64,000 bases of DNA. Origin: an uncultured Acidobacteriota bacterium (lineage in GTDB: Bacteria > Acidobacteriota > CAIWXX01). Where the stretch lies: NCBI GenBank assembly GCA_903916735.1, contig CAIWXX010000078.1, positions 62,001 through 126,000 on the forward strand. Direction: 5' to 3'. Every line of letters begins with the position of its first letter. Positions within the stretch are counted from its first letter, which is position 1. A program made the translations under genes and the position numbers. Shown here one piece after another: positions 1 through 64,000 of this stretch. Under the pieces are notes generated by a model. That model was not told where the DNA came from. It did no database searches and was given only the letters and a program-made list of their open reading frames with translations.

Positions 1-690
1 GGCAACATACTCCGCGATCTTGTGCAATTCATCCCGGTCCAGCCAGATACCGTCGTTTTTGCATTCATCGATGATCACGCCGCTTGCATGGGCAAAATTA
101 CGACGATTCATAAACTTTTCGCAGAGAGGGCATTTGATGTATGTGATGCGAGTGTCGGTTGCTGAGGGCGAGCAGGTCCGTATTTCGTGTGAATAAACCT
201 TTTCTTCCCTTTCGCGTGCCTGCTGATTGACGATCCTTTCGAAAACGCCTTCACCAATCCACATTCCGCCGCACACTCCACATTCATCCACCTGAAATGC
301 GCCGATCTCACGATTGAGGAGTCGCGGCTTCAGGCACCTCGGACAGAGGAGCTGCCCGGTGCGATGATCGAGTGTCGCCGGCTGGATGGATTGGCCGCAG
401 GACTGGCAGAACATGCTTTCGTCGGCTGTGCGGCAGAGGCAGTGAGGGCACACGAGGCTCATGCGAGACGATGTCAGCGTCGGCTCCGCGCCGCAGTATT
501 GGCAGGCGAGCTTTGTTGGTGTGCGGGGAGCGCCGCAGGATTCGCAGTGCTGAATGGCTGGTGCATACGATTTCACGAGCGGCACCTCCATCAGAAACCC
601 GCACAGGCAACGAAGTTTCTGCCCAATTTCGTAATTCGTGACGTCCCATTGCCGCTTGCACTCCTGGCAGAGAAGAATTCGCTTGACCAC
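1..690 (-). CDS. Zinc-ribbon protein with two TFIIB-type zinc-binding modules (C-terminus cut by window edge)
   Basis: An open frame runs on the minus strand from a GTG at 690 to the window edge (230 codons, no stop). The protein is rich in CxxC pairs. The N-terminus has C8-x2-C11 and C28-x-C30. Further CxxC knuckles follow, as in double zinc-ribbon proteins. Two modules then match the zf-TFIIB pattern: a CPRC knuckle followed by DECGVCGGMWIGEGVF, and a CPLC knuckle followed by IIDECKNDGIWLDRDEL. A GGGTGGG stretch lies about 12 bases before the GTG. The family is usually described as structural or nucleic-acid/protein binding, and its function is not established. It lies 36 bases downstream of the dNTPase gene on the same strand, so the two probably share a transcript. 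Confidence 0.8.
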   Translation of the reverse strand, partial: MVKRILLCQECKRQWDVTNYEIGQKLRCLCGFLMEVPLVKSYAPAIQHCESCGAPRTPTKLACQYCGAEPTLTSSRMSLVCPHCLCRTADESMFCQSCGQSIQPATLDHRTGQLLCPRCLKPRLLNREIGAFQVDECGVCGGMWIGEGVFERIVNQQAREREEKVYSHEIRTCSPSATDTRITYIKCPLCEKFMNRRNFAHASGVIIDECKNDGIWLDRDELHKIAEYVA

Positions 691-726
691 GCTTTACAAC
701 CCACCCATTGAAATCATGAATATCCT

Positions 727-1878
727 TCAGACTCTTTCATGTGGATCAAAGAGTCGTTTGTGCTCATCAAGCGCATAACGGTCGGTCATGCCGGCGAGGT
801 AATCGCAGATCGCGCGATGCAGGCCTTCATCATCCTGCCTCGACTGTATATTGGGAGGAAGCTGCATCGGATTGGCGACATACGTCTGGAAGAGATCGGT
901 GAGAATCCGCCGAGCTTTGTTGCCCATCCGAATGACTCGGTAGTGATGATAGAGTTTTTCAAAAAGGCGGGACTTCAATTCATCCTTCTTCGCCAGCATT
1001 TCATCGCTGAATGCAACAAGCCGCGCCGGATGATTCCGGACATCTTCGATCGAAGCGGCATGTTTATGAAGTTGCCGGGAAGTTTCTTGGATGAGATCGG
1101 TGGTCAGCGAGTTGATGAGGCCGCGAACGGTCTGGTATATCACGATTTGTTCATCGGTCGTGGTTGTCATCCGCTTATTCAGCCCTTCCCGTGTATCGGC
1201 CCAGAGACGCACAGAGGCGAGGCTATCCGGTTCGAGCATCCCGCTGGCCAAGCCGTCGTCGACATCATGTGTGATATATGCGATCTCATCGGCGAAATCG
1301 ATAACCTGGGATTCGATACACGGCGATTTCTCCGGCTCATACTCTGAATCAGCCAGTTTTTCGTGGCCGGGAGAGTGCTTGATGACTCCTTCGCGCACTT
1401 CCCAGGTCAAGTTGAGCCCCGGGAACTCCGGATACCGTCGCTCAATGACCTCCAAAATCCGCAGGCTCTGCCGATTATGCTCGAACCCCCCGTGATCCCT
1501 CATGAGATCGCGCATGGCTTCCTCGCCCGCATGACCGAATGGTGTGTGCCCGAGGTCGTGAGCAAGAGCGAGGGCCTCGGTGAGATCCTCGTTGAGTCGC
1601 AACGCACGAGCGATGGTGCGGCTGATCTGGGATGCTTCCAGCGTATGAGTCAATCGTGTACGATAATGGTCTCCCTCATGATTGACGAAGACCTGAGTCT
1701 TGTATTCGAGACGCCGGAAGGAAGAGCAGTGAACGATACGATCACGGTCCCGTTGGAAGCAGGTCCGGAAAGGATGCTCGGCCTCCTGATACCGTCGGCC
1801 TCGACTGCTGGCGCTCAGCATTGCCCACGCGCCAAGGTGCTCGATTTCGAAAGCCTCCCATTCCTCTCGGTGTAGCAT
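727..1878 (-). CDS. dgt: HD-domain deoxyguanosinetriphosphate triphosphohydrolase-like protein
   Basis: The protein has 383 residues, the usual length for bacterial Dgt-like dNTPases, which cleave dNTPs to the deoxynucleoside plus triphosphate in the cytoplasm. The HD-fold metal ligands are visible: RTRLTHTLE with H78, ALAHDLGHTPFGHAGE with H107-D108, and a later DFADEIAY segment supplying the distal Asp. The basic FRRLEYKTQVF stretch before them is also characteristic. I chose the ATG at 1878 because AGGGA lies just before it and the protein then begins like its homologues (LHREEWEAFE). A reading from 1980 would add 34 residues without conserved character. The gene is divergent from the kinase gene. 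The exact dNTP preference cannot be read from the sequence. Confidence 0.92.
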   Translation of the reverse strand: MLHREEWEAFEIEHLGAWAMLSASSRGRRYQEAEHPFRTCFQRDRDRIVHCSSFRRLEYKTQVFVNHEGDHYRTRLTHTLEASQISRTIARALRLNEDLTEALALAHDLGHTPFGHAGEEAMRDLMRDHGGFEHNRQSLRILEVIERRYPEFPGLNLTWEVREGVIKHSPGHEKLADSEYEPEKSPCIESQVIDFADEIAYITHDVDDGLASGMLEPDSLASVRLWADTREGLNKRMTTTTDEQIVIYQTVRGLINSLTTDLIQETSRQLHKHAASIEDVRNHPARLVAFSDEMLAKKDELKSRLFEKLYHHYRVIRMGNKARRILTDLFQTYVANPMQLPPNIQSRQDDEGLHRAICDYLAGMTDRYALDEHKRLFDPHERV

Positions 1879-2000
1879 GTTCCCTATCATAAAGAGATAC
1901 TCTACATACTTCAAATTTCCTCTTGGTACCACGGCGGAAAAAACTTGAGCCATTTTACATTTTTTGAAAAGGCATGCCACGACCTCGCATCAGGGAATCC

Positions 2001-2029
2001 TTGACAAAGGCGGGTACGGCTCTTAGTGT
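2001..2029 (+). promoter_or_regulatory. Predicted sigma-70-type promoter for the TPR-kinase gene
   Basis: TTGACA at 2001-2006 is followed after 17 bases by TAGTGT at 2024-2029. The start codon of the kinase gene is at 2044, only 14 bases past the -10 box. The 5' leader would therefore be about 8 bases with no convincing Shine-Dalgarno sequence. Confidence 0.5.
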
Positions 2030-2043
2030 ATTCTTGAAAAGTT

Positions 2044-4491
2044 ATGCGATTCGATGCGGCGTTCGGCCATTTTAGAGCGGGCATTCCGCTGAATTTCTCC
2101 TTTTCGTTTTCCGACTTGCCCGAGTTCATTCAATGGATTATCTACATAGCCGTGGCGGCAGCAGCCTATTACATCATCACATCTTTTATTTATGCTCTCC
2201 ACTCTGGTGCCAATGCCAGAGAAACACTTCTGAATCGCTTCGAACAGCGGATGTTTCCAAAATCCTATGAACTCAAACGCGCTCGAAATCTCACCGAAAC
2301 CCACAATTTCCTCGCTGCAGGAGAAGTCTATGAGCGTCTCGAATTGTATGACAAAGCAATTCGGGTTTATACGGACGGCAAGGAGCATCTTGCTTGCGCG
2401 GCTCTTTATGAAAAACTGAAACAACCGGACAAGGCAATCGTCTGCTATCTGCAGGGTCGAAATTATGCGCAGGCTGCCAATTTGGCTCTCCAAACCAACC
2501 GCCCGATTCGAGCCGCGGAGATACTCGAGAATACGCATAACTATGACAAGGCGGCTGACATCTATCTTCAGCTCCAGCAATATGAAAAGGCCGGAGAATT
2601 ACTCGAACATAGCGGCGCTTTCGTCAAAGCGGCCCAGGCATTCGAAAAGGGCGGGAATCTCGCCCATGCCGCGCAGTGCTACGAAAAAGCCTATCAGCAA
2701 ACTAGAAGCTTCGCGTCCGGTCCGGCGACCTCAGGACTTTCCAAAGAGGGCGCTAAGATGGCAATTGCAGCCGCAAGCCTCTATGACCGTATTGGTGAAA
2801 CATCAAAAGCAATTGATATATGCGCCAAAGAGCGTTTCCTTAGAGAAGCCGCCCAGTATAGTCAGAAGGCCAAGAAATTCAAGGAAGCCGCCACATACTA
2901 CGCAAAAATTCCTCTCTACGATAAGGCCGCCGAGATGTTGGAGCTGGCAGGAGATATGCGGGGTGCATTGAATATGCACGCCGAGGACGCACTCGCTTTA
3001 GGCCAACAAGCTGAAGCAGCTCGATATTTTGAAAAAGCAGGCGACTACATTCGCGCCGCTGAATTGTACGAGTGGGAAAGTCTCTTTCATGAAGCGGCCG
3101 TCTGTTATTTGAAGAACGACTCGTTCGTCCCGGCAGCAGAAGCCTACCTCAAGTGCAATGATAAAGGGATGGCTGCGGAGATGTACGAACGCGGAGGGGA
3201 ATTCCTCAGAGCGGGCGACTTGTTTTTCGAACTGAGAAAGTACCAGAAGGCATCAGAACTGTTGGAGAAGGCCGAGAGCTACTGGGACGCCGGTGTCGCC
3301 GCCAAGAGCTGCGATGATGCAGAACGAGCGCTGATCCTGCTCCAGAAAGTCCCTTCCTCCGACGAGCATTACTTGACAGCCTGCTCGTTGCTCGGCCAGC
3401 TTTTCGTCCAACGCGGTCAATATGATCTGGCAATCGATCGATACATGAAAGCCACAGCAGACAAGCCAATTCAAACGGACAATATCGAACTGTACTACCT
3501 CATGGCAGATGCCATGGAGAAAGTCGGCAGGCAGAAAGAAGCCCTGAAGCTCTATAAAAGAATTCGACAGGAAGATTATTCTTACCGCGATTTGGGCACG
3601 CGCGTCGACAGGATTGAAGCCGAGATTGCCAAGGCAGAAGGCGGCGGCTCATCCGCAGGCTCCACGCTGAGCGCCTCCGCACCCACTCCACTCGACGGAA
3701 CCGACCGCTATGCAATCGTCGAAAAAATCGGTGAAGGCGGAATGGGTATGATCTACAAGGCTCAGGACAAGATCCTTAAGCGAGTCGTCGCGCTCAAGAT
3801 ACTCTCCCACCCAGTCCATGCGGATCCCAAGATGGTTGAACGATTCTTCATGGAAGCCCGGTCGGCTGCCGCGTTGAACCACCCCAATATTGTAACCCTG
3901 TTCGACGTCGGCCGTATCGGCAAGAACTACTTCATTTCGATGGAATACATCGAGGGTCAGAATTTCATGGCTCTCATTGACAAGTGGAAGCGGCTGACAA
4001 TCCCACAATTCATCTTCCTGGCGCGCCATTTGTGTCTGGCCCTCGACTACGCCCACAAACAGAAAATCATCCACCGCGATATCAAACCAACCAACATCAT
4101 GCTGACCAAGAGCGGGCAGATCAAGATCACGGATTTCGGCCTCGCCAAAGTGCTCGACGAATCATCTCCCACAGAAAGTGGAACCGTCAGTGGAACGCCT
4201 TATTACATGTCCCCCGAACAAATACAGGGGAAGAAAGTCGATCCCCGAACGGATATTTATTCTCTCGGCGCGACCCTCTATCACCTCCTGGTCGGCATGC
4301 CTCCTTTTCATACTGAGCGAGTTCTTTACCAGCACCTCTTTGAAAAACCGGTTGCGCCCACTCAAATCCGCGATGATTTGCCGCCAATTTGCGACAGGAT
4401 TCTATTAAAGTGCCTTGAAAAGGACCCGGATCGCCGATACAAACAGATTCTCGCGCTGGGCGAGGATATTAAAACACTGGAAAGGATTTAA
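2044..4491 (+). CDS. Membrane-anchored TPR-repeat protein with C-terminal Ser/Thr protein kinase domain
   Basis: The protein has 815 residues. Residues 31-52 form one hydrophobic segment (WIIYIAVAAAAYYIITSFIY) near the N-terminus. Residues about 75-535 are a long array of helical repeats with recurring A..YE / KA.E.LE patterns typical of TPR or Sel1-like solenoids. The kinase domain is residues 554-813, with glycine loop IGEGGMG at 562-568, Lys585 in VALKIL, HRDIKPTN at 677-684 and DFG at 697-699. All catalytic motifs are intact. The family (PknB/Hanks type) phosphorylates Ser/Thr of proteins. The usual order puts the kinase first and the TPRs after it, but here it is reversed, with the membrane anchor at the far end. 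Substrates are unknown. The gene is transcribed divergently from dgt. Confidence 0.93.
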   Translation: MRFDAAFGHFRAGIPLNFSFSFSDLPEFIQWIIYIAVAAAAYYIITSFIYALHSGANARETLLNRFEQRMFPKSYELKRARNLTETHNFLAAGEVYERLELYDKAIRVYTDGKEHLACAALYEKLKQPDKAIVCYLQGRNYAQAANLALQTNRPIRAAEILENTHNYDKAADIYLQLQQYEKAGELLEHSGAFVKAAQAFEKGGNLAHAAQCYEKAYQQTRSFASGPATSGLSKEGAKMAIAAASLYDRIGETSKAIDICAKERFLREAAQYSQKAKKFKEAATYYAKIPLYDKAAEMLELAGDMRGALNMHAEDALALGQQAEAARYFEKAGDYIRAAELYEWESLFHEAAVCYLKNDSFVPAAEAYLKCNDKGMAAEMYERGGEFLRAGDLFFELRKYQKASELLEKAESYWDAGVAAKSCDDAERALILLQKVPSSDEHYLTACSLLGQLFVQRGQYDLAIDRYMKATADKPIQTDNIELYYLMADAMEKVGRQKEALKLYKRIRQEDYSYRDLGTRVDRIEAEIAKAEGGGSSAGSTLSASAPTPLDGTDRYAIVEKIGEGGMGMIYKAQDKILKRVVALKILSHPVHADPKMVERFFMEARSAAALNHPNIVTLFDVGRIGKNYFISMEYIEGQNFMALIDKWKRLTIPQFIFLARHLCLALDYAHKQKIIHRDIKPTNIMLTKSGQIKITDFGLAKVLDESSPTESGTVSGTPYYMSPEQIQGKKVDPRTDIYSLGATLYHLLVGMPPFHTERVLYQHLFEKPVAPTQIRDDLPPICDRILLKCLEKDPDRRYKQILALGEDIKTLERI

Positions 4492-4523
4492 TCTAAGGAA
4501 TCCAACCAGAAGCGTCGATTCCG

Positions 4524-5391
4524 CTATTGATTTTGTGCAGGAGCTACAGGGTTTGGGCTCTCTCTCGGGGTGACGACCAACCGGCTGAATAATGGCCCGA
4601 AAGCCGCATCTTCGTGCGCCGCCGTTTCCGATCGCCTTGCGGAAAATATTAATCGCGTCACAGTCAGATCGCGTGAGACAATCGGTCGCCGCAGAACACC
4701 CACCAAAACAGTTATGCCCTCAGACGTTTGGCCTCCTTCACTCAGCATGATTCGCTGGCCGTTGACGGACATCGACAAGAGGTGAAGCTCGTCTGGATCG
4801 GATGGTGCCGCCACGAGCAGTTCAATATCGTAATCCTCATCCGGCGAAAGCAACAGATCGATATTAGCAACCCCGGCAGGGATCCATTGGTATGACCCTC
4901 TGGGAACAACTGCTGCGCGAGGTCCCCCCCAAGGGGCGGCGGGATTTGCCGGGATGGGATGCAGATGAGCCTGTGACTTTCGCCCAACCAACACCGGGCA
5001 CGGCACGATTAAAGAAAATGGTCGCAGAGTGCGAGGAAATGGGCTGGAGAACCGGCTCGATGCGCAGCCAGTCAAAGTGGAGTGCGGATTGCTTCGTAGT
5101 AGCCACGGCGTCCGTATTTAGACCAGCGGAATCCCTCTCCTGGAATTCCAGATGCGCATAGTCTGTATTAAGGGCAACGATGTCCTCTGGGATCAGGCCG
5201 TGGAGGATGATGAAGCCGTTTCGGTCGGGATGGCTCATCCGAAGCGAAACAGGGACACCAATTATTGTCAAATGCGTGCCGGCCAGAGCCCAATCATTTG
5301 AAATATTACATGTCGATGTTCCACCTTCGAGGCGGGATTTCGATAAATGAAATATCGAAAATATCGGTTTTATTTCTTCGAATATAAAGCC
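4524..5391 (-). pseudogene. Frameshifted hypothetical protein gene
   Basis: Two overlapping minus-strand frames look like parts of one protein. The upstream frame has no stop from 5391 down to about 4864, and it contains segments such as SNDWALAGTHLTIIGVPVS and FIILHGLIPEDIVAL. The downstream frame runs to the stop at 4524 with RGSYQWIPAGVANIDLLL and LLSMSVNGQRIMLSEGG. They can be joined by a one-step shift at a run of seven C at about 4924-4930. No ATG exists in the upstream part before the TTG at 5271, so the N-terminus is also lost or uses a rare start. The two halves have a similar jelly-roll-like pattern, but I do not recognise the family. It could be a true pseudogene or an assembly error at the homopolymer. 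Confidence 0.45.
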
Positions 5392-5735
5392 CTACTTGCG
5401 AGAAGAGCTTCTCGCATCTGCCCGCGGTTTACTGGATGGGCTATAAGAGGAGTCAATCCGCCCTATCGCTGCACGGCCCCTGGGCCTGACATGATCACAT
5501 CGAAGCGCCGAGTGATCCTGAGGTTCATTTCGATCGCGCGAAGTACCTACAGGAGCCCTTTCCCCGATCAGTCCGATTCCTGTCTTCATGTGTAATACGC
5601 TCTCTCTCTCCAGCACGGCTGTTCTTGGCCATCTGGCTGAAACAAGCTGATTTTTATTTTGCTACAAAAGTAGTAGAAACAAAACCAGCTCATCATCTTC
5701 TCCCGGCTCACATCCGCTCCAAATCGGCTCTCAGG
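5392..5735. other. Intergenic stretch without a supported gene
   Basis: A 74-residue minus-strand frame (5616-5392) ends at the TAG directly in phase with the frameshifted gene downstream. Its composition (arginine- and serine-rich, no hydrophobic pattern) does not look like protein. It may be decayed upstream sequence of that gene. Nothing else is visible. Confidence 0.4.
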
Positions 5736-6068
5736 TCAGGCCGTCTTCGAGAGGACGATGACGGCATGCACGATATTGCCCAGATTCCATATCCCGAAAA
5801 GCCAGCGGTAATTTCTGAGAAGCACCATGGCGTTCGAATCTCCTTTCGCCCACGAAGGCGTCCAGAAAAGCCAGGACAACCAGACCTTGAGCGATGAGAT
5901 GCCGCTGATCCAATAGGTGCATTCAGGCGGTCGAAAGAGCAATCCGTGCGGCTTGCCGTCACGTTCCCACTCGGCGCGGTGTGCCTGGCATTCTCGCCGG
6001 ACTAATTGATCCATTGTGAAAAAAATCACGACCAAGCCCGGTAAAAAAAATGCCAGTCTAAATAACAT
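5736..6068 (-). CDS. Small predicted membrane protein of unknown function
   Basis: The protein has 110 residues. It has an N-terminal hydrophobic helix (LFRLAFFLPGLVVIFFTM, residues 2-19), a polar stretch with RECQAHRAEWERDGKPHG, and two further aromatic-rich hydrophobic segments (about residues 57-70, VWLSWLFW, and 82-105, WLFGIWNLGNIVHAVIVL). Residue usage is protein-like and the frame is clean, but the Shine-Dalgarno before the ATG is weak. No family was recognised. The neighbours are a TlpA-like gene upstream and a frameshifted gene downstream on the same strand, and they give no clue to function. Confidence 0.6.
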   Translation of the reverse strand: MLFRLAFFLPGLVVIFFTMDQLVRRECQAHRAEWERDGKPHGLLFRPPECTYWISGISSLKVWLSWLFWTPSWAKGDSNAMVLLRNYRWLFGIWNLGNIVHAVIVLSKTA

Positions 6069-6296
6069 CTTGCATTGATTTTAACGACCGGCCGGAGTCG
6101 ATGGTAGGCATCTCCTCCGTCCGAGAGAGTTGATTGATGGTCAAGCGCCGGTATTACCATGGCATCAGCGAAAGGCGCGGGAACAGAGAAGCGGAGGAGC
6201 CGGATGCATCTGCAGAGACATCAGATCGGCTCATCCGCAGAATGAAAAAGATGGACTCGATCTTCATTTCGATACTCGCGCAGAAGGCTGATGTCT

Positions 6297-7469
6297 CTAC
6301 TTGCTTGTCGTCTCGCCCGCAGCCTTCTTGTATTCCTCCAGGCGCTTCATCATCTCGGTCTTGTTTTTCGACAGGGAGATCTCAATGGCCTTCGTCTGCA
6401 CCTCCACAGCACGTGGATAATCGCCCTTCAAGAAGAGGAATTTCGCGAGAACCTGCTTCATGCCCGCGCTCTTGCCTTCGGCCATTTCATCGCATTTTGT
6501 CGCAATTTTTAATCCGAGATCGGCATCGGGGTTGATGCCGTTCGGGGTTACGAATGCCATGACATAGCCGATCGTCGGCAACGGATTAGCATCGTCGTTT
6601 TTGCCATTCTCCAGCGCCTGGCGTGCACACGCATTGGCTGCTTCGATGTTCTTCTGATCAACATAGAGGCACTCGAATTTGAATCCCAGAATATCCAGGT
6701 TCTTCACCGGATCACGGGCCAGGTATTTGTCAGCAAGAGCGACGGCCTCAGCCACATTGCCCTTCTCCCTGGCTTCCTCCATGGCTTTCACCATCGCGCG
6801 ATTTTCTTTGACGACTTCCTGTTCCGCCAGATATGTCTTGGCGTGCTCATCCAAATTCCACTTGCCGTCGACGATACCGGCGAGGGGCTTTTCAAGCACC
6901 ATTGGATCGCCGATCCAGGCGACTTTCCCCTGCTGATTGATAATGAACGCCGTCGGGATTCCGATCTGATCCCATCCGGATGCCGCCATCCAAGTTTTCG
7001 ACATGAGGCCATGATCGTGCGCCCACTTTCCATCTTTCGCGCCCTCGCCGCCCTTCGGATCATCATAGGTGTCAAGTCCGACGTGATAGTCCATTTTCTC
7101 CGCCTTCGCCTGGACAAAGGGAGGCACATCCGCCTGGTTGGGCTCCCAAATATTAACGCCGATGACGGTTGCTTTTTCGCCGAACTTCTTTTGCACCTCG
7201 GTCAAATGGGGAATGCTCTCATTGCACGGTGGGCACCACGTCGCCCAGAATTCGACCACATATGTCGTCCCTTGAGCGAAGTCGGCGATTGGGTCGCCTT
7301 TGATCCACTTGCTGATGAGTAGCTTGGGCGCCTGATCACCGACCATGAGTGGATAGGGATTGGCAGCCGCCAGAGGGCATGCCATCACCGTCAAGAGAGC
7401 GGTTATTGGGAAGGCGAAAAGGATTAGTTGGAAAACTCTTTCGGCAATCGCCGATCTCATTCGTCGCAC
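6297..7469 (-). CDS. TlpA/ResA-like thioredoxin-fold protein, secreted, with long helical C-terminal extension
   Basis: I chose the GTG at 7469. A perfect GGAGGT (7477-7482) lies 7 bases before it, so a TTG start at 7484 would overlap its own ribosome site. The protein has 390 residues. Residues 4-36 are a signal peptide or anchor (VFQLILFAFPITALLTVMA, then CPLAAA). The thioredoxin domain has the redox motif C79-P-P-C82 in VEFWATWCPPCNES, typical of extracytoplasmic disulfide reductases of the AhpC/TSA-Redoxin type. Residues about 200-390 form an alpha-helical, probably TPR-like extension (DKYLARDPVKN, FLFLKGDYPRAVEVQTKAIE) that ordinary TlpA lacks. The likely role is periplasmic thiol-disulfide exchange. 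The partner is unknown. It is divergent from the CocE-type hydrolase. Confidence 0.88.
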   Translation of the reverse strand: MRRMRSAIAERVFQLILFAFPITALLTVMACPLAAANPYPLMVGDQAPKLLISKWIKGDPIADFAQGTTYVVEFWATWCPPCNESIPHLTEVQKKFGEKATVIGVNIWEPNQADVPPFVQAKAEKMDYHVGLDTYDDPKGGEGAKDGKWAHDHGLMSKTWMAASGWDQIGIPTAFIINQQGKVAWIGDPMVLEKPLAGIVDGKWNLDEHAKTYLAEQEVVKENRAMVKAMEEAREKGNVAEAVALADKYLARDPVKNLDILGFKFECLYVDQKNIEAANACARQALENGKNDDANPLPTIGYVMAFVTPNGINPDADLGLKIATKCDEMAEGKSAGMKQVLAKFLFLKGDYPRAVEVQTKAIEISLSKNKTEMMKRLEEYKKAAGETTSK

Positions 7470-7765
7470 GTTCAATACCTCCAATTATAGATACATTCAA
7501 ATCGTCAAAATCACCATCATCTCAATCATAATCCAAAGAAGGCTGCGTGTAGAGATCGAAAACGCCCGTCCGGAAATTAACGAGGCATGGATCACAGATT
7601 TTCCGCTTCGCTCAGGATGACAAGTGATGGCGGCCAAGGATAATCTAGAGATATGTTTTTTCAGTCACGATGGCATTCATCGGCACGGGCTGGGTCTGCG
7701 GATCGGACAGAACCAATGGGGATCATGCAAACGGGTTATCCCTTCGCTTTGGAAAGAGGGCGTCA

Positions 7766-9832
7766 ATGAAAAAATTTCATTTGGTCTGCAGTGGAATCAC
7801 GATGGCTCTTTTGGTCATTTTCCTTCCAACAGAATTGCCGGCTGCTTCAACCGGTACAACCCATGAATTCCGCATCGAACAAGACTGGCTGACGATGCGA
7901 GATGGGATTCGCCTCTCTGTCACCTACTACAATCCGATCCCGATAGCCGATGGTGAGAAGTTCCCGGTGCTTCTGGAAATGCTCCCCTACAGGAAGGATG
8001 ATTTCTTCCGTGCCCGCGATTACTCGCTCTACACATATTTCGTCCGTCGCGGCTACGTCATGGCTAAGGTGGACGTGCGCGGCACCGGTTCATCCGAGGG
8101 CCGCCTTCCTGATCGTGAATATTCCGATGATGAACTGGAAGATGCCGTGGAGATCATCCACTATCTTTCAAAGCGACCCTGGTCCAACGGTCGAGTGGGG
8201 ATGTGGGGGATTTCGTGGAGCGGCTTCAATGCACTCCAGGTGGCGATGCGCAGGCCGTCGGGGCTTGCCGCCATCCTGGTTGCTCATTCCACAGATGACT
8301 TGTACAAGGATGACGTTCACTACATCGACGGCGCGCTCCACATCGACCTGTACGCACTCGAGATCGATTGTGACAACGGAATGCCCGCATCGCCCGACTA
8401 CATCATCGACGACGCCTATTTTGAATCCAGGTTCGAGACCTATCCTTGGATTCTGACCTACCTTAAGCACCAGCGCGACGATGACTTCTGGAGATCGCAT
8501 TCACTCCGATGGAATTATGATGCGATACAGGTGCCTGTCTTCATGATCGGCGGGCTCCTGGATGGGTATAGGGATTTCGTGCCGCGCATGCTTGAAAATT
8601 CCAAAGTGCCCATGAAGGCCCTGATCGGCCCATGGAACCACGCATGGCCGGACGATGGAGTGCCGGGGCCGAACTTTGAATGGCGTCATGAGGCAATTCG
8701 GTGGTGGGACCATTGGCTCAAAGACAGGGACACGGGCATCATGACTGAAAAGCGCCTGGCCCTTTTCATTCGCGACGGCCATCCACCTGACGCCCAATTG
8801 CAAACGACGCCCGGGCAGTGGAGATACGAAGATTGGCCGATCAGGCGCACCAAGTGGCGCCGGTTCTACCCGTCATCGGCGGGCGTGCTGCACGAGAAGG
8901 TCGAAAGCTCCCAGATCGATCGGTTGAAAAACAACCCTGCCACAGGCATCCCACTCGGATATTGGTGGGGCGAACCGACGGGGGACATGCGTGAGGTTGA
9001 AGGGTCGAGCCTTATCTATAATAGCCGCATCCTGGACAAAGAGATCGAAATTGCGGGCTTCCCCAAGGTGCGCCTGAAAACATCAGTGGATGCGCCGCTG
9101 GCGCATTGGGTGGCATGCCTTGAGGATGTCCAGCCTGATGGGCAGGTGTCGCTTGTGACGGGCGCCGTCATGAATGGATCGCAGCGGGATTCCAGGCTTA
9201 AGCCGGAATCATTGAAACCCGGTGAGATTTATAATCTCGCCTTCGATCTCCATTTCACCACATGGACCTTTCATTCCGGGCACCGAATCCGCCTGAAAAT
9301 TTCCAATGCATCGTTCCCAATGATCTGGCCGACTCCGAATCCCGTCACCATGCAACTCTATGTTGGAACCGAAGCGACGCGAATGGAGCTGCCCGTCGTT
9401 GCTCCCGGGAAACCCGATGTCCCTCCATTCCTCCCTCCTGAACCCAGAGAGGCATTGGCAGATGTTCAAGAAGTGGAAGGCAGCGCCTCTGGTGTTTTGG
9501 AAAATCAGCAGGTCATTCACGATCTCATAAACCAGACCGTTTGCATGAAGGCCGAGGCGGAAGACAAGCTGCATGCACGGGATGTTGAGATTCGAACCAT
9601 CTCACGAACAGAGTATCAGACGAGTGAGTTGAATCCGGCCGATTCCAGTTTTCTCGGTATCAGAGAACACCAGTTAAGGAAAGGAAAAAGGGCGCTGCGA
9701 TTCAAAACCACCATGGATATTCGCTCCGATAAAATGAACTTCTACGTGATCTTCCGCCGGGAACTGCTGAGAGATGGGCAACCTGACATCGTTAAGGAAT
9801 GGAAAGAAACCATCCCGCGGGATTTGCAGTAG
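7766..9832 (+). CDS. CocE/NonD (X-Pro dipeptidyl-peptidase S15 type) family hydrolase, secreted
   Basis: I chose the ATG at 7766. AGAGGG precedes it by 5 bases and a classic signal peptide follows (MKKFHLVCSG, hydrophobic to residue 22, PAAS cleavage region). The in-frame start at 7670 lacks this. The protein has 688 residues. The alpha/beta-hydrolase domain has nucleophile Ser150 in GMWGISWSG, the Asp region GLLDGYRDF and His in GPWNHAWPD. A cap and a C-terminal jelly-roll beta domain follow (FDLHFTTWTFHSGHRIRLKIS), as in cocaine esterase and X-Pro peptidases. It hydrolyses an acyl ester or peptide bond in the periplasm or outside the cell, but the substrate cannot be deduced. About 70 residues at the end are an extra tail. 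Confidence 0.93.
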   Translation: MKKFHLVCSGITMALLVIFLPTELPAASTGTTHEFRIEQDWLTMRDGIRLSVTYYNPIPIADGEKFPVLLEMLPYRKDDFFRARDYSLYTYFVRRGYVMAKVDVRGTGSSEGRLPDREYSDDELEDAVEIIHYLSKRPWSNGRVGMWGISWSGFNALQVAMRRPSGLAAILVAHSTDDLYKDDVHYIDGALHIDLYALEIDCDNGMPASPDYIIDDAYFESRFETYPWILTYLKHQRDDDFWRSHSLRWNYDAIQVPVFMIGGLLDGYRDFVPRMLENSKVPMKALIGPWNHAWPDDGVPGPNFEWRHEAIRWWDHWLKDRDTGIMTEKRLALFIRDGHPPDAQLQTTPGQWRYEDWPIRRTKWRRFYPSSAGVLHEKVESSQIDRLKNNPATGIPLGYWWGEPTGDMREVEGSSLIYNSRILDKEIEIAGFPKVRLKTSVDAPLAHWVACLEDVQPDGQVSLVTGAVMNGSQRDSRLKPESLKPGEIYNLAFDLHFTTWTFHSGHRIRLKISNASFPMIWPTPNPVTMQLYVGTEATRMELPVVAPGKPDVPPFLPPEPREALADVQEVEGSASGVLENQQVIHDLINQTVCMKAEAEDKLHARDVEIRTISRTEYQTSELNPADSSFLGIREHQLRKGKRALRFKTTMDIRSDKMNFYVIFRRELLRDGQPDIVKEWKETIPRDLQ

Positions 9833-9880
9833 CGCAGCATCAACGATCTATGGCGAGCCCTTTGATTTCCCAAGGTGGTA

Positions 9881-9958
9881 TGGGGTGAGCGATGGGAATT
9901 GAACCCACAACGACTGGATCCACAGTCCAGTGCTCTACCAGATTGAGCTACGCTCACC
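9881..9958 (-). tRNA. tRNA-His (anticodon GTG)
   Basis: On the minus strand an 8-bp acceptor stem GGTGAGCG/CGCTCACC forms, with the extra G-1 paired to C73 that is diagnostic of tRNA-His. The D arm is GCTC..GAGC. The anticodon stem is CTGGA/TCCAG around the loop CTGTGGA, with anticodon GTG. The T arm is GTGGG-TTCAATT-CCCAT. The 3' CCA is encoded (9881-9883). Confidence 0.97.
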
Positions 9959-9972
9959 ACCGGAGGAGGCGC

Positions 9973-10002
9973 ATTATAGCCGAGAAGTCAGGGTGTGGGC
10001 AA
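9973..10002 (-). promoter_or_regulatory. Predicted promoter of tRNA-His
   Basis: On the minus strand TTGCCC (10002-9997) and a perfect TATAAT (9978-9973) are separated by 18 bases. The tRNA 5' end is 15 bases past the -10 box, which fits a short precursor leader. Confidence 0.65.
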
Positions 10003-10239
10003 GCTCCGAAAGGAATCCCAATCCGGGGCGGCCGCTCGTGATGCGTCCACGCCCAATTTCAGATCAAAGATGCAAACCGGTTTGGAAGGGGGGATTTCCA
10101 CGCCCACGCATCGACTTGGCGCCATGGCACCCCTGCGTTGGATCGGGCCCGCACGACAATTCAATCGGTGGCTCAAATCGACGTCAAAATCAATCCATTC
10201 CGGGGATCGCTGCCGGATCAGGGCGCTCGATCCTCTACC

Positions 10240-10268
10240 TTGACACTCGTCGCGATCCACGCGATAGT
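10240..10268 (+). promoter_or_regulatory. Predicted promoter of the RDD-MoxR-DUF58 operon
   Basis: TTGACA (10240-10245) and GATAGT (10263-10268) are spaced by 17 bases, 50 bases before the first gene. The rest of 9959-10317 holds only the divergent tRNA promoter. No gene is supported there. Confidence 0.55.
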
Positions 10269-10317
10269 ACACGACAGATTCCGTTGAGTGAATCTCGATT
10301 GATTTTTAGAGGCTCAG

Positions 10318-11064
10318 ATGACGATACAGAACAGCCGGCATCTTGATGAGACCGACGTCGCTCATGGTGTAACTCTATCAGCCGAAACCATTCTCGGTCT
10401 GGACAACGTTGCATTGGAACTCCCGATTGCCGGAATCGGGAGTCGCGTTTTGGCGGGATTCATCGATTATTTGATTCTCTTGCTCTTGTCGATTCTCCTG
10501 ACGGCTGCTGCTATTTTCATATTGGCATACCTGCATCCTGGCCCCTTCGTTTCATTCGCCATCATCTTCGCAGGTCTCTTCTTGCTGGATTATGGATATT
10601 TTGCCGGCAGCGAAATCATCTCCGGTGGCCGAACACTAGGCAAAGCCGCCCTCGGGTTGCACGTCGCGACGCGCAGCGGCGGCAAGCCCGGTGCTTCAGC
10701 TCTGCTCGTCCGCAATCTCGTTCGCGCAATTGATATTATCATCGCGCTCCCATTGATGGCCTTTGATCCTCTTTCTCGCCGCCTCGGCGACCAGCTGGCT
10801 GGGACTCTCGTTTTGCACCGCGCGACCAAGCAGGCAATTCCAACCCTGCGCCGCATGCCGACGGGCTGGGGCGCCAGACACATTGCCGTCCTGGAATCCT
10901 TTTTGTTTCGATTCGGAGAACTCGAACCGTCCCGCGCCGATGCACTTGCATACCAGCTGATTTCTCTCATCGAGCGCGATGATCCGGCATTTCTTGAGGG
11001 AATTAAAACCGGCACTGATCCGATTGGGGCTCTCCTGAAAGCGACCCGCCCGAGGAATGGCTGA
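10318..11064 (+). CDS. RDD family integral membrane protein
   Basis: The protein has 248 residues. The RDD signature is present: IGSRVLAGFIDYLILLLL (R and D in the first helix), then GRTLGKAALGL and DPLSRRLGDQLAGTLVL. There are three hydrophobic helices at about residues 42-65, 76-95 and 130-150. AGAGG precedes the ATG. RDD proteins are membrane proteins of mostly unknown or transport-related function. This is the first gene of a nine-gene run. The next ATG follows its TGA with no gap, and this RDD/SpoIIM/DUF4129/DUF4350/MoxR/DUF58 set is a known conserved gene neighbourhood, also found in actinobacteria. Confidence 0.9.
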   Translation: MTIQNSRHLDETDVAHGVTLSAETILGLDNVALELPIAGIGSRVLAGFIDYLILLLLSILLTAAAIFILAYLHPGPFVSFAIIFAGLFLLDYGYFAGSEIISGGRTLGKAALGLHVATRSGGKPGASALLVRNLVRAIDIIIALPLMAFDPLSRRLGDQLAGTLVLHRATKQAIPTLRRMPTGWGARHIAVLESFLFRFGELEPSRADALAYQLISLIERDDPAFLEGIKTGTDPIGALLKATRPRNG

Positions 11065-12030
11065 ATGGATTATGCCCGTTTCATAAAAAATCGCCGCGGA
11101 ATTTGGGAAGATTTTGAATCGCGACTGGAATCAGCCCGGCGGCAGCCCAAACGTATCGGGTACGATGGACTCGAACGGCTGGCTCTTCTCTATAGGCAGA
11201 TTCTTCATGATCATGCTCTCGCGGTCTTCCGATTTCCCGCGACAAGCGCCGCAACCGAAATACGTCGTCTGGCCCTCGAAGGCACTCACTGGCTCAATTG
11301 GGATATGCGAGACCGGGTCGCGAGTCCATCTCAGTTCTTCATTAAAACTTTTCCTCGGACCTTCCGTCGGAATCTACCCTGCCTGGCCATGGCTGTCTTT
11401 CTCTTTCTGGTCGCGGCCCTCTTCGGTTCTCTCCTTACGATTTCACAACCGGGCCTCGGCACGGCTTTCCTTGGTGATTCTGCAATTCAAGGACTCAGGG
11501 AGGGCCACCTATGGACGGAATCGCTCGTTTCGACAATCCCACCTTCGGTTTCCTCTTCAATGATCGCGACCAACAATATGTCTGTTGCCATTACCGGATG
11601 GGCAGGTGGGGCGCTCGGAGGGCTCGGATCTCTCTATATTCTGCTGCTGAACGGGTTCATGCTCGGTGCCGTGTTCGGCATCACCAATTATTATTCAATG
11701 GCCGACTCCCTCTTCGACTTCGTCATTGCCCACGGCCTGCTCGAAATCACTCTGATTCTCGTGACGGCGGCAGCAGGCCTCGGAATGGGCCGCGCTTTTG
11801 TCGAAGCCTCCGATCGGCCTCGCAGTGATGCCATCCGTGACGCCGGCCGCGACGCTCTCGTCATTCTCCTCGGATGCCTCCCCTGGTTCATCCTGCTCGG
11901 CATCGTCGAAGGGTTTATTTCGCCATCCCCTCTTCTCACGAGGCCACTGAAGAGTGCTCTCGGTCTCTCACTTGAAACCATTTTTCTGATGATCGCGTGG
12001 AACCCATTTCTACGCGAGGAGGCGCCATGA
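11065..12030 (+). CDS. Stage II sporulation protein M-like (DUF95) membrane protein
   Basis: The protein has 321 residues. The cytoplasmic N-terminus FIKNRRGIWEDFESRLESA, followed by LALLYRQILHDHALAVFRFP, is the typical start of the SpoIIM-like DUF95 family. Membrane helices follow at about residues 107-130, 185-215, 220-250 and 270-310. A small-residue loop (AITGWAGGALGGLGS) lies between. In endospore formers SpoIIM works with SpoIID/P in peptidoglycan remodelling. In Gram-negative MoxR operons its role is unknown. The start directly abuts the RDD stop codon and the 3' end overlaps the next gene by ATGA, so the genes are probably translationally coupled. Confidence 0.9.
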   Translation: MDYARFIKNRRGIWEDFESRLESARRQPKRIGYDGLERLALLYRQILHDHALAVFRFPATSAATEIRRLALEGTHWLNWDMRDRVASPSQFFIKTFPRTFRRNLPCLAMAVFLFLVAALFGSLLTISQPGLGTAFLGDSAIQGLREGHLWTESLVSTIPPSVSSSMIATNNMSVAITGWAGGALGGLGSLYILLLNGFMLGAVFGITNYYSMADSLFDFVIAHGLLEITLILVTAAAGLGMGRAFVEASDRPRSDAIRDAGRDALVILLGCLPWFILLGIVEGFISPSPLLTRPLKSALGLSLETIFLMIAWNPFLREEAP

Positions 12031-12950
12031 CGGATCATGCCACTTTGGGTCATACAATTCCTTTTCGAATCCTGATCGACGATGCCGTGAAGCTCGCACG
12101 AAAGCATTTCATGGTGATTTATTTTCCAGTGGCCGTGCCACTTGCCCTGATGTCCGGAATCATGGTCGCGACACAATCACATTGGATGATGGGCATTTTT
12201 TCAATGAGGAGCGGGGTATTCAATCTGGAACATATGTTCTCAACGATACTCCTGCTTCTCGGAATGAGTTTCCTGTGGGGTCTCGCTTTCGGCCTCGGTG
12301 CGGCGGCGATGATGAAGGGATCAATCGACGCCACCGCCGGTCGACCGGTTGATATGAAAAACTGCTGGCTTTTCGTTATCCAGCCTCAAACGATCGGCAC
12401 ACTGATTCTGAGCGGGTTGGCCATAGGCCTCGGATTCATGTTCTGTTTTTTCCCCGGAGTCTATATTGGGCTGATCCTAAGTTTCATTCTGCCGGTGATG
12501 GTTGACGAAAATCTTTTCGTCACCGATGCCATGCGCAGAAGCTACCAGCTTGTCCGTTACAACCCTCACTGGCCTTTTTTAAAAAATCCAATGGTCAAGG
12601 TTTTCACCATCTTCGTCCTCGGGGGAATACTCAGCTACATCGCCAATATCATCATCCAGCTTCCGCTCCTTGTTTATCAACAGATCATCATCTTCCGCGC
12701 CATCACATCGGGTGGTGGTGTGATGGACCCGGCAACCATTCTGTCCCGCACGATCTGGCTGCAGGTTCCTTCGAACATGTTTGGAACAATGGCTTCTATG
12801 GCCGTCCAAGTCTATGTCTGCTTCTGTATCGCTCTTCTGTTCTTTGATGTCCGGCGGAGGAAAGAAGGGGGTGACATTGCTCAAGCGATCGGCGAACTGG
12901 CTGAGGCAGGAGGAGTCATCAGGGACGCCAATGACCCCAGGATGTCATGA
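12027..12950 (+). CDS. Polytopic membrane protein, unknown function
   Basis: The ATG at 12027 overlaps the preceding stop as ATGA, with GAGGAGG just upstream, so this start is preferred to an in-frame ATG at 11997. The protein has 307 residues. About six hydrophobic segments are visible (residues about 30-55, 70-105, 120-155, 195-225, 270-290), with FFPGVYIGLILSFILPVMV as the strongest. A conserved-looking motif, VTDAMRRSYQLVRYNP, follows the third segment and resembles the amphipathic loop of DUF975-type or glycerophosphodiesterase-associated membrane domains. No reliable family call is possible. It sits between the SpoIIM-like and DUF4129 genes, where such operons often carry a membrane component. 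Confidence 0.8.
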   Translation: MTDHATLGHTIPFRILIDDAVKLARKHFMVIYFPVAVPLALMSGIMVATQSHWMMGIFSMRSGVFNLEHMFSTILLLLGMSFLWGLAFGLGAAAMMKGSIDATAGRPVDMKNCWLFVIQPQTIGTLILSGLAIGLGFMFCFFPGVYIGLILSFILPVMVDENLFVTDAMRRSYQLVRYNPHWPFLKNPMVKVFTIFVLGGILSYIANIIIQLPLLVYQQIIIFRAITSGGGVMDPATILSRTIWLQVPSNMFGTMASMAVQVYVCFCIALLFFDVRRRKEGGDIAQAIGELAEAGGVIRDANDPRMS

Positions 12951-13057
12951 CGAAAAACCATTCATACAATGAAGGTGCAGATGCATGATCAGACTCAATG
13001 CGATGTGGCCCGGCGCAATGCCAAAACGGCTCCCTCCAGCTATTTCGAGGCGCGAGG

Positions 13058-13774
13058 GTGAGTCGCGTTCTTTTACTGGCATTCATCTGCGTCCGACTGG
13101 CGCTGCCGGTATCCTTAGTGGCTGGAGAGACTGAGAGGATTCAAGGACCGATACAGGACATCAAGGCGACCCAGGCAGACCACATCGAGATCCGTCAGGT
13201 CATTTCTGGTGCGCACGTCGATACCAAAGTTCCGTCGCCGGAATGGAGTGGATACCTGACCCTTCTCGCCGAAAGAGCCGTCGAATGGATCGCAGCACGG
13301 CTTCAGCCTTTCGGCAAATTTCTGGGGCACTCGCTGAAAACAGCCGGTTACATTATTAAAGGAATTGTGTTGCTGGCTGCTCTGCTGCTCATTCTCATGC
13401 TTGTGGCGCTTGCCGTGCAGTACTATCAAAGGAAGAGAAGGCGGCAACCCACCCCGGATTCTCTCATAACGTTCCAGCCCGATCTCGTGCAATCCCTTTT
13501 CGATCGTGAGGAATGGCGGCGCGAATTCGACCGCCGGTTCGAAGCCGGTGATATGGCCGGTGCCATAGAAGCACTCTGGTGGTGGTTCGCTCGGTCAATC
13601 GCCGGTTCGAAGGTTGAAGCTTCTTGGACAACACGCGAGCTCATCCAATCTGCTGGACGCATTGATCTGCAAAACTTCGTCGGACCACTGGATAAAATGG
13701 CCTATGGTACGGCGCGACCTGACTCCGATGAGGTCCACCGTCTTCGCACTCGGATTGAAGAGTCGTTGTCATGA
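13058..13774 (+). CDS. DUF4129 domain protein with signal peptide and one membrane helix
   Basis: I chose the GTG at 13058. GAGGCGCGAGG precedes it and a signal peptide begins there (VSRVLLLAFICVRLALPVSLVAG). The longer frame from 12998 adds 20 unconvincing residues. The protein has 238 residues. After an extracytoplasmic segment of about 70 residues comes a membrane helix (residues about 103-126, IVLLAALLLILMLVALAV) and a basic stop-transfer KRKRRR-like stretch. The cytoplasmic C-terminus then shows the DUF4129 pattern ALWWWFARSIAGSKVEASWT, TRELI and YG..RPD. The function of the domain is unknown. It overlaps the next gene by ATGA. Confidence 0.85.
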   Translation: MSRVLLLAFICVRLALPVSLVAGETERIQGPIQDIKATQADHIEIRQVISGAHVDTKVPSPEWSGYLTLLAERAVEWIAARLQPFGKFLGHSLKTAGYIIKGIVLLAALLLILMLVALAVQYYQRKRRRQPTPDSLITFQPDLVQSLFDREEWRREFDRRFEAGDMAGAIEALWWWFARSIAGSKVEASWTTRELIQSAGRIDLQNFVGPLDKMAYGTARPDSDEVHRLRTRIEESLS

Positions 13775-14862
13775 AGAAATCGCATTGGGCCGCGATCGGT
13801 CTGCTGCTCTTCGCAACGGTTGTTGGATCGATGCTGATCGGAGGGCTTACCCGCGAAGCCGATTCGAGTTCTCTCTCCCACAACTCTCGCGGATGGCTTG
13901 TGGCACGCCTGTATCTGGAGAGGCGCGGATACGATGTCTCCCTCATTGACAAGCCCCTCGACGTCGGCAGCCGGAACACTGTGCTGGTGTTGGGCTTTCC
14001 GTGGCAGCGACGGGGAACAGCCGATGAAGCAAACGCACTTCGAGCTCATCTGGCGAGAGGCGGGACGATCATCTTGGCATATACTGGCGCTGCCAATCGG
14101 CTCGAAGAGGATCAGGTTTCTGAAACCGTCAATGTCCAATGGAAAGACGCCAGGGGCAAGGCGCCTCTGAATCCCATTTCATGGCGAAAATACGTTTCTA
14201 CTGAATGGCGCCTCAGCTCTGACTCTTCACGAGGCGATCAGGCCGAGGCCATTCTGACAACCGCTCCTCAGCGTGCGCCTGTACCTCCGCCTTCCTCACG
14301 CATCCTTTTCCGCGGAGAAGAAGGCCTTCCCCTGATCTTCGTTACTTCTTACCATCACGGGCAGATCGTCTTTCTTCCAGCGGATGTATTTTCAAATTGC
14401 CGTATGAGCAATCCCGGTAATGCGAACCTCCTGGAAACCCTCGCCCATGCATTCCCCGGCACATGGGCTTTTGACGAATATCACCATGGCCTCACAGCAA
14501 CAGCCGCTGTTGCCGGTCAGGCCTCCTCGCGACCATTCGATTTTCTGCTCTTGCAACTTCTATTTCTCTACATCATCGCTGTCTTTGCCCTGGCCAAGAG
14601 ATTCGGGCCGGCCTGGGAAGATGCTCCTGTGATCAGCGGGTCAACGGCTTCATTCCTGCTCGGACTCGGCGCCATCCATGATCGACTCGGCCACTACCGC
14701 GACGCTGCGCAACTGCTCTGCCGGCGTGCTCTCGATCTGGACCCGCATCTGAAGCTGCCCGAACCCCTCGCCCTGACCGCTTCCGAAGCGGATCGAAGCG
14801 GCTTCATTCGAATTGTACGAACCGTGAGTGAATATCAGCAATCGAGGAGAAGAAAGAGATGA
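13771..14862 (+). CDS. DUF4350 domain protein
   Basis: The protein has 363 residues. An N-terminal helix (AAIGLLLFATVVGSMLIGGL) anchors it. The DUF4350 hallmark follows: SLSHNSRGWLVARLYLERRGYDV, then a Rossmann-like segment TVLVLGFPWQRRG and GGTIILAYTG. A second membrane helix lies at about residues 256-275 (LLLQLLFLYIIAVFALA), followed by a cytoplasmic tail. The family is found next to MoxR and DUF58 genes and its biochemical role is unknown. The start overlaps the DUF4129 stop (ATGA), and its own stop overlaps the moxR start the same way. Confidence 0.88.
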   Translation: MKKSHWAAIGLLLFATVVGSMLIGGLTREADSSSLSHNSRGWLVARLYLERRGYDVSLIDKPLDVGSRNTVLVLGFPWQRRGTADEANALRAHLARGGTIILAYTGAANRLEEDQVSETVNVQWKDARGKAPLNPISWRKYVSTEWRLSSDSSRGDQAEAILTTAPQRAPVPPPSSRILFRGEEGLPLIFVTSYHHGQIVFLPADVFSNCRMSNPGNANLLETLAHAFPGTWAFDEYHHGLTATAAVAGQASSRPFDFLLLQLLFLYIIAVFALAKRFGPAWEDAPVISGSTASFLLGLGAIHDRLGHYRDAAQLLCRRALDLDPHLKLPEPLALTASEADRSGFIRIVRTVSEYQQSRRRKR

Positions 14863-15839
14863 ATGAATCAGACCCTGCCCGGCTCAAACGAACGGTGGAC
14901 AGAGGCCAGGCAATCGTTTCGGCGCTCGACCGCATCGTCCTCGGCCAGCGGTCCGCCGCCGAATCGCTGCTGTGCGCCTATATGGCCGGAGGGCATGTTC
15001 TACTGGAAGGTGTTCCCGGCATCGGCAAAACTTTGCTCGCTCGCTCCTTTGCCGCCATTCTCGGCGTCTCATTCAGCCGCTTGCAGTTTACGCCGGATTT
15101 GATGCCGAGCGACGTCACGGGCTCCAATGTCTTTGACCAGCGATCCGGCACATTCCGGCTTGTGCATGGGCCGGTGTTTACACGAATTCTGATGGCCGAT
15201 GAAATCAATCGCACTCCGCCGAAAACCCAATCGGCTTTGCTCGAAGCTATGCAGGAACGGCAGGTCACCATTGACGGGACATCTCATCAACTCGAACCGG
15301 ATTTCTTCGTCATCGCGACGCAAAACCCAATCGAATTCGAGGGGACCTACCCCCTCCCAGAAGCTCAATTGGACCGTTTCCTGCTTCGGGTTGAAATGGG
15401 ACTTCCGGATCGGAAATCCGAGCTGGATCTGTTACGGCAGGCAGCCAACAATTCAGTCCCATTGTGGAATAGGGACATTGCATTGCCTTCCGCTGTGATG
15501 CCGGCTGAACAGGCAAGAGAGTTGCGGAGCGCATCCCAGATGATACATGTCGCAGATTCGATTATCGAGTATGTCTACGCACTCACCGCTGGAGTGAGAA
15601 GTTCCTCGCACGTGGAACTCGGGATCAGTCCCCGGGGCGCGCTATCACTGTTGGAAACGGCACGAGCTTCCGCGTTGATTTCAGGGCGAGACTTCGTCAT
15701 ACCGGACGACGTCAAGAGATTCATGGGTCCCTGCTGGGAGCATCGCCTGATCCTGACCGCCGAATCCGAACTGGAAGGACAGACAACTCGCAACGTCATC
15801 GACGCGGTGGCTTCAGCCGTTGAAGTACCGCGCACATGA
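14859..15839 (+). CDS. MoxR-family AAA+ ATPase
   Basis: The protein has 326 residues, normal for MoxR. Walker A is GVPGIGKT at 51-58 and Walker B is ILMADEINRTPPK with D114-E115. Sensor 1 lies in FFVIATQNPIEFEGTYPLPEAQLDRF. Arginine-finger and sensor-2 regions follow to the lid domain (SPRGALSLLETARA). MoxR ATPases act as chaperone-like factors that mature or remodel partner proteins, normally with a VWA/DUF58 protein encoded next to them, as here. It is cytoplasmic. Start and stop both form ATGA overlaps, the second with a possible 41-residue reading frame. Confidence 0.95.
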   Translation: MNESDPARLKRTVDRGQAIVSALDRIVLGQRSAAESLLCAYMAGGHVLLEGVPGIGKTLLARSFAAILGVSFSRLQFTPDLMPSDVTGSNVFDQRSGTFRLVHGPVFTRILMADEINRTPPKTQSALLEAMQERQVTIDGTSHQLEPDFFVIATQNPIEFEGTYPLPEAQLDRFLLRVEMGLPDRKSELDLLRQAANNSVPLWNRDIALPSAVMPAEQARELRSASQMIHVADSIIEYVYALTAGVRSSSHVELGISPRGALSLLETARASALISGRDFVIPDDVKRFMGPCWEHRLILTAESELEGQTTRNVIDAVASAVEVPRT

Positions 15840-15961
15840 TGGGGTTAAGATGCGTGTACAATTATCTCATGGATGTGACGATTATTCCGAATCGGGAGTT
15901 ATCCGATGTCACTGTCGAAAAAGGGCGAGTCTTGCTCAGGCAGGCCATAGACACACAATGA
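15836..15961 (+). CDS. Possible 41-residue peptide between moxR and the DUF58 gene
   Basis: An ATG at 15836 overlaps the moxR stop as ATGA, the same junction used by other genes in this operon. It opens a 41-codon frame ending at 15961. The C-terminal part reads MDVTIIPNRELSDVTVEKGR before LLRQAIDTQ, an ordered alternation of hydrophobic and polar residues with no low-complexity content. No family was recognised. The 190-base gap it partly fills is unusual in an operon whose other members overlap. It could be chance, or the remnant of a longer gene. Confidence 0.35.
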   Translation: MMGLRCVYNYLMDVTIIPNRELSDVTVEKGRVLLRQAIDTQ

Positions 15962-16030
15962 GACATGAGAACATCCACGATCCCTTTCTTCTTGCTTCGG
16001 CCTTTCAATCCTTAATCGTTCATTAATTCT

Positions 16031-17377
16031 ATGCCAGCTGCGCGTTTCATCATCATTGCGGCCCTCCTGACGATCCCTCTGGCGGTCGCAACCGTCGTAC
16101 CCTGGCTGGGATGGGCCGCCATCACGGCAGATGGGCTTCTTGTCTTCGCATTTATGTTTGATCTTCGCCAAGCCATTCACGTGCCTCTTACCGCCACCCG
16201 AAAGTGGCCTCCTCTTCTTATCCAAGGAGCGCCGGCCACAGTCGAGGTGGTTCTCGCGACATCCTCATCACAGGCCCTCCACATCGTGATGCGGGAAGCG
16301 CTTCATCCGGCCATCGCCACAGCGCCTCTGAGACAAGTGGCGGATCTGTCTGGAGGCGGCACCAGTATCTGGTCATATGCGCTCGTGCCACGACGCCGCG
16401 GCCAACACATGATTGGGCCGCTGACCGTTCGGCTTCTCGGGCCATGGCGGCTGGCCTGGGCGCAGCGCGATGCGATCACGGCCGAGCCGCACCGGATTTA
16501 TCCGCAAGTACGATGGGAAGGGCAGGTCGGCCGGCTCCTGACTCTCGCCCATCGCCGCGAAATGGGCGCTGTACCGATGCGCCATCATGGGGTGGGATTT
16601 GAACCATATGCACTCCGCGAGTATAGATCCGGCGATTCGCCCAACAAGATTCATTGGAGAGCCTCGGCGCGGCATGGAAAACTTGTGGCACGAGAAGATA
16701 CATGGGAGCGAGGCGTTCGTCTTGTGATTCTACTTGATGCTGCGCGCGCCATGGCATCAATGGACGGATCCCGAAGCAAGCTCGACCACGCCCTCGCAGC
16801 CACATTGGCTCTGACGCGAGTCGCGGCCTCACGCGGAGATCGTGTGACAATCATCGCCTTTACGGACAAGATCGAACGGCTGATCAGGGTGAGGTCGGGA
16901 ATCAATGGAGCGGCACTGGCATATCGAGCGCTTTTCGACATCGAAGCCCGATTAACTGAGCCAGCCTATGACGCTGCGACAGAGGCTGTCTCCCAGATCG
17001 AGTCACGTCGCGCTACCGTGATCCTCCTGACCTCGGTCGTGGATCTAGCAGCCGCAGAACTTCTTCAAGAGTCGGTAATGCGGCTGAAGCGGCATCACCG
17101 CGCCGTCCTTGTCAACCTGGAGGACCCGGATTTGACGACCCTCGCTCTCGGCCCGGCCACCACTGCTCAACAAGGATTTGCCAAGGTGTCCAGTCTTGAA
17201 ATATTGCTCAACAACCGCCGACTGGCCGGGCGCCTTCGACATACCGGCATCCAGGTCCTGAACACAGCATCGGATCGTCTCGCCTGGGATACTCTTCAAG
17301 CCTATCTGACGATGTCCAGAGGCCGAGCTGCGACGAGTATGGTTCCGGGAACGACCTCTTCCGGGAAAGCACGATGA
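16031..17377 (+). CDS. DUF58 (VWA-like) protein
   Basis: The protein has 448 residues. Two N-terminal membrane helices (residues about 5-22 and 26-43) are followed by an outer beta-rich segment with RRGQHMIGPLTVRLLGPWRL. Then comes the DUF58 signature FEPYALREYRSGDSPNKIHW, followed by RASARHGKLVAREDTWERG. The domain continues into a VWA-like fold with VILLDAARAM. The perfect MIDAS DxSxS is not seen, which is common in this family. It is the expected partner of the MoxR ATPase encoded upstream. Its stop overlaps the amylase start (ATGA). There is no good Shine-Dalgarno before the ATG at 16031. Confidence 0.92.
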   Translation: MPAARFIIIAALLTIPLAVATVVPWLGWAAITADGLLVFAFMFDLRQAIHVPLTATRKWPPLLIQGAPATVEVVLATSSSQALHIVMREALHPAIATAPLRQVADLSGGGTSIWSYALVPRRRGQHMIGPLTVRLLGPWRLAWAQRDAITAEPHRIYPQVRWEGQVGRLLTLAHRREMGAVPMRHHGVGFEPYALREYRSGDSPNKIHWRASARHGKLVAREDTWERGVRLVILLDAARAMASMDGSRSKLDHALAATLALTRVAASRGDRVTIIAFTDKIERLIRVRSGINGAALAYRALFDIEARLTEPAYDAATEAVSQIESRRATVILLTSVVDLAAAELLQESVMRLKRHHRAVLVNLEDPDLTTLALGPATTAQQGFAKVSSLEILLNNRRLAGRLRHTGIQVLNTASDRLAWDTLQAYLTMSRGRAATSMVPGTTSSGKAR

Positions 17378-19239
17378 ATCAAACTCTGTCTGCTACCTTG
17401 CGCTCGATCCACCACGACGGATCCAGCCGATATGTACGACTCGCTTCCGGTGGCGAATCAAACCTGCAGGTCCAGGACAATGTGACAATTCGCTTGCGGG
17501 CCGCAAAGAACGCACCAATCGAGCGGGTCGTGGCCCGCATAGTTCCAGACGGTGAACAGCAGTTTGTGGAGATGCAGCGCGAGCCCGACGAGCCGGCTTG
17601 CCGGTGGTGGCGAATCGTCATCCGATTAACAATGCCGGTCGTCAACTACAGATTCCTGATCTTCGGCCCAGATGGAGTCTGGTGGTACAACGGTTCGGGC
17701 CTTCATCGGCACACACCAACGGACGCCGAGGACTTCCGGCTTCTTTCGGGCTATTCTCCTCCCTCGTGGATTAACAGCAGCATCTTCTATCAGATCTTCC
17801 CGGACCGCTTCTCGATTGGCGATTCTGATCTGCACAACAACAGCTCGCAGGATTTATGCCGCTGGGGTGAGTCACCCTCGCCATCGGGCCGGGCAGCAAT
17901 GATGGAATTTTATGGGGGCGATCTTCGAGGAATTGAAAAGCGGCTGGACTACCTACTCGACCTGGGCGTCAATGCGCTCTATCTGACCCCGATTTTCACC
18001 GCCCCTTCCAACCATCGTTACAACATCGCTGATTATGAAAATGTGGATCCGCGTCTGGGCGGCAATGCGGCACTGGTATCACTGCGTCGTGCGACATTCG
18101 AGCGAGGCATGCGTCTCATCCTCGATATTGTTCCCAACCATTGTGGCCGGACTCATCCGTGGTTCCAGGCAGCTCTTGCTGATCCATCCGCTCCGACAGC
18201 CGAATACTTCACTTTTTACAAGCATCCCGATGAATACGAGAGCTGGTTGGGCGTTCGCAGTCTCCCCAAGCTCAACTACCGCAGCACGGCTCTGCGTGAA
18301 AGGATCTATGCAGGCCCGGATGCTGTCTTTCGTCGATGGCTTCGCGCTCCGTATTCGATTGACGGCTGGCGGATCGATGTCTCCAACATGCTGGCTCGCC
18401 AGGGCGCCAGTCAGCTGGGGATTGAAGTCCTCCGAGGCATCCGTACCGCTGTGAAGGATGAGAATCCTGATGCGTACCTCATGGGAGAAAATTTCCAGGA
18501 TCCCTCCGAACAGCTACAAGGCGATTGCCTGGATGGCGTCATGAATTATGCCGGGTTTTCCATTCCTGTGTGGCATTGGGTGAACGGCTTCGAAGCACAT
18601 GCAGCAGGCCAGGCGGGAATTATTGCTGCACATGTGCCATGGTCAACGAGAGCACTCATCGGAACGTGGCTGGCATTTAGAGCTGGAATACCCTGGACAA
18701 TCGCACAGCAGCAGTACAACCTGCTCGGCAGCCACGACACACGGCGAATTCTTTCAACCGTCAAGGGCAGTTCCTCTTTGAATCGCCTGTCCGTCGGGCT
18801 TCTGATGACAAGTGTCGGTGTCCCCAGCATCTATTATGGGGACGAAGTGGGCCTACGCGGCGAGCATGATATTACCGCCAGAGGATGCATGCCATGGGAG
18901 CGGTCGGAATGGGATGAAGACCTGCTGTCCTTTTACCAGGCACTCATCAAACTCAGGCGCTCATCCCGGGCGTTGATTGAAGGTGGCTTTCAAATGCTTC
19001 TCATCGACGATGACAGCTTTGCCTATTTGCGTGATACCGATGAAGAAGCGTGTGTGGTTGTCGCTCATCGCGGGCCGGGCTCGCGTGGTGCGCGCCCCAT
19101 CGATGTCTCCATCGGGGCGATTCCCGATGGGACTGAGTTCGTTGAAGTGCAGACGGGATCGCGACTGACGGTCATCGACGGCTGCCTGCCAGTCCCGGCA
19201 CAGTCGCCCGGGATCGCCATCTGGCATGGCCATCGTTAA
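17374..19239 (+). CDS. Glycoside hydrolase family 13 alpha-amylase/cyclomaltodextrinase-like enzyme
   Basis: The protein has 621 residues with no signal peptide, so it is cytoplasmic. The N-terminal 120 residues form a beta-domain like that of cyclomaltodextrinases and neopullulanases. The barrel carries all four GH13 regions: DIVPNH at 251-256, GWRIDVSNM with nucleophile D335, GENF with acid/base E372, and SHDTRR with H454-D455. The opening SSIFYQIFPDRF and GGDLRGIEKRLDYLLDLG are also typical of this subgroup. It hydrolyses alpha-1,4-glucans or maltodextrins. Its start overlaps the DUF58 stop as ATGA, so it belongs to the MoxR operon, an unusual partner for that cluster. Confidence 0.95.
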   Translation: MNQTLSATLRSIHHDGSSRYVRLASGGESNLQVQDNVTIRLRAAKNAPIERVVARIVPDGEQQFVEMQREPDEPACRWWRIVIRLTMPVVNYRFLIFGPDGVWWYNGSGLHRHTPTDAEDFRLLSGYSPPSWINSSIFYQIFPDRFSIGDSDLHNNSSQDLCRWGESPSPSGRAAMMEFYGGDLRGIEKRLDYLLDLGVNALYLTPIFTAPSNHRYNIADYENVDPRLGGNAALVSLRRATFERGMRLILDIVPNHCGRTHPWFQAALADPSAPTAEYFTFYKHPDEYESWLGVRSLPKLNYRSTALRERIYAGPDAVFRRWLRAPYSIDGWRIDVSNMLARQGASQLGIEVLRGIRTAVKDENPDAYLMGENFQDPSEQLQGDCLDGVMNYAGFSIPVWHWVNGFEAHAAGQAGIIAAHVPWSTRALIGTWLAFRAGIPWTIAQQQYNLLGSHDTRRILSTVKGSSSLNRLSVGLLMTSVGVPSIYYGDEVGLRGEHDITARGCMPWERSEWDEDLLSFYQALIKLRRSSRALIEGGFQMLLIDDDSFAYLRDTDEEACVVVAHRGPGSRGARPIDVSIGAIPDGTEFVEVQTGSRLTVIDGCLPVPAQSPGIAIWHGHR

Positions 19240-19325
19240 GGCGGTTATCCGTCACAAGCGAAGCGGTGATCAGAAGGTGAAATGAGGCCAAGACAATGAT
19301 AAGGTTGTAGAAGGTGAGGAGGAGC

Positions 19326-20582
19326 ATGATGAACATCCGACGGCAGAGAATTTTGCAACGAATGGCAGCGGCCGCTCTGAGCGTGATCCTGGGACTCCTG
19401 TTGATATATACCGCCGCTGAGGCCTGTACGACGGCCGTTATATCGGGATCAGCCACGACCGATGGCAGGCCGCTGCTTTGGAAAAACCGCGATGCGGACA
19501 ATCTCCAGAATCAACTGGTTTATAATGCCGATGGGAAATTCGCCTTCATAGGGATCATCAACACCGGCGATGCAGCGGGCATGGAGATCTGGACCGGCAT
19601 CAATTCGCAGGGGTTTGCCATCATGAACACCGCCTCGTACAACCTTGAAAAAGGCGATACCTACGATGAGGGCCACTTGATGAGGATGGCCCTGGAGTCA
19701 TGTTCAACGATCGAAGACTTCCAGGCTCTTTTGGAAAAGACTAACCCCGGCGGTCGCGATGTTTCCGCCAACTTCGGCTCAATCGATGCCAAGGGAGGCG
19801 CGGCCTTTTTTGAGACCAAGAAAAAAACCTATAAGCGATTTGATGCCACCGATCCATCGGTCGCTCCTCATGGATATCTCATACGCAGCAACTTCAGTGA
19901 TTCGGTTGAGAAACAAGACGGGACAGGCTTCATCAGGCGCGAGCGTGCCACCAGCCTCATCGAAGAACTGGTATCAACCCGACACCTCGATGGACAGGCC
20001 CTTCTGAGAATCGCCGCCAGGGACATCGCCAATGTTCACATCGGATCCTACCCATTGACGGAACGGAAGAGCGGCGCGCCTGAGTATGCATACACAGGCG
20101 ATAGCATCTGCCGTTATATCACATCCTCGGCGGTGGTTTATTGCGGCGTCAAGCCAGGGGAAAATCCGTTGGCATCGACCGCCTGGGTCATCCTGGGCCA
20201 GCCAATCACTGGTGTTGCAGTCCCCGTCTGGGTTGCAGCAGGATCCGTCCCAAAGGAGTTGGCCGCGTCGCCCGATGCGGCTCCTCTGAACGCTGCTTTT
20301 GATCTGATTCGCAACGAGCTCTATCCCGATCGTGATGGAGAACTCTCCAAATATATCGCCGTCAACCGGCTCACAGATCCTAACTGGAATTTTCTGCAGG
20401 CTCTTCTATCCACCGAGGATCGGAATTTTAGGCAAGTCGTAGTGGCGATAGAAAAGTGGAGAATTAGGTTGCCGCCGGCTCCGGAAATCGAGAAGCTCCA
20501 AAATGGCATCACGTTGCAGACACTTGAGGCCGTTCAGGCGGCTCAAAAAAAGGCCCCGGGGGCAGAGACGATAGCGCATTGA
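19326..20582 (+). CDS. Secreted Ntn-hydrolase of the C45 / acyl-CoA:6-aminopenicillanate acyltransferase type
   Basis: GAGGAGGAG immediately precedes two consecutive ATGs (19326 and 19329). The protein has about 418 residues. A signal peptide (residues about 12-31, AAAALSVILGLLLIYTA) ends just before C34 in AEACTTAVISG. That Cys, followed by TDGRPLLWKNRDAD, matches the N-terminal nucleophile of the C45/choloylglycine-hydrolase-like families, where processing exposes Cys. GMEIWTGINSQGFAIMNTAS and AAFFETKKKTYKRFDA fit the Ntn core. It probably cleaves amide bonds in the periplasm. Whether signal cleavage itself generates the active Cys is an inference. The substrate is unknown. It is monocistronic, with no close neighbours on either side. 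Confidence 0.85.
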   Translation: MMNIRRQRILQRMAAAALSVILGLLLIYTAAEACTTAVISGSATTDGRPLLWKNRDADNLQNQLVYNADGKFAFIGIINTGDAAGMEIWTGINSQGFAIMNTASYNLEKGDTYDEGHLMRMALESCSTIEDFQALLEKTNPGGRDVSANFGSIDAKGGAAFFETKKKTYKRFDATDPSVAPHGYLIRSNFSDSVEKQDGTGFIRRERATSLIEELVSTRHLDGQALLRIAARDIANVHIGSYPLTERKSGAPEYAYTGDSICRYITSSAVVYCGVKPGENPLASTAWVILGQPITGVAVPVWVAAGSVPKELAASPDAAPLNAAFDLIRNELYPDRDGELSKYIAVNRLTDPNWNFLQALLSTEDRNFRQVVVAIEKWRIRLPPAPEIEKLQNGITLQTLEAVQAAQKKAPGAETIAH

Positions 20583-20703
20583 AACGGCTATCGCTCGCCT
20601 TGTGGCATCCAGCCGGCCTGGACCGCGATAAATCAAGACGCGCAGTCTCCGGCCGTCATTCCTGACATCATCCTCCCAGAAGACTGCGGCTGCGCATGGG
20701 ATA

Positions 20704-20712
20704 TGCTAAAAT
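20704..20712 (+). promoter_or_regulatory. Extended -10 promoter element ahead of envC-ctpA-yibQ
   Basis: TGC directly followed by TAAAAT (20707-20712) fits an extended -10 box. There is no good -35 element. It lies 157 bases before the preferred envC start. Confidence 0.35.
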
Positions 20713-20869
20713 TGGCCCTTTATGATCGGCAAAGTTGAGCTTGAACCTGATTTCAAAAAGCCTTCTCGTCACTGACAATGGAGTGGGGAGAAACATTTCA
20801 ACAGAATTCGCTTACCCGCGGAGAAGACTGCATGTCAGAACGAGCGCAATCGATGAGGTTGATCCGTTC

Positions 20870-22021
20870 ATGAAAATGATGCGGCGTGGACTGGCTTTCG
20901 GAATGGCTTTCTTTGTCATTCTCGCTGTTCCAAGGAGCCGCTGCGAGGAGCCTGAGGACCGCCAGCACCTCGTCGACATCGAAGCCAAGATCACACAAAT
21001 TCGCGCATCCATCGATCAACAGGATGAACGCGAAAAATCGGAGCTGGTTCAGGTCGAGCAGATCGAGATGGTTGAAGGGCTTCTCTCCCAACAGACCCAA
21101 ATTCTGGATCGCGCCGTCGCCGAACAATCAATGCGCGTCAAGGATGCCGAAACCCGCATGAAAGCGCTGCAGGAGGATTTCGATATCAAGAAGGCGGCAC
21201 TAAAGAAAAGGCTCGTGGCGCTCTACAAAATGGGCGAAATGAGCTATGCGCGACTTCTGCTGTCTGTCAAATCGGCCGCGAACCTCGCCACCGCTTATGC
21301 ATACATCTCCAAACTGGTGCAGGGAGATCAGCTGAAGGTTCAAGCCTATCATGAATCTTTGTCGGCACTCACGGTGGAACGCGACACTCTCGGGAAAAAG
21401 ATCGTGGAACTGACTGAGCTAAAAGCGGCGAATTCCGCCAAACAGGTGGAACTTAATACTGAACATCGCAATAAAGAGCGGGCCATCGCGGCCATCCGCA
21501 GCGAGAAGGCCCGCTATCTGCAGGCGATTTCAGAGCTGGAAACAGCTGCTCAGGAGCTTCGGAAACTCTTGAATGAGCTCCCACCAAATGCGGAATCATT
21601 GAGCATCGGCCGGTTTAAGGGGTCGATCCGCTGGCCGCATCCGGGAAAGGTGACGACCGGGTTCGGCCTTCACAAGCACCCCTTGTTCAATACCATCACA
21701 GTCCAGAACGGAATTGACATCGATGCGCAGTATAATGATCAGGTGCAGTCAATTTTTGATGGGAAAGTCGTTTATGCGGATTGGTTCCGAGGCTACGGCA
21801 ATCTCGTGATTCTCGATCATGGCGATAAATACTTTTCGCTTTATGCCCATTTATCACGCTTCTCGGTCACACTCGGCGAGACTGTTGTCACGGGGCAACT
21901 AGTCGGCTACGTCGGTGACACAGGTTCGCTCAAGGGCGCCTACCTCTATTTCGAGCTGAGGCAGGGCGAGAAGCCCCTCAACCCGCTCGACTGGCTGGAG
22001 AAAAAAAGACATGTTGGATAG
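20870..22021 (+). CDS. envC: EnvC-like coiled-coil protein with degenerate M23/LytM domain
   Basis: I chose the ATG at 20870 because a signal peptide follows (RRGLAFGMAFFVILAVPRS). The open frame extends back to 20735, but without signal character. The protein has 383 residues. Residues about 30-240 are a long coiled coil (AKITQIRASIDQQ, ELETAAQELRKLLNELP). The C-terminus is a LytM/M23 domain with GNLVILDHGDKYFSLYAHLS and GETVVTGQLVGYVGDTG. Zinc ligands are missing: the HxGxD site reads NGIDI and HLHFE reads YLYFE. As with E. coli EnvC, it is therefore probably an activator of peptidoglycan amidases rather than a peptidase. It overlaps ctpA by 11 bases. Confidence 0.88.
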   Translation: MKMMRRGLAFGMAFFVILAVPRSRCEEPEDRQHLVDIEAKITQIRASIDQQDEREKSELVQVEQIEMVEGLLSQQTQILDRAVAEQSMRVKDAETRMKALQEDFDIKKAALKKRLVALYKMGEMSYARLLLSVKSAANLATAYAYISKLVQGDQLKVQAYHESLSALTVERDTLGKKIVELTELKAANSAKQVELNTEHRNKERAIAAIRSEKARYLQAISELETAAQELRKLLNELPPNAESLSIGRFKGSIRWPHPGKVTTGFGLHKHPLFNTITVQNGIDIDAQYNDQVQSIFDGKVVYADWFRGYGNLVILDHGDKYFSLYAHLSRFSVTLGETVVTGQLVGYVGDTGSLKGAYLYFELRQGEKPLNPLDWLEKKRHVG

Positions 22022-23168
22022 GAAACAGAAATTTATTCTGGCCGTTTCGTTCGCGGCCATCCTCTTTTTCGTCGCCGGCAATTTTGTCGCGACGAAAATG
22101 GCTTCTCAGAGCCCCTTCCGACCTCTGGCAATTTTCGGCGAAGTGGTCAGCCACGTCAGCCATGACTACGTTGAAGAGGTCGATGAGAAGAAGGTGATGA
22201 ATGGCGCGATTGCGGGCTTCTTGGAAGGGCTAGACCCGATGTGCAGCTACATCGAAAAAAGTGGGGTTGCACAATACGAGACCGTAAAGAAATCGGCCGA
22301 GTCGTCGCCGATTTCCATCACAAAGCGCTATGGATACGGGTTCATACTGCATATCGAACCAGGCTCACCAGCCGAGGAGGCCGGTTTGAAACGCGGTGAC
22401 TTCATCCGCGCAATCAACAAGCACTCGACTCGCGACATGGGTCTTTTCCAGTTGCAGGCAGCACTCAGCGGGCCACCTCCCATTGAATGCACCATCGTCC
22501 GGGATAACGCACGAGGGGACGGGCCCACAACAATCACACTCAAGAAAACAGTGATGCCGCCTCGTCCTCCACTCATCAATACCGTCAAGGATGGCGTCAC
22601 AATTCTGACTCTCAATCAGATGAGGGAAGGCGCTGCGGCCGGTTTGCGGAGCGCTCTTCTCGCCGACCGACGATCTGGAGCGCGCGAATCCGCTCCACTC
22701 CGGCTCGCTCTCGACCTGCGTGGCTGCACCGGAAACGACTATGAGGAGGCTCTCCGTTTTTTATCAGTCATCATCTCGGATGGAGATATTGCGACGCGGC
22801 ACGATCGATCCGATAAGCCTCAGGTTTATCGCACGGATTCAGCCGGCTATGTCGCAACACCTCATTGCGCCGTGCTGGTGGATGGGTACACATGCAGCGC
22901 TCCTGAGCTCATCGCGGCGTCCCTCAAACAGCGAGGCATCGCGCGCCTGTTCGGAAGCCGGAGCTATGGAACAGTTCGCGAACAACGCCTTTATCTCTTC
23001 CCGGACGGCAGCGGCGTCCTCCTCTCCAGCTACGAATGGACCGCCGCTGACGGCAAGATCATTACAGGGAAGGGGGTCGAACCGGACGTCGCCGAAAAGG
23101 AGACGGATGAGACTGCTCCGGCAGACCCAATGCTCGCTGCGGCTCTCTCCTATCTGCTCTCTGCGTGA
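22011..23168 (+). CDS. ctpA: S41 family peptidase-like protein (CtpA type) lacking the catalytic lysine
   Basis: The protein has 385 residues. An N-terminal helix (FILAVSFAAILFFVAGNFVA) serves as anchor or signal. A PDZ domain spans about 105-190 (EPGSPAEEAGLKRGDFIRAINKH), then the S41 core with LALDLRGCTGNDYEEAL. The catalytic Ser position is kept (TCSAPELIAASL). The residue 25 positions later, Lys in the CtpA/Prc motif TFGKG, is Thr here (SYGTVREQ), so the Ser-Lys dyad seems broken. This may be an inactive scaffold that binds EnvC or a peptidase target. The gene order envC-ctpA-yibQ is common in bacteria. The stop overlaps the next start (GTGA). Confidence 0.9.
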   Translation: MLDRKQKFILAVSFAAILFFVAGNFVATKMASQSPFRPLAIFGEVVSHVSHDYVEEVDEKKVMNGAIAGFLEGLDPMCSYIEKSGVAQYETVKKSAESSPISITKRYGYGFILHIEPGSPAEEAGLKRGDFIRAINKHSTRDMGLFQLQAALSGPPPIECTIVRDNARGDGPTTITLKKTVMPPRPPLINTVKDGVTILTLNQMREGAAAGLRSALLADRRSGARESAPLRLALDLRGCTGNDYEEALRFLSVIISDGDIATRHDRSDKPQVYRTDSAGYVATPHCAVLVDGYTCSAPELIAASLKQRGIARLFGSRSYGTVREQRLYLFPDGSGVLLSSYEWTAADGKIITGKGVEPDVAEKETDETAPADPMLAAALSYLLSA

Positions 23169-24430
23169 CAGCAACGCGCAGAGGTCTTCCCGCTCGCAAG
23201 CCGGCCCGCCGGAAAGCGAAGAGCCGTTCACGGAATCCATCACACAGCCATACGCTTGCCTTTTTCGTGGCCGGCATCGGAATCATTCTGATTTCTGCCG
23301 CATCGATTTTCCTGCTTCTCGACTATCGGCACTACGTCGCCGGGCTGCGATCGCAGGTCTTTGAACGGATCTACCCGGTTGAGCACTTTCGAGCCGGCCA
23401 ATTAAGACTCAACACTGAACTGGTGTCGCTTCTAAGGAATCAGGCAGGCGTCCGGAATTCCGATGTCACAGAACGGAAGGTCGAGATACGAGATGCTCAC
23501 GGAGTCTATGAGAAACTCCATTGGCGGATCATTTGGCGTGGAGGACTTTCGTTGACCGACTTGGCGCGTCATATCGAATCTCTGTCGGCACAAGGCGAAT
23601 GCCATGTCGGCGTTCGCCGGCTGGAATCACGCCAGTGGGGCGACTATCTCTATATGGAGCTGTCAATCGATGGGCGCGTTAGCCACAGCATTCTGGTGAC
23701 CTATGAAACCCGACGGCTCGAACCCGAAGAGATTGTCGGAGTTCGGGAGAATGCCGAACCAGCTCAGTGCCGCGTCGCAATCGTGATCGATGATGTCGGA
23801 TACAACCTGGCGCTCACACAAGGCTTTCTTCAGATTGATGTTCCACTGACCTTCTCGGTGCTCCCCTTCCTTCCGGAGTCGGCGGCATCGGCCGAGATGG
23901 TGCATCGAGCCGGCCGGGACCTCATGATTCACATGCCGATGGAACCGCGCGGCTATCCACAGGAGGATCCCGGTCCAGGCGCCATCCTGCATGGAATGGA
24001 CCCGGAGGAAGTACGAGCTGCAACCATACGAGCGATCGACTCGATGCCGTTTGCGATCGGCATGAACAACCATATGGGATCCCGGATTACGACGAATCCA
24101 ATTCTTATCGGCATGGTGCTTCGCACGATCAAAGAAAGAGGTCTTTTTTACCTGGATAGCCGTACAACCGAGAAGACTGTGGCCTATTCAATGGCTCGGA
24201 GTCTGGGTGTGCCGGCTGCGACTCGACAAGTCTTTCTCGATGACGTCTTCGATCCCTACTACATCGGGAAAATGATCGATGAGCTCTTCGCCGCCTCTCT
24301 GCGAAACGGCTCGGCGATCGGCATCGGGCATCTGAATCAGATCACATTGGAGGCTCTCCAGGAGAACCTCTGGAAAGCCGCCCGCTACAACGTGCGAGTC
24401 TGCTCGATGAGCGAGGTTATTCCAAGGTAG
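23165..24430 (+). CDS. yibQ: Divergent polysaccharide deacetylase family protein (DUF610/YibQ)
   Basis: The GTG start at 23165 overlaps the ctpA stop. The protein has 421 residues. A basic N-terminus precedes a membrane helix (residues about 33-53, FFVAGIGIILISAASIFLLL). The divergent deacetylase domain begins at about residue 205 with VAIVIDDVGYNLALTQGFL and contains LTFSVLPFLPES, LMIHMPMEP, GMNNHMGSRIT and YLDSRTT. These are the hallmarks of the family, which keeps the NodB-like barrel but has a modified metal site. The preceding 150 residues are a beta/alpha segment of unknown role. It is the third gene of a cell-envelope operon and probably acts in the periplasm on peptidoglycan or another glycan. 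Confidence 0.9.
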   Translation: MTATRRGLPARKPARRKAKSRSRNPSHSHTLAFFVAGIGIILISAASIFLLLDYRHYVAGLRSQVFERIYPVEHFRAGQLRLNTELVSLLRNQAGVRNSDVTERKVEIRDAHGVYEKLHWRIIWRGGLSLTDLARHIESLSAQGECHVGVRRLESRQWGDYLYMELSIDGRVSHSILVTYETRRLEPEEIVGVRENAEPAQCRVAIVIDDVGYNLALTQGFLQIDVPLTFSVLPFLPESAASAEMVHRAGRDLMIHMPMEPRGYPQEDPGPGAILHGMDPEEVRAATIRAIDSMPFAIGMNNHMGSRITTNPILIGMVLRTIKERGLFYLDSRTTEKTVAYSMARSLGVPAATRQVFLDDVFDPYYIGKMIDELFAASLRNGSAIGIGHLNQITLEALQENLWKAARYNVRVCSMSEVIPR

Positions 24431-24784
24431 ATTGCCGGCTATTGCTTCTCGATCCCCTCATCGAGGCGCGAAAGTGCCGACGATCTCAAGTTGATATATT
24501 CAACTGCAGAATGGTTGTGCCGATGATAATCGATAAAAATATCCACGTCAGTACCCTGGGCGAGAAAGCGGAAACAGTAAGACAATGAATCATCGGAACT
24601 GATTCATCGGCTGCCGTGACGCTCTGATCCATCATAGGAGTTTTGTGCGATTCATGTGCCCTCACGTTATAAGCATCGAAGATGGAGAGACATTACTGAC
24701 ATGACGGATTCCGTCCAAGAATATACATCGGGGCCAAGGCATCGGCAATTGTAAAACGTTGCATGAGACGATCGGACATTGACA
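24431..24784. other. Intergenic region without a supported gene
   Basis: These 354 bases lie between convergent genes. A short inverted repeat (GAATCA-N7-TGATTC, near 24587) is visible but has no T-run after it. No coding frame has protein-like content. Confidence 0.5.
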
Positions 24785-25789
24785 TCATGTCGTGGTGTCT
24801 TCGTCATCTTTGTCTGTTTTCGACAGCTCCATGAAAGCCATTCGTAGCGCCATGCAGATTTCATCGATTGCATCCTGTGCCCGATTGAAGAGACCTGGCA
24901 CCGTCGGGAAATCGTGGATCATTCCATCATATTGCGTGCACGATACACTGACGCCGCCTTCTTGCAGACGCTCAGCATATGCGTATTCCTGATCTCTCAA
25001 AACATCGAATTCGGCGATGACGATCAAAGTCGGCGGCAACCGGCTCAGATCGTTCATCAGCAGTGGAGAGACACGAGGATGGAGTGATTGCTCCATGCTC
25101 TCAAGATAGTGACTTCTGTACCAATGAATGCTGGCTTCTGACAGCCACAGCCCCTCGCCGAAAACCCTGAAGGACTCCGTGGCCGACGTTGAGAGATCAA
25201 CCCACGGGCAGATGAGGACCTGACAAACCAAACAGGGACCGCCCTGGTCACGTGCGATCATCGACGTCACCGCAGCCAAATTGCCGCCAGCGCTATCGCC
25301 GGCAACGGCCATCCGAGTGCGATCGCCATGAATCTCTTCCGCATGTGCGGTGACCCAGTACAGAGCGGCGATGGCGTCTTCAACCGCTGCCGGATGCTTA
25401 TGCTCCGGAGCGAGCCTGTAGCCGACGGAAACCACAATGCAGCGAGCACCAGCCGCCAGGCGACTGCAGAAAGGATCGAACTCTTCCAGAGTGCCCAACA
25501 CAAATCCCCCGCCGTGATAAAAAATAGTAATCGGGAATGGCGGCTTTCCCTTGGGCGTGTAAATTCTGACAGGGATGCCCCCGCCCTTGCCCGTGATCTC
25601 TTCCTCATCAATCTGAATCCCATCAATTGGGGCTCCGATCCAGGATTGTGGCAGAAAGCACTCGCGGGCCTGTTGCGGAGTCAATGATGAAAAGGGGTTC
25701 CCATTTGCTTTCGCGATCTGATCGAGAATCGCTTCTGACTGGGGATCGAGTTGACCCTTTGTATATAAGGGGTAAAACGAGTTAGCCAT
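24785..25789 (-). CDS. Alpha/beta hydrolase of the hormone-sensitive lipase (HSL) family
   Basis: The protein has 334 residues with no signal peptide, so it is cytoplasmic. The oxyanion motif HGGGF lies at 92-96 and nucleophile S166 in VAGDSAGGNLAA. Catalytic D262 is in AEFDVLRDQ and H292 in GMIHDF. This complete set marks a carboxylesterase of lipolytic family IV (HSL), which hydrolyses short-chain esters. AGGAG lies about 8 bases before the ATG. It is followed upstream by a MarR remnant, which may once have been a linked regulator. That link is an inference. Confidence 0.94.
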   Translation of the reverse strand: MANSFYPLYTKGQLDPQSEAILDQIAKANGNPFSSLTPQQARECFLPQSWIGAPIDGIQIDEEEITGKGGGIPVRIYTPKGKPPFPITIFYHGGGFVLGTLEEFDPFCSRLAAGARCIVVSVGYRLAPEHKHPAAVEDAIAALYWVTAHAEEIHGDRTRMAVAGDSAGGNLAAVTSMIARDQGGPCLVCQVLICPWVDLSTSATESFRVFGEGLWLSEASIHWYRSHYLESMEQSLHPRVSPLLMNDLSRLPPTLIVIAEFDVLRDQEYAYAERLQEGGVSVSCTQYDGMIHDFPTVPGLFNRAQDAIDEICMALRMAFMELSKTDKDDEDTTT

Positions 25790-25884
25790 CGATGTTGACT
25801 CCTTTTATTAAAACCCGCCATCGATATTCAGCACCGTATTGATGAATGAAAAATAGGTTTGATGCCCAACTTTTTTAAAATAAT

Positions 25885-26124
25885 TTACAGGTTCTCATCG
25901 ATCCTGTTAAGAAGTCTCATCAGCTCATCCTGTTCATACCTGGAGACGCCTCGATAAAGCCTCTTCAATAAATCCGCTGAGATCTCATCGAACAGCGGCC
26001 GGAAGGCGCGGCCTTTGGAGGTGAGAGTCACCCGGAGTGTTCGTTTGCTGGCCGGATGGATCTCTTTTGTCACAGACCTCAGGCTCTCATGGCGCAGGCC
26101 ATCGAGGAAAGCGTGCCAGGAGAC
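25885..26124 (-). pseudogene. MarR-family regulator, C-terminal remnant
   Basis: A minus-strand frame reads FLDGLRHESLRSVTKEI and then HPASKRTLRVTLTSKGRAF. This fits the end of the recognition helix, the wing and the dimerisation helix of MarR proteins (LT.KGR is the wing signature). About 80 codons remain and an in-frame stop lies just upstream (about 26130), so the N-terminal half of the HTH is gone. A GTG at 26073 could still start a 62-residue product, but that would lack DNA-binding residues. The crp-like gene ends at its upstream border. Confidence 0.5.
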
Positions 26125-26808
26125 TCATCCGTTTTTGAGAGGCTTCGGAAAGGATTCGTTGATGACAACGGCTTTCCCGCCAAGATTTTCGATGTATCCG
26201 TGTTTGGCGAGACCGGCCAGAATTCGGCTCACTGTCTCGCGACTCGTCCCCACCATGTTGGCAATCTCGCGGTGCGGTGGAAGTTTGAGGCGGATCCGGC
26301 CATCCGGCAGCCGTCGGCCGTCTTCCATCGCGAGATCCATGAGGACTCCGGCGACGCGGCCGTAGACATCCAGAAGGGCCAGGGACTCGATCTGGTGGTT
26401 GGCCTTTCGGACCCGATTGCTCAGGACTGTGAAAATCCTCTGCATGAACGCCGGATTTTCTCGCAGAATGCGAAGAAATACTTCACGGCGCAAGGTCAGC
26501 AGATCAACTTTTTCAGCGGCGACAACGGTCGCTGAGCGAGGCTCTTCATCGAGCAACGCCATCTCACCGAAAAAATCGCCATCTGTCAGCCAACTCAGGA
26601 TAACCTCTTTTCCGTCACCGCCCTGGATTGTGATTTTCACCTTGCCGCCCAAGACGACATAGAAAAACTCGGCCGACTCCTTTTCGAGAAAAACCACTTC
26701 ATCTTTTTTAAAGGTCTTGATATGGCAGACCCGTGTCAACTCCTTCAATTCCGAATCAGCCAGGTCCACGAAGATCGGTATCGTCCGGAGGATGCCTGGA
26801 TCAATCAT
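26125..26808 (-). CDS. Crp/Fnr-family transcriptional regulator
   Basis: The protein has 227 residues. The N-terminal cyclic-nucleotide-binding-like beta barrel contains FFYVVLGGKVKITIQGGDGK and DGDFFGEMALLDEEPRSATV. The long dimer helix follows, and the winged HTH at 170-215 carries PPHREIANMVGTSRETVSRI as recognition helix. There are no N-terminal Cys as in Fnr, so Fe-S sensing is unlikely. The effector might be a cyclic nucleotide. GGGAGGT sits 5 bases before the ATG and contains the TAA of the upstream lipoprotein gene, which implies translational coupling to that gene. Confidence 0.93.
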   Translation of the reverse strand: MIDPGILRTIPIFVDLADSELKELTRVCHIKTFKKDEVVFLEKESAEFFYVVLGGKVKITIQGGDGKEVILSWLTDGDFFGEMALLDEEPRSATVVAAEKVDLLTLRREVFLRILRENPAFMQRIFTVLSNRVRKANHQIESLALLDVYGRVAGVLMDLAMEDGRRLPDGRIRLKLPPHREIANMVGTSRETVSRILAGLAKHGYIENLGGKAVVINESFPKPLKNG

Positions 26809-26811
26809 GAC

Positions 26812-28224
26812 TTACCTCCCGATGAGATGTGCAAGTGAATCGACGAGCCGCACGCCGTCCTCCCCACTCATGGACGAGGCCGAATTGAAATCTCCCTGAC
26901 TGTCCAGCTGGAAAAGTCCGTAGAGGAGGCAGGTCTGTATGGCTGAATAATAGACATGACCTGGATTGACATCATGGACAGAAGAAAAGGAAACCGCAGG
27001 CGATTTGATATCAGGAAACTGATTGCGGAGAATCCGGATTATCCGAGACGCGATGTCCGCCGCTTCACCTCTCTTTATGGGATCGCGAGGAGCAAAAAGA
27101 TGTCCTGTATAGACATCCATCAATCCTCCCTGGATGACTTGCAGCACATAATCACGGCTCCATCCGCCGATATCGATTGCGATGTCGGCAGGCACCGATT
27201 GCTTTGAAATGGCCTCTGGCAGCTTCACAGCAATCAGCGCCGCCAGGGCTTCGCGCGTCAAGACGCGGACAGCCGGAATTTCCTTGAATTGCTGTGGCAC
27301 CGTTTTCCATTTGATGGCATCTTCGACCATGCGCAGCCGGGTTTGATAATCGGAATTCTTCGGATCGATATCCAAAAGGTCCTTGTAGAGAGCCCGCGCC
27401 TGCTCGAGATTGTCGTTGAGGAAGAGGGCCTCGGCGAGCCGAACTTTGACGTCGATCTGTTGAGGCGCCCGGTCGATGGCTTGCTGGAGGCTGGAAATGG
27501 CGCGCGGGTAATCGCTCTGACGGAGATACAAATTGCCGAGTTCCAAATAGAGCGGGGCGCGTTCGGGCGCCAGCGATACGGCCTTTTCGAAGAGAGCAAT
27601 CGCATCTTTGGTCTTGCCCTGTATAGAAGCTTCGGTGGCGCGCCGAACCAGCAGATCCGTCACTTCCAATCGTGTGATGTCCCTGCGGAGTTGTGCGAAT
27701 GAATGAGACGGCGAAAGGGTTAGGACTTGCTGATAAACTCCAAAAGCCTCTTCGGGGTTTCCATCGGCCTCGATTGCCTGCGCCAGCCCGACAAGAGCCG
27801 GCACATTCGCGGGATTGGCCTTGAGCACTTCGCGGAAAATCGCCATAGCGCGCCCTCGCTGATTCTGCATGAGGCTGATATAGGCGCGAGCAACCTGAGC
27901 CGGCTGCAGCCAGTCCTGATCGATCTTCAGTTTGTCAAAAGTTTTCTGAGCCCCCGCCAAATCCCCGATCTCCAGGCTCTTCCACCCCTTCTGAAAATCC
28001 TGGAGATTACCCTTGGTGGCTTTAGTATCAATATTTTCGGCCAGGAGCGGGTTCTCAAGATAAAGGGTCACGGATGGGGCGGGAGGCTGTGGGCCACATG
28101 CCGGCATAATAAGGCAGAGAAGAAACCCTATGAGCCCCCATGAAGAGCGGATCAGCGTTGGATGCACTATCAAACGGCCTGATTTCGCGCCCACGTCTTT
28201 CCTTACAATGCCTCGATTGATCAT
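26812..28224 (-). CDS. TPR-repeat lipoprotein with C-terminal SLH-like domain
   Basis: A hydrophobic stretch ending in LCLIMPAC looks like a lipoprotein signal. The start is uncertain: ATG at 28224, or GTG at 28167, which would put the Cys at residue 24. TPR units fill the middle (ALVGLAQAIEADGNPEEAF, LYLELGNLYLRQSDYPRAI, LAEALFLNDNLEQARALY). Near the C-terminus TREALAALIAVKL and GWSRDYVLQVIQGGLMDVY, followed by FAPRDPIKRGEAADI, match an S-layer-homology repeat, here probably single. It is likely an envelope protein contacting cell-wall polymers. It is transcribed with the downstream Crp-like regulator. Confidence 0.83.
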   Translation of the reverse strand: MINRGIVRKDVGAKSGRLIVHPTLIRSSWGLIGFLLCLIMPACGPQPPAPSVTLYLENPLLAENIDTKATKGNLQDFQKGWKSLEIGDLAGAQKTFDKLKIDQDWLQPAQVARAYISLMQNQRGRAMAIFREVLKANPANVPALVGLAQAIEADGNPEEAFGVYQQVLTLSPSHSFAQLRRDITRLEVTDLLVRRATEASIQGKTKDAIALFEKAVSLAPERAPLYLELGNLYLRQSDYPRAISSLQQAIDRAPQQIDVKVRLAEALFLNDNLEQARALYKDLLDIDPKNSDYQTRLRMVEDAIKWKTVPQQFKEIPAVRVLTREALAALIAVKLPEAISKQSVPADIAIDIGGWSRDYVLQVIQGGLMDVYTGHLFAPRDPIKRGEAADIASRIIRILRNQFPDIKSPAVSFSSVHDVNPGHVYYSAIQTCLLYGLFQLDSQGDFNSASSMSGEDGVRLVDSLAHLIGR

Positions 28225-28339
28225 AGCCCCACAAACAGGCATTTGTACAGCCCAAGCGACGGCATCACGGCAAGAATATTTCATGAATTCGAAAATCGGT
28301 GGCGTTGGCATCTCCCGCGATTATCTCTCTGTATCATAA

Positions 28340-29482
28340 TCATTGCACGCATTTCGCCGATGGACAATCAATGCCATGGTTTGCGCATTCCCGGGCCGCG
28401 TCGGGGGCGCTCCGAGAATGGCGATCGAGCTTCTGCTGGATCGCGTCTAACAACAAATCGATTCCGCCTCCTTTCAAAGCCGAGAGATAGATGATATCTC
28501 CCGATCGCTGCCGGGGAGGGAGGGATGGAAGCAGGTCGCACTTGTTGTAGACCTTAAGCATCGGCTTTTGATGAGCGCCGAGTTCGGAGAGAACTCTATC
28601 AACGGCCGTAAGATCACCCTCAAGATCAACGCTCGACACATCGCAGACATGAACAAGGAGATCTGCGCTGACGACCTCTTCAAGGGTCGCGCGGAAAGCG
28701 GCCACGAGTTCGACTGGAAGCTTCCGGATAAACCCGACTGTATCGGAGAGATAGCAGGGAGAGCCGCCAGGAAGATGAACGCGTCTGCAAAGGGGATCCA
28801 AGGTCGCGAAGAGTTTGGGAGAACAGAGAGTCCGGGCATGAGTGATGGTAGTGAAAAGTGTGGATTTCCCCGCGTTCGTGTAACCGACGAGTGCAACCGT
28901 CGGAATATTCTGCCGCTCCCGGCGGCGCCGATGGAGTGCGCGTGTGTTTCGGACGCGATCGATGGCGCGCCGGAGTGAATGAATCCTTTCGCGAATCCGG
29001 CGGCGATCGATTTCAAGCTTCATCTCGCCGGGGCCGCGCGTCCCGATGCCACCGCCCAGGCGTGAGAGTTCAACACCTTTGCCGGTCAGTCGCGGGAGAA
29101 GGTAGGTGAGTTGAGCCAGCTCCACTTGCAGTTTTCCTTCCTGCGTACGCGCGCGCTGGGCAAAGATATCGAGAATGAGTTGCGTGCGATCAAGGATTTT
29201 TCGAGAAATTCGGTCTTGCAGATTTCTGGCCTGAGCAGGACTCAGGGGATCATTGACGATCACGACCTCAGCGCCTTCTTCAGCGCAAATAGCGGTGACT
29301 TCATCAAGCTTACCGCGGCCGATGTAATAAGCCGGATCGATGCCGGCTCGTTCCTGAACCAGTCGCCGCGACGGGGCGACTCCGGCCGACGCTGCCAGTC
29401 CGGCCAGTTCATCCATCGAGAATAGAAAATCACATCGGCGTGTGTCTTTGAGCCGCAGCCCGATTAGCAGAGCCTTATGCAC
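28340..29482 (-). CDS. hflX: GTPase HflX
   Basis: The protein has 380 residues. The N-terminal HflX domain contains GIDPAYYIGRGKLDEV, NDPLSPAQARNLQDRI and LDRTQLILDIFAQRA. The GGGIGTRGPGE motif comes before the coiled linker. The G domain has G1 GYTNAGKST at 200-208, G3 region SDTVGFIRKLP and G4 NKCD. HflX binds the large ribosomal subunit and splits stalled ribosomes under stress. The start is GTG at 29482 without a clear ribosome site, 3 bases after the hfq stop at 29486, so translation probably depends on coupling to hfq. The order miaA-hfq-hflX is classical. Confidence 0.96.
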   Translation of the reverse strand: MHKALLIGLRLKDTRRCDFLFSMDELAGLAASAGVAPSRRLVQERAGIDPAYYIGRGKLDEVTAICAEEGAEVVIVNDPLSPAQARNLQDRISRKILDRTQLILDIFAQRARTQEGKLQVELAQLTYLLPRLTGKGVELSRLGGGIGTRGPGEMKLEIDRRRIRERIHSLRRAIDRVRNTRALHRRRRERQNIPTVALVGYTNAGKSTLFTTITHARTLCSPKLFATLDPLCRRVHLPGGSPCYLSDTVGFIRKLPVELVAAFRATLEEVVSADLLVHVCDVSSVDLEGDLTAVDRVLSELGAHQKPMLKVYNKCDLLPSLPPRQRSGDIIYLSALKGGGIDLLLDAIQQKLDRHSRSAPDAARECANHGIDCPSAKCVQ

Positions 29483-29485
29483 AAG

Positions 29486-29746
29486 CTATGTGGTTACATC
29501 GGAATTGAGGGAAGCGTTCTCGATTTTCTCACGGAAGCCCCGTGGAGCCTGGATCGTGGAGATCGCATGCTTGAAGATGAGATGATCGCTGCCCTTGATA
29601 TCCAACAAAATCGCGAATTTATCAAAAGCCTTGATGCGCCCCTCCAGTTTCAACCCGCTCAGCAGGTAGAGGGTAATTATTGCTTTTTCTTTTCTGAGTC
29701 CATTAATGAATTCGTCCTGTACCCCTGACACCGGCTCCTTCTCCAT
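29486..29746 (-). CDS. hfq: RNA chaperone Hfq
   Basis: I chose the ATG at 29746 because AAGGAG lies 6 bases before it. An in-frame start at 29815 would overlap miaA needlessly. The protein has 86 residues. The N-terminal VQDEFINGLRKEKAIIT leads into Sm1 (YLLSGLKLEGRIKAFDKFAI) and Sm2 (IFKHAISTI, matching the YKHAISTI hallmark). The K at the usual rim and the short C-tail are typical. It forms hexameric rings that pair sRNAs with mRNAs. It lies between miaA (46 bases upstream) and hflX. Confidence 0.96.
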   Translation of the reverse strand: MEKEPVSGVQDEFINGLRKEKAIITLYLLSGLKLEGRIKAFDKFAILLDIKGSDHLIFKHAISTIQAPRGFREKIENASLNSDVTT

Positions 29747-29792
29747 GCACGTCTCCTTGAAGTAAATCACGTTCTCTACACAACACAACGTA

Positions 29793-30716
29793 TTACAAAA
29801 GGCTATGTCTGACAAGTGCCTTTAGCCATTCCAGCCGATCGGCTCTCAGCCAGATAACCCCTTTCTCACGCCGGAACCATGTCATCTGCCGTTTGGCATA
29901 GCGACGAGTTTCCTTCTGGATCTCGACGCGAGTCTCGTCGAAGGATTTCTTTCCATCCAGATACTCCACAATCTGCGCATACCCGAGACCTCCGAAAGGC
30001 GTGGCTGAGCGTGGGATATTCTCCGAAAGAAGCCCCAACACTTCTTCGATGAACCCGGCCCTCAGCATCGAATCAACACGCTGGTCGATGCGTTCGTGGA
30101 GGAAGTGCCGAGGCAGAAGGAGACCGAGTTTGATGGTGTCACGGCCGGTGAGACGGAGCGAGTTTTTCTCGAAATGGACGGAGAGAGGAATGCCCGTGAC
30201 CTCCGCCACTTCCAGAGCGCGCACGATCCGGATCCGGTCGTTCGGGTGGATTCGCGACTGATAGACAGGATCGACTTCGCCTAGCCGCTTGTAAAGATCC
30301 TCCATGCCGCCGGGCTCGGCGGCTTTGGCGCGAAGACGATCGCGAATATCGGGAACTCGTGGAGGCCCTTCAAAAATCCCTTCCAGCAATGATCGGAAAT
30401 AGAGGCCGGTCCCTCCAACGATCACCGGCCGCTTCCCACGCGATTCAATTTCAGGAATGAGTTTGAGTGTCCGTCTCACAAAATCAGCTGCCGAAAACAG
30501 ATCAGTGGGATCGCAGATGTCGATGAGATGATGAGGAACCCCGAAGCACTCCGCCAACCGAGGCTTGGCGGTGCCGATGCTAAAGCGTCGGTAGACCTGC
30601 ATCGAGTCGCAGCTGATGACTTCGCCGCCGAATTCAATGCAGAGTTGGATGGCCGCCGCGGTCTTGCCGACACCGGTTGGGCCCAGGATGATCAGGATGG
30701 ATTTTTCGTCATTCAC
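29793..30716 (-). CDS. miaA: tRNA dimethylallyltransferase
   Basis: The protein has 307 residues, normal for MiaA, which transfers the dimethylallyl group to A37 of tRNAs reading UNN codons. The P-loop is GPTGVGKT at 12-19, followed by ISCDSMQVYRRFSIGTAKP with substrate Asp and Gln. HHLIDICDPTDLFSAADF and VGGTGLYFRSLLEG match the core, and KKETRRYAKRQMTWFRRE-like sequence ends it. It is first in the miaA-hfq-hflX set. Confidence 0.96.
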   Translation of the reverse strand: MNDEKSILIILGPTGVGKTAAAIQLCIEFGGEVISCDSMQVYRRFSIGTAKPRLAECFGVPHHLIDICDPTDLFSAADFVRRTLKLIPEIESRGKRPVIVGGTGLYFRSLLEGIFEGPPRVPDIRDRLRAKAAEPGGMEDLYKRLGEVDPVYQSRIHPNDRIRIVRALEVAEVTGIPLSVHFEKNSLRLTGRDTIKLGLLLPRHFLHERIDQRVDSMLRAGFIEEVLGLLSENIPRSATPFGGLGYAQIVEYLDGKKSFDETRVEIQKETRRYAKRQMTWFRREKGVIWLRADRLEWLKALVRHSLL

Positions 30717-30795
30717 TCATCAACTCGCCGCTGAGAAGGCCGGGCAAGCGGCCTGTCCGCCATTCTCCCTATCAGCACAATCCCCGAACGTCGCG

Positions 30796-30918
30796 CTACA
30801 GAAGAATGAGATAAAGGAAAAAGGCCGTTACCAGAATCAGCAGAGCGAGAGTCTGCTTTGGCGTTGGCTGGAACAGACCGCAACGAGATTCTCCGTGCTG
30901 ATGAGAGCCGGTGTTCAC
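30796..30918 (-). CDS. Predicted 40-residue single-pass membrane peptide
   Basis: A GTG at 30918 overlaps the stop of the DUF4388 gene as GTGA, and the frame runs 40 codons to a TAG at 30796. The N-terminal 20 residues are polar (HQHGESRCGLFQPTPKQ). The rest is one clean membrane helix, LALLILVTAFFLYLILL, at the very C-terminus, as in tail-anchored peptides. No family was recognised. The gene occupies the 200-base gap between the DUF4388 gene and miaA. The overlap junction and helix make chance less likely, but there is no homology evidence. Confidence 0.5.
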   Translation of the reverse strand: MNTGSHQHGESRCGLFQPTPKQTLALLILVTAFFLYLILL

Positions 30919-32030
30919 GGGTTGAGATGAAGTTCCTGCAGGCTCTTCAGAACCGAAGATTCGTGTTCGGGCCCAAGCGTTTTCTTGATCGCCAACAGCT
31001 CGGCGTAGAAAAATTCATTGAGCCCACCGATGAGTGTTTCGCGACGGGCCTCCGGTTTGAGTGAGCTCAGGTTCTTTTGCAGAACCTCCAGGTCAAGAGA
31101 GCCGTCTTTCCGGAGTTTCACATTCTTGAAGAGCGCTTCCTGGTTGTTGCGGATATCATTGAGATACTTATTCAGCACGTTCTCGGCGATCGGGCCGATC
31201 TCCCGAAGCATATACTTGTATAAGAAGCCGTAAGCGTCATTGAATGTCTGAAGGATCTGTCGCAGATCAACCTGCTCCTCAACGGGCGTGGCTTCGCGTC
31301 GAGGCGGAGGCGGCGCATCCTCTCGCTGGCGCCGGCGGATGAAGCCTATCGATTCCAGGGCATACAGAACCTTGAGAGTTTCGAATTCGCCGATTTCACT
31401 CCGCGTGCAGATTTCCGTGGTCGGGCGTGATCCATCGACGAGGTGAAGGATGTGCTTTTCATAGGGCTCGAGGGAGACCTTTTCATCAAGGCCCAGGCGT
31501 GTCTGGAGAAATGTGCAGTCAGCCGGAGGAAAACGGCGTCGCAAAACGCCGGGTTCCCGAAGCCGCCGGATACCCTCCAGCAGGAGCTGCGGGACATCCA
31601 AGTCAATGACAATATTCTCATTCGTACGCAATTCGCCTTCGGAGAACGTGTGGGTGCCGTGATCCCATGTGAGCAGGGAATAGAAGATTTCCTTCAGCTG
31701 GTGTTGAACGCTCCACCAGAGTTCCTTCGGCGTGAGCGCTCCGATCTCAATGAGCGCTCGACCCTGCCGCATTCCTTGTTTGATGAGCTCAGCGCTGCGA
31801 TCATGCTGCAGCTGTGTGATCTTGCCCTCGCGCAGGAGAATGTCACCGAGCCGTTCATCCAATAGGCTGGAACTCGCGAAGATGAGGCTCCCGGCCTTGA
31901 AGTAGAGACGCTTTTCGGCCCTATCGCGCCGGATGATCAAAACCCCCGTTTTCCTCTGGGAACGCAGTGGTTCCAGGATCGACGCGAGATCGTGCTCTTC
32001 GAGTTTTCCTTCTAGTGGTGCGCTGGTCAT
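30915..32030 (-). CDS. DUF4388 (PATAN-type) domain protein
   Basis: I chose the ATG at 32030. A longer frame to 32108 adds 26 residues before the domain. The protein has 371 residues. The N-terminal LEGKLEEHDLASILEPLRSQ, then KTGVLIIRRDRAEKRLYF and LDERLGDILLREGKIT, is the DUF4388 fold. This is an adaptor seen in two-component and gliding/pilus signalling proteins of deltaproteobacteria and relatives. The middle has a second helical module with HLVDGSRPTTEICTRS, and the C-terminal 120 residues are helical. It is probably a cytoplasmic signalling adaptor. No output domain is seen. It is coupled (GTGA) to a small membrane peptide. Confidence 0.87.
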   Translation of the reverse strand: MTSAPLEGKLEEHDLASILEPLRSQRKTGVLIIRRDRAEKRLYFKAGSLIFASSSLLDERLGDILLREGKITQLQHDRSAELIKQGMRQGRALIEIGALTPKELWWSVQHQLKEIFYSLLTWDHGTHTFSEGELRTNENIVIDLDVPQLLLEGIRRLREPGVLRRRFPPADCTFLQTRLGLDEKVSLEPYEKHILHLVDGSRPTTEICTRSEIGEFETLKVLYALESIGFIRRRQREDAPPPPRREATPVEEQVDLRQILQTFNDAYGFLYKYMLREIGPIAENVLNKYLNDIRNNQEALFKNVKLRKDGSLDLEVLQKNLSSLKPEARRETLIGGLNEFFYAELLAIKKTLGPEHESSVLKSLQELHLNP

Positions 32031-32100
32031 AACAGGTTTCCAGGTTACAGCAGCTAATCTATCCCAAGGGATACGGAGTGTCAACGCGGAATCGGCCCAT

Positions 32101-32262
32101 GGATGCACTATTAATTGTTGCCGGCCGAAAAGGAACTTTGAAAACTGAGATGAACACGGATGAACACGGATCGAATGCCGGGCATCGGTGTTTATCTAAG
32201 TTCATATGTGGTTCCATTCCATACGCCGAAATTTTAGTGTACATTTTTTCTGATCCACACCC
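32101..32262. repeat. Dispersed intergenic repeat, copy A
   Basis: This is homologous over its whole length to 50139-50282. Shared blocks include GGATGCAC, ATTG..TTGCCGG, GATGAACA, ATGCCGGG and TGTGGTTCCATT, and both end in a T-rich block before ACACCC. Copy A carries an additional tandem GAACACGGAT unit. The GAACACGGAT and TGTTTATCTAAGTTCAT arms can pair into a hairpin. It lies in the 590-base gap between the DUF4388 gene and secA. Apart from a promoter near secA, I see nothing else there. Confidence 0.65.
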
Positions 32263-32581
32263 TCAGCCCACTTAAATCCTCGCATAAGAATTGCTTCATC
32301 AATGTGCAAGCAGTTGGCGTTGATGCCTGTATCGCTCAAAACGCAAATCCGACTTCTTGACACAAATCACGTGTCGTTTGATCTCATGCCGGGTATGAGT
32401 TGTTCCCGTGCCCCCACCCATGCTCATTCCCTAAAATGTGCCTTGGGTGCTTCAAATCGAATCAGGAACGGCGAGTTCGATCATAAAAATCCGGGGCAAA
32501 AAGCAAAATGCCGGACGGAGGTTCCGTTAGGAGCCCAGGGTCATTCTGAACATCGCAATGTGCGTTTCACTTTCGTTCTCC

Positions 32582-32611
32582 TTGACCGACTTCGCACCGG
32601 TCTGGTAGATT
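32582..32611 (+). promoter_or_regulatory. Possible secA promoter
   Basis: TTGACC (32582-32587) and TAGATT (32606-32611) are spaced 18 bases. The secA ATG follows 11 bases after the -10 box, without a Shine-Dalgarno sequence. Confidence 0.35.
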
Positions 32612-32621
32612 TGATGCTTCA

Positions 32622-35315
32622 ATGCTAGTAGAAACGATACTTACCAAGATATTCGGCAGCAAAAACGAGCGCGATCTGGAAGAGATCCAGCCGATGGTTG
32701 CCGCGATTAATGAGCTTGAGCCATCGGTGCGACCGCTCAGCGATGAACAGCTCGCCGCTAAAACCGCCGAATTCAAGACGCGGATCTCCGAGGGGGCCTC
32801 TCTTGACGACATCCTCGCGGAAGCCTTTGCCGTCTGTCGAGAGGCGGGACGGCGCATGCTCGATATGCGCCACTTCGACGTGCAGCTTATCGGTGGCTGT
32901 GTTCTTCATCGCGGCCGCATCGCCGAGATGAAAACCGGCGAAGGCAAAACGCTTGTCGCCACCCTGGCCGCCTACCTCAATGCTCTCGAAGGCAAGGGCG
33001 TTCATGTCGTCACCGTGAACGATTACCTGGCCAAGCGTGACAGTGAATGGATGGGAGGCATCTACAAGTTCCTCGGGTGCTCCGTCGGCGTCATCCAGCA
33101 TGACATGGACGATGGGGCTCGCCAACAAGCCTACGCGGCCGATATTACTTACGGCACGAACAATGAATTCGGCTTCGATTACCTCCGCGATAACATGAAG
33201 TTTCGCGTCGAAGATCTCGTTCAGCGCACTCACAGCTTCGCCATCGTCGACGAAGTGGACTCGATTCTCATTGACGAAGCGCGCACACCGCTCATCATTT
33301 CGGGGCCGGCCGAGGAGTCGACGGAGAAATATTACATCATCGATCGCCTGTTTCCGCGCCTCAAGAAAGAGGAAGATTTCACGATCGATGAGAAGAACCG
33401 GACGGTGGCGATCACCGAATCCGGTGTCGAAAAAGCTGAGAAATTTTTAAACCTCCCCAACCTCTACGACCCGGCCAACATGGATATGATCCATCATATC
33501 TATCAGGCATTGAAAGCGCACACGCTTTTCAAGCGCGATGTCGACTATATGGTTAAGGATGGGCAGGTCGTGATTGTCGACGAGTTCACCGGGCGCCTCA
33601 TGCCCGGACGACGCTGGTCAGACGGACTCCACCAGGCGGTCGAAGCCAAGGAGAAGGTGAAAATCGAGCGCGAGACTCAGACCTACGCGACGATCACCTT
33701 CCAGAATTATTTTCGCATGTACAAGAAGCTCGCGGGCATGACCGGCACCGCGGATACGGAAGCGGCGGAGTTCAACAAGATCTACAAGCTCGATGTGAAC
33801 GTCATCCCGCCCAACCGTGAGCTCATGCGCACCGAACACGCCGATGTCGTGTTCCGCACCGAGCGCGAAAAGTTCGAAGCCGTTGTCAACGAAATTGTCG
33901 AACTTAATAACAAAGGACGGCCGGTCCTCGTCGGCACCGTCTCGATCGAAAAATCCGAGCGGCTGAGTTCGATGCTCAAAATGCGCGGCGTCAAGCACGT
34001 CGTGCTCAATGCGAAATACCACGAAAAGGAAGCCGAAATCATCGCACAGGCCGGGCGCATGTGTGCCGTCACGATCGCCACAAACATGGCCGGCCGTGGC
34101 ACCGACATTCTGCTCGGCGGCAATGCCGAATTCCTCGGCAAGGATCTCCTTCGCAAACAGCAAGTCGATCCCCTCGAAGCGCCCCGCCAACAGATTCGCG
34201 AAGCCATCGAAAAGGTGCGGCCGGCTGTCTCCGAGGAACACGAAAAGGTCGTGAGCCTCGGCGGCCTGCACGTGTTGGGCACCGAACGTCATGAAAGTCG
34301 CCGTATCGACAACCAGCTCCGCGGCCGCGCCGGGCGCCAGGGCGATCCGGGGTCATCGCGCTTTTACCTCTCCCTCGAAGACGATCTCATGCGGATATTC
34401 GGCTCTGACCGAATCTCGGGATTGATGAAGCGCCTCGGAATGGAAGAAGGCGTGCCGATCGAACATAAGATGGTCTCTCGTGCCATTGAACGGGCTCAGA
34501 AACAGGTCGAAGCCCAGAACTTCTCCATCCGCAAACACCTGCTCGAATACGACGACGTCATGAACAAACAGCGCGAAGCCATCTACACAATGCGACGGCG
34601 GATTCTCGATGGCAAGGATCAAAGCGAATACATCACGGAGCTGTCCCAGGACATACTCGACTGGATCATCGAATCCAAAGGCGGGGAGAATGGGAAGCCG
34701 CCGCGCGAATGGGCTCGCGACGAGGTCAAAATAGCCCTCAATACGCATTTCAATTTCGATGGCCTCAATACCGTCGTGAAATGGGATGAGGATGACGGTT
34801 CCGAGGCACGCACCCGTATCTGGGAAACAATTCGCACTCGATATGCAGCCAAAGAGCAACAGATTGGTCCCGAGATGATGCGCATGCTTGAACGCGACAT
34901 CATCCTCCAACGACTCGACGCCCAGTGGAAAGACCACCTGTGGGCGCTCGATCACCTGAAAGAGGGAATCGGCCTCCGCGGCTATGGTCAGCGGGATCCT
35001 CTGGTCGAATACAAGCGCGAAAGCTACGACATGTTCCAAGCCATGAAGGAGCGCATGGAAGAAGAAATCCTGCGATTTCTTTATTTCGTGCAACCAATTG
35101 TTCGCGAGGAATCGCGCCACCACAAAAGCATACCGATGAACCTCATCATGAATGCGCCGCAAGCGACATCCACTGCGCCTCATGCATCCGGCCAGCAGAA
35201 GGAAGACCAGCCTGCAAAAATTATTGCGATCAAGCGTGAGGGGCCGAAGGTCGGGCGGAACGATCCATGTCCCTGCGGCAGCGGGAAAAAATATAAGAAA
35301 TGCCACGGGAGCTGA
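32622..35315 (+). CDS. secA: Preprotein translocase ATPase SecA
   Basis: The protein has 897 residues, full length. Walker A is EMKTGEGKT (102-110), and [15 protein letters not shown] supplies Walker [32 protein letters not shown], the preprotein cross-linking domain and NMAGRGTDI follow. At the C-terminus a SEC-C zinc motif ([14 protein letters not shown]) is kept, the site that binds SecB or ribosomes in other bacteria. It drives secretion through SecYEG. The start lacks a ribosome site, and the predicted -10 lies only 11 bases upstream. Confidence 0.98.
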
Positions 35316-35404
35316 TGCCTGCAAGCATGATTGCCGCCGAGCCTGCATCGGGGTCAGCCAGACGCCCGATATGGGTATAATGCGGAGCAAAGGGGAAGAC
35401 TGAT

Positions 35405-36862
35405 ATGATTGACGGACCATTGTTCGAAGGGTTGACCTTTGACGATGTCTTGCTTCAGCCCGGCCGATCGGATGTCGTCCCTTCCGAAGTCTCCGTGAAG
35501 ACGAACCTGACATCCACGATCACGCTGAATATCCCCGTGCTCAGCGCGGCCATGGACACGGTCACTGAAAGCCGCATGGCCATCGCGTTGGCTCAGCAGG
35601 GAGGGCTTGGAGTCATTCACAAGAACATGTCAATCGAGGATCAAGCTGAAGAGGTCGATAAGGTCAAGCGATCGGAGAGCGGGATGATCGTCGACCCGAT
35701 TACGGTGACCCCCGAGAAGAAGATCCATGAAGCACTCGATCTGATGGCCAAATACCGAATCTCCGGAGTTCCAGTGATCACAGTCACCGGGAAGCTGGTC
35801 GGCATCCTCACCAACCGCGACCTCCGTTTCGAAACCCGTCTCGACATTCCGGTCTCCGAAGTCATGACAAGCACGAATCTCATTACGGTGCCCGTCGGGA
35901 CGACACTCCAGGAAGCCAAGGACATCCTTCACAAGTACCGGGTCGAGAAACTTCTCGTCGTGGACGACTCCTTCACGCTCAAAGGGCTCATCACGGTCAA
36001 GGATATCCAGAAAGTGACTCAGTACCCGCTCGCCTGCAAAGATCAGCTCGGACGCCTTCGCGTCGGCGCGGCCGTGGGCACATCTTCCGATACGTTGGAC
36101 CGGGCGCTGGCCCTGGCTCGAGCCAAGGTCGATGTGCTCTTTGTTGATACAGCTCACGGCCACACAACGCGAGTGATGACCACGATCAGAATGCTTAAGG
36201 AAAAAATCTCCGACATTCCCATCATCGCCGGAAACATCGCGACGGCGGAAGCCGTGGACGAACTGGCACAGCTGAAGGTTGACGGGCTGAAGATCGGCAT
36301 CGGTCCAGGTAGCATCTGTACGACGCGCATCGTCTCCGGGGCAGGCGTCCCGCAGCTGACGGCAATCATGGAATGCGCACGCGCCGCGCAGAAATATTCG
36401 CTACCGGTCATCGCCGACGGAGGAATCAAATACTCGGGTGACATTTCAAAGGCGCTGGCGGCCGGCGCCAGCTCGGTCATGGTCGGAAGCCTCCTGGCAG
36501 GAACTGAGGAGAGCCCCGGCGAGACCGTGCTCTACCAGGGACGCACCTACCGAACCTATCGCGGCATGGGGTCTATCGATGCCATGAAAAAAGGTAGCGC
36601 CGACAGATATTTTCAACAAGAAGACGGGAAACTCGTGCCGGAGGGCGTCGAAGGAAGAGTGCCGTATCGCGGCACCGTTGCGCAGATGGTCGTGCAAATG
36701 GTCGGCGGATTACGATCCGGCATGGGATACACGGGTTGCCGGACGATCCAGGAACTGCAGCAGAAGGCACGCTTCATTAGAATCACCAACGCCGGGTTGA
36801 GAGAGAGCCATGTGCATGATGTCATCATCACGAAGGAAGCGCCTAACTATCGGCTGGAATAA
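35405..36862 (+). CDS. guaB: Inosine-5'-monophosphate dehydrogenase
   Basis: The protein has 485 residues. The barrel is split by two CBS domains (about residues 95-210, with [20 protein letters not shown] and [11 protein letters not shown]). The catalytic loop [11 protein letters not shown] places the nucleophile at C305, the canonical number. The mobile flap region is [12 protein letters not shown], and ADRYFQ follows. It oxidises IMP to XMP with NAD+, the committed step of guanine nucleotide synthesis. A perfect TATAAT lies at 35376-35381 with no matching -35, and GGGGAAG precedes the ATG. It follows secA by 89 bases. Confidence 0.98.
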
Positions 36863-37034
36863 AGGTGGGAATCATCAATCAAAAGATGAGGGCTGGATGT
36901 TGTTGAAGCAACGATTCTACCGCGCTACGGCCGCAGATCCTGGATTTTATCGGAGTCAATCCAGTGCGGCTGATCGTCTGTCTTTGACATCACCACATCC
37001 GCTCTCGCATTCCGATCTGAAAAGTTGAACTTTC

Positions 37035-38432
37035 ATGCCGCTACTATCCGTTATTATGCCCGTCTATGATGAACGAGCCACTATTCTTGAAATTCTCCGC
37101 CGTGTCGAAGCCGTTCCAATCGATAAGGAGATCATCATCATCGATGATTATTCAAAGGACGGGACGCGGGATATTCTGAAGGACCAGGTCGAGGGGCGAG
37201 CCGGGGTGCGGATTCTTTTCCAGGAATGCAATCAGGGCAAGGGCGCTGCACTGGCTCGCGGATTCAACGAAGCCATTGGTGACATGGTTATCGTACAGGA
37301 CGCCGATCTTGAATATGATCCGCGGGATTATCAAAAGCTCATTGAACCGATCACCGACGGCGAAGCCGATGTCGTGTTCGGATCTCGATTCACCGGCAGC
37401 CCGCGTCGTGTCCTGTACTTCTGGCATACCGTCATCAACAGCATGCTCACGCTCTTTTCCAATATGATGACCAACTTAAATCTCACCGACATGGAAACCT
37501 GCTATAAGGTCTTCCGGCGTGAAATCATCCAGTCGGTGCATCTTTCGAGCAAACGTTTCGGGTTTGAGCCCGAAATCACCGCCAAGCTGGCAAAGATGAA
37601 AGTACGAATATACGAGGTGCCGATTTCCTATCACGGCCGGACATATCAGGAAGGGAAGAAGATCTCCTGGAAGGACGGCGTCACTGCTTTCTGGCACATC
37701 CTGCGCTTCTCTCTCTTCAGCACTGCTTCCAAAGCTCCCGGCGCTCAGACGCTTGAAGCCATGGAGCGGGCCAGGAACTTCAACCAATGGATGTTCGACA
37801 GGATCAAGCCCTTTGCCGGATCACGCGTGCTGGAAGTGGGGTCGGGACGAGGGAACATGACGCGGTTCTTCATGCAGAAGGACATCATCATTGCATCGGA
37901 TATCGATGAGGAGCATCTGCAGATCCTGCGGCGGCAATTTGGGTCTTGTCCAAACTGCCGCATCGAGAAGCTGGATTTGACGGGATTCGATCCGGCTTCT
38001 TTCGCAAACGAGAAGCCGAATACAATCGTCTGCCTGAATGTTCTAGAACACATCGAGGACGATCGAGCGGCGCTTCGCCGGCTGTGGAATACCCTCGCAC
38101 CCGGCGGCAAGCTGATCCTCCTTGTCCCCTCCATCCCCTTCCTCTATTGTTCGATGGATCGAACCATCAACCACTACCGACGGTATTCGCGCCTGAGCCT
38201 CAGGAAATCGGTCGAAGAAGCCGGATTCAGGGTTCTCCATCAAGAAGCGTTTAATTTCTTGGGTATTTTCGGCTGGTTTATTAATGGGAAAATTTTGCGG
38301 AGAAAATCCGTCCCACTGTTACAGTTGGTTGTTTTCGACCGGCTGCTTTTTCTGTTCAAGTTCGAGCGCGTGTTAAGGCTTCCATGGGGTCTTTCGCAAA
38401 TTGCGATTTGCGAGAAGCCGTTAGAAAATTAA
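37035..38432 (+). CDS. Bifunctional protein: GT2 glycosyltransferase fused to class I methyltransferase
   Basis: The protein has 465 residues. Residues 1-230 form a GT-A glycosyltransferase of the dolichyl-phosphate-mannose-synthase-like group: [47 protein letters not shown] and the DxD-type [28 protein letters not shown] and the [19 protein letters not shown] end are typical. There are no C-terminal membrane helices. Residues about 250-465 are a SAM-dependent methyltransferase with [29 protein letters not shown] and [13 protein letters not shown]. The fusion suggests that sugar transfer and methylation act on one lipid- or glycan-linked product. Confidence 0.93.
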
Positions 38433-38489
38433 GGAGACTAGTCAGGGCGCCGGTCGGGTTAATTTCATCACCCTCATAGGAGGTGCATC

Positions 38490-39404
38490 GTGAAGAATGC
38501 CATCACGGCGGTTCCCCTTTCCTGCCTTCTTGCCATTCCGGCTTTTTGCCAGACTGAAGCCGTGGTCAAGCAATACTTCGAAGGGAAGACGGTGATCGTC
38601 AGACAGGACATGCCCGCGACCTCGGATGGTGTGGATGTCTATCCCGGAGCAGGGCAAGGAATCGACTTCAAGTCCTATTCACAGAGAATTAAGACCAACG
38701 GTATCTCATTGAGAAACGGCCAACCCGTCATGGTCACGCTTGTCAAGGTCAAGAAACAGAATATCGAATTCCAACTTGGTGGGGGCGGATACGGGACTTT
38801 TGGGGATGCGATGTCGACTCCTTCGGTCTATGTTCCGTCAGTCGAGAAAAGCCGGCGCGAAAAGGATCTCGAAAACGACATCCAATGGGAATCTGATCCC
38901 ATCAGGAGGCGCGAAATGCAGGAAGAGCTCGACCATCTGCGCCGCCAGCGTTCACGAGACGATGCCATTGCTCAAGCACTAGCAGCCAATGCCGAACAAA
39001 AGAGGCAGGACATGATACATCAAAAAGCACTGGAATCAGGGTCTCGTTTCAATATTCGATTCCCAGATGGAGTTCCTGTCGAGGCATTGACCCCACCGGG
39101 CTTGATGAACGCGCTGGCTCAATACATGGAGTTCCCCCCGCAGAGTTTCCCCGCCGCTATTCCTCAACAGGCTCAGGTACCAACAGCGCCACCAACCTCC
39201 TTCTCGTCGCCATGCCCAACCTTACTCCGGAAGGGCATGGGGACGGCGGATGTGATGGACCTTCTTGGCGAACCGGATCGAACAGAGAAAAAGGCAGAAG
39301 GCTCGGTCAACATGCTCGTTTGGAATTATTTCAGGGATGACTACCAGATAGAACTTCGATTTGCCGACGGGGTGTTGATCAAATATATGATCACGTCGCG
39401 GTGA
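38490..39404 (+). CDS. Secreted hypothetical protein with SmpA/BamE-like C-terminal domain
   Basis: The start is GTG at 38490 with TAGGAGGT 6 bases before it. The protein has 304 residues. A signal peptide is followed by a mature start near FCQTEAVVKQYFEG. The middle is charged and coiled (KSRREKDLENDIQWESDP, then RRREMQEELDHLRRQRS). The last 70 residues (LRKGMGTADVMDLLGEPDRT, VWNYFRDDYQIELRFADGVL) resemble the SmpA/OmlA/BamE fold, where GM....V...LG.P is the hallmark. It is probably periplasmic. No operon partner is clear. Confidence 0.75.
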   Translation: MKNAITAVPLSCLLAIPAFCQTEAVVKQYFEGKTVIVRQDMPATSDGVDVYPGAGQGIDFKSYSQRIKTNGISLRNGQPVMVTLVKVKKQNIEFQLGGGGYGTFGDAMSTPSVYVPSVEKSRREKDLENDIQWESDPIRRREMQEELDHLRRQRSRDDAIAQALAANAEQKRQDMIHQKALESGSRFNIRFPDGVPVEALTPPGLMNALAQYMEFPPQSFPAAIPQQAQVPTAPPTSFSSPCPTLLRKGMGTADVMDLLGEPDRTEKKAEGSVNMLVWNYFRDDYQIELRFADGVLIKYMITSR

Positions 39405-39442
39405 GTTGGTATTCCATCGGCTGAGGCCAAGAACCGAAACAC

Positions 39443-39997
39443 GTGTCAATCCTTGAACGCTGGATCGGATTTATTTTCCGGGTCGCCACCGGGAGTGCCG
39501 GATTAAGAAATCGACTGACCCCGATCATCGGGTTGCTGTTCTTCGCGATTATTGGGCTTTTTATTGCCGTCGCCGTGATTCTTGACCGAGTTGCCGGGTT
39601 TCTTCCATTCCCACCTGAGCCCTGGCATTTAATTGCCGGCGTCCCGTTGCTTGTCATTGGCCTCTCGGTCATGCTGTGGTGCGTCGCGGTTTTCCGGCGC
39701 ACGAAAGGAACACCGGTTCCAATTAATCCGCCGCCTCGATTGGTTTGCACCGGGTTATACGCCTATGTTCGCAATCCGATGCTGACAGGCATTTTTGCAT
39801 GGATGTTCGGCTTGAGCCTGCTGCTGCGATCATCGGCATCGCTGGTGATTTTCACTCCGCTCTTTATTCTTCTGAATGTTCTGGAATTAAGGTGGATCGA
39901 AGAACCGGAACTGGCAAGACGCCTTGGGGAAGACTACATTCATTACCGCAAACAAGTCCCAATGTTCTTGCCTTATCGCAAGAAATTCGGTGAATGA
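39443..39997 (+). CDS. Isoprenylcysteine carboxyl methyltransferase-like (ICMT/PEMT) membrane protein
   Basis: The start is GTG at 39443. The protein has 184 residues with about four or five membrane helices. The SAM-binding end of the family is visible: CTGLYAYVRNPMLTGIFAWM, then LELRWIEEPELARRLGEDYIHYRKQVP with the conserved E..L...G..Y..Y.....P pattern. Bacterial members methylate small lipids or are uncharacterised. A weak stem (CGGTG/CACCG) spans the stop codon with a run of seven T about ten bases later (about 40010), a possible but imperfect terminator. Confidence 0.85.
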   Translation: MSILERWIGFIFRVATGSAGLRNRLTPIIGLLFFAIIGLFIAVAVILDRVAGFLPFPPEPWHLIAGVPLLVIGLSVMLWCVAVFRRTKGTPVPINPPPRLVCTGLYAYVRNPMLTGIFAWMFGLSLLLRSSASLVIFTPLFILLNVLELRWIEEPELARRLGEDYIHYRKQVPMFLPYRKKFGE

Positions 39998-40212
39998 CAC
40001 CGGTCGTTTCAATTTTTTTGTGAATCGAGACGGCGCCGAGAACAAGTCCCCTCATTGCACCTTTCCTCGCGGCCCTTCTGTCCCCTGCTTCCCCTGTTGC
40101 AGGAACCCACTACTACCACCACCACCACCGCCGATTCCCCGATCCGGCAAAGAAGAGGAAGAAGCTGCAAGGCGGGTCAAGGTGGCATAGAATTTGGAAT
40201 CAGAGAAGACGG

Positions 40213-41538
40213 ATGATGAAGAGAAGATCCAGTGTGAGCCCGGAGGTCGTCCTGCGGGCGCTGCGTTCTCGCAACTATCGGCTCTTTTTCGCCGGCCAGT
40301 TCATATCGCTCATCGGCACCTGGATGCAGATCATCGCCATGAGCTGGCTGGTGTACCGGCTGACACGATCTGCTTTTCTTTTGGGTGCGATCGGATTCGC
40401 GGGGGATATTTTCGCTTTCCTGCTCATGCCCTTCGCCGGCGTGTTCGCCGACAGGTACAATCGCCATAAAATCATCGTTGCCACACAGAGCCTGGCCATG
40501 ATCCAGGCGCTGATCCTCGCGGCTCTCGTTCTCACTCACTCCATTCAAATCTGGCAGCTCTTCGTTCTCGCCGCTTTCCTCGGCGCCGTGAATGCCTTCG
40601 ACATGCCGACCCGCCAGGCATTTGTCATCCAGATGATCGAGAACAAAGAAGACCTCCCCAATGCCATCGCCTTGAATTCTTCGATATTCAATGGAGCGCG
40701 ATTGTTCGGGCCGGCCATCGCCGGCCTTGTCATCGCCGTCACCGGAGAAGGATATTGCTTCCTGCTGAATGGCATCAGCTACATTGCCGTCATCATTGCG
40801 CTCCTGGCCATGCGCCTGGAAAAGGATGAGGCGCGGCTTCAGTACAAGAATAGCCTGCAGGAGCTCACGGAGGGCTTCGCCTACGCCTTCGGATTTCTTC
40901 CAATCCGCAATATCATACTCATGCTGGCAGTCGTCAGTCTGATGGGAATGTCATACTCGGTGCTCATGCCGATCATCGCGAGTGAGCTGCTCCATGGCGA
41001 CCCCAGAACACTCGGCTTCCTTGTGGGAGCCTCCGGCATGGGAGCGCTCATTGCAGCCCTCTATTTCGCCTCTCGAAGAACCGTGCTGGGGCTTGGCAGA
41101 ATGATACCCATCGCTGCATCCGTCGCCGGGAGCGGGCTCATTATCCTTTCTCTCTCACGAAATTTCTATTTTTCTCTGCTCATCATGCTTATTATCGGCT
41201 TCGGTTTCATGACCCAGATGACATCCAGCAATACGTTGATACAGACGATTGTGGATGACGACAAACGCGGCCGTGTAATGGGCATCTATTCGATGGCATT
41301 CAAGGGCATAACTCCCTTTGGAAGTCTGCTCGCTGGAATTCTCGCATCCAAAATCGGCTCTCTCAACACATTGATCATCAGCGGAGTCAGCGTGATTGCC
41401 GGCGCCGTCGTCTTTGCCAGAAAATTACCGGCGCTGAGAAAACTGGTGAGACCGATTTACGTGCGCGATGGCATCATTCCCGGATACGATATCGAACCTG
41501 TTCCCGAGGTGACACTGCCGCTTGATACTGGGAAATAG
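40213..41538 (+). CDS. MFS transporter (MFS_3 / drug-efflux-like)
   Basis: The protein has 441 residues with twelve predicted membrane helices. The N-terminus LRSRNYRLFFAGQFISLIGT, followed by W.Q.IAMSWLVYRLT, is typical of the MFS_3 group. Between helices 2 and 3 lies GVFADRYNRHKIIV, the MFS loop motif (GxxxDRxxRR). Helix 4 carries NAFDMPTRQAFVIQMI. Members export small molecules, including siderophores and drugs, by proton antiport. The substrate is unknown here. The gene stands alone. About 215 bases before it hold a short CCA-rich tract. Confidence 0.92.
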   Translation: MMKRRSSVSPEVVLRALRSRNYRLFFAGQFISLIGTWMQIIAMSWLVYRLTRSAFLLGAIGFAGDIFAFLLMPFAGVFADRYNRHKIIVATQSLAMIQALILAALVLTHSIQIWQLFVLAAFLGAVNAFDMPTRQAFVIQMIENKEDLPNAIALNSSIFNGARLFGPAIAGLVIAVTGEGYCFLLNGISYIAVIIALLAMRLEKDEARLQYKNSLQELTEGFAYAFGFLPIRNIILMLAVVSLMGMSYSVLMPIIASELLHGDPRTLGFLVGASGMGALIAALYFASRRTVLGLGRMIPIAASVAGSGLIILSLSRNFYFSLLIMLIIGFGFMTQMTSSNTLIQTIVDDDKRGRVMGIYSMAFKGITPFGSLLAGILASKIGSLNTLIISGVSVIAGAVVFARKLPALRKLVRPIYVRDGIIPGYDIEPVPEVTLPLDTGK

Positions 41539-41616
41539 GGCGACACAATACGGTGTTTTCGAAAACCGTCGCCTGCGAGATAATGCCTATCGTACGGTCA
41601 TTGGAGGTCTCATTCG

Positions 41617-42591
41617 ATGAAGACAGATGGATTGCTGTACCTTTCCCGCTCCGATGTCGAAAAAGCAGCTTTGGACATGCCGACGATCATTGCTCTTCTC
41701 GAGGGTGCCTTCAGAGAAAAGGGCAATGGTCGCGTGGAGATGCCTCCGAAGCCTGGGATCCACACGCGCAAGGACGCCTTCATTCACGCGATGCCGGCCT
41801 ACATCCCGGCACTTCAATCAGCCGGCATCAAGTGGGTGAGCGGCTACCCTGATAATCACAAATGTGGGCTTCCATATATCTCCGGCCTGCTGATTCTCAA
41901 CGACACCGAAACCGGCTTGCCCTATGCCGTCATGGATTGCACATGGATCACGGCATATAGAACGGGCGCTGCATCGGCGCTCTCGGCAAAATATCTTGCG
42001 CGGCCGGCCAGTGAGGTCGTCGGCGCCCTGGCTTGTGGCGTACAGGGGCGCACAAATTTGATGGCACTGGCGGCCATTTTGCCCATCAAGCGTGCTTACG
42101 CCTATGACATCTCCCAGGACATTCAGAAGTGCTATGTCATGGAGATGGAGTCGCTGCTGGGCATCGAAGTCATCGGAGTTGATTCTCCCCGCAAAGCGGT
42201 TATTGAGAGTGATGTCGTTATCACGTCGGGGCCGATTCTCCTGCATCCGACACCGGCCATCCAAAAGGATTGGCTCCGTCCCGGCTGCTTCGCCAGCGCC
42301 GTCGATTTCGACAGCTATTGGAGCGGCGAGGCCCTCGCACAGTTCGATAAGCTAAGCACGGACGATACCAGGCAGTTTCAATACTACCGGAGTGCCGGGT
42401 ATTTCCAGACGACGCCGCAGCCTTACGCTGATTTGGGTGAAATTGTGGCCGGACTCAAGCCCGGTCGCCAACATGACGACGAACGCACGATGGCGATCAA
42501 CCTTGGACTGGCACTCGATGACATGGCGATCGCACCCGAGATCTATCGTCGCGCTCTGGAGAAGAACATCGGAACGATGCTGGAGCTCTGA
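41617..42591 (+). CDS. Ornithine cyclodeaminase / mu-crystallin family protein
   Basis: The protein has 324 residues, normal length. GGAGG lies 9 bases before the ATG. MPPKPGIH and AFIHAMPAYIPALQSAGIKW form the substrate pocket region. YAVMDCTWITAYRTGAASAL is the family signature, and the Rossmann part VVGALACGVQGRTNLMAL binds NAD(P). A late D in ASAVDFDSYW matches the catalytic Asp area. Family members include ornithine cyclodeaminase, alanine dehydrogenase and ketimine reductase, and the activity cannot be chosen from sequence alone. Confidence 0.92.
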   Translation: MKTDGLLYLSRSDVEKAALDMPTIIALLEGAFREKGNGRVEMPPKPGIHTRKDAFIHAMPAYIPALQSAGIKWVSGYPDNHKCGLPYISGLLILNDTETGLPYAVMDCTWITAYRTGAASALSAKYLARPASEVVGALACGVQGRTNLMALAAILPIKRAYAYDISQDIQKCYVMEMESLLGIEVIGVDSPRKAVIESDVVITSGPILLHPTPAIQKDWLRPGCFASAVDFDSYWSGEALAQFDKLSTDDTRQFQYYRSAGYFQTTPQPYADLGEIVAGLKPGRQHDDERTMAINLGLALDDMAIAPEIYRRALEKNIGTMLEL

Positions 42592-42910
42592 TCATTATGA
42601 AGTCAGGAATCGACCGCCCACGCCAAACGCGACCAGCTGCAAAAACATGATCACAAACCAGAAAAGCCGTCAGAGCAAATGCAGCGTGAAACCCCAGCTT
42701 TCTCTTTCTCATGTGGACATCCAGACAGATGAGAAGTCACGTATTCTGATAGGATTGCCAAGTTCCATCTGCTTATCTATGTGCACACTATCGAGGGAAA
42801 CAGCCATTGCTCTGGGATAAGTAGTAGATTTATGGGGCCATTAGTGTCTAAGCGGCGAAATGTCGGGGCGAAATGGCAAGATCATCGGAACATGCGAGAT
42901 CCCATCCGGA

Positions 42911-43012
42911 TCTCTTAGGAATGCAGGAAGTAAGGAAACCAGGAACGAGCCGACCATTGCCGGCGCACTACCTTCCATTCCTGCATTCCTCCCTTCCTGG
43001 CTTCTTGAGAGG
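42911..43012. repeat. Inverted-repeat element, copy 1
   Basis: This is a 102-base element with complementary ends (TCTCTTAGGAATGCAGGAAG at the left; CCTTCCTGGCTTCTTGAGAG at the right) built from repeats of AGGAATGCAGGAA and its complement. A second copy lies at 48515-48622. It is in a 758-base gap (42592-43349) that holds no supported gene. Confidence 0.65.
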
Positions 43013-43349
43013 TCTGGAGTCGCTCTGTGGTGCTGCCACCGTCTTTGGTTCTGGCTCCGCCACGTTGGGATATTATCCAATCCGAAATGGCCTGGACTTT
43101 GCCCTGAATTTCCAGCGCCTAATGTTCCCAGTTTCTTTCAAAGGCTTCTGGCAGTTGCCATCGGGATATCGAGCTCTGAATCCAAACGCTCCACAGAGGC
43201 TGAGGCTCATTTCTAGCAAGATGAAGTCGCCGGAAACAACAAGACGCAATTTTCATGCCGCCAGGTTCTGGGGCTTTCACCTTTCCATTGTCAGCCATCC
43301 CTTTCAATGATATGATTATTTTTTGATAGTTGTATGAGAGGTTTCGAAT

Positions 43350-43628
43350 ATGCGATTGACGCGAGAGCAGGTTCAACTCACGGCGTTTCATATCACTCGA
43401 ACCCTGCTCCAGGAAAAGAAGATCGAGGTTGAGGACAAAGAGAAGCTCATAGACAAACTGGCCGATGTCATAACGGCCGAATTGAGTATCGAAGATCGGC
43501 TGAACGACGAAGTACGGGAAATACTCAATAAACATTCGGATCAGATCCGTTCCGGGAACGTCGAGTACCAAACGATGTTCAAAATGGTAAAGGACAAGCT
43601 GGTTCGAGAGCGTAAGCTCATCTTGTAG
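43350..43628 (+). CDS. DUF507 family protein
   Basis: The protein has 92 residues. MRLTREQVQLTAFHITRTLL, a following KKIEVEDKEKLIDKLADVI and the C-terminal MFKMVKDKLVRERKLIL match DUF507, a small all-helical family of unknown function found in deltaproteobacteria, acidobacteria and others. GAGG precedes the ATG by 9 bases. A second DUF507-like gene follows 16 bases later, so the two are cotranscribed and may form a heterodimer (inference). Confidence 0.88.
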   Translation: MRLTREQVQLTAFHITRTLLQEKKIEVEDKEKLIDKLADVITAELSIEDRLNDEVREILNKHSDQIRSGNVEYQTMFKMVKDKLVRERKLIL

Positions 43629-43644
43629 CCAGGAGCCCCAGGCG

Positions 43645-43959
43645 ATGCATACGAGTGTAAGTATTACGTCGAACTTGAAACTATCCAGGGAAAAGATCAC
43701 CCGGCTTTCCCACGTGCTCACGACCTCTCTCGCCCAGAACGACCAGGTGGAGTTTCACGATGAAGACAACAAGATCCGTCTGACAATATTGAAAGTGATC
43801 GAAAACGAGCTCAAAAGGGACTCGGACATCGACCATTCAGTCCGAAAGAAGATCGAAAATCATCGCCGTCCTATCCTTGACGGCAGTCGCGAGTGGGATA
43901 TCCTTTACAAAAAGTATTTCGAAGAAGAAATCTCACGACTCCGGCGTTTCTCTGAATAG
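43645..43959 (+). CDS. DUF507-like family protein, second of a tandem pair
   Basis: The protein has 104 residues. After a 10-residue leader it repeats the DUF507 plan: LKLSREKITRLSHVLTTSLA, DNKIRLTILKVIENELKRD, then EWDILYKKYFEEEISRLRRF. Compared with the preceding gene the first helix and the C-terminal R..F end align, so the pair probably arose by duplication. GGAG lies about 10 bases before the ATG. Confidence 0.82.
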   Translation: MHTSVSITSNLKLSREKITRLSHVLTTSLAQNDQVEFHDEDNKIRLTILKVIENELKRDSDIDHSVRKKIENHRRPILDGSREWDILYKKYFEEEISRLRRFSE

Positions 43960-44340
43960 GCCAAGCCAGCTCATCGAAGGCGGTCAGGCTGCTTCGGTAG
44001 CCGGATCGGAGATGCCGGATCATCGCCCCGCCGAGTTGGTTGTCTTTGAAATATTGGCAAGCTCGCGTCACCGCCGTCTGATCCAAATAAATAGTGTAGT
44101 GTTGAGTCATGCCGCAGACGCAGCTGCTGTCCGAAAAGGGCACATATTTCGTCTGGGCGCTCTGATCATAGATGGACGTGATATTCGAAATCGACGACTG
44201 ACGCAGAATTTGATCCAGGATTTGTCCATAGTAGAGATCGGTTTCCCACCACCCTGACTGAAGATCCTGCACGGTCCGGAATTTCCAAGATGCCTCATGC
44301 CGACGAATTCGAGCCCTGGAGGGATTTTGGCGCGAGGCAC
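43960..44340 (-). pseudogene. Decayed gene, possibly a GH18-type chitinase C-terminus
   Basis: A minus-strand frame contains WWETDLYYGQILDQIL, YDQSAQTKYVPF, MTQHYTIYLDQTAV and QYFKDNQLGGAMI. The order of an aromatic-rich strand, then K/T..Y......LGGAMI, resembles the last two strands of GH18 barrels, where W would follow. Here the frame continues with R and soon loses sense. A second frame supplies ISDPATEAA and a stop. Upstream, sense moves between frames near 44280-44340. There is no start codon with a ribosome site. The family call is tentative. Confidence 0.4.
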
Positions 44341-44391
44341 TCCGGCTTTAGAATCTCAGCGGCAATTTCAATGCCGGTATAACTCTGCCTC

Positions 44392-44952
44392 TCATGGCCA
44401 AGGGTATCTCAGCTTGATCAGAAAAATGATGAATATCAGGACAAGGGAGATCAGAGCCCGGTATTCTCGGTTTTTCCAGACGAGGCCCGAGTCAAACTGG
44501 AGGGAAGACTCTGGTGGAAGCAAGGAAGATTTCCAGAGCCGGGGGAAAAATGCGGGCACAAACTGGCAGTAGTTCATGAACTCCCGAGGAAACAACTCGT
44601 TGAGGATCGCCGTTTCGCGGGTGATCGTCGCCGAATAAGTGGCGGCATAATAGACGGCATAAACAGCCGCCAGCCACCAGTTCCCTGAAGCCACAACAAC
44701 GCCTATGCCGGCAAGCAGATTGCCAACATAGAGTGGATTCCGAGTGTAGCGGTAGGGACCACTTGTGGCGAGGGCGGCATTTTTGCGGATGAAGCCGGAC
44801 GCCCAAATCCGAACGAGCTCTCCGACCGCCGCCAGAGCTATCCCCGTTATCATTATCACCGGCGTCGGCCGGGCCAGGATGAGAACCGCCAGCGCGATGA
44901 CCGCTCCTAGTGGAACTCTCAACCGGGCAACTCGTCGCATCAACTCGCTCAT
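44392..44952 (-). CDS. ICMT/PEMT-like phospholipid methyltransferase, membrane protein
   Basis: The protein has 186 residues with four or five membrane helices. The family core is TSGPYRYTRNPLYVGNLLAG followed by ETAILNELFPREFMNYCQFV, with the conserved E...L...F...Y.....F.P pattern that binds SAM. The ATG overlaps the heptosyltransferase stop (ATGA), so it is the last gene of the ADP-heptose operon. Methylation of a lipid-A- or core-associated group is a reasonable inference, but it cannot be shown. Confidence 0.87.
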   Translation of the reverse strand: MSELMRRVARLRVPLGAVIALAVLILARPTPVIMITGIALAAVGELVRIWASGFIRKNAALATSGPYRYTRNPLYVGNLLAGIGVVVASGNWWLAAVYAVYYAATYSATITRETAILNELFPREFMNYCQFVPAFFPRLWKSSLLPPESSLQFDSGLVWKNREYRALISLVLIFIIFLIKLRYPWP

Positions 44953-45920
44953 GACTCCAACATCTCTTCTATTAATCTGAGTACCTGATCCACTTCGATC
45001 TTATCGATGCAATTCTCCCACGGGCAGGAACGCTTCCAGCAGAAATCACATCGAGTCGATGCAATAATAAAACGATCGCCGGGATTCCAAGGCCCGTTGC
45101 GAAAGGGACTCGTCGGCGCAAAAAGGCCCAAGATACGCACACCCATCGCGCACGCGAAATGCATCGGGCCAGTGTCGCCGGAAACCACAAGAGCACTGCG
45201 GGCGGCGAGTGCGCCGAATCCCATGAATGAGGTGGATGGCGCCAGGCGGGCGGCCCCCTCACTCGCACGAACTACCCTTTCCGCCAGTGGTCTCTCGGCA
45301 GGAGAATAGCTCACGAGCGCCACACGATGCCCTGACAGACGTTTCGCCAGTTCTCCAAACTTGAGCGGGCTCCATTGCTTGTTCTTCCATCCGGCTCCTG
45401 GGTTCAACAGAACATAGCCCGGAGAGATCCCTGCGGAGCTGAGCTGTTCATCAACAGTGGAGATATCTTCTTCGGACAACAATTCACCAAAGCGATACGG
45501 GCCTGTGGATCGCGGCCGTCCTGTGACAGATGCGATCAGTGAGATGTTCTTGTCAATGATGTGAACGCCTGTGGGGAAGACGGTGTCGGTGTAGAAAAGC
45601 TGGCAGAACGGCTCACGTGTATGACCCCGAGCAAACCCATAGCGCCGCTGCCCGGCCAGTCGAGCCATGACGGCGGTTTTGAGAAGCCCTTGCAGATCGA
45701 TGGCTAAGTCGAAGCGATCATGTCGCAGTCCCCGCAGAAATCCCTGTGAAATGCTACGAATTCTATCGATGCCGCCTATATGTTCCAATATCTGGGCGCC
45801 AGCGGGCGCGACAGCCCAGTGGATTTCGGCATCAGGAAAGGCATCGCGCAGCTCATAGAAAGCCGGAATGGCATGAATGATATCCCCGAGTGAAGATTTC
45901 CGGATGAAAAGAATCTTCAT
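44949..45920 (-). CDS. waaC: Glycosyltransferase family 9 heptosyltransferase (WaaC-like)
   Basis: I chose the ATG at 45920 (MKILFIRKSSLGDIIHAIPA), where GT9 proteins begin. The frame to 45971 adds 17 residues. The protein has 323 residues. The GT-B fold shows DLAIDLQGLLKTAVMARLAG in the N-domain and LLNPGAGWKNKQWSP plus VSGDTGPMHFACAMGVRILG in the C-domain, which bind ADP-heptose. It adds L-glycero-D-manno-heptose to Kdo of the LPS inner core. Whether it is heptosyltransferase I or II is not certain. Confidence 0.9.
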   Translation of the reverse strand: MKILFIRKSSLGDIIHAIPAFYELRDAFPDAEIHWAVAPAGAQILEHIGGIDRIRSISQGFLRGLRHDRFDLAIDLQGLLKTAVMARLAGQRRYGFARGHTREPFCQLFYTDTVFPTGVHIIDKNISLIASVTGRPRSTGPYRFGELLSEEDISTVDEQLSSAGISPGYVLLNPGAGWKNKQWSPLKFGELAKRLSGHRVALVSYSPAERPLAERVVRASEGAARLAPSTSFMGFGALAARSALVVSGDTGPMHFACAMGVRILGLFAPTSPFRNGPWNPGDRFIIASTRCDFCWKRSCPWENCIDKIEVDQVLRLIEEMLES

Positions 45921-45924
45921 CTCG

Positions 45925-46437
45925 CTAGGTACGGCGCCGCTCCAGGCGGACGATTCGGGCGAGCAGATCACGGGTCGAATGGTCTTTCGGATCGCCGCAG
46001 ATCAGGACATGTGCGCCGACCTCCTGTGCTGTCTCCCGTTCCGGCACTGTCTCCTGTGTGTAGTCGGTACCTTTGCAATGGAAATCAGGTTTGAGAGTTC
46101 TGAGCAGTTTGCGGACATCCGGCTCATTGAAGATCGTGACGAAATCGACGCAGGCGAGCGCGGCGATGATCTCCGCCCGTTCCTTTTCCGGCTGGACTGG
46201 CCGGTGAGGGCCTTTGATGCGGCGGACCGACCGATCCGAGTTCAGAGCGACGACGAGCAGATCGCTGTGCCGCTTGGCATCCTGCAGGTAGCGAATGTGC
46301 CCCGCGTGCAGCAGATCGAAGCACCCGTTGGCGAGAGCGACTGTGCGGCCATTTCTTTGAGCGGCTACAATCCGGCGGCGCAGAGGCTCGATGCCGAGTA
46401 TTTTGGAATTCATCCTTATTTCCCGAGGTCGCTTCAT
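45925..46437 (-). CDS. rfaE2: D-glycero-beta-D-manno-heptose 1-phosphate adenylyltransferase
   Basis: The protein has 170 residues. The nucleotidyltransferase motif NGCFDLLHAGHIRYLQDAKR carries the HxGH site, and VVALNSDRSVRRIKGPHRPV and GTDYTQETVPE follow as in HldE C-domains. It forms ADP-D-glycero-beta-D-manno-heptose from the 1-phosphate. Its ATG overlaps the stop of the kinase gene (ATGA). In E. coli the two activities are one protein (HldE). Here they are separate genes in the same order. Confidence 0.94.
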   Translation of the reverse strand: MKRPREIRMNSKILGIEPLRRRIVAAQRNGRTVALANGCFDLLHAGHIRYLQDAKRHSDLLVVALNSDRSVRRIKGPHRPVQPEKERAEIIAALACVDFVTIFNEPDVRKLLRTLKPDFHCKGTDYTQETVPERETAQEVGAHVLICGDPKDHSTRDLLARIVRLERRRT

Positions 46438-47432
46438 TGCAATGCCGGGTCGGTCTGGATGGCCGACATGAGCTCTTCGCGACTGATGGTCGCTGTGCCG
46501 CGTTTCATGACGACGAGACCGCCGCTGTGATTGGCGAGGATGGCGGCTTCTTCGTATGTTGCTCCGCAGCAGAGCGCCAGTGTGAAAGCGGCGATGACAG
46601 TGTCTCCTGCACCTGTCACGTCGGTAATCTCCTCGCCGCCATAAATGGGGATATGGAGCGCACGCTTCCGCGGTTCGAAAAGCGACATCCCCTTGTTACC
46701 GCGAGTAATCAAGATGGCCCCACACTGCATCTGACGGAGCATCTTCCGGCCCGCCCTTTCGAGAGCATCAGGATCATCATTGATCTTGACACCAAGCGCT
46801 GCGTCAACTTCGCCTTCATTCGGAGTCGCTGCTGTCAGACCGTTGTAGCTCAGAATGCGATATCGTGAATCCACCGTTGTAACCGATTTTCTTGCGAACG
46901 AACGAATGCCGGGATAAGAGGACAGATCATTGGGCACGGAGCCGAGGCCGTAGTCGGAGATGAGAAGCCCATCGCACAAAGGCAGGACGTTCGAAAGGTA
47001 TCGATGCAGACTCTCCATCGGCGGGATGATTCCATCCTCACGGTCGATACGGAGAACCTGCTGGCGATTGGAATGAGGGAGGCTGGCCAGGATTCTGGTC
47101 TTTCGAGTTGTGCAACAGCTCTTCACCCGGAGTACATGGGCTGTTGGGATCCCCTTTGTCCGAAAAACCTCGATCAGAGCATCCCCGGCATCATCCCTCC
47201 CGACGCACCCGAACGGCACGGGCACAGCGCCGAGGCTCCGGAGATTGTTGATGGCATTGCCGCCTCCGCCCGGCACGATGCGGCTTTCTGCGTGCTTGAG
47301 AATAAGCACCGGCGCTTCGCGCGACACGCGGCGAATTTCGCCGAAGACAAACTCATCTGCGATGATGTCGGCAATAACCGCGACACGGGTGTTCGGGAAC
47401 CGCTCGATGATGCTCAGCAGTTTTTTCCTCAT
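46434..47432 (-). CDS. rfaE1: D-glycero-beta-D-manno-heptose-7-phosphate kinase (PfkB family)
   Basis: I chose the ATG at 47432, two bases after the gmhB stop. A frame to 47474 would overlap gmhB. The protein has 332 residues. PfkB motifs are present: ESRIVPGGGGNAINNLRSLG near the N-terminus and ITDVTGAGDTVIAAFTLAL with the catalytic Asp. VISREAP-like VSREAPVLIL is the HldE-type substrate segment. It phosphorylates heptose-7-phosphate at C1. Confidence 0.93.
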   Translation of the reverse strand: MRKKLLSIIERFPNTRVAVIADIIADEFVFGEIRRVSREAPVLILKHAESRIVPGGGGNAINNLRSLGAVPVPFGCVGRDDAGDALIEVFRTKGIPTAHVLRVKSCCTTRKTRILASLPHSNRQQVLRIDREDGIIPPMESLHRYLSNVLPLCDGLLISDYGLGSVPNDLSSYPGIRSFARKSVTTVDSRYRILSYNGLTAATPNEGEVDAALGVKINDDPDALERAGRKMLRQMQCGAILITRGNKGMSLFEPRKRALHIPIYGGEEITDVTGAGDTVIAAFTLALCCGATYEEAAILANHSGGLVVMKRGTATISREELMSAIQTDPALQ

Positions 47433-47434
47433 GT

Positions 47435-48040
47435 TCAAGCCTCGGATTTCTGTTCGCGTGCGAGGATCCAACAAGCCGCTTCCAGGAGATCCTTTGCGAT
47501 GAAGTCAGGCTGCCGGATCGCCGGCGATGTTGCAGCCGTGGCCGAAAGGCGTGTGCCGTGGCCCGTCAGGAGCAGCACGGCCTTTGCGCCGACTCGATGC
47601 CCTGCCTCAACATCACTCAAGTGATCTCCCACCATGTAAGAGTCCGAAAGACTGATATCGAAATCTCGCGCTGCCTGAAGGATCATCCCGGGGTCGGGTT
47701 TACGACAGTTGCATGCCAACCGATAAGACTCGATTGTACCATCGGGATGATGAGGGCAGTGGTAGCCGCCGTCCAGAAGAGGCGCGCCTTGCCAGATCAA
47801 CTTTTCACGCAAGTACCTAAAAGCCTCCTCAGGGAATGCCGGATCGATAAGTCCTTTGGCGACCCCAGCCTGATTGGAGACGAGAATGAGGCGAAAGCCG
47901 GCATCCTTCAACTTTCCAAGAGCGTCGACCGCCCACGGATAGATGACGATCTGATCCAGATTGTCGGCATATCCAACATCTTCGATGATAGTTCCATCGC
48001 GATCAAGAAAGACGGCTTGCTTTCGATGATGAGCTATCAT
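47435..48040 (-). CDS. gmhB: D-glycero-beta-D-manno-heptose-1,7-bisphosphate 7-phosphatase
   Basis: The protein has 201 residues. HAD motif I is FLDRDGTIIEDVGY, motif II lies at ILVSNQAGVAKG and motif III/IV at MVGDHLSDVEAGHRVGAKAV. The zinc loop CPHHPDG followed by CNCRKPDPGMI is diagnostic of GmhB. It removes the 7-phosphate from the heptose bisphosphate. It is first of the operon gmhB-rfaE1-rfaE2-waaC-methyltransferase. The isomerase gene gmhA is not in this window. Confidence 0.95.
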   Translation of the reverse strand: MIAHHRKQAVFLDRDGTIIEDVGYADNLDQIVIYPWAVDALGKLKDAGFRLILVSNQAGVAKGLIDPAFPEEAFRYLREKLIWQGAPLLDGGYHCPHHPDGTIESYRLACNCRKPDPGMILQAARDFDISLSDSYMVGDHLSDVEAGHRVGAKAVLLLTGHGTRLSATAATSPAIRQPDFIAKDLLEAACWILAREQKSEA

Positions 48041-48514
48041 GGTTCAAAGGTTTCCAATGACCGGTTCTCAGTTCTTAAAATCAAAATGATACCCACGATC
48101 CTATGACCTCGAAGTCTTCTTTTGGCCGACGACGCTTCAAAGCGGGCCAATCCTACATCAGCCCTCTTCACATGGGCAAGGAGATGGGCCGGGGGAGCGA
48201 GAATGGAAAATATCTTCCCTTAATAAAGGGGGACATCGTGCCTATTGATGGAGGGGGACTGGGGATTAGAGACTCGGGACTAAATCCAACGCGAAACATC
48301 CCTGTATTCAGAATTGACCAATTTCATCGACATTTTTTCAGCATGTTTCGTTCGAATTCCTGCCGATAACAAGCGCTATTCATTCGTCATACCTTCAGTA
48401 TCATTCTTGCTCCACACCAAGTGAGGTGTGCTTAAGAATCCAAATCGCCTCATGTATCCCTAACGCGGCATAGCCACAACCAAACAAGCCGGCTTCGACA
48501 ACCATCGTCCCGAA

Positions 48515-48622
48515 CCTCTCAGGAATGCAGGAAGAAAGAAAAGCTGGAACGGATCTTTATGTCGACCAGCGGTGGTTTCATAAACCATTCCTGCATTCCT
48601 CCATTCCTGGCTTCCTGAGAGG
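48515..48622. repeat. Inverted-repeat element, copy 2
   Basis: This is a 108-base element starting CCTCTCAGGAATGCAGGAAG and ending CCTGGCTTCCTGAGAGG, homologous at both arms to 42911-43012. The centres differ more than the arms. It lies in the 767-base gap 48041-48807, which has no supported gene. Confidence 0.65.
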
Positions 48623-48807
48623 AATTTGCGATTCAGCCTTATCACAACTGTTGCCATTTTGTGCACAGAGTTGACTGGTCAGATACTAACCCCTCGTCCC
48701 TCGTCTCTAGCCTTTTTTTGCCTGATCATGTTAAAAACCAGTGGGCACATTATTTGATTTTTTTTGAAAACAGACTTCACATCGGGCCGTGATATGATTC
48801 GTCGGCT

Positions 48808-50112
48808 ATGACAGGTCAGGAAACAAAAATCGAATCCCAGGATAATCTGCCCCACGGTCGTTCTGCAAAAACCACCGTCTGGGTCAATTCGTCTTACTTC
48901 GCCGAAGGCCTTCCTTACTGGATCGTTCGATTTATCATGACGGTCTTCTTCACGGATGTCGGTGTCCGCGAATTGTATCTCGGATTCATAAATTTTCTGG
49001 GCATCCCATGGAATCTGAAATTCCTCTGGGCACCGTTGGTTGATCTCTACAGCACCAAGCGCCGTTGGATGCTGATAATTCAACTGACAATCGCTGCGAC
49101 CATCACATGCGTGGCTGTGCTCTCCTTGTGGACCTTGCCGGGAGCGCCCGTGCCGGCCAGAATTTTGGATTTCATCGCATTTCTGGGTCTTGGCTTGGCT
49201 TTCATTAGTTCCACACATGACATATCAATCGATGCCTATTACCTCGCGGCGTTGACGAATAAATCCGACCAGGCGCTTTACACCGGCGATCGCGTCTTGT
49301 CCTATCGTATTGCGACGATTTATGCGAGGAGCGTCCTTGTCGCGGCCGCGGCCGTTGTCGGATGGGCCACAACATGGGGGATAGCCGCTTTGACAATGTT
49401 GATCCTCTATCTCTTTCACTCATGGTATCTCCCACAGCCTGAAGTCTCAGCGACTCGCGCCGATAATTCCATTCGTCAGGTCGCCAGACGATTTCTCGAA
49501 GCCTTTAGGACATACCTGGATCAACCCCGCGTCGCCGTCATGCTCGCCTTCATCGTCACCTTCAAGATGGGCGATGACATTTTATTATCGATGTATACGC
49601 CTTTCCTGATGCGCTATTTAGGGGTCACGAAACTGCAACTCTCGTGGGTCACCGGCATCCTCGGCACCACCGGCATGATCATCGGCTCGTTGATGAGTGC
49701 CTGGTGGATTTCTAAGGTCGGACTCAAGCGTGCACTCTGGCCATTGGCGTTGCTCATGAACATCAACATTCTGGCCTACGTCGGCCTCGCCTACTGGAAG
49801 CCTGATCCGACGACGACATCCGGAATTGCCTGGATCGCCGGACTTAATATGTACGAACAATGGGCCATGGGACTCGGCAACGCCGTGCTCCTGGTCTATC
49901 TCCTCCGCACATGCCGGCCGGAACACAAGGCCGCTCACTATGCAGTCGGATCAGCCTTCATGTCGCTCACGCTGACCCTCTTTGGCGGCTTTTCGGGCAT
50001 GATCGTGGAAGCTATTGGCTATGTCTGGCTTTTCCTCATCGGCTTTTTCGTCTCAATCCCTTCGATGATGCTCATCCTCTGGATTCCGCATCTGGACGAT
50101 CAGCCGAAGTAA
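48808..50112 (+). CDS. AmpG-like MFS permease
   Basis: The protein has 434 residues with about twelve membrane helices. The N-terminus (SSYFAEGLPYWIVRFIMTVF, then FTDVGVRELYLGFIN and LKFLWAPLVDLYSTKRR) follows the AmpG pattern GLP.....L..WL.D.G.......L..LPY.LKFLWAPL.D. The later GASQDIAIDA motif of AmpG is THDISIDAYYLAAL here. AmpG imports anhydromuropeptides for recycling. Distant members have other substrates, so the role is likely but not certain. Confidence 0.85.
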   Translation: MTGQETKIESQDNLPHGRSAKTTVWVNSSYFAEGLPYWIVRFIMTVFFTDVGVRELYLGFINFLGIPWNLKFLWAPLVDLYSTKRRWMLIIQLTIAATITCVAVLSLWTLPGAPVPARILDFIAFLGLGLAFISSTHDISIDAYYLAALTNKSDQALYTGDRVLSYRIATIYARSVLVAAAAVVGWATTWGIAALTMLILYLFHSWYLPQPEVSATRADNSIRQVARRFLEAFRTYLDQPRVAVMLAFIVTFKMGDDILLSMYTPFLMRYLGVTKLQLSWVTGILGTTGMIIGSLMSAWWISKVGLKRALWPLALLMNINILAYVGLAYWKPDPTTTSGIAWIAGLNMYEQWAMGLGNAVLLVYLLRTCRPEHKAAHYAVGSAFMSLTLTLFGGFSGMIVEAIGYVWLFLIGFFVSIPSMMLILWIPHLDDQPK

Positions 50113-50138
50113 GTCATTGTGCTGAATTGGATGCACGA

Positions 50139-50282
50139 CCAATTGGTTGCCGGTAAGGAAAGGACTTTTCAGCCGCTGATGAACATCATCCGGATGCCGG
50201 GTATCTCTGTTTATCCGAGTTCATCTGTGGTTCCATTTAGTGCGTCAATTTCTTGCTGTACAATTTTTCCGACTTACACCCC
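50139..50282. repeat. Dispersed intergenic repeat, copy B
   Basis: Homologous to 32101-32262 (same orientation), with shared ATGCCGGG, GTTTATC, GTTCAT and TGTGGTTCCATT blocks. It is shorter by one GAACACGGAT-like unit. It lies between the AmpG-like gene and the beta-barrel gene. Confidence 0.65.
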
Positions 50283-50335
50283 GGCGAATTCTTTCTTTTG
50301 AAAAACACTTGATAACGAAGCAAAGGAGGGTTGTC

Positions 50336-50824
50336 ATGAAACGTCAGACGATGCAAGTGACGTTATTGGTCTTGGTCCTCATATTCAAATGCCATGCCGC
50401 CGAAGCCGGCATCCTCAGGATCACCCCCTTCCTGGGCTTCACGACTCCTGAAAACAGAACCAGCTACGGAGTGCAGGTGGGAGTTGGAGGAGGCGTGATC
50501 CCCATCGCTGTTGAAGGCGAGATTTTCAAAATTTCGCAGGATCACGGCTACCCTTCTTCTGTTTTCTATACCGGAGGCCTCCGACTCCAGCCGGCGCTCC
50601 CAATCCCCATCTCTCCCTACCTGGCGGGTGGGATCGGCATTCTGCGTGAAGATGACACAGTCTCGACCAATACCTTTTTTGTCTACAACATCGGTGGAGG
50701 CGCTGAATTCAAGGTGGCGAGCCATATTTCCATTCAAGGGGAATTCAGGGTCTTCAAGCCATCCGGCCATGAAGATTCACTGACATTCAAAAGATTGACA
50801 ATCGGGATTGGATTGAAGCTCTAA
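50336..50824 (+). CDS. Small outer-membrane beta-barrel protein
   Basis: AAAGGAGGG lies 5 bases before the ATG at 50336, which decides the start against 50240. The protein has 162 residues. A signal peptide (TLLVLVLIFKCHAAEAG) is followed by alternating amphipathic strands: YGVQVGVGGGVIPIAVEGEI, SVFYTGGLRLQPALPI, PISPYLAGGIGILRE and FVYNIGGGAEFKV. It ends RLTIGIGLKL, like OmpA/OmpW-type eight-strand barrels. Specific function is unknown. Confidence 0.82.
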   Translation: MKRQTMQVTLLVLVLIFKCHAAEAGILRITPFLGFTTPENRTSYGVQVGVGGGVIPIAVEGEIFKISQDHGYPSSVFYTGGLRLQPALPIPISPYLAGGIGILREDDTVSTNTFFVYNIGGGAEFKVASHISIQGEFRVFKPSGHEDSLTFKRLTIGIGLKL

Positions 50825-50875
50825 ATTCAGGTGTCGATTTTCGAGCCACGGATCGTCGATATTTGTGAAAGCCGA

Positions 50876-51616
50876 TCAAGGCGCGTTGACGGTCTTGACG
50901 TCATAACCGCCGCCTGCAAACATCGATTGAGCATCGGAATAGAGTCCATAACGAACCGACAGAACCAGCGGGTTGCGGGGGTTTTCGAGGATGAGATAGT
51001 AATTCTGCAAATCATCGTGCGCGCGAATAGCGGTGACTGTCAGAAGACGTCCATTAAAGAGGAGATTGAAGAACCCGTCCAGGGCATCTCGATTCAGCTT
51101 CGTCGAAACCAGCTTACGACTGTCGGCCATTCCAGCTGGAAGAGCCCAAGGAGTCGGGCTTTTCACCATCAGATCGTGGTAGGTTTTCTGCGATACCCAG
51201 AAGAGTGAGCTACTCGTCTGTTCCTGTATCTTCGGCCAAAGGCAGGGAATGAGAATCGAATCGCCATTCATCATGGCGTTTTTCAGTGTGAGAAGCCGGC
51301 GGCTGTCCGAGCCGACGATGCGCAATTTCCGGGCAGCGCCCGGCAGGTAAGGATTGGTCGGTGGCTTTGGCGATTCCATTTCGAAAATAGGCGTCACGTA
51401 TTCGACGCCGACGGATTCGAGTGCCTTATCCGTCACTGTGATATCACGAATGATGACGGACGCCCCTTCCTGCTTCTTTTCCTGCTGATAGGTGAAGGAC
51501 ACAGCAATTCTCATTCCCTTCGCAAGATCGAACACGGATACTTGCGCTCTCGCCGATTGAGCGTGTCCTAAAAGCACCAAAGAACATGTCCAGGTTATCA
51601 ATCGACCTAAACGCAT
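50876..51616 (-). CDS. Secreted hypothetical protein
   Basis: The ATG at 51616 has GGAG 7 bases upstream. The earlier in-frame ATG at 51622 is too close to it. The protein has 246 residues. A signal peptide (RLITWTCSLVLLGHAQSARA) is cleaved before QVSVFDLAKG. The mature part has mixed alpha/beta character with paired motifs (RKLRIVGSDSRRLLTLKNA, LNRDALDGFFNLLFNGRLLT). No family was recognised. It is convergent with the beta-barrel gene, 51 bases away. Confidence 0.75.
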   Translation of the reverse strand: MRLGRLITWTCSLVLLGHAQSARAQVSVFDLAKGMRIAVSFTYQQEKKQEGASVIIRDITVTDKALESVGVEYVTPIFEMESPKPPTNPYLPGAARKLRIVGSDSRRLLTLKNAMMNGDSILIPCLWPKIQEQTSSSLFWVSQKTYHDLMVKSPTPWALPAGMADSRKLVSTKLNRDALDGFFNLLFNGRLLTVTAIRAHDDLQNYYLILENPRNPLVLSVRYGLYSDAQSMFAGGGYDVKTVNAP

Positions 51617-52105
51617 GGCCATTCTCCACATTATACTCTCTTGGCGGTCCGAGAAAGCGGCATCGATGATCCCCTCATCCGAAGGCGAGGTTTTTGCTCA
51701 CCTGGACGTCAACGTCGTCGAGGACGAATCAAGTGGAGTTGGTCGACATCCACAATGGTCCCGAGCTCAGCATGCCGTGTCCCATATTTTATTAATGCCG
51801 TTTGCCTTCTTGACGCCGGATCGGGGCGATACGTCCCTTCTTCACAATCAGCACGACCTTCTGTCATTGAGCTGTACGGGAACAGCCTGGCTTATTGACC
51901 AGAATCTCAAAATAAATCCGATGGACATGGACACACTCGTTCTGATCTGTGCCTATTCGGGGTCATCTGTTTTTCATTGAAATATTCCAGGGTCTGTTGA
52001 CCCGATGAAGTGCCTGCAACTTTATCATCGTGCAGTCGTCACCGACTCAGGCTTTGACGTGACTCGGCCAGTCATGGTATTTGTTATTGGCTTTAAAGGC
52101 ATAGT
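51617..52105. other. Intergenic region without a supported gene
   Basis: These 489 bases lie between divergent genes. Frames here are short and not protein-like. The accD ribosome site AAAGG is at the right end. No clear promoter or repeat is seen. Confidence 0.5.
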
Positions 52106-52942
52106 ATGGATTTATTTAATAGGCAACGCTCGCCTCTGCAAGCCCCGGAGGAGAAAAGAGTCCCGGTGGGGCTGTGGGTTCGATGCAACAGCTGCCACGA
52201 AGTCCTGTTTAAAAAACAGATGGAACAGAACCTTAACTGCTGCCCCAAATGTCAGTATCATTTCCGGATCAACTCCAAGGAACGCCTCTTGATGTTGCTC
52301 GATGGGGCCACGTGGGAGGAGGTTGATGCCAACATCGCTCCCTGCGATCCACTCGACTTTGTGGCTCTCAAACCATACAAGAACCAGTTAAAGGCGGGGT
52401 ATTCGAGCACAGGCATGCGCGAGGCCTTCTTGACGGCGCGCGGGAAAATGGGCGGTATCCCGATCATCATCGGTGCCATGGAATATAGTTTCATCGGCGG
52501 CAGCATGGGATCTGTTGTCGGTGAAAAGGTGACCAGAGCGGTCGAACTTGCAATCCACGAAAAATGCCCTCTCGTGATTGTCTCAGCAACCGGCGGGGCG
52601 CGCATGATGGAAGGCGCTCTCTCGCTGATGCAAATGGCCAAGATCTCCGCAGCGCTGGCTCGGCTCGACGACGCCCGCCTTCCCTATATCTCCATTCTGA
52701 CCGATCCGACAACAGGCGGTGTGACGGCCAGCTTCGCGATGTTGGGCGATTTGAATATTGCCGAGCCAAATTCGTTGATCGGATTTGCCGGGCCGCGCGT
52801 TATCGAACAGACGATCCGCAAAAAGCTGCCCGAAGGGTTTCAACGAGCGGAATTTCTGCTGGAACACGGCATGCTCGATGCCGTCGTGCCGCGCTCGCAG
52901 TTGAGAGATTATTGTATTGATGCCTTGCGTTGGATGACATAG
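52106..52942 (+). CDS. accD: Acetyl-CoA carboxylase carboxyltransferase subunit beta
   Basis: The protein has 278 residues. The N-terminal zinc ribbon uses C27, C30, C46 and C49 (VRCNSCHEVLF, NCCPKC). The carboxyltransferase core reads GGIPIIIGAMEYSFIGGSMG, VSATGGARMMEGALSLMQMA and TDPTTGGVTASFAMLGD, ending with GFAGPRVIEQTIRKKLPEGF. With AccA it moves the carboxyl group from carboxybiotin to acetyl-CoA, the first step of fatty-acid synthesis. It lies 65 bases before folC, a common pairing. Confidence 0.97.
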   Translation: MDLFNRQRSPLQAPEEKRVPVGLWVRCNSCHEVLFKKQMEQNLNCCPKCQYHFRINSKERLLMLLDGATWEEVDANIAPCDPLDFVALKPYKNQLKAGYSSTGMREAFLTARGKMGGIPIIIGAMEYSFIGGSMGSVVGEKVTRAVELAIHEKCPLVIVSATGGARMMEGALSLMQMAKISAALARLDDARLPYISILTDPTTGGVTASFAMLGDLNIAEPNSLIGFAGPRVIEQTIRKKLPEGFQRAEFLLEHGMLDAVVPRSQLRDYCIDALRWMT

Positions 52943-53007
52943 ATCTTCTGGGGATTTCGGAGGGACCTTTCATCACGCGATATCCTCAGGGTCAATGAGG
53001 CTCGGCC

Positions 53008-54306
53008 ATGAATCAGCTATCGCACGAGGCGCAAAAATACCTATCGAGGCTTGAAATCCATGGCATTCTCCCAGGTCTCGACACCGTCCGTCGAGTGCTC
53101 GCCGCCTTCGATAACCCACAGAATCAGCCGTGCATTCTCATTGCCGGTACCAACGGCAAGGGATCGTGCGCGGCCATGCTACAGTCGATTCTCACTGCTT
53201 CCGGCAAACGGACGGGATTGTATACATCACCGCACCTGGTCGCCGTCAACGAACGCATCAAGATCGGACGCGTGGAAATTTCAGGCGATGAGCTTTCGAC
53301 GATACTTCAAGAAATCGAAACAAAGAACAGAGAACTCCTGGCAGACAAGGCAATCGAACGAGAACCAACCTACTTCGAAGTGCTGACAGTGGCAGCCTTT
53401 CTGTATTTCAAGAGGCACGCATGCGAGGTCAACGTGTTGGAGATCGGGATGGGAGGCACATTTGATGCGACGAATGTTGCCGAGCCGTTTCTGTCGATGA
53501 TCACTCCAATCAGCCTCGATCATCAGGAATACCTCGGCGACAGCCTGGTCAAGATCGCGAAGGAAAAAGCCGGGATTATGCGTCGTTCCGTTCCGGTCAT
53601 CTGCTCGCAACAAACGCCAGAGGTTGAAATCGAACTTCGACGACAGGCATCCGATGTTGGTGCACCGATAGAATTTGATGATCTCACCATCGACCATCGC
53701 GCTCACGATATGGGCTCTTATTTGCTCAAGAGACAATCCGACACAGCTCCCTGGATCATTCTTCCGCTTCCTGGTATCCATCAGGTATGGAATGCATCGC
53801 TCGTCCTCATCGCCTGCCGTCATTTGCCGGGAATCGGCCCCGACGCTGAGAAGAAGGGGATCGAAGCGTGCGTGTGGCCCGGGAGACTCGAAAAGGTCTC
53901 CGATCAGCCTCTCATCTTCCTGGATGGCTGTCACAATACAACTGGAGCTGAAACGGCGGCGGAATTTGTACGATCAATCACTCGGCGTCCGAGGATCCTC
54001 GTGTTCGGGTGCATGAAAGATAAAAACATCAAGGAAATAGGAGAGACGCTCTTTCCAGTTTTCGACACTATTATTCTGACAACCGCAGTGCCTGGGTCAC
54101 GTACGGCATCTCCCGGCGAGATCCGCTCAGCCACATCCCACATCAACAGGCCGGTCAGCATCGAACCGGATCTGACACGAGTGATCGGCCCCGGGTGGTC
54201 CTGGCTCTTTGCGGAATTCCCGCTGCCTCCCGACGCACTCCTTTTCATCGCCGGCTCTCTGTATCTTGTCGGCGAGGCGAAGCGTCTCGCCCACCCGTCA
54301 TCCTGA
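53008..54306 (+). CDS. folC: Bifunctional folylpolyglutamate synthase/dihydrofolate synthase
   Basis: The protein has 432 residues. The P-loop is GTNGKGS at 47-53. GLYTSPHLVAVNERIKI and NVLEIGMGGTFDATNV are the Mur-ligase-family motifs of FolC, and ITPISLDHQEYLGDSLVKIA is the metal/substrate region. The C-domain has WPGRLEKVSDQPLIFLDGCH with the DGAHN-type motif as DGCHN. It adds glutamate to dihydropteroate and folates. It is cotranscribed with accD. Confidence 0.96.
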   Translation: MNQLSHEAQKYLSRLEIHGILPGLDTVRRVLAAFDNPQNQPCILIAGTNGKGSCAAMLQSILTASGKRTGLYTSPHLVAVNERIKIGRVEISGDELSTILQEIETKNRELLADKAIEREPTYFEVLTVAAFLYFKRHACEVNVLEIGMGGTFDATNVAEPFLSMITPISLDHQEYLGDSLVKIAKEKAGIMRRSVPVICSQQTPEVEIELRRQASDVGAPIEFDDLTIDHRAHDMGSYLLKRQSDTAPWIILPLPGIHQVWNASLVLIACRHLPGIGPDAEKKGIEACVWPGRLEKVSDQPLIFLDGCHNTTGAETAAEFVRSITRRPRILVFGCMKDKNIKEIGETLFPVFDTIILTTAVPGSRTASPGEIRSATSHINRPVSIEPDLTRVIGPGWSWLFAEFPLPPDALLFIAGSLYLVGEAKRLAHPSS

Positions 54307-54353
54307 TCTCATGAGGGAAGCGCCGGCGTGCAGTCAATGGCTATCGAAAAAGG

Positions 54354-54380
54354 GTGGCACGAAAAAAATATACGTGCTAC
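54354..54380 (+). promoter_or_regulatory. Candidate NikR operator upstream of the receptor operon
   Basis: GTGGCAC (54354-54360) and GTGCTAC (54374-54380) form an inverted repeat (6 of 7 positions complementary) with a 13-base A/T-rich spacer. The 7-N13-7 layout equals that of the GTGTTAC-N13/14-GTAACAC class of NikR sites. The last gene of the operon encodes NikR, so autoregulation is likely. Confidence 0.55.
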
Positions 54381-54502
54381 ATTGTGTGTCGGGCAAGACA
54401 CTGATGAATTCTCGGGCTGGTGCTTCAGCCGGCCCCGATGTTTCAGACGGCGTCATATGTTTTGAGCATTCGAGTCACCACATATTCTAAGTAGGAGGAA
54501 AA

Positions 54503-56554
54503 ATGCACGGGAAAACGATAGCTGCCCTGATCCTGTTCATCTTTATCATCGGACTCGGACAAAATGCCGTTTCACAGGAGACAAAGGATACGCCGGCGGT
54601 CACCGAAAAGGAAAAGTCCAAGGAACATGTCACCGTGACGGTCACTGCATTTAAGACGCCGAAGGAACAGAAGGAAATCACTCAAAAGGTGGCCGTCATC
54701 GACGCACTTGAAATCGATCGCATCCCGACGGCCAACCGGAACATCGCCGAGATACTGCGATATCAACCCGGTATGTTCGTCAACGTCCTATCACGCAACG
54801 ACGCCAACTGGGGGTCCTACGGCGGACTCGGACCGAAATATAACAGCTATCTTCTCGATGGACTTCCGATCGATTCCTTCATCGACACAATGAGCCTTGA
54901 TCCTTGGGCTTTCAAGCGAATTGAGTCGCAACGAGGGCCGGCATCGGTCATGTACTCCAACTATGCGAGCATGGATTTCGCCGGAAATCAAACTCCACTG
55001 GCAGGCGTGACGAATCTGATTCTCAAAGAGGAAATCGACGAACCTGTCACGCGGATGCTCCTCGGATATGGCACCTTCAACACATTTAACGGCCGCTTCT
55101 ATAACCAGGGCCGCAAGGGCGGATTCAACTATTTTCTGGGCCTCAACTATGAACAATCCGATTACACCAACTATGGGACGACTCCCTCATGGCTCAATAT
55201 CCTTAAAGATCCTGCCTATAAAAAGACCAAGTTCTATGCCAAGACCACATATTTCATTAATCGACCCGACCACAAAATTGCCGTCTTCGCTCATCACACA
55301 ACACACAGCGGCGATGCCGGCCGCCCCAATCGGGATTACCTGCACAACTATGACACCATCAATGCTCTCTACAGCAATCAGATCGACACCCGGACAAGTC
55401 TGCAGTTCAAAGCTGGATATCGCAACTATGACCGGCGCTGGGGGGAAGATAACTATCCTCTGAATCTCGCCTTGCGAGAGCACGACGGAGTCAATCAGGA
55501 GATTTATCCAACCGATCTGACAGTCAACATCAATCACAGCGATACAGGATTGCTGACAGCGGGGTTCGATACTCAATATGGCACTTACCGCACATACTCG
55601 GAAGTCTCAGGAATCAGGATGCCTGGCAATAAGGCCGAGACTCTTGCTGCAGGCGCCTACATTCAGGAAAAATATTCCTGGCAGCAGTGGGTGTTCCGGG
55701 TAGGAGGCCGCATCAACAGGACTCGCCACACGTACGACCTTATCGGCGGATCGCTTCCAGGCTTGACAGAAAAGGCATGGAATAAATTCCTCTGGAGCGC
55801 CGGGCTCCGGTACAACGCCTCTACCAACCTGTCGCTCTATGCGAATGCCGGAACCAGTTTCACTCCGCCTTCCGCCAAATCCGTCGGTGGGACTCTCCGG
55901 GCCGATGATATCGGCAAGCCCGGCAGAAACGGCCAGCTTCCAAATCCGGACTTGGAGCCCGAGCATGGACGGGCGGTGGACGCCGGTGTCGACTTCGTCC
56001 TGCCGGCCAAAATAACACTGGGCGCGCGTTTCTTCCTCAATCAGATCAACGATGCCATCGTTGAAAACGTGGTGAGCCAAGATCCATCACAAAGCATTTC
56101 GGTGAATGCCGGCAGGGCACAATCCTACGGTGTGGAAATACCCTTCAATCAGGAAATCAATGACAACCTGCATTGGTTTGCGAACCTGACGATCGAAACC
56201 ACGGATATCACGAATCCGATGGATCCCGATCAGGATGGCGCCAATCTCAGCTTCGTGCCTCGATATCTGGCCAATGTCGGCATCACGTGCCTCCTTCCGC
56301 ACGAGTTTTCAGTTTCTCCCTATCTCCATGCCGTCGGCAAATACTATGACGGCACGTCGAGAAAGAATCGCCGGTCCTTCGGAGACGATGTCGAACTGGA
56401 CCTGAGAGTTCAGAAGCCTCTTTCGCGAATCCGGGATGCAGGCGTTTTGTTCAATCTGGATCTGAACAATTTGGCCGACAACCGTTATGAAATGCCCTGG
56501 CAATTCCGAAATATTGGATTTAATATGCTGGTCGGCCTGGAATTTGTTTTTTAG
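54503..56554 (+). CDS. TonB-dependent outer-membrane receptor (BtuB-like; predicted nickel or cobalamin uptake)
   Basis: GTAGGAGG precedes the ATG. The protein has 683 residues. A signal peptide (ALILFIFIIGLGQNAVSQE) is followed by a TonB-box-like HVTVTVTAF. The plug domain spans about 45-160 (NIAEILRYQPGMFVNVLSRN, YLLDGLPIDSF, RIESQRGPASVMYSNYA). A 22-strand-type barrel ends LVGLEFVF with the C-terminal Phe of outer-membrane proteins. LSLYANAGTSFTPPSAKSVG and LEPEHGRAVDAGV are typical barrel motifs. It starts an operon with a binding protein, permease, ATPase and nikR. No B12 riboswitch motif is visible upstream, which favours nickel. Confidence 0.92.
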   Translation: MHGKTIAALILFIFIIGLGQNAVSQETKDTPAVTEKEKSKEHVTVTVTAFKTPKEQKEITQKVAVIDALEIDRIPTANRNIAEILRYQPGMFVNVLSRNDANWGSYGGLGPKYNSYLLDGLPIDSFIDTMSLDPWAFKRIESQRGPASVMYSNYASMDFAGNQTPLAGVTNLILKEEIDEPVTRMLLGYGTFNTFNGRFYNQGRKGGFNYFLGLNYEQSDYTNYGTTPSWLNILKDPAYKKTKFYAKTTYFINRPDHKIAVFAHHTTHSGDAGRPNRDYLHNYDTINALYSNQIDTRTSLQFKAGYRNYDRRWGEDNYPLNLALREHDGVNQEIYPTDLTVNINHSDTGLLTAGFDTQYGTYRTYSEVSGIRMPGNKAETLAAGAYIQEKYSWQQWVFRVGGRINRTRHTYDLIGGSLPGLTEKAWNKFLWSAGLRYNASTNLSLYANAGTSFTPPSAKSVGGTLRADDIGKPGRNGQLPNPDLEPEHGRAVDAGVDFVLPAKITLGARFFLNQINDAIVENVVSQDPSQSISVNAGRAQSYGVEIPFNQEINDNLHWFANLTIETTDITNPMDPDQDGANLSFVPRYLANVGITCLLPHEFSVSPYLHAVGKYYDGTSRKNRRSFGDDVELDLRVQKPLSRIRDAGVLFNLDLNNLADNRYEMPWQFRNIGFNMLVGLEFVF

Positions 56555-56563
56555 TGGAGACAT

Positions 56564-57607
56564 GTGCGGCAGATGAGATCAGGGAGCAGCCTGCTATTGG
56601 CTGCTCTTGTGCTGTGCTTGGCAACCGGCTGCACGAAAGTGACTTCGCAGAAGACTGAGAAGCCCGCCATCGTCATTACGGATTTTCGTGGGAAATCTCT
56701 CCAGCTCAACAGCCCACCCACTCGGATCGTCTGCCTCATCGAGAGTGTTCTGAGCGGCCTTTATATGCTGGGCGCAGAGCAAAGAGTGATCGGCGTATCG
56801 AGCAACGTCTATCAGGAGCCGGTGCTCCCTTACTATGCGGCGCTGGATCAACGGATCGCTCAGAGGAGATTGCCGGCGCCCGGCAACTGGGATTGGGTAA
56901 GCATCGAGAATGTCATTGCGTTGCAACCGGATCTCGTGATCATCTGGGCCGGCCAAACCGAAACAATAACGGCATTGGAAGAGCGAGGAATCCCGGTTTT
57001 CGGAATTTTCCTGAAAAATTTCGACGATGTTTATCGTGAGATTCATCTGCTGGGCGAGCTCACAGGCGAGGTTCCTCGGTCCCGCGAGATTGTGGCGTAC
57101 ACTCAACATGACGTGGATCTGGTCAGGCAGCGAATCGCATCCATCCCACGCAACAAGTGGCCACAGGCTTATTTCATGTGGGCGCAGGGAAGCCTTGAAA
57201 CATCGGGCCGGCCCAGCACAGTGGATGATCTTTTTTCTCTGGCAGGCGCCGATAATGTGTGCGGGTCCATCCGCCAGGAGCACGCGGTTGTGAATCTCGA
57301 ACAGGTTCTGTCATGGAACCCGGCCCTCATCGTCATGTGGGACAACGCAACCGCGAATCCGGAAAAAATCATGTCCGATCCTCAATGGCAAAACATTGCC
57401 GCTGTCCGAACCCAGCGAGTGTACGAATTGCCCGATGTTTTTCTGTGCGATCTCTGGACACTCAAATTCAGCTACGCCATCAAGTTGATGGCGAAGTGGG
57501 CGCACCCGGATCTCTTTTCAGATATGGATCCGGCAAAGGAAAAAGCAAGAATGTTCCAATTTCTGTATCAAAAAGGGCTGACGGATGGAACGTCATCACT
57601 CAAGTAA
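56564..57607 (+). CDS. Periplasmic metal-chelate/cobalamin-binding lipoprotein (BtuF/FecB-type)
   Basis: GTG start at 56564 with GGAG a few bases before it. The protein has 347 residues. The lipobox LATGC puts the lipidated Cys at 23. Two Rossmann-like lobes joined by a helix are indicated by FRGKSLQLNSPPTRIVCLIE, LQPDLVIIWAGQTETITALE and WNPALIVMWDNATANPEKIM, the Peripla_BP_2 plan. YAIKLMAKWAHPDLF ends it. It passes the ligand to the permease encoded next, whose start overlaps this gene by 23 bases. Confidence 0.92.
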   Translation: MRQMRSGSSLLLAALVLCLATGCTKVTSQKTEKPAIVITDFRGKSLQLNSPPTRIVCLIESVLSGLYMLGAEQRVIGVSSNVYQEPVLPYYAALDQRIAQRRLPAPGNWDWVSIENVIALQPDLVIIWAGQTETITALEERGIPVFGIFLKNFDDVYREIHLLGELTGEVPRSREIVAYTQHDVDLVRQRIASIPRNKWPQAYFMWAQGSLETSGRPSTVDDLFSLAGADNVCGSIRQEHAVVNLEQVLSWNPALIVMWDNATANPEKIMSDPQWQNIAAVRTQRVYELPDVFLCDLWTLKFSYAIKLMAKWAHPDLFSDMDPAKEKARMFQFLYQKGLTDGTSSLK

Positions 57608-58604
57608 AGCCTGGGCCATCTCTCTCTGCATACTGCCGGTCCTGGTTGTCCTGGTGTCGATCTTCATTGGCCCCTCGGCGGAAGCATCACCTCGCGCCGT
57701 CTTCGTCTGGCTGATCAGCATGGCAACGCCGGGCAGCCATTCACATACGCAGGGCATGGTGGAGACGATTTTGCTGGACGTCAGGCTTCCACGGATTCTA
57801 CTGGCGCTGGTCGTCGGAGCGGCACTGACGGCCTCAGGCAGCTCCCTGCAAGCCTTGATGCGCAATCCACTTGTCTCGCCCGACATTCTTGGACTCTCTT
57901 CCGGCGCCGCCTTCGGTGCGGCACTCTCGATGAGCCTCCATTGGATGCCTCTTCAGCCGGCGGCGTTTCTCTTCGGCCTACTGGCCACTGCGTTAAGCAC
58001 GCTCATGGCCGGTGGACGACGCGGCTTTTCGATGACCTCGCTTATACTAGCCGGTGTCATTACCAGCGGAATCTTCACCGCCTTGCTGACAATCGTTCAA
58101 ATCTATTCCGACCCATTCAAACTCCAGACCATTGTCCACTGGACGATGGGGAACCTTCATAATGCCTCATGGTCCAAACTCAGGTCGGCGGGATTGCCTG
58201 TTCTCGCGGGCGCCGCCGCATTGATGTTTCTCCGATGGCGGCTGAATGCTATTTCGATGGGCGATGATGAAATGCGCGCCGTCGGTCTTAACCCGACGCG
58301 GGAAAAAATATTGGTTCTCATACCCGCCACTCTCATTGCATCGGCCGCCGTGGCGGTGGCGGGCATCATTGGTATGATCGGCCTTGTGGTGCCACACATG
58401 ATCCGAATGCTGATCGGACCGGATAATCGAAAAGTACTCCCGGTCTCATTGGCCTTCGGTGGAGCATTCCTCGTTCTGGTGGACGATTTCGCTCGCGCCA
58501 TAACCTCATTCGAAGTGCCTGTCGGAATTTTCACGACACTGATCAGTGGACCGATCTTTTTTTATCTCCTCAAAAAGCATGATGCCGGATTCCGGGAGAA
58601 CTGA
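57585..58604 (+). CDS. FecCD/BtuC-family ABC permease
   Basis: The protein has 339 residues with about ten membrane helices. The hallmark region is VRLPRILLALVVGAALTASG followed by LQALMRNPLVSPDILGLSSG. The late motif FGGAFLVLVDDFARAITS is that of the FecCD family, as is LVVPHMIRMLIGPDNRKVLP, which contacts the ATPase. It transports metal chelates, haem or cobalamin through the inner membrane. Confidence 0.95.
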   Translation: MERHHSSKAWAISLCILPVLVVLVSIFIGPSAEASPRAVFVWLISMATPGSHSHTQGMVETILLDVRLPRILLALVVGAALTASGSSLQALMRNPLVSPDILGLSSGAAFGAALSMSLHWMPLQPAAFLFGLLATALSTLMAGGRRGFSMTSLILAGVITSGIFTALLTIVQIYSDPFKLQTIVHWTMGNLHNASWSKLRSAGLPVLAGAAALMFLRWRLNAISMGDDEMRAVGLNPTREKILVLIPATLIASAAVAVAGIIGMIGLVVPHMIRMLIGPDNRKVLPVSLAFGGAFLVLVDDFARAITSFEVPVGIFTTLISGPIFFYLLKKHDAGFREN

Positions 58605-58605
58605 T

Positions 58606-59424
58606 GTGGCGGTTATCGTCGACGATGTGACATTCGGTTACCATCAACGTCCGGTCTTGCAGAATGTCTCTTTTGAAATTGATCAGGGCCGGCTGGCCAT
58701 CTTGCTGGGAAGGAACGGGTCCGGCAAATCCACTTTGATCAAGATCATCGCCGGCCTGTTATCGGCTGTATCGGGCACAATCCGTGTGATGGGCAGGGAG
58801 TTGAAGGTCTTAAGGTCGGCCGAACGTGCGAAAACGATCGGCTATCTGCCGCAATTTCATCAGCCGGTTTTTCAATACTCCGTCGAAGATGTCGTGCTCA
58901 CCGGAAGGGTTGCCTATATCTGGAACGCACCGGGGCATTCCGATCGCCAGATCGCTCAAAGGGCTCTTCAAACGGTCGGCATCGAACATCTTCGAGATCG
59001 ACCCTACACAGAGCTGTCTGGAGGCGAACGTCAACTCGTGATGTTTGCGCGCGTGCTGGCTCAGGAACCGGACATCATTCTGCTTGACGAACCCGTTTCG
59101 CACCTCGACCTGGCGAATCAAATACAATTGCTCACCATGTTGAAGCGCATGACGCAGGCCGGGTGCACAGTCCTTGCAGCTTTGCATGATCCCAATATCG
59201 CCTCCCGTTTTGGCGATCAGTTTATTTTTCTAAAAAATTCCCGGATCGCCAGCCCACCAAACCGAGAATTTCCCTGGGACAGCGACTTTCTCTCAAGCAT
59301 TTATTCCGTCCAGCTTGAAACGATCAGAAGTAACGGCAAACCCCTGATCTTTCCGGTCCTGGAAAATACTCAACTGCCTCCCGGTCCCAAGGGCCCGCCC
59401 TCCATCGACCTAACCCCCTCTTGA
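58606..59424 (+). CDS. ABC transporter ATP-binding protein (FecE/BtuD type)
   Basis: I prefer the GTG at 58606 (GGGAG 7 bases upstream, directly after the permease stop). An ATG at 58579 would add nine residues but has no ribosome site. The protein has 273 residues. Walker A is GRNGSGKS at 35-42, the signature is LSGGERQLV and Walker B is DIILLDEPVSHLD. The H-loop lies at ALHDPN. It energises the FecCD permease encoded before it. Confidence 0.94.
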   Translation: MAVIVDDVTFGYHQRPVLQNVSFEIDQGRLAILLGRNGSGKSTLIKIIAGLLSAVSGTIRVMGRELKVLRSAERAKTIGYLPQFHQPVFQYSVEDVVLTGRVAYIWNAPGHSDRQIAQRALQTVGIEHLRDRPYTELSGGERQLVMFARVLAQEPDIILLDEPVSHLDLANQIQLLTMLKRMTQAGCTVLAALHDPNIASRFGDQFIFLKNSRIASPPNREFPWDSDFLSSIYSVQLETIRSNGKPLIFPVLENTQLPPGPKGPPSIDLTPS

Positions 59425-59434
59425 GGAAATTGAT

Positions 59435-59830
59435 ATGTCCGATCTTGTACGATTTGGAGTCTCCATCGAGAAGCATCTCCTCGATCAATTCGACCTGCTC
59501 ATCCGGAAGAAAAACTATACAAACCGATCTGAAGCGTTCCGGGACATGATTCGTCATGAGCTGGTTCAGAAGCAGTGGGTCGAAAATCAGGAAACGGCAG
59601 GCGCCATTACCTTTGTCTTTGATCACCACCGGCGAGATCTCCTGAACCGTGTCATACATCTCCAGCACGAACACTACTCGCTCATCATTTCCACCCAGCA
59701 CGTCCATCTGGATCACGATCGCTGCCTGGAAATCGTGGCTGTGCGGGGAGCCGCTCGACACGTTCAACGGTTGGCGGATTCACTGAAAGCCGTGAAGGGG
59801 GTGGAACACTGCGCTTTATCCATTATCTGA
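59435..59830 (+). CDS. nikR: Nickel-responsive transcriptional regulator NikR
   Basis: The protein has 131 residues, the normal size. The N-terminal ribbon-helix-helix reads LVRFGVSIEKHLLDQFDLLI followed by NRSEAFRDMIR. The ACT-like nickel domain keeps all ligands: H78 in QHEHY, then H89, H91 and C97 in TQHVHLDHDRCLE, equal to H76/H87/H89/C95 of E. coli with a shift of two. It lies 10 bases after the ATPase gene. When Ni(II) is bound NikR represses nickel uptake, so this gene gives the operon its likely substrate. Confidence 0.96.
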   Translation: MSDLVRFGVSIEKHLLDQFDLLIRKKNYTNRSEAFRDMIRHELVQKQWVENQETAGAITFVFDHHRRDLLNRVIHLQHEHYSLIISTQHVHLDHDRCLEIVAVRGAARHVQRLADSLKAVKGVEHCALSII

Positions 59831-60413
59831 ACCGAAATAAATGGCAGACTTCCAAGTGAGCCGTACGGTACGAGACGACACCATAGCATGCAGCAGTCGG
59901 CAGGATGCAGAACAGAAGAGGTATTTGCTTTCAGCCGACGCAGTAGCCCGGGCGAGTCAGGGGATCGCTGCCTACAAGAAGCTTTGGCGGGGGCTGTGCC
60001 GGATTTCCGAGTTGAACTTGACGATTCTGAAAACAGGGAAAGGACGGCTCAATCGATGGCCACGGGGTTGGCGAGACGATGACACGCGGGGCGCAAGTCC
60101 GCGATTTCTCGGGTTAAGGATTCCGTTTGAGGCCTCGTTAACCCGGAAAATTACACGTCTGCGCCTGGAGGGCCAGCACGTCAGCCCGATCGAATGGGAC
60201 AATGTGGTGCTCTACGGCCAATACGTCTTGAATCCGAAGCTCGTCCGTCGTTGGCGAGGCAGTCCTTAGCGTGCAAAATTACACCAATCTGGTAGGTACC
60301 CTTGACTGAGAACCGGGAACTCCTTTCTTCTCCTCCTTGCAATCGAATCGGGGCGGCGGATAAGATCTCTATGCGAGTCGGCGTATTAAGCGCTGACCCA
60401 GGGAGAATGAACA
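59831..60413. other. Intergenic region with a stem-loop and a doubtful 142-codon frame
   Basis: The frame 59841-60269 (+) has an arginine- and tryptophan-rich composition with no hydrophobic core pattern, and I do not accept it as a gene. An 8-bp perfect stem (CGGGTTAA 60110-60117, TTAACCCG 60138-60145) stands in the middle, without a T-run. It might belong to an unrecognised RNA or a decayed gene. Confidence 0.35.
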
Positions 60414-60647
60414 ATGCCGATTTTCGAATATCTTTGCAAAGATTGTGGACGGCAGTTCGAGACCATCATTTTCGGAAACTCTCACCCCGAATGTCCTTCA
60501 TGCCGGAGCCGGGCACTGGAAAAGCTGCTTTCTCGTTTCGCGGTCGGTGGCCGGAAAGAAGCCGATCACTGCATGCCCGAGTCAATGAGCCAGTGCGCCG
60601 GCTGCAATGGAGCTCGCATGCCCGGCGGCGGTTGCCCGATGAACTGA
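60414..60647 (+). CDS. FmdB-type zinc-ribbon regulatory-like protein
   Basis: The protein has 77 residues. The N-terminus MPIFEYLCKDCGRQFETI is the FmdB family hallmark, and CPSCRSRALEKLLSRF completes the zinc ribbon (two CxxC). The tail is rich in Cys and Gly (CAGCNGARMPGGGCPMN). GGGAG precedes the ATG. The family name comes from a formamidase regulator, and its general role is unknown. Confidence 0.9.
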   Translation: MPIFEYLCKDCGRQFETIIFGNSHPECPSCRSRALEKLLSRFAVGGRKEADHCMPESMSQCAGCNGARMPGGGCPMN

Positions 60648-60764
60648 TGGCGCCATCCTTTAAGAACCGCCATCAGATGCCCCGGTTCCGGCCTCTTATG
60701 ATTGAGCGTGGAGAATACGGGCCATGACCCGCGCAGGCTCTAAAGGGTCTCGGCTGAAATTACC

Positions 60765-60945
60765 TGTTCCATCGCGGGGGATATTGAAGCCGGCGGTGTG
60801 TTTGTGAATGGAATCGTGAAGTCCGACCCGCGGTTGCCCTTCGGCGGCGTTAGGCGATCTGGATACGGGCGTGAACTTTCCGACCGCCGGCATTCGAGAA
60901 TTTGTGAATATCAAGACCGAATGGATTACCGAAATCCGCGGATAA
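60765..60945 (+). pseudogene. Aldehyde dehydrogenase C-terminal remnant
   Basis: One frame reads [20 protein letters not shown] and [14 protein letters not shown], then a single-base shift restores [18 protein letters not shown] and a TAA. This is the C-terminal end of succinate-semialdehyde-type aldehyde dehydrogenases (F...P.GG...SG.GRE). About 60 of some 460 codons are left. The upstream part is missing, so the remnant is not functional. Confidence 0.75.
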
Positions 60946-61088
60946 GGAATGGCGGCAAGCCATCAGATAGTCTCGATAGACCCGGCATGAGGGCTCGGCA
61001 TCCTCGCGAGCCGTGCCGCAGAGGCTCCGAAGCCATTTTGTCGCAATAGGCATGTACCTACTCGCGGATAGGGGTCTTACAGCCTGGC

Positions 61089-61117
61089 TTGACGGCCGGG
61101 TTGGAAAGGGCTATATA
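61089..61117 (+). promoter_or_regulatory. Predicted sigma-70 promoter of the riboswitch-controlled transporter
   Basis: TTGACG (61089-61094) and TATATA (61112-61117) are spaced by exactly 17 bases. A start site near 61124 coincides with the 5' edge of the riboswitch. Confidence 0.65.
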
Positions 61118-61120
61118 GAG

Positions 61121-61230
61121 CGCGCCGAATTTCCGTTTCCGCGGAAAACCGGGGACCCGATTTGTGGGGCGAATCGCTTGAGGCGTAAGGCTTCCTCGGC
61201 CCGAGCCCGTCAGCTAACCCGGTAGGCCAT
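61121..61230 (+). ncRNA. Cyclic di-AMP riboswitch (ydaO/yuaA type)
   Basis: The ordered conserved blocks of the ydaO-yuaA class are present: a 5' CGCCGAA strand, ACCGGGGACCCGATTTG leading into TGGGGCGAATC, a variable hairpin, and the 3' block CCCGTCAGCTAACC with GGTAGGC. The 5' and 3' ends can pair (CGCC with GGC). The GGAGGAG ribosome site follows at once (61232-61238). In this class c-di-AMP binding turns the gene off, often by terminator formation. I do not see a clear terminator here, so control might act on translation. It stands before a KimA-like transporter, a classical target. Confidence 0.85.
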
Positions 61231-61242
61231 CGGAGGAGAAAC

Positions 61243-61323
61243 ATGAACGTCGGTCACTCTGAATTGGGAGGGCTCGGCGAAGAAGATTCCGACAAGCTCG
61301 CAACCACCCATGGAATCCGTTAA
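61243..61323 (+). CDS. Possible 26-residue leader peptide overlapping the transporter start
   Basis: The strong ribosome site GGAGGAG belongs to an ATG at 61243, not to the transporter ATG at 61310. This frame (MNVGHSELGG, LGEEDSDKL) ends at TAA 61321-61323, 14 bases inside the transporter gene and in another phase. Either it is a coupling leader, or a one-base sequence error hides the true N-terminus of the transporter. Confidence 0.4.
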   Translation: MNVGHSELGGLGEEDSDKLATTHGIR

Positions 61324-63280
61324 GCGAATCCTTTTCGGCGAGCCTCGGGATCCGACCGATCCGAAGGTTTTTCACAAGATTTCCCTGATCGCCTTCCTGG
61401 CATGGGTCGGTTTAGGCGCAGACGGGCTGACATCATCCTGCTACGGTCCGGACGAGGCCTTCCGGGCCATCCTCGGGCACCGTTATCTGGCATTCCACTT
61501 GGCGCTCATGACGGCCATCACTGTGGCCGTTATCTCCTTTGCCTATAGCCTCCTCATCGAGCATTTCCCCAGCGGCGGTGGAGGATACCTCGTCTCCACC
61601 AAGCTCCTGGGGGCCAAAGCCGGCGTTGTTTCCGGCTCCGCACTCGTCGTCGATTATGTGCTCACAATCACGGTTTCCATCTGTTCGGGCGTGGATGCTC
61701 TTTTCAGCATGCTGCCGATCGGATGGCAGAATTTCAAGGTCCCGGCTGACCTGGTGGTCCTCGGCCTCCTGCTGCTCCTGAACCTTCGAGGAGTCAAGGA
61801 ATCGGTCAAACTCCTTTTGCCCATCTTCATCTTCTTTGTAGCCGCCCATTTCCTCCTCATCACCTACGGCATCTTCAGCCATATCTGGGCTCTTCCGGGC
61901 GTGATCTCCACATCGCACGCGCAGATGACGAGAGACGCAAGCAGTCTGGGGTGGATTCCACTGCTGCTCATTCTCTTCAGATCCTACTCGTTGGGCGCAG
62001 GGACGTACACAGGAATCGAGGCCACGTCGAATGCTGTGCCGATTCTGAGGGAACCCCGGGTCGCCACAGCCAAGCGGACGATGCTTTACATGGCCATCTC
62101 GCTGGCGTTCACAGCAGGAGGAATCCTCTTTTGTTATCTCCTTTGGAACGCATCCCCTGAGCCGGGCAAAACCATGAACGCCGTGCTCGTGGAGAGGGTC
62201 TTTGGCTCGTGGGCTATCGGCACATGGGCCGTCGGCAAATGGCTTGTCATTTTCACACTGGCATCAGAGGGTGCTCTATTGTTCGTCGCAGCACAGACCG
62301 GGTATATCGATGGACCGCGAGTCCTCGCCAATATGGCCGTCGACTCATGGGTTCCTCATCGATTCGCACAGCTCTCCGATCGCCTTGTCACCAAATACGG
62401 CATCCTTATCATGGGGATCTCATCCGGATTGCTCGTGATCTATACCCATGGAAAAGTCTCGTTTCTTGTCGTTCTTTATGCCATTAATGTTTTTATAACA
62501 TTCAGCCTGAGCCAGCTTGGGATGAGCCGTTACTGGCTGGGAGAAGGCCGTCATCGCGCACCCCATTGGCGGCGATACCTTGTCATCCACGGCGTGGCGC
62601 TCATTCTCTGCCTCTCAATTTTAACGATCACCGTTTTTGAAAAGTTCGCCGAGGGGGGCTGGCTGACAATCGTCATAACAACTTCGCTGGTCATCCTGTG
62701 CCTGCTGATTCAGAAGCATTACGCCGGGATCCGAACCGAAATCAGGAAGCTGGATACCATACTCGACGAGATCCCGACAACACCAATGCCGGATGCCATG
62801 GCGGAATTGGATCCGAACAAACCGATCGCCGCACTCCTGGTCTCGGGCTACGGAGGCCTTGGGATTCACTCGATTCTCTCCATTCAGCGTCTCTTCCCGG
62901 GCTACTATAAGAATATTCTGTTCATCTCGCTGGGCATCGTGGACTCGGGCAGTTTCAAAGGCCGGCACGAAGTTGAGAATCTGGAAAAAGACACGGAAGA
63001 GAACCTGAAAAGGTACGTGGCATTCGCACGGAGTCTCGGGTTGCAGGCCGATTTCCGCTACAACCTGGGAACGGATGTTGTGGGAGAAGCCGAGCCGCTT
63101 TGTCAGGAAGTGGTGAAAGAATATCCGACAACGGTTTTTTTCCTTGGGAAACTGATCTTCGCCAAGGAGAAGCTGTACTATCGTATTCTGCACAACGATA
63201 CGGCGTTTGCCATTCAGAGGCGGCTGCAATTCAGCGGCCTGCAAACAGTTGTTCTGCCGATTCGCATGAACGTGGATTAA
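61310..63280 (+). CDS. APC-superfamily transporter resembling the K+ importer KimA
   Basis: The protein has 656 residues. The start ESVKRILFGEPRDPTDPKVF leads into about twelve membrane helices (residues 30-465), with FLAWVGLGADGLTSSCYGPD in helix 1, EHFPSGGGGYLV in helix 2-3 and SLGAGTYTGIEATSNAVPIL in helix 6. The last 180 residues form a soluble Rossmann-like domain (PIAALLVSGYGGLGIHSILS, YYKNILFISLGIVDSGSF), the place of the KimA-type cytosolic domain. With the c-di-AMP riboswitch upstream, K+ uptake is the best inference. Amino-acid transport cannot be excluded. The ATG has no ribosome site of its own. Confidence 0.88.
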   Translation: MESVKRILFGEPRDPTDPKVFHKISLIAFLAWVGLGADGLTSSCYGPDEAFRAILGHRYLAFHLALMTAITVAVISFAYSLLIEHFPSGGGGYLVSTKLLGAKAGVVSGSALVVDYVLTITVSICSGVDALFSMLPIGWQNFKVPADLVVLGLLLLLNLRGVKESVKLLLPIFIFFVAAHFLLITYGIFSHIWALPGVISTSHAQMTRDASSLGWIPLLLILFRSYSLGAGTYTGIEATSNAVPILREPRVATAKRTMLYMAISLAFTAGGILFCYLLWNASPEPGKTMNAVLVERVFGSWAIGTWAVGKWLVIFTLASEGALLFVAAQTGYIDGPRVLANMAVDSWVPHRFAQLSDRLVTKYGILIMGISSGLLVIYTHGKVSFLVVLYAINVFITFSLSQLGMSRYWLGEGRHRAPHWRRYLVIHGVALILCLSILTITVFEKFAEGGWLTIVITTSLVILCLLIQKHYAGIRTEIRKLDTILDEIPTTPMPDAMAELDPNKPIAALLVSGYGGLGIHSILSIQRLFPGYYKNILFISLGIVDSGSFKGRHEVENLEKDTEENLKRYVAFARSLGLQADFRYNLGTDVVGEAEPLCQEVVKEYPTTVFFLGKLIFAKEKLYYRILHNDTAFAIQRRLQFSGLQTVVLPIRMNVD

Positions 63281-63292
63281 AACAAAGCCGCG

Positions 63293-63811
63293 TTATCGAG
63301 ACTTTTGGCCGGTATCTTCCTTCAGGCTGATGATAAAGGACTCGAGTTTCACTGCCATGCTCGTATCATCATACAGAACTGAGGCTTCGTTGTTCTTCTC
63401 CATTGCCGAGTTTGTCAGGTTATGACTCCCCAACAATACATATCGACGATCGACGACGATGACCTTGAGATGAGATCTCCGCTCTGGACGATCAAAAAAA
63501 ACCGGAACGCCGAGTAACTTCAGAGTCGCAGCTGTTTCACGGTTCGTCTGAGTGATGTCATCGTTTCTTTCGGCAGATTGTTCCAGTATCACCTGCACGG
63601 CAACGCCACGCTTCACTGCTGCCGCCAGGCAGCGCTCGACTTCCGAAATCCGATCGCCTTTCGACATAAGGTACATGCCGATCGTGACGCTCTTTCGAGC
63701 CGTACCGATGAGCTCCTCAGCTTTCGGCAGATACGCGTCATTCAGTAAGAGTTCAGCGTTGCCGGATGCGGCCATGAACAGGGCAACGACATAGGAAGCT
63801 AATTCCATCAT
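63293..63811 (-). CDS. Phospholipase D-like protein with a single HKD motif, secreted
   Basis: I chose the ATG at 63811 because a signal peptide starts there (ELASYVVALFMAASGNAE). The frame stays open to 63952, and starts at 63910 or 63952 are possible. The protein has 172 residues from 63811. The PLD active site is HLKVIVVDRRYVLLGSHNLT followed by N, the HxKxxxxD...G..N signature of single-motif nucleases of the Nuc type, which dimerise. The preceding VTIGMYLMSKGDRISEVERC and AVKRGVAVQVILE fit the fold. It is probably a periplasmic nuclease or phosphodiesterase. It is convergent with the transporter gene, 12 bases away. Confidence 0.88.
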   Translation of the reverse strand: MMELASYVVALFMAASGNAELLLNDAYLPKAEELIGTARKSVTIGMYLMSKGDRISEVERCLAAAVKRGVAVQVILEQSAERNDDITQTNRETAATLKLLGVPVFFDRPERRSHLKVIVVDRRYVLLGSHNLTNSAMEKNNEASVLYDDTSMAVKLESFIISLKEDTGQKSR

Positions 63812-64000
63812 GCGCTGATTCAACACTAATGATATGTGCAGTGCAAGGCCCAATAATCCGGCAGCAAGGCTCTTGCAAACCTGGACGTGGATTTCTGCTT
63901 CTCTGTGCATCTTGACGCGAGAGAACCGGGACGAGTAACGTACGGCCTGCAAACAACAGGGAGTGGCATATGAAATCAGTCCGACTCATTCCAATTCGAC

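Follow-up and report, generated by a model that had tools for sequence, protein, structure and literature searches.

A predicted NikR-controlled operon for the probable import of a nickel complex across both membranes, from an uncultured acidobacterium and with relatives in Bacteroidota

Outer-membrane receptors and FecCD-class transporters are readily assigned to iron or vitamin B12 uptake, and annotation pipelines would give these labels to the genes of a compact five-gene unit in an uncultured member of the Acidobacteriota, where a TonB-dependent receptor, a substrate-binding lipoprotein, a permease and an ATPase are followed by the gene for the nickel-responsive repressor NikR. We consider it quite probable that this operon is a self-contained, autoregulated importer that carries a nickel complex over both membranes, and that nikR, together with a predicted operator, reassigns a conserved operon family to nickel. 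That NikR would bind and repress here, that the metal would be nickel, and that it would arrive as a chelate are readings of sequence. The window analysed, a 64 kb stretch of genomic DNA, had been the subject of an earlier note that proposed nickel-chelate import under NikR autoregulation; this proposal is supported by the gene content, a conserved box and the lack of a B12 riboswitch, but the canonical polarity that the note gave to the box, and its view of the transport parts as B12-type, are not. Being in one piece and portable, the operon offers a system for studying how nickel passes the outer membrane and in which complex, questions poorly answered outside Helicobacter.

Gene calls and domain matches agree on the five tightly spaced genes described earlier (Table 1), which are separated by gaps of about 10 nt or overlap. 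For the ATPase, an ATG near 58579 is a likelier start than the GTG listed. NCBIfam models for BtuC, FecCD and FhuB all score below their cut-offs on the permease, as do the haem-type and FecE-type matches of the ATPase. The upstream neighbour is folC, and the leader between it and the receptor carries the candidate box, GTGGCACGAAAAAAATATACGTGCTAC; in the roughly 1.3 kb downstream of nikR there are no recognisable genes and no terminator, and genes for metallophore synthesis are absent from the five-gene operon. Farther along the window, a c-di-AMP riboswitch (RF00379, 61113-61243, 79.7 bits) is directly followed by a gene (61310-63280) whose product matches the potassium importer KimA (6s3k, E 3e-59), with no Pfam or NCBIfam model firing. 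This KimA-like potassium transporter and its riboswitch are unrelated to the nickel operon; the pair would be a riboswitch-controlled KimA in Acidobacteriota.

Table 1. Genes of the operon and predicted operator, with positions in the window
Feature	Position	Strand	Evidence or remarks
Predicted NikR operator GTGGCAC-N13-GTGCTAC	54354-54380	.	Published-site matrix, shuffles, conservation
TonB-dependent receptor	54503-56554	+	Pfam Plug and TonB_dep_Rec_b-barrel; siderophore/metallophore (FhuA-FoxA-CntO) type
Lipoprotein substrate-binding protein, FecB/CeuE/BtuF class	56564-57607	+	Peripla_BP_2, lipobox LATGC
FecCD-family permease	57585-58604	+	PF01032, 273 bits
ABC ATPase	58546-59424 (listed start = GTG)	+	PF00005
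NikR nickel-responsive repressor, last gene of operon	59435-59830	+	RHH_1 and NikR_C

The repressor itself is readily recognised, with 101.6 bits to NikR_C and a score above the cut-off of the NCBIfam NikR model (PRK04460), and it aligns with the solved NikRs 2bj1, 2ca9 and 1q5v. In this alignment all four positions of the square-planar nickel ligands, the three histidines H78, H89 and H91 and the cysteine C97, match those of the solved proteins, in agreement with the earlier statement that the ligands are intact. The viral contigs searched held no relative of this NikR. The genome holds another nikR (L001 1326-1755; G000:C3), which is frameshifted and lies just after an OprB-type porin gene; it may be a pseudogene, a sequencing error or a foreign contig in the bin.

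The description of the transport parts as B12-type does not survive closer comparison. The best NCBIfam match of the receptor is TonB-siderophor, below its cut-off, and its PDB matches are CntO, FoxA and FhuA; no TonB-B12 or BtuB model in NCBIfam matches it. For the binding protein, a structure search with the model (pLDDT 89.7) placed 4ovk, 4hn9, YiuA, HI1472 and Helicobacter pylori CeuE closest in fold. CeuE, which is the NiuB of H. pylori (PMC5140060), is fitted in its nickel-histidine structure with TMq 0.75, TMt 0.85 and rmsd 2.9 Å, the two proteins sharing the fold at about 18% identity over the fold alignment, while BtuF first appears at rank 39 with a TM of 0.62. Judged by the model, then, the protein would be nearer to the nickel-binding CeuE/NiuB than to BtuF. 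The motifs PGxWD and YFxW, the pair E239-H240, and C295-D296 with WTLK are invariant or nearly so in binding proteins whether or not their operons are linked to NikR, a pattern that favours a single substrate.

These comparisons bear directly on the possibility that the cluster is a cobalamin or corrinoid importer, built as BtuB-BtuF-BtuC-BtuD and standing beside nikR by chance. Such an importer would account for the top NCBIfam match of the permease, BtuC (which at 221.8 bits stays under its cut-off of 461), and for the presence of BtuF among the matches of the binding protein, but it is at odds with the fold and receptor comparisons above and with the repeated linkage of nikR described below. 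Moreover, a cobalamin riboswitch, a common though not invariable feature of the leaders of such importers and one which the earlier note had named as a finding that would tell against nickel, was searched for and found neither in the window (Rfam) nor in 18 related, orthologous loci, and the single one in the genome precedes another receptor, which does match the TonB-B12 and BtuB models, if below cut-off. We therefore regard cobalamin import as extremely unlikely.

Control by nickel is suggested by the leader. The inverted repeat reported ahead of the first gene is present, ends 122 bases before the receptor ATG and is imperfect (7-N13-7, one mismatch). By symmetry alone it is not rare, comparable inverted repeats occurring in the same 500 bases, and symmetry was rejected as evidence for the box because equally good repeats abound. 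Scored with a matrix that drew solely on the ten delta-proteobacterial NikR sites listed in PMC545781, the box comes out top among 127,947 placements in the 64 kb, with the next one 2.8 bits lower, and it beats all 400 dinucleotide shuffles of its own leader (p 0.0025, the floor for 400 shuffles). Those ten sites come in two polarities, including the canonical inward form GTGTTAC-N13/14-GTAACAC as well as GTAACAC-N13-GTGTTAC, which is found in Desulfotalea and, imperfectly, before Desulfovibrio vulgaris nikK (PMC545781). The box had been likened to GTGTTAC-N13-GTAACAC, of which it matches just 9 of 14 letters; the inverted-polarity form, with outward half-sites and a spacing of 13, fits better (11 of 14). 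The search in canonical polarity proved misdirected and was set aside; the strict pattern GTGNNAC-N12-15-GTNNCAC occurs nowhere in the window and at six places in the genome, none of them before this operon, with a higher count for the control. A relaxed pattern, GTRNYAC-N13/14-GTRNYAC, was derived from the symmetrised published sites and the box of one ortholog (L033) and gives four matches in 5.37 Mb, one of them the window box, against 12 for the reversed control; it was drawn up with the window box already in view, and the matrix test is for this reason the cleaner of the two. The three other matches were taken as chance: two lie within coding sequence and the third (GTAACAC-N13-GTGACAC; L087 2525-2551, G000:C137:36024), a fair NikR-type box but probably fortuitous, stops immediately ahead of a response-regulator gene that has no nickel context. 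A third half-site was also considered, at a distance of 20-21 bp from the box (AAGACAC in the window, GTTGCAC in L033), and was discarded because it does not hold across loci; the GTTGCA of L033 probably belongs to a -35 element.

The operator recurs in another phylum. A search with the receptor recovered the same operon in Bacteroidota, there with nikR as the first gene (L031, L032, L033, L057, L059, L061 and L063), and two further loci, L034 and L067, show the same nikR-first arrangement as far as their short contigs extend (in L034, nikR begins on another short contig of the same genome, L046). The receptor orthologs are 39-57% identical. When up to 300 bases before nikR were scanned, the best-scoring box lay 28-36 bp before the nikR start in all nine nikR-first loci, with shuffle p values at the floor of 0.0025 in seven, 0.010 in L061 and 0.037 in L032; absence of the box from orthologous leaders had been set beforehand as a refuter, and it was found before the first gene of the nikR-linked operons throughout. 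A near twin of the window box, GTGGCACGAAAATAATAAATGTGTTAT, stands 28 bp before nikR in the orthologous operon of L067/L047. The box accompanies the promoter and first gene, not the nikR gene itself, since in the window it precedes the receptor and no box is found before nikR, the last gene (p 0.75). Its polarity is inward in L033 and L057 and outward in L059, L063 and L067, which suggests that half-site polarity may be free in this NikR class. The same recurrence weighs on a further alternative, that the operon takes up ferric siderophores or haem, with NikR as a mere modulator of it. The siderophore type of the receptor and the haem transporter model that tops the matches of the ATPase speak for this, yet a nickel repressor in nine other operons, with a predicted operator before each, would be hard to explain, and iron uptake would, as an expectation only, be placed under Fur; we hold iron or haem import to be very unlikely.

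Closer relatives of the source carry comparable operators. Three Acidobacteriota NikR genes, L012, L013 and L015, have GTGTTAC-N14-GTGACAC, GTGTTAC-N14-GTAACAC and GTGCTAC-N13-GTAGCAC, respectively, 37 bp before their starts, and such an operator class is therefore used in this phylum. Another acidobacterial relative has a perfect GTGTTAC-N13-GTAACAC just downstream of nikR (L005 1769-1795), which perhaps fronts another nickel gene. It counts against the nickel reading that the receptor-ABC operon also occurs in genomes in which no NikR was found (L026, L028 and L035), without a box in L028 and L035 and with a weak one in L026 (p 0.012); either the transporter can do without NikR or, most relatives being metagenome bins, its absence in these three may reflect incompleteness. 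The closest whole-genome relatives put the source in the Acidobacteriota; one of this phylum, G061, carries the receptor locus also present in L026, and the class of the source is represented by only one other sampled genome. In L035, a Syntrophobacterales bin, an ExbB-type proton-channel gene (12095-12811) follows the NikR-less receptor-ABC operon, as expected for TonB-driven uptake.

The trees set the NikRs of L033 and L057 off, as a lineage of their own, from the NikRs of the remaining Bacteroidota operons, and both the NikR tree and the receptor tree require the linkage of nikR to have changed at least three times, so that nikR and the transporter would have been joined more than once or swapped. 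The tie to nickel control therefore recurs and is not one inherited accident. Tentatively, and with considerable doubt, this may be widened to a picture of nickel-metallophore importers that recruited nikR repeatedly and span Acidobacteriota and Bacteroidota, with kin lacking NikR in bins of the Syntrophobacterales type; the NikRs of these importers would read pseudo-palindromic GTRNYAC half-sites in either polarity, and the operators of orthologous operons would flip orientation freely. A further point against the nickel reading is that receptors of the same family also stand where YfiR/HmsC-like and signalling (kinase) genes replace the ABC genes (L027 7884-11985, L058 4319-8910, L060 891-4961 and L062 4235-8761); there the family has apparently been reused with a signalling module. 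A plasmid-borne receptor-ABC operon of Acinetobacter, beside a GntR gene, was rejected as too distant to inform on function (binding protein 33% identical, receptor 23% over part only).

The genome gives a use for the metal. Two clear [NiFe] hydrogenase clusters are encoded, close to hypA, hypF and protease-like genes, along with two further hydrogenase large subunits that are group-4-like, and all four have both Cys pairs. Nickel is therefore needed, and among the transporters seen only the five-gene unit comes under predicted nickel-responsive control: neither NiCoT nor NicO was found in the genome, the operon holds no CbiM/NikM or NicO domains, and one CbiM-CbiQO transporter elsewhere in the genome is without the box. 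This demand also bears on whether the chelate might carry cobalt, or both metals with NikR acting as their common brake, as could be argued from the breadth of H. pylori NiuBDE, which imports nickel, cobalt and bismuth (PMC5140060), and from the title of Stoof 2010, as cited in PMC11247825, which ties the H. mustelae system to both nickel and cobalt. Against this, NikR is nickel-responsive and the [NiFe] hydrogenases give the cell a use for nickel, and we judge a role in cobalt import unlikely.

For a nickel importer, the parts suggest the following working. At low cell nickel, apo-NikR would leave the operator free and the five genes would be transcribed; the TonB-powered receptor would move the nickel chelate over the outer membrane, the lipoprotein would capture it in the periplasm, and permease and ATPase would drive the complex into the cytosol, where nickel would supply the [NiFe] hydrogenases. 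At high nickel, the Ni-NikR tetramer would grip the half-sites, 20 bp apart, and shut the unit off, its own gene included.

Much of this has precedents. Helicobacter already provides NikR-controlled TonB receptors and the import of nickel by a FecCD-class system (PMC3856676, PMC5140060), and Caldithrix provides NikR-linked receptor-transporter clusters (PMC5317091). The nearest counterpart is in H. pylori, where NiuBDE, whose genes turned up among the NikR targets (PMC5140060), and the receptors FrpB4 and FecA3 under HpNikR (PMC5140060, PMC3856676) likewise combine a FecCD-class ABC transporter, a CeuE-class binding protein, TonB receptors and NikR control, and the window has the NiuBDE-type set of FecCD permease, ATPase and CeuE-fold binding protein. 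Nickel import in H. pylori has been demonstrated experimentally, whereas here it is read from genes and their leaders, and the H. pylori parts are scattered where the window has a single operon that includes nikR. The H. mustelae system of NikH and FecDE/CeuE, likened by its description, also pairs a TonB receptor with a FecCD-class importer for nickel, but one operon with nikR is not reported for it (PMC3856676). Caldithrix abyssi groups nikR with genes for a TonB receptor and a transporter under a NikR-like box, as in the window, with the difference that the inner-membrane part is an ECF-type NikMNQO (PMC5317091) in place of FecCD and a binding protein. The delta-proteobacterial NikR regulon shares the operator class, with both half-site polarities and 13-14 bp spacing, and controls nikMNQO and an Fe-only hydrogenase, not a receptor-FecCD operon (PMC545781). 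BtuB-BtuFCD draws on the same part superfamilies and differs in its riboswitch and in the B12 type of its receptor and binding protein. In the literature covered, though Rodionov 2006 and others may already list members, what the present family adds to these systems is that all parts stand together in one operon, that this operon is spread over phyla and that its operator appears free in polarity.
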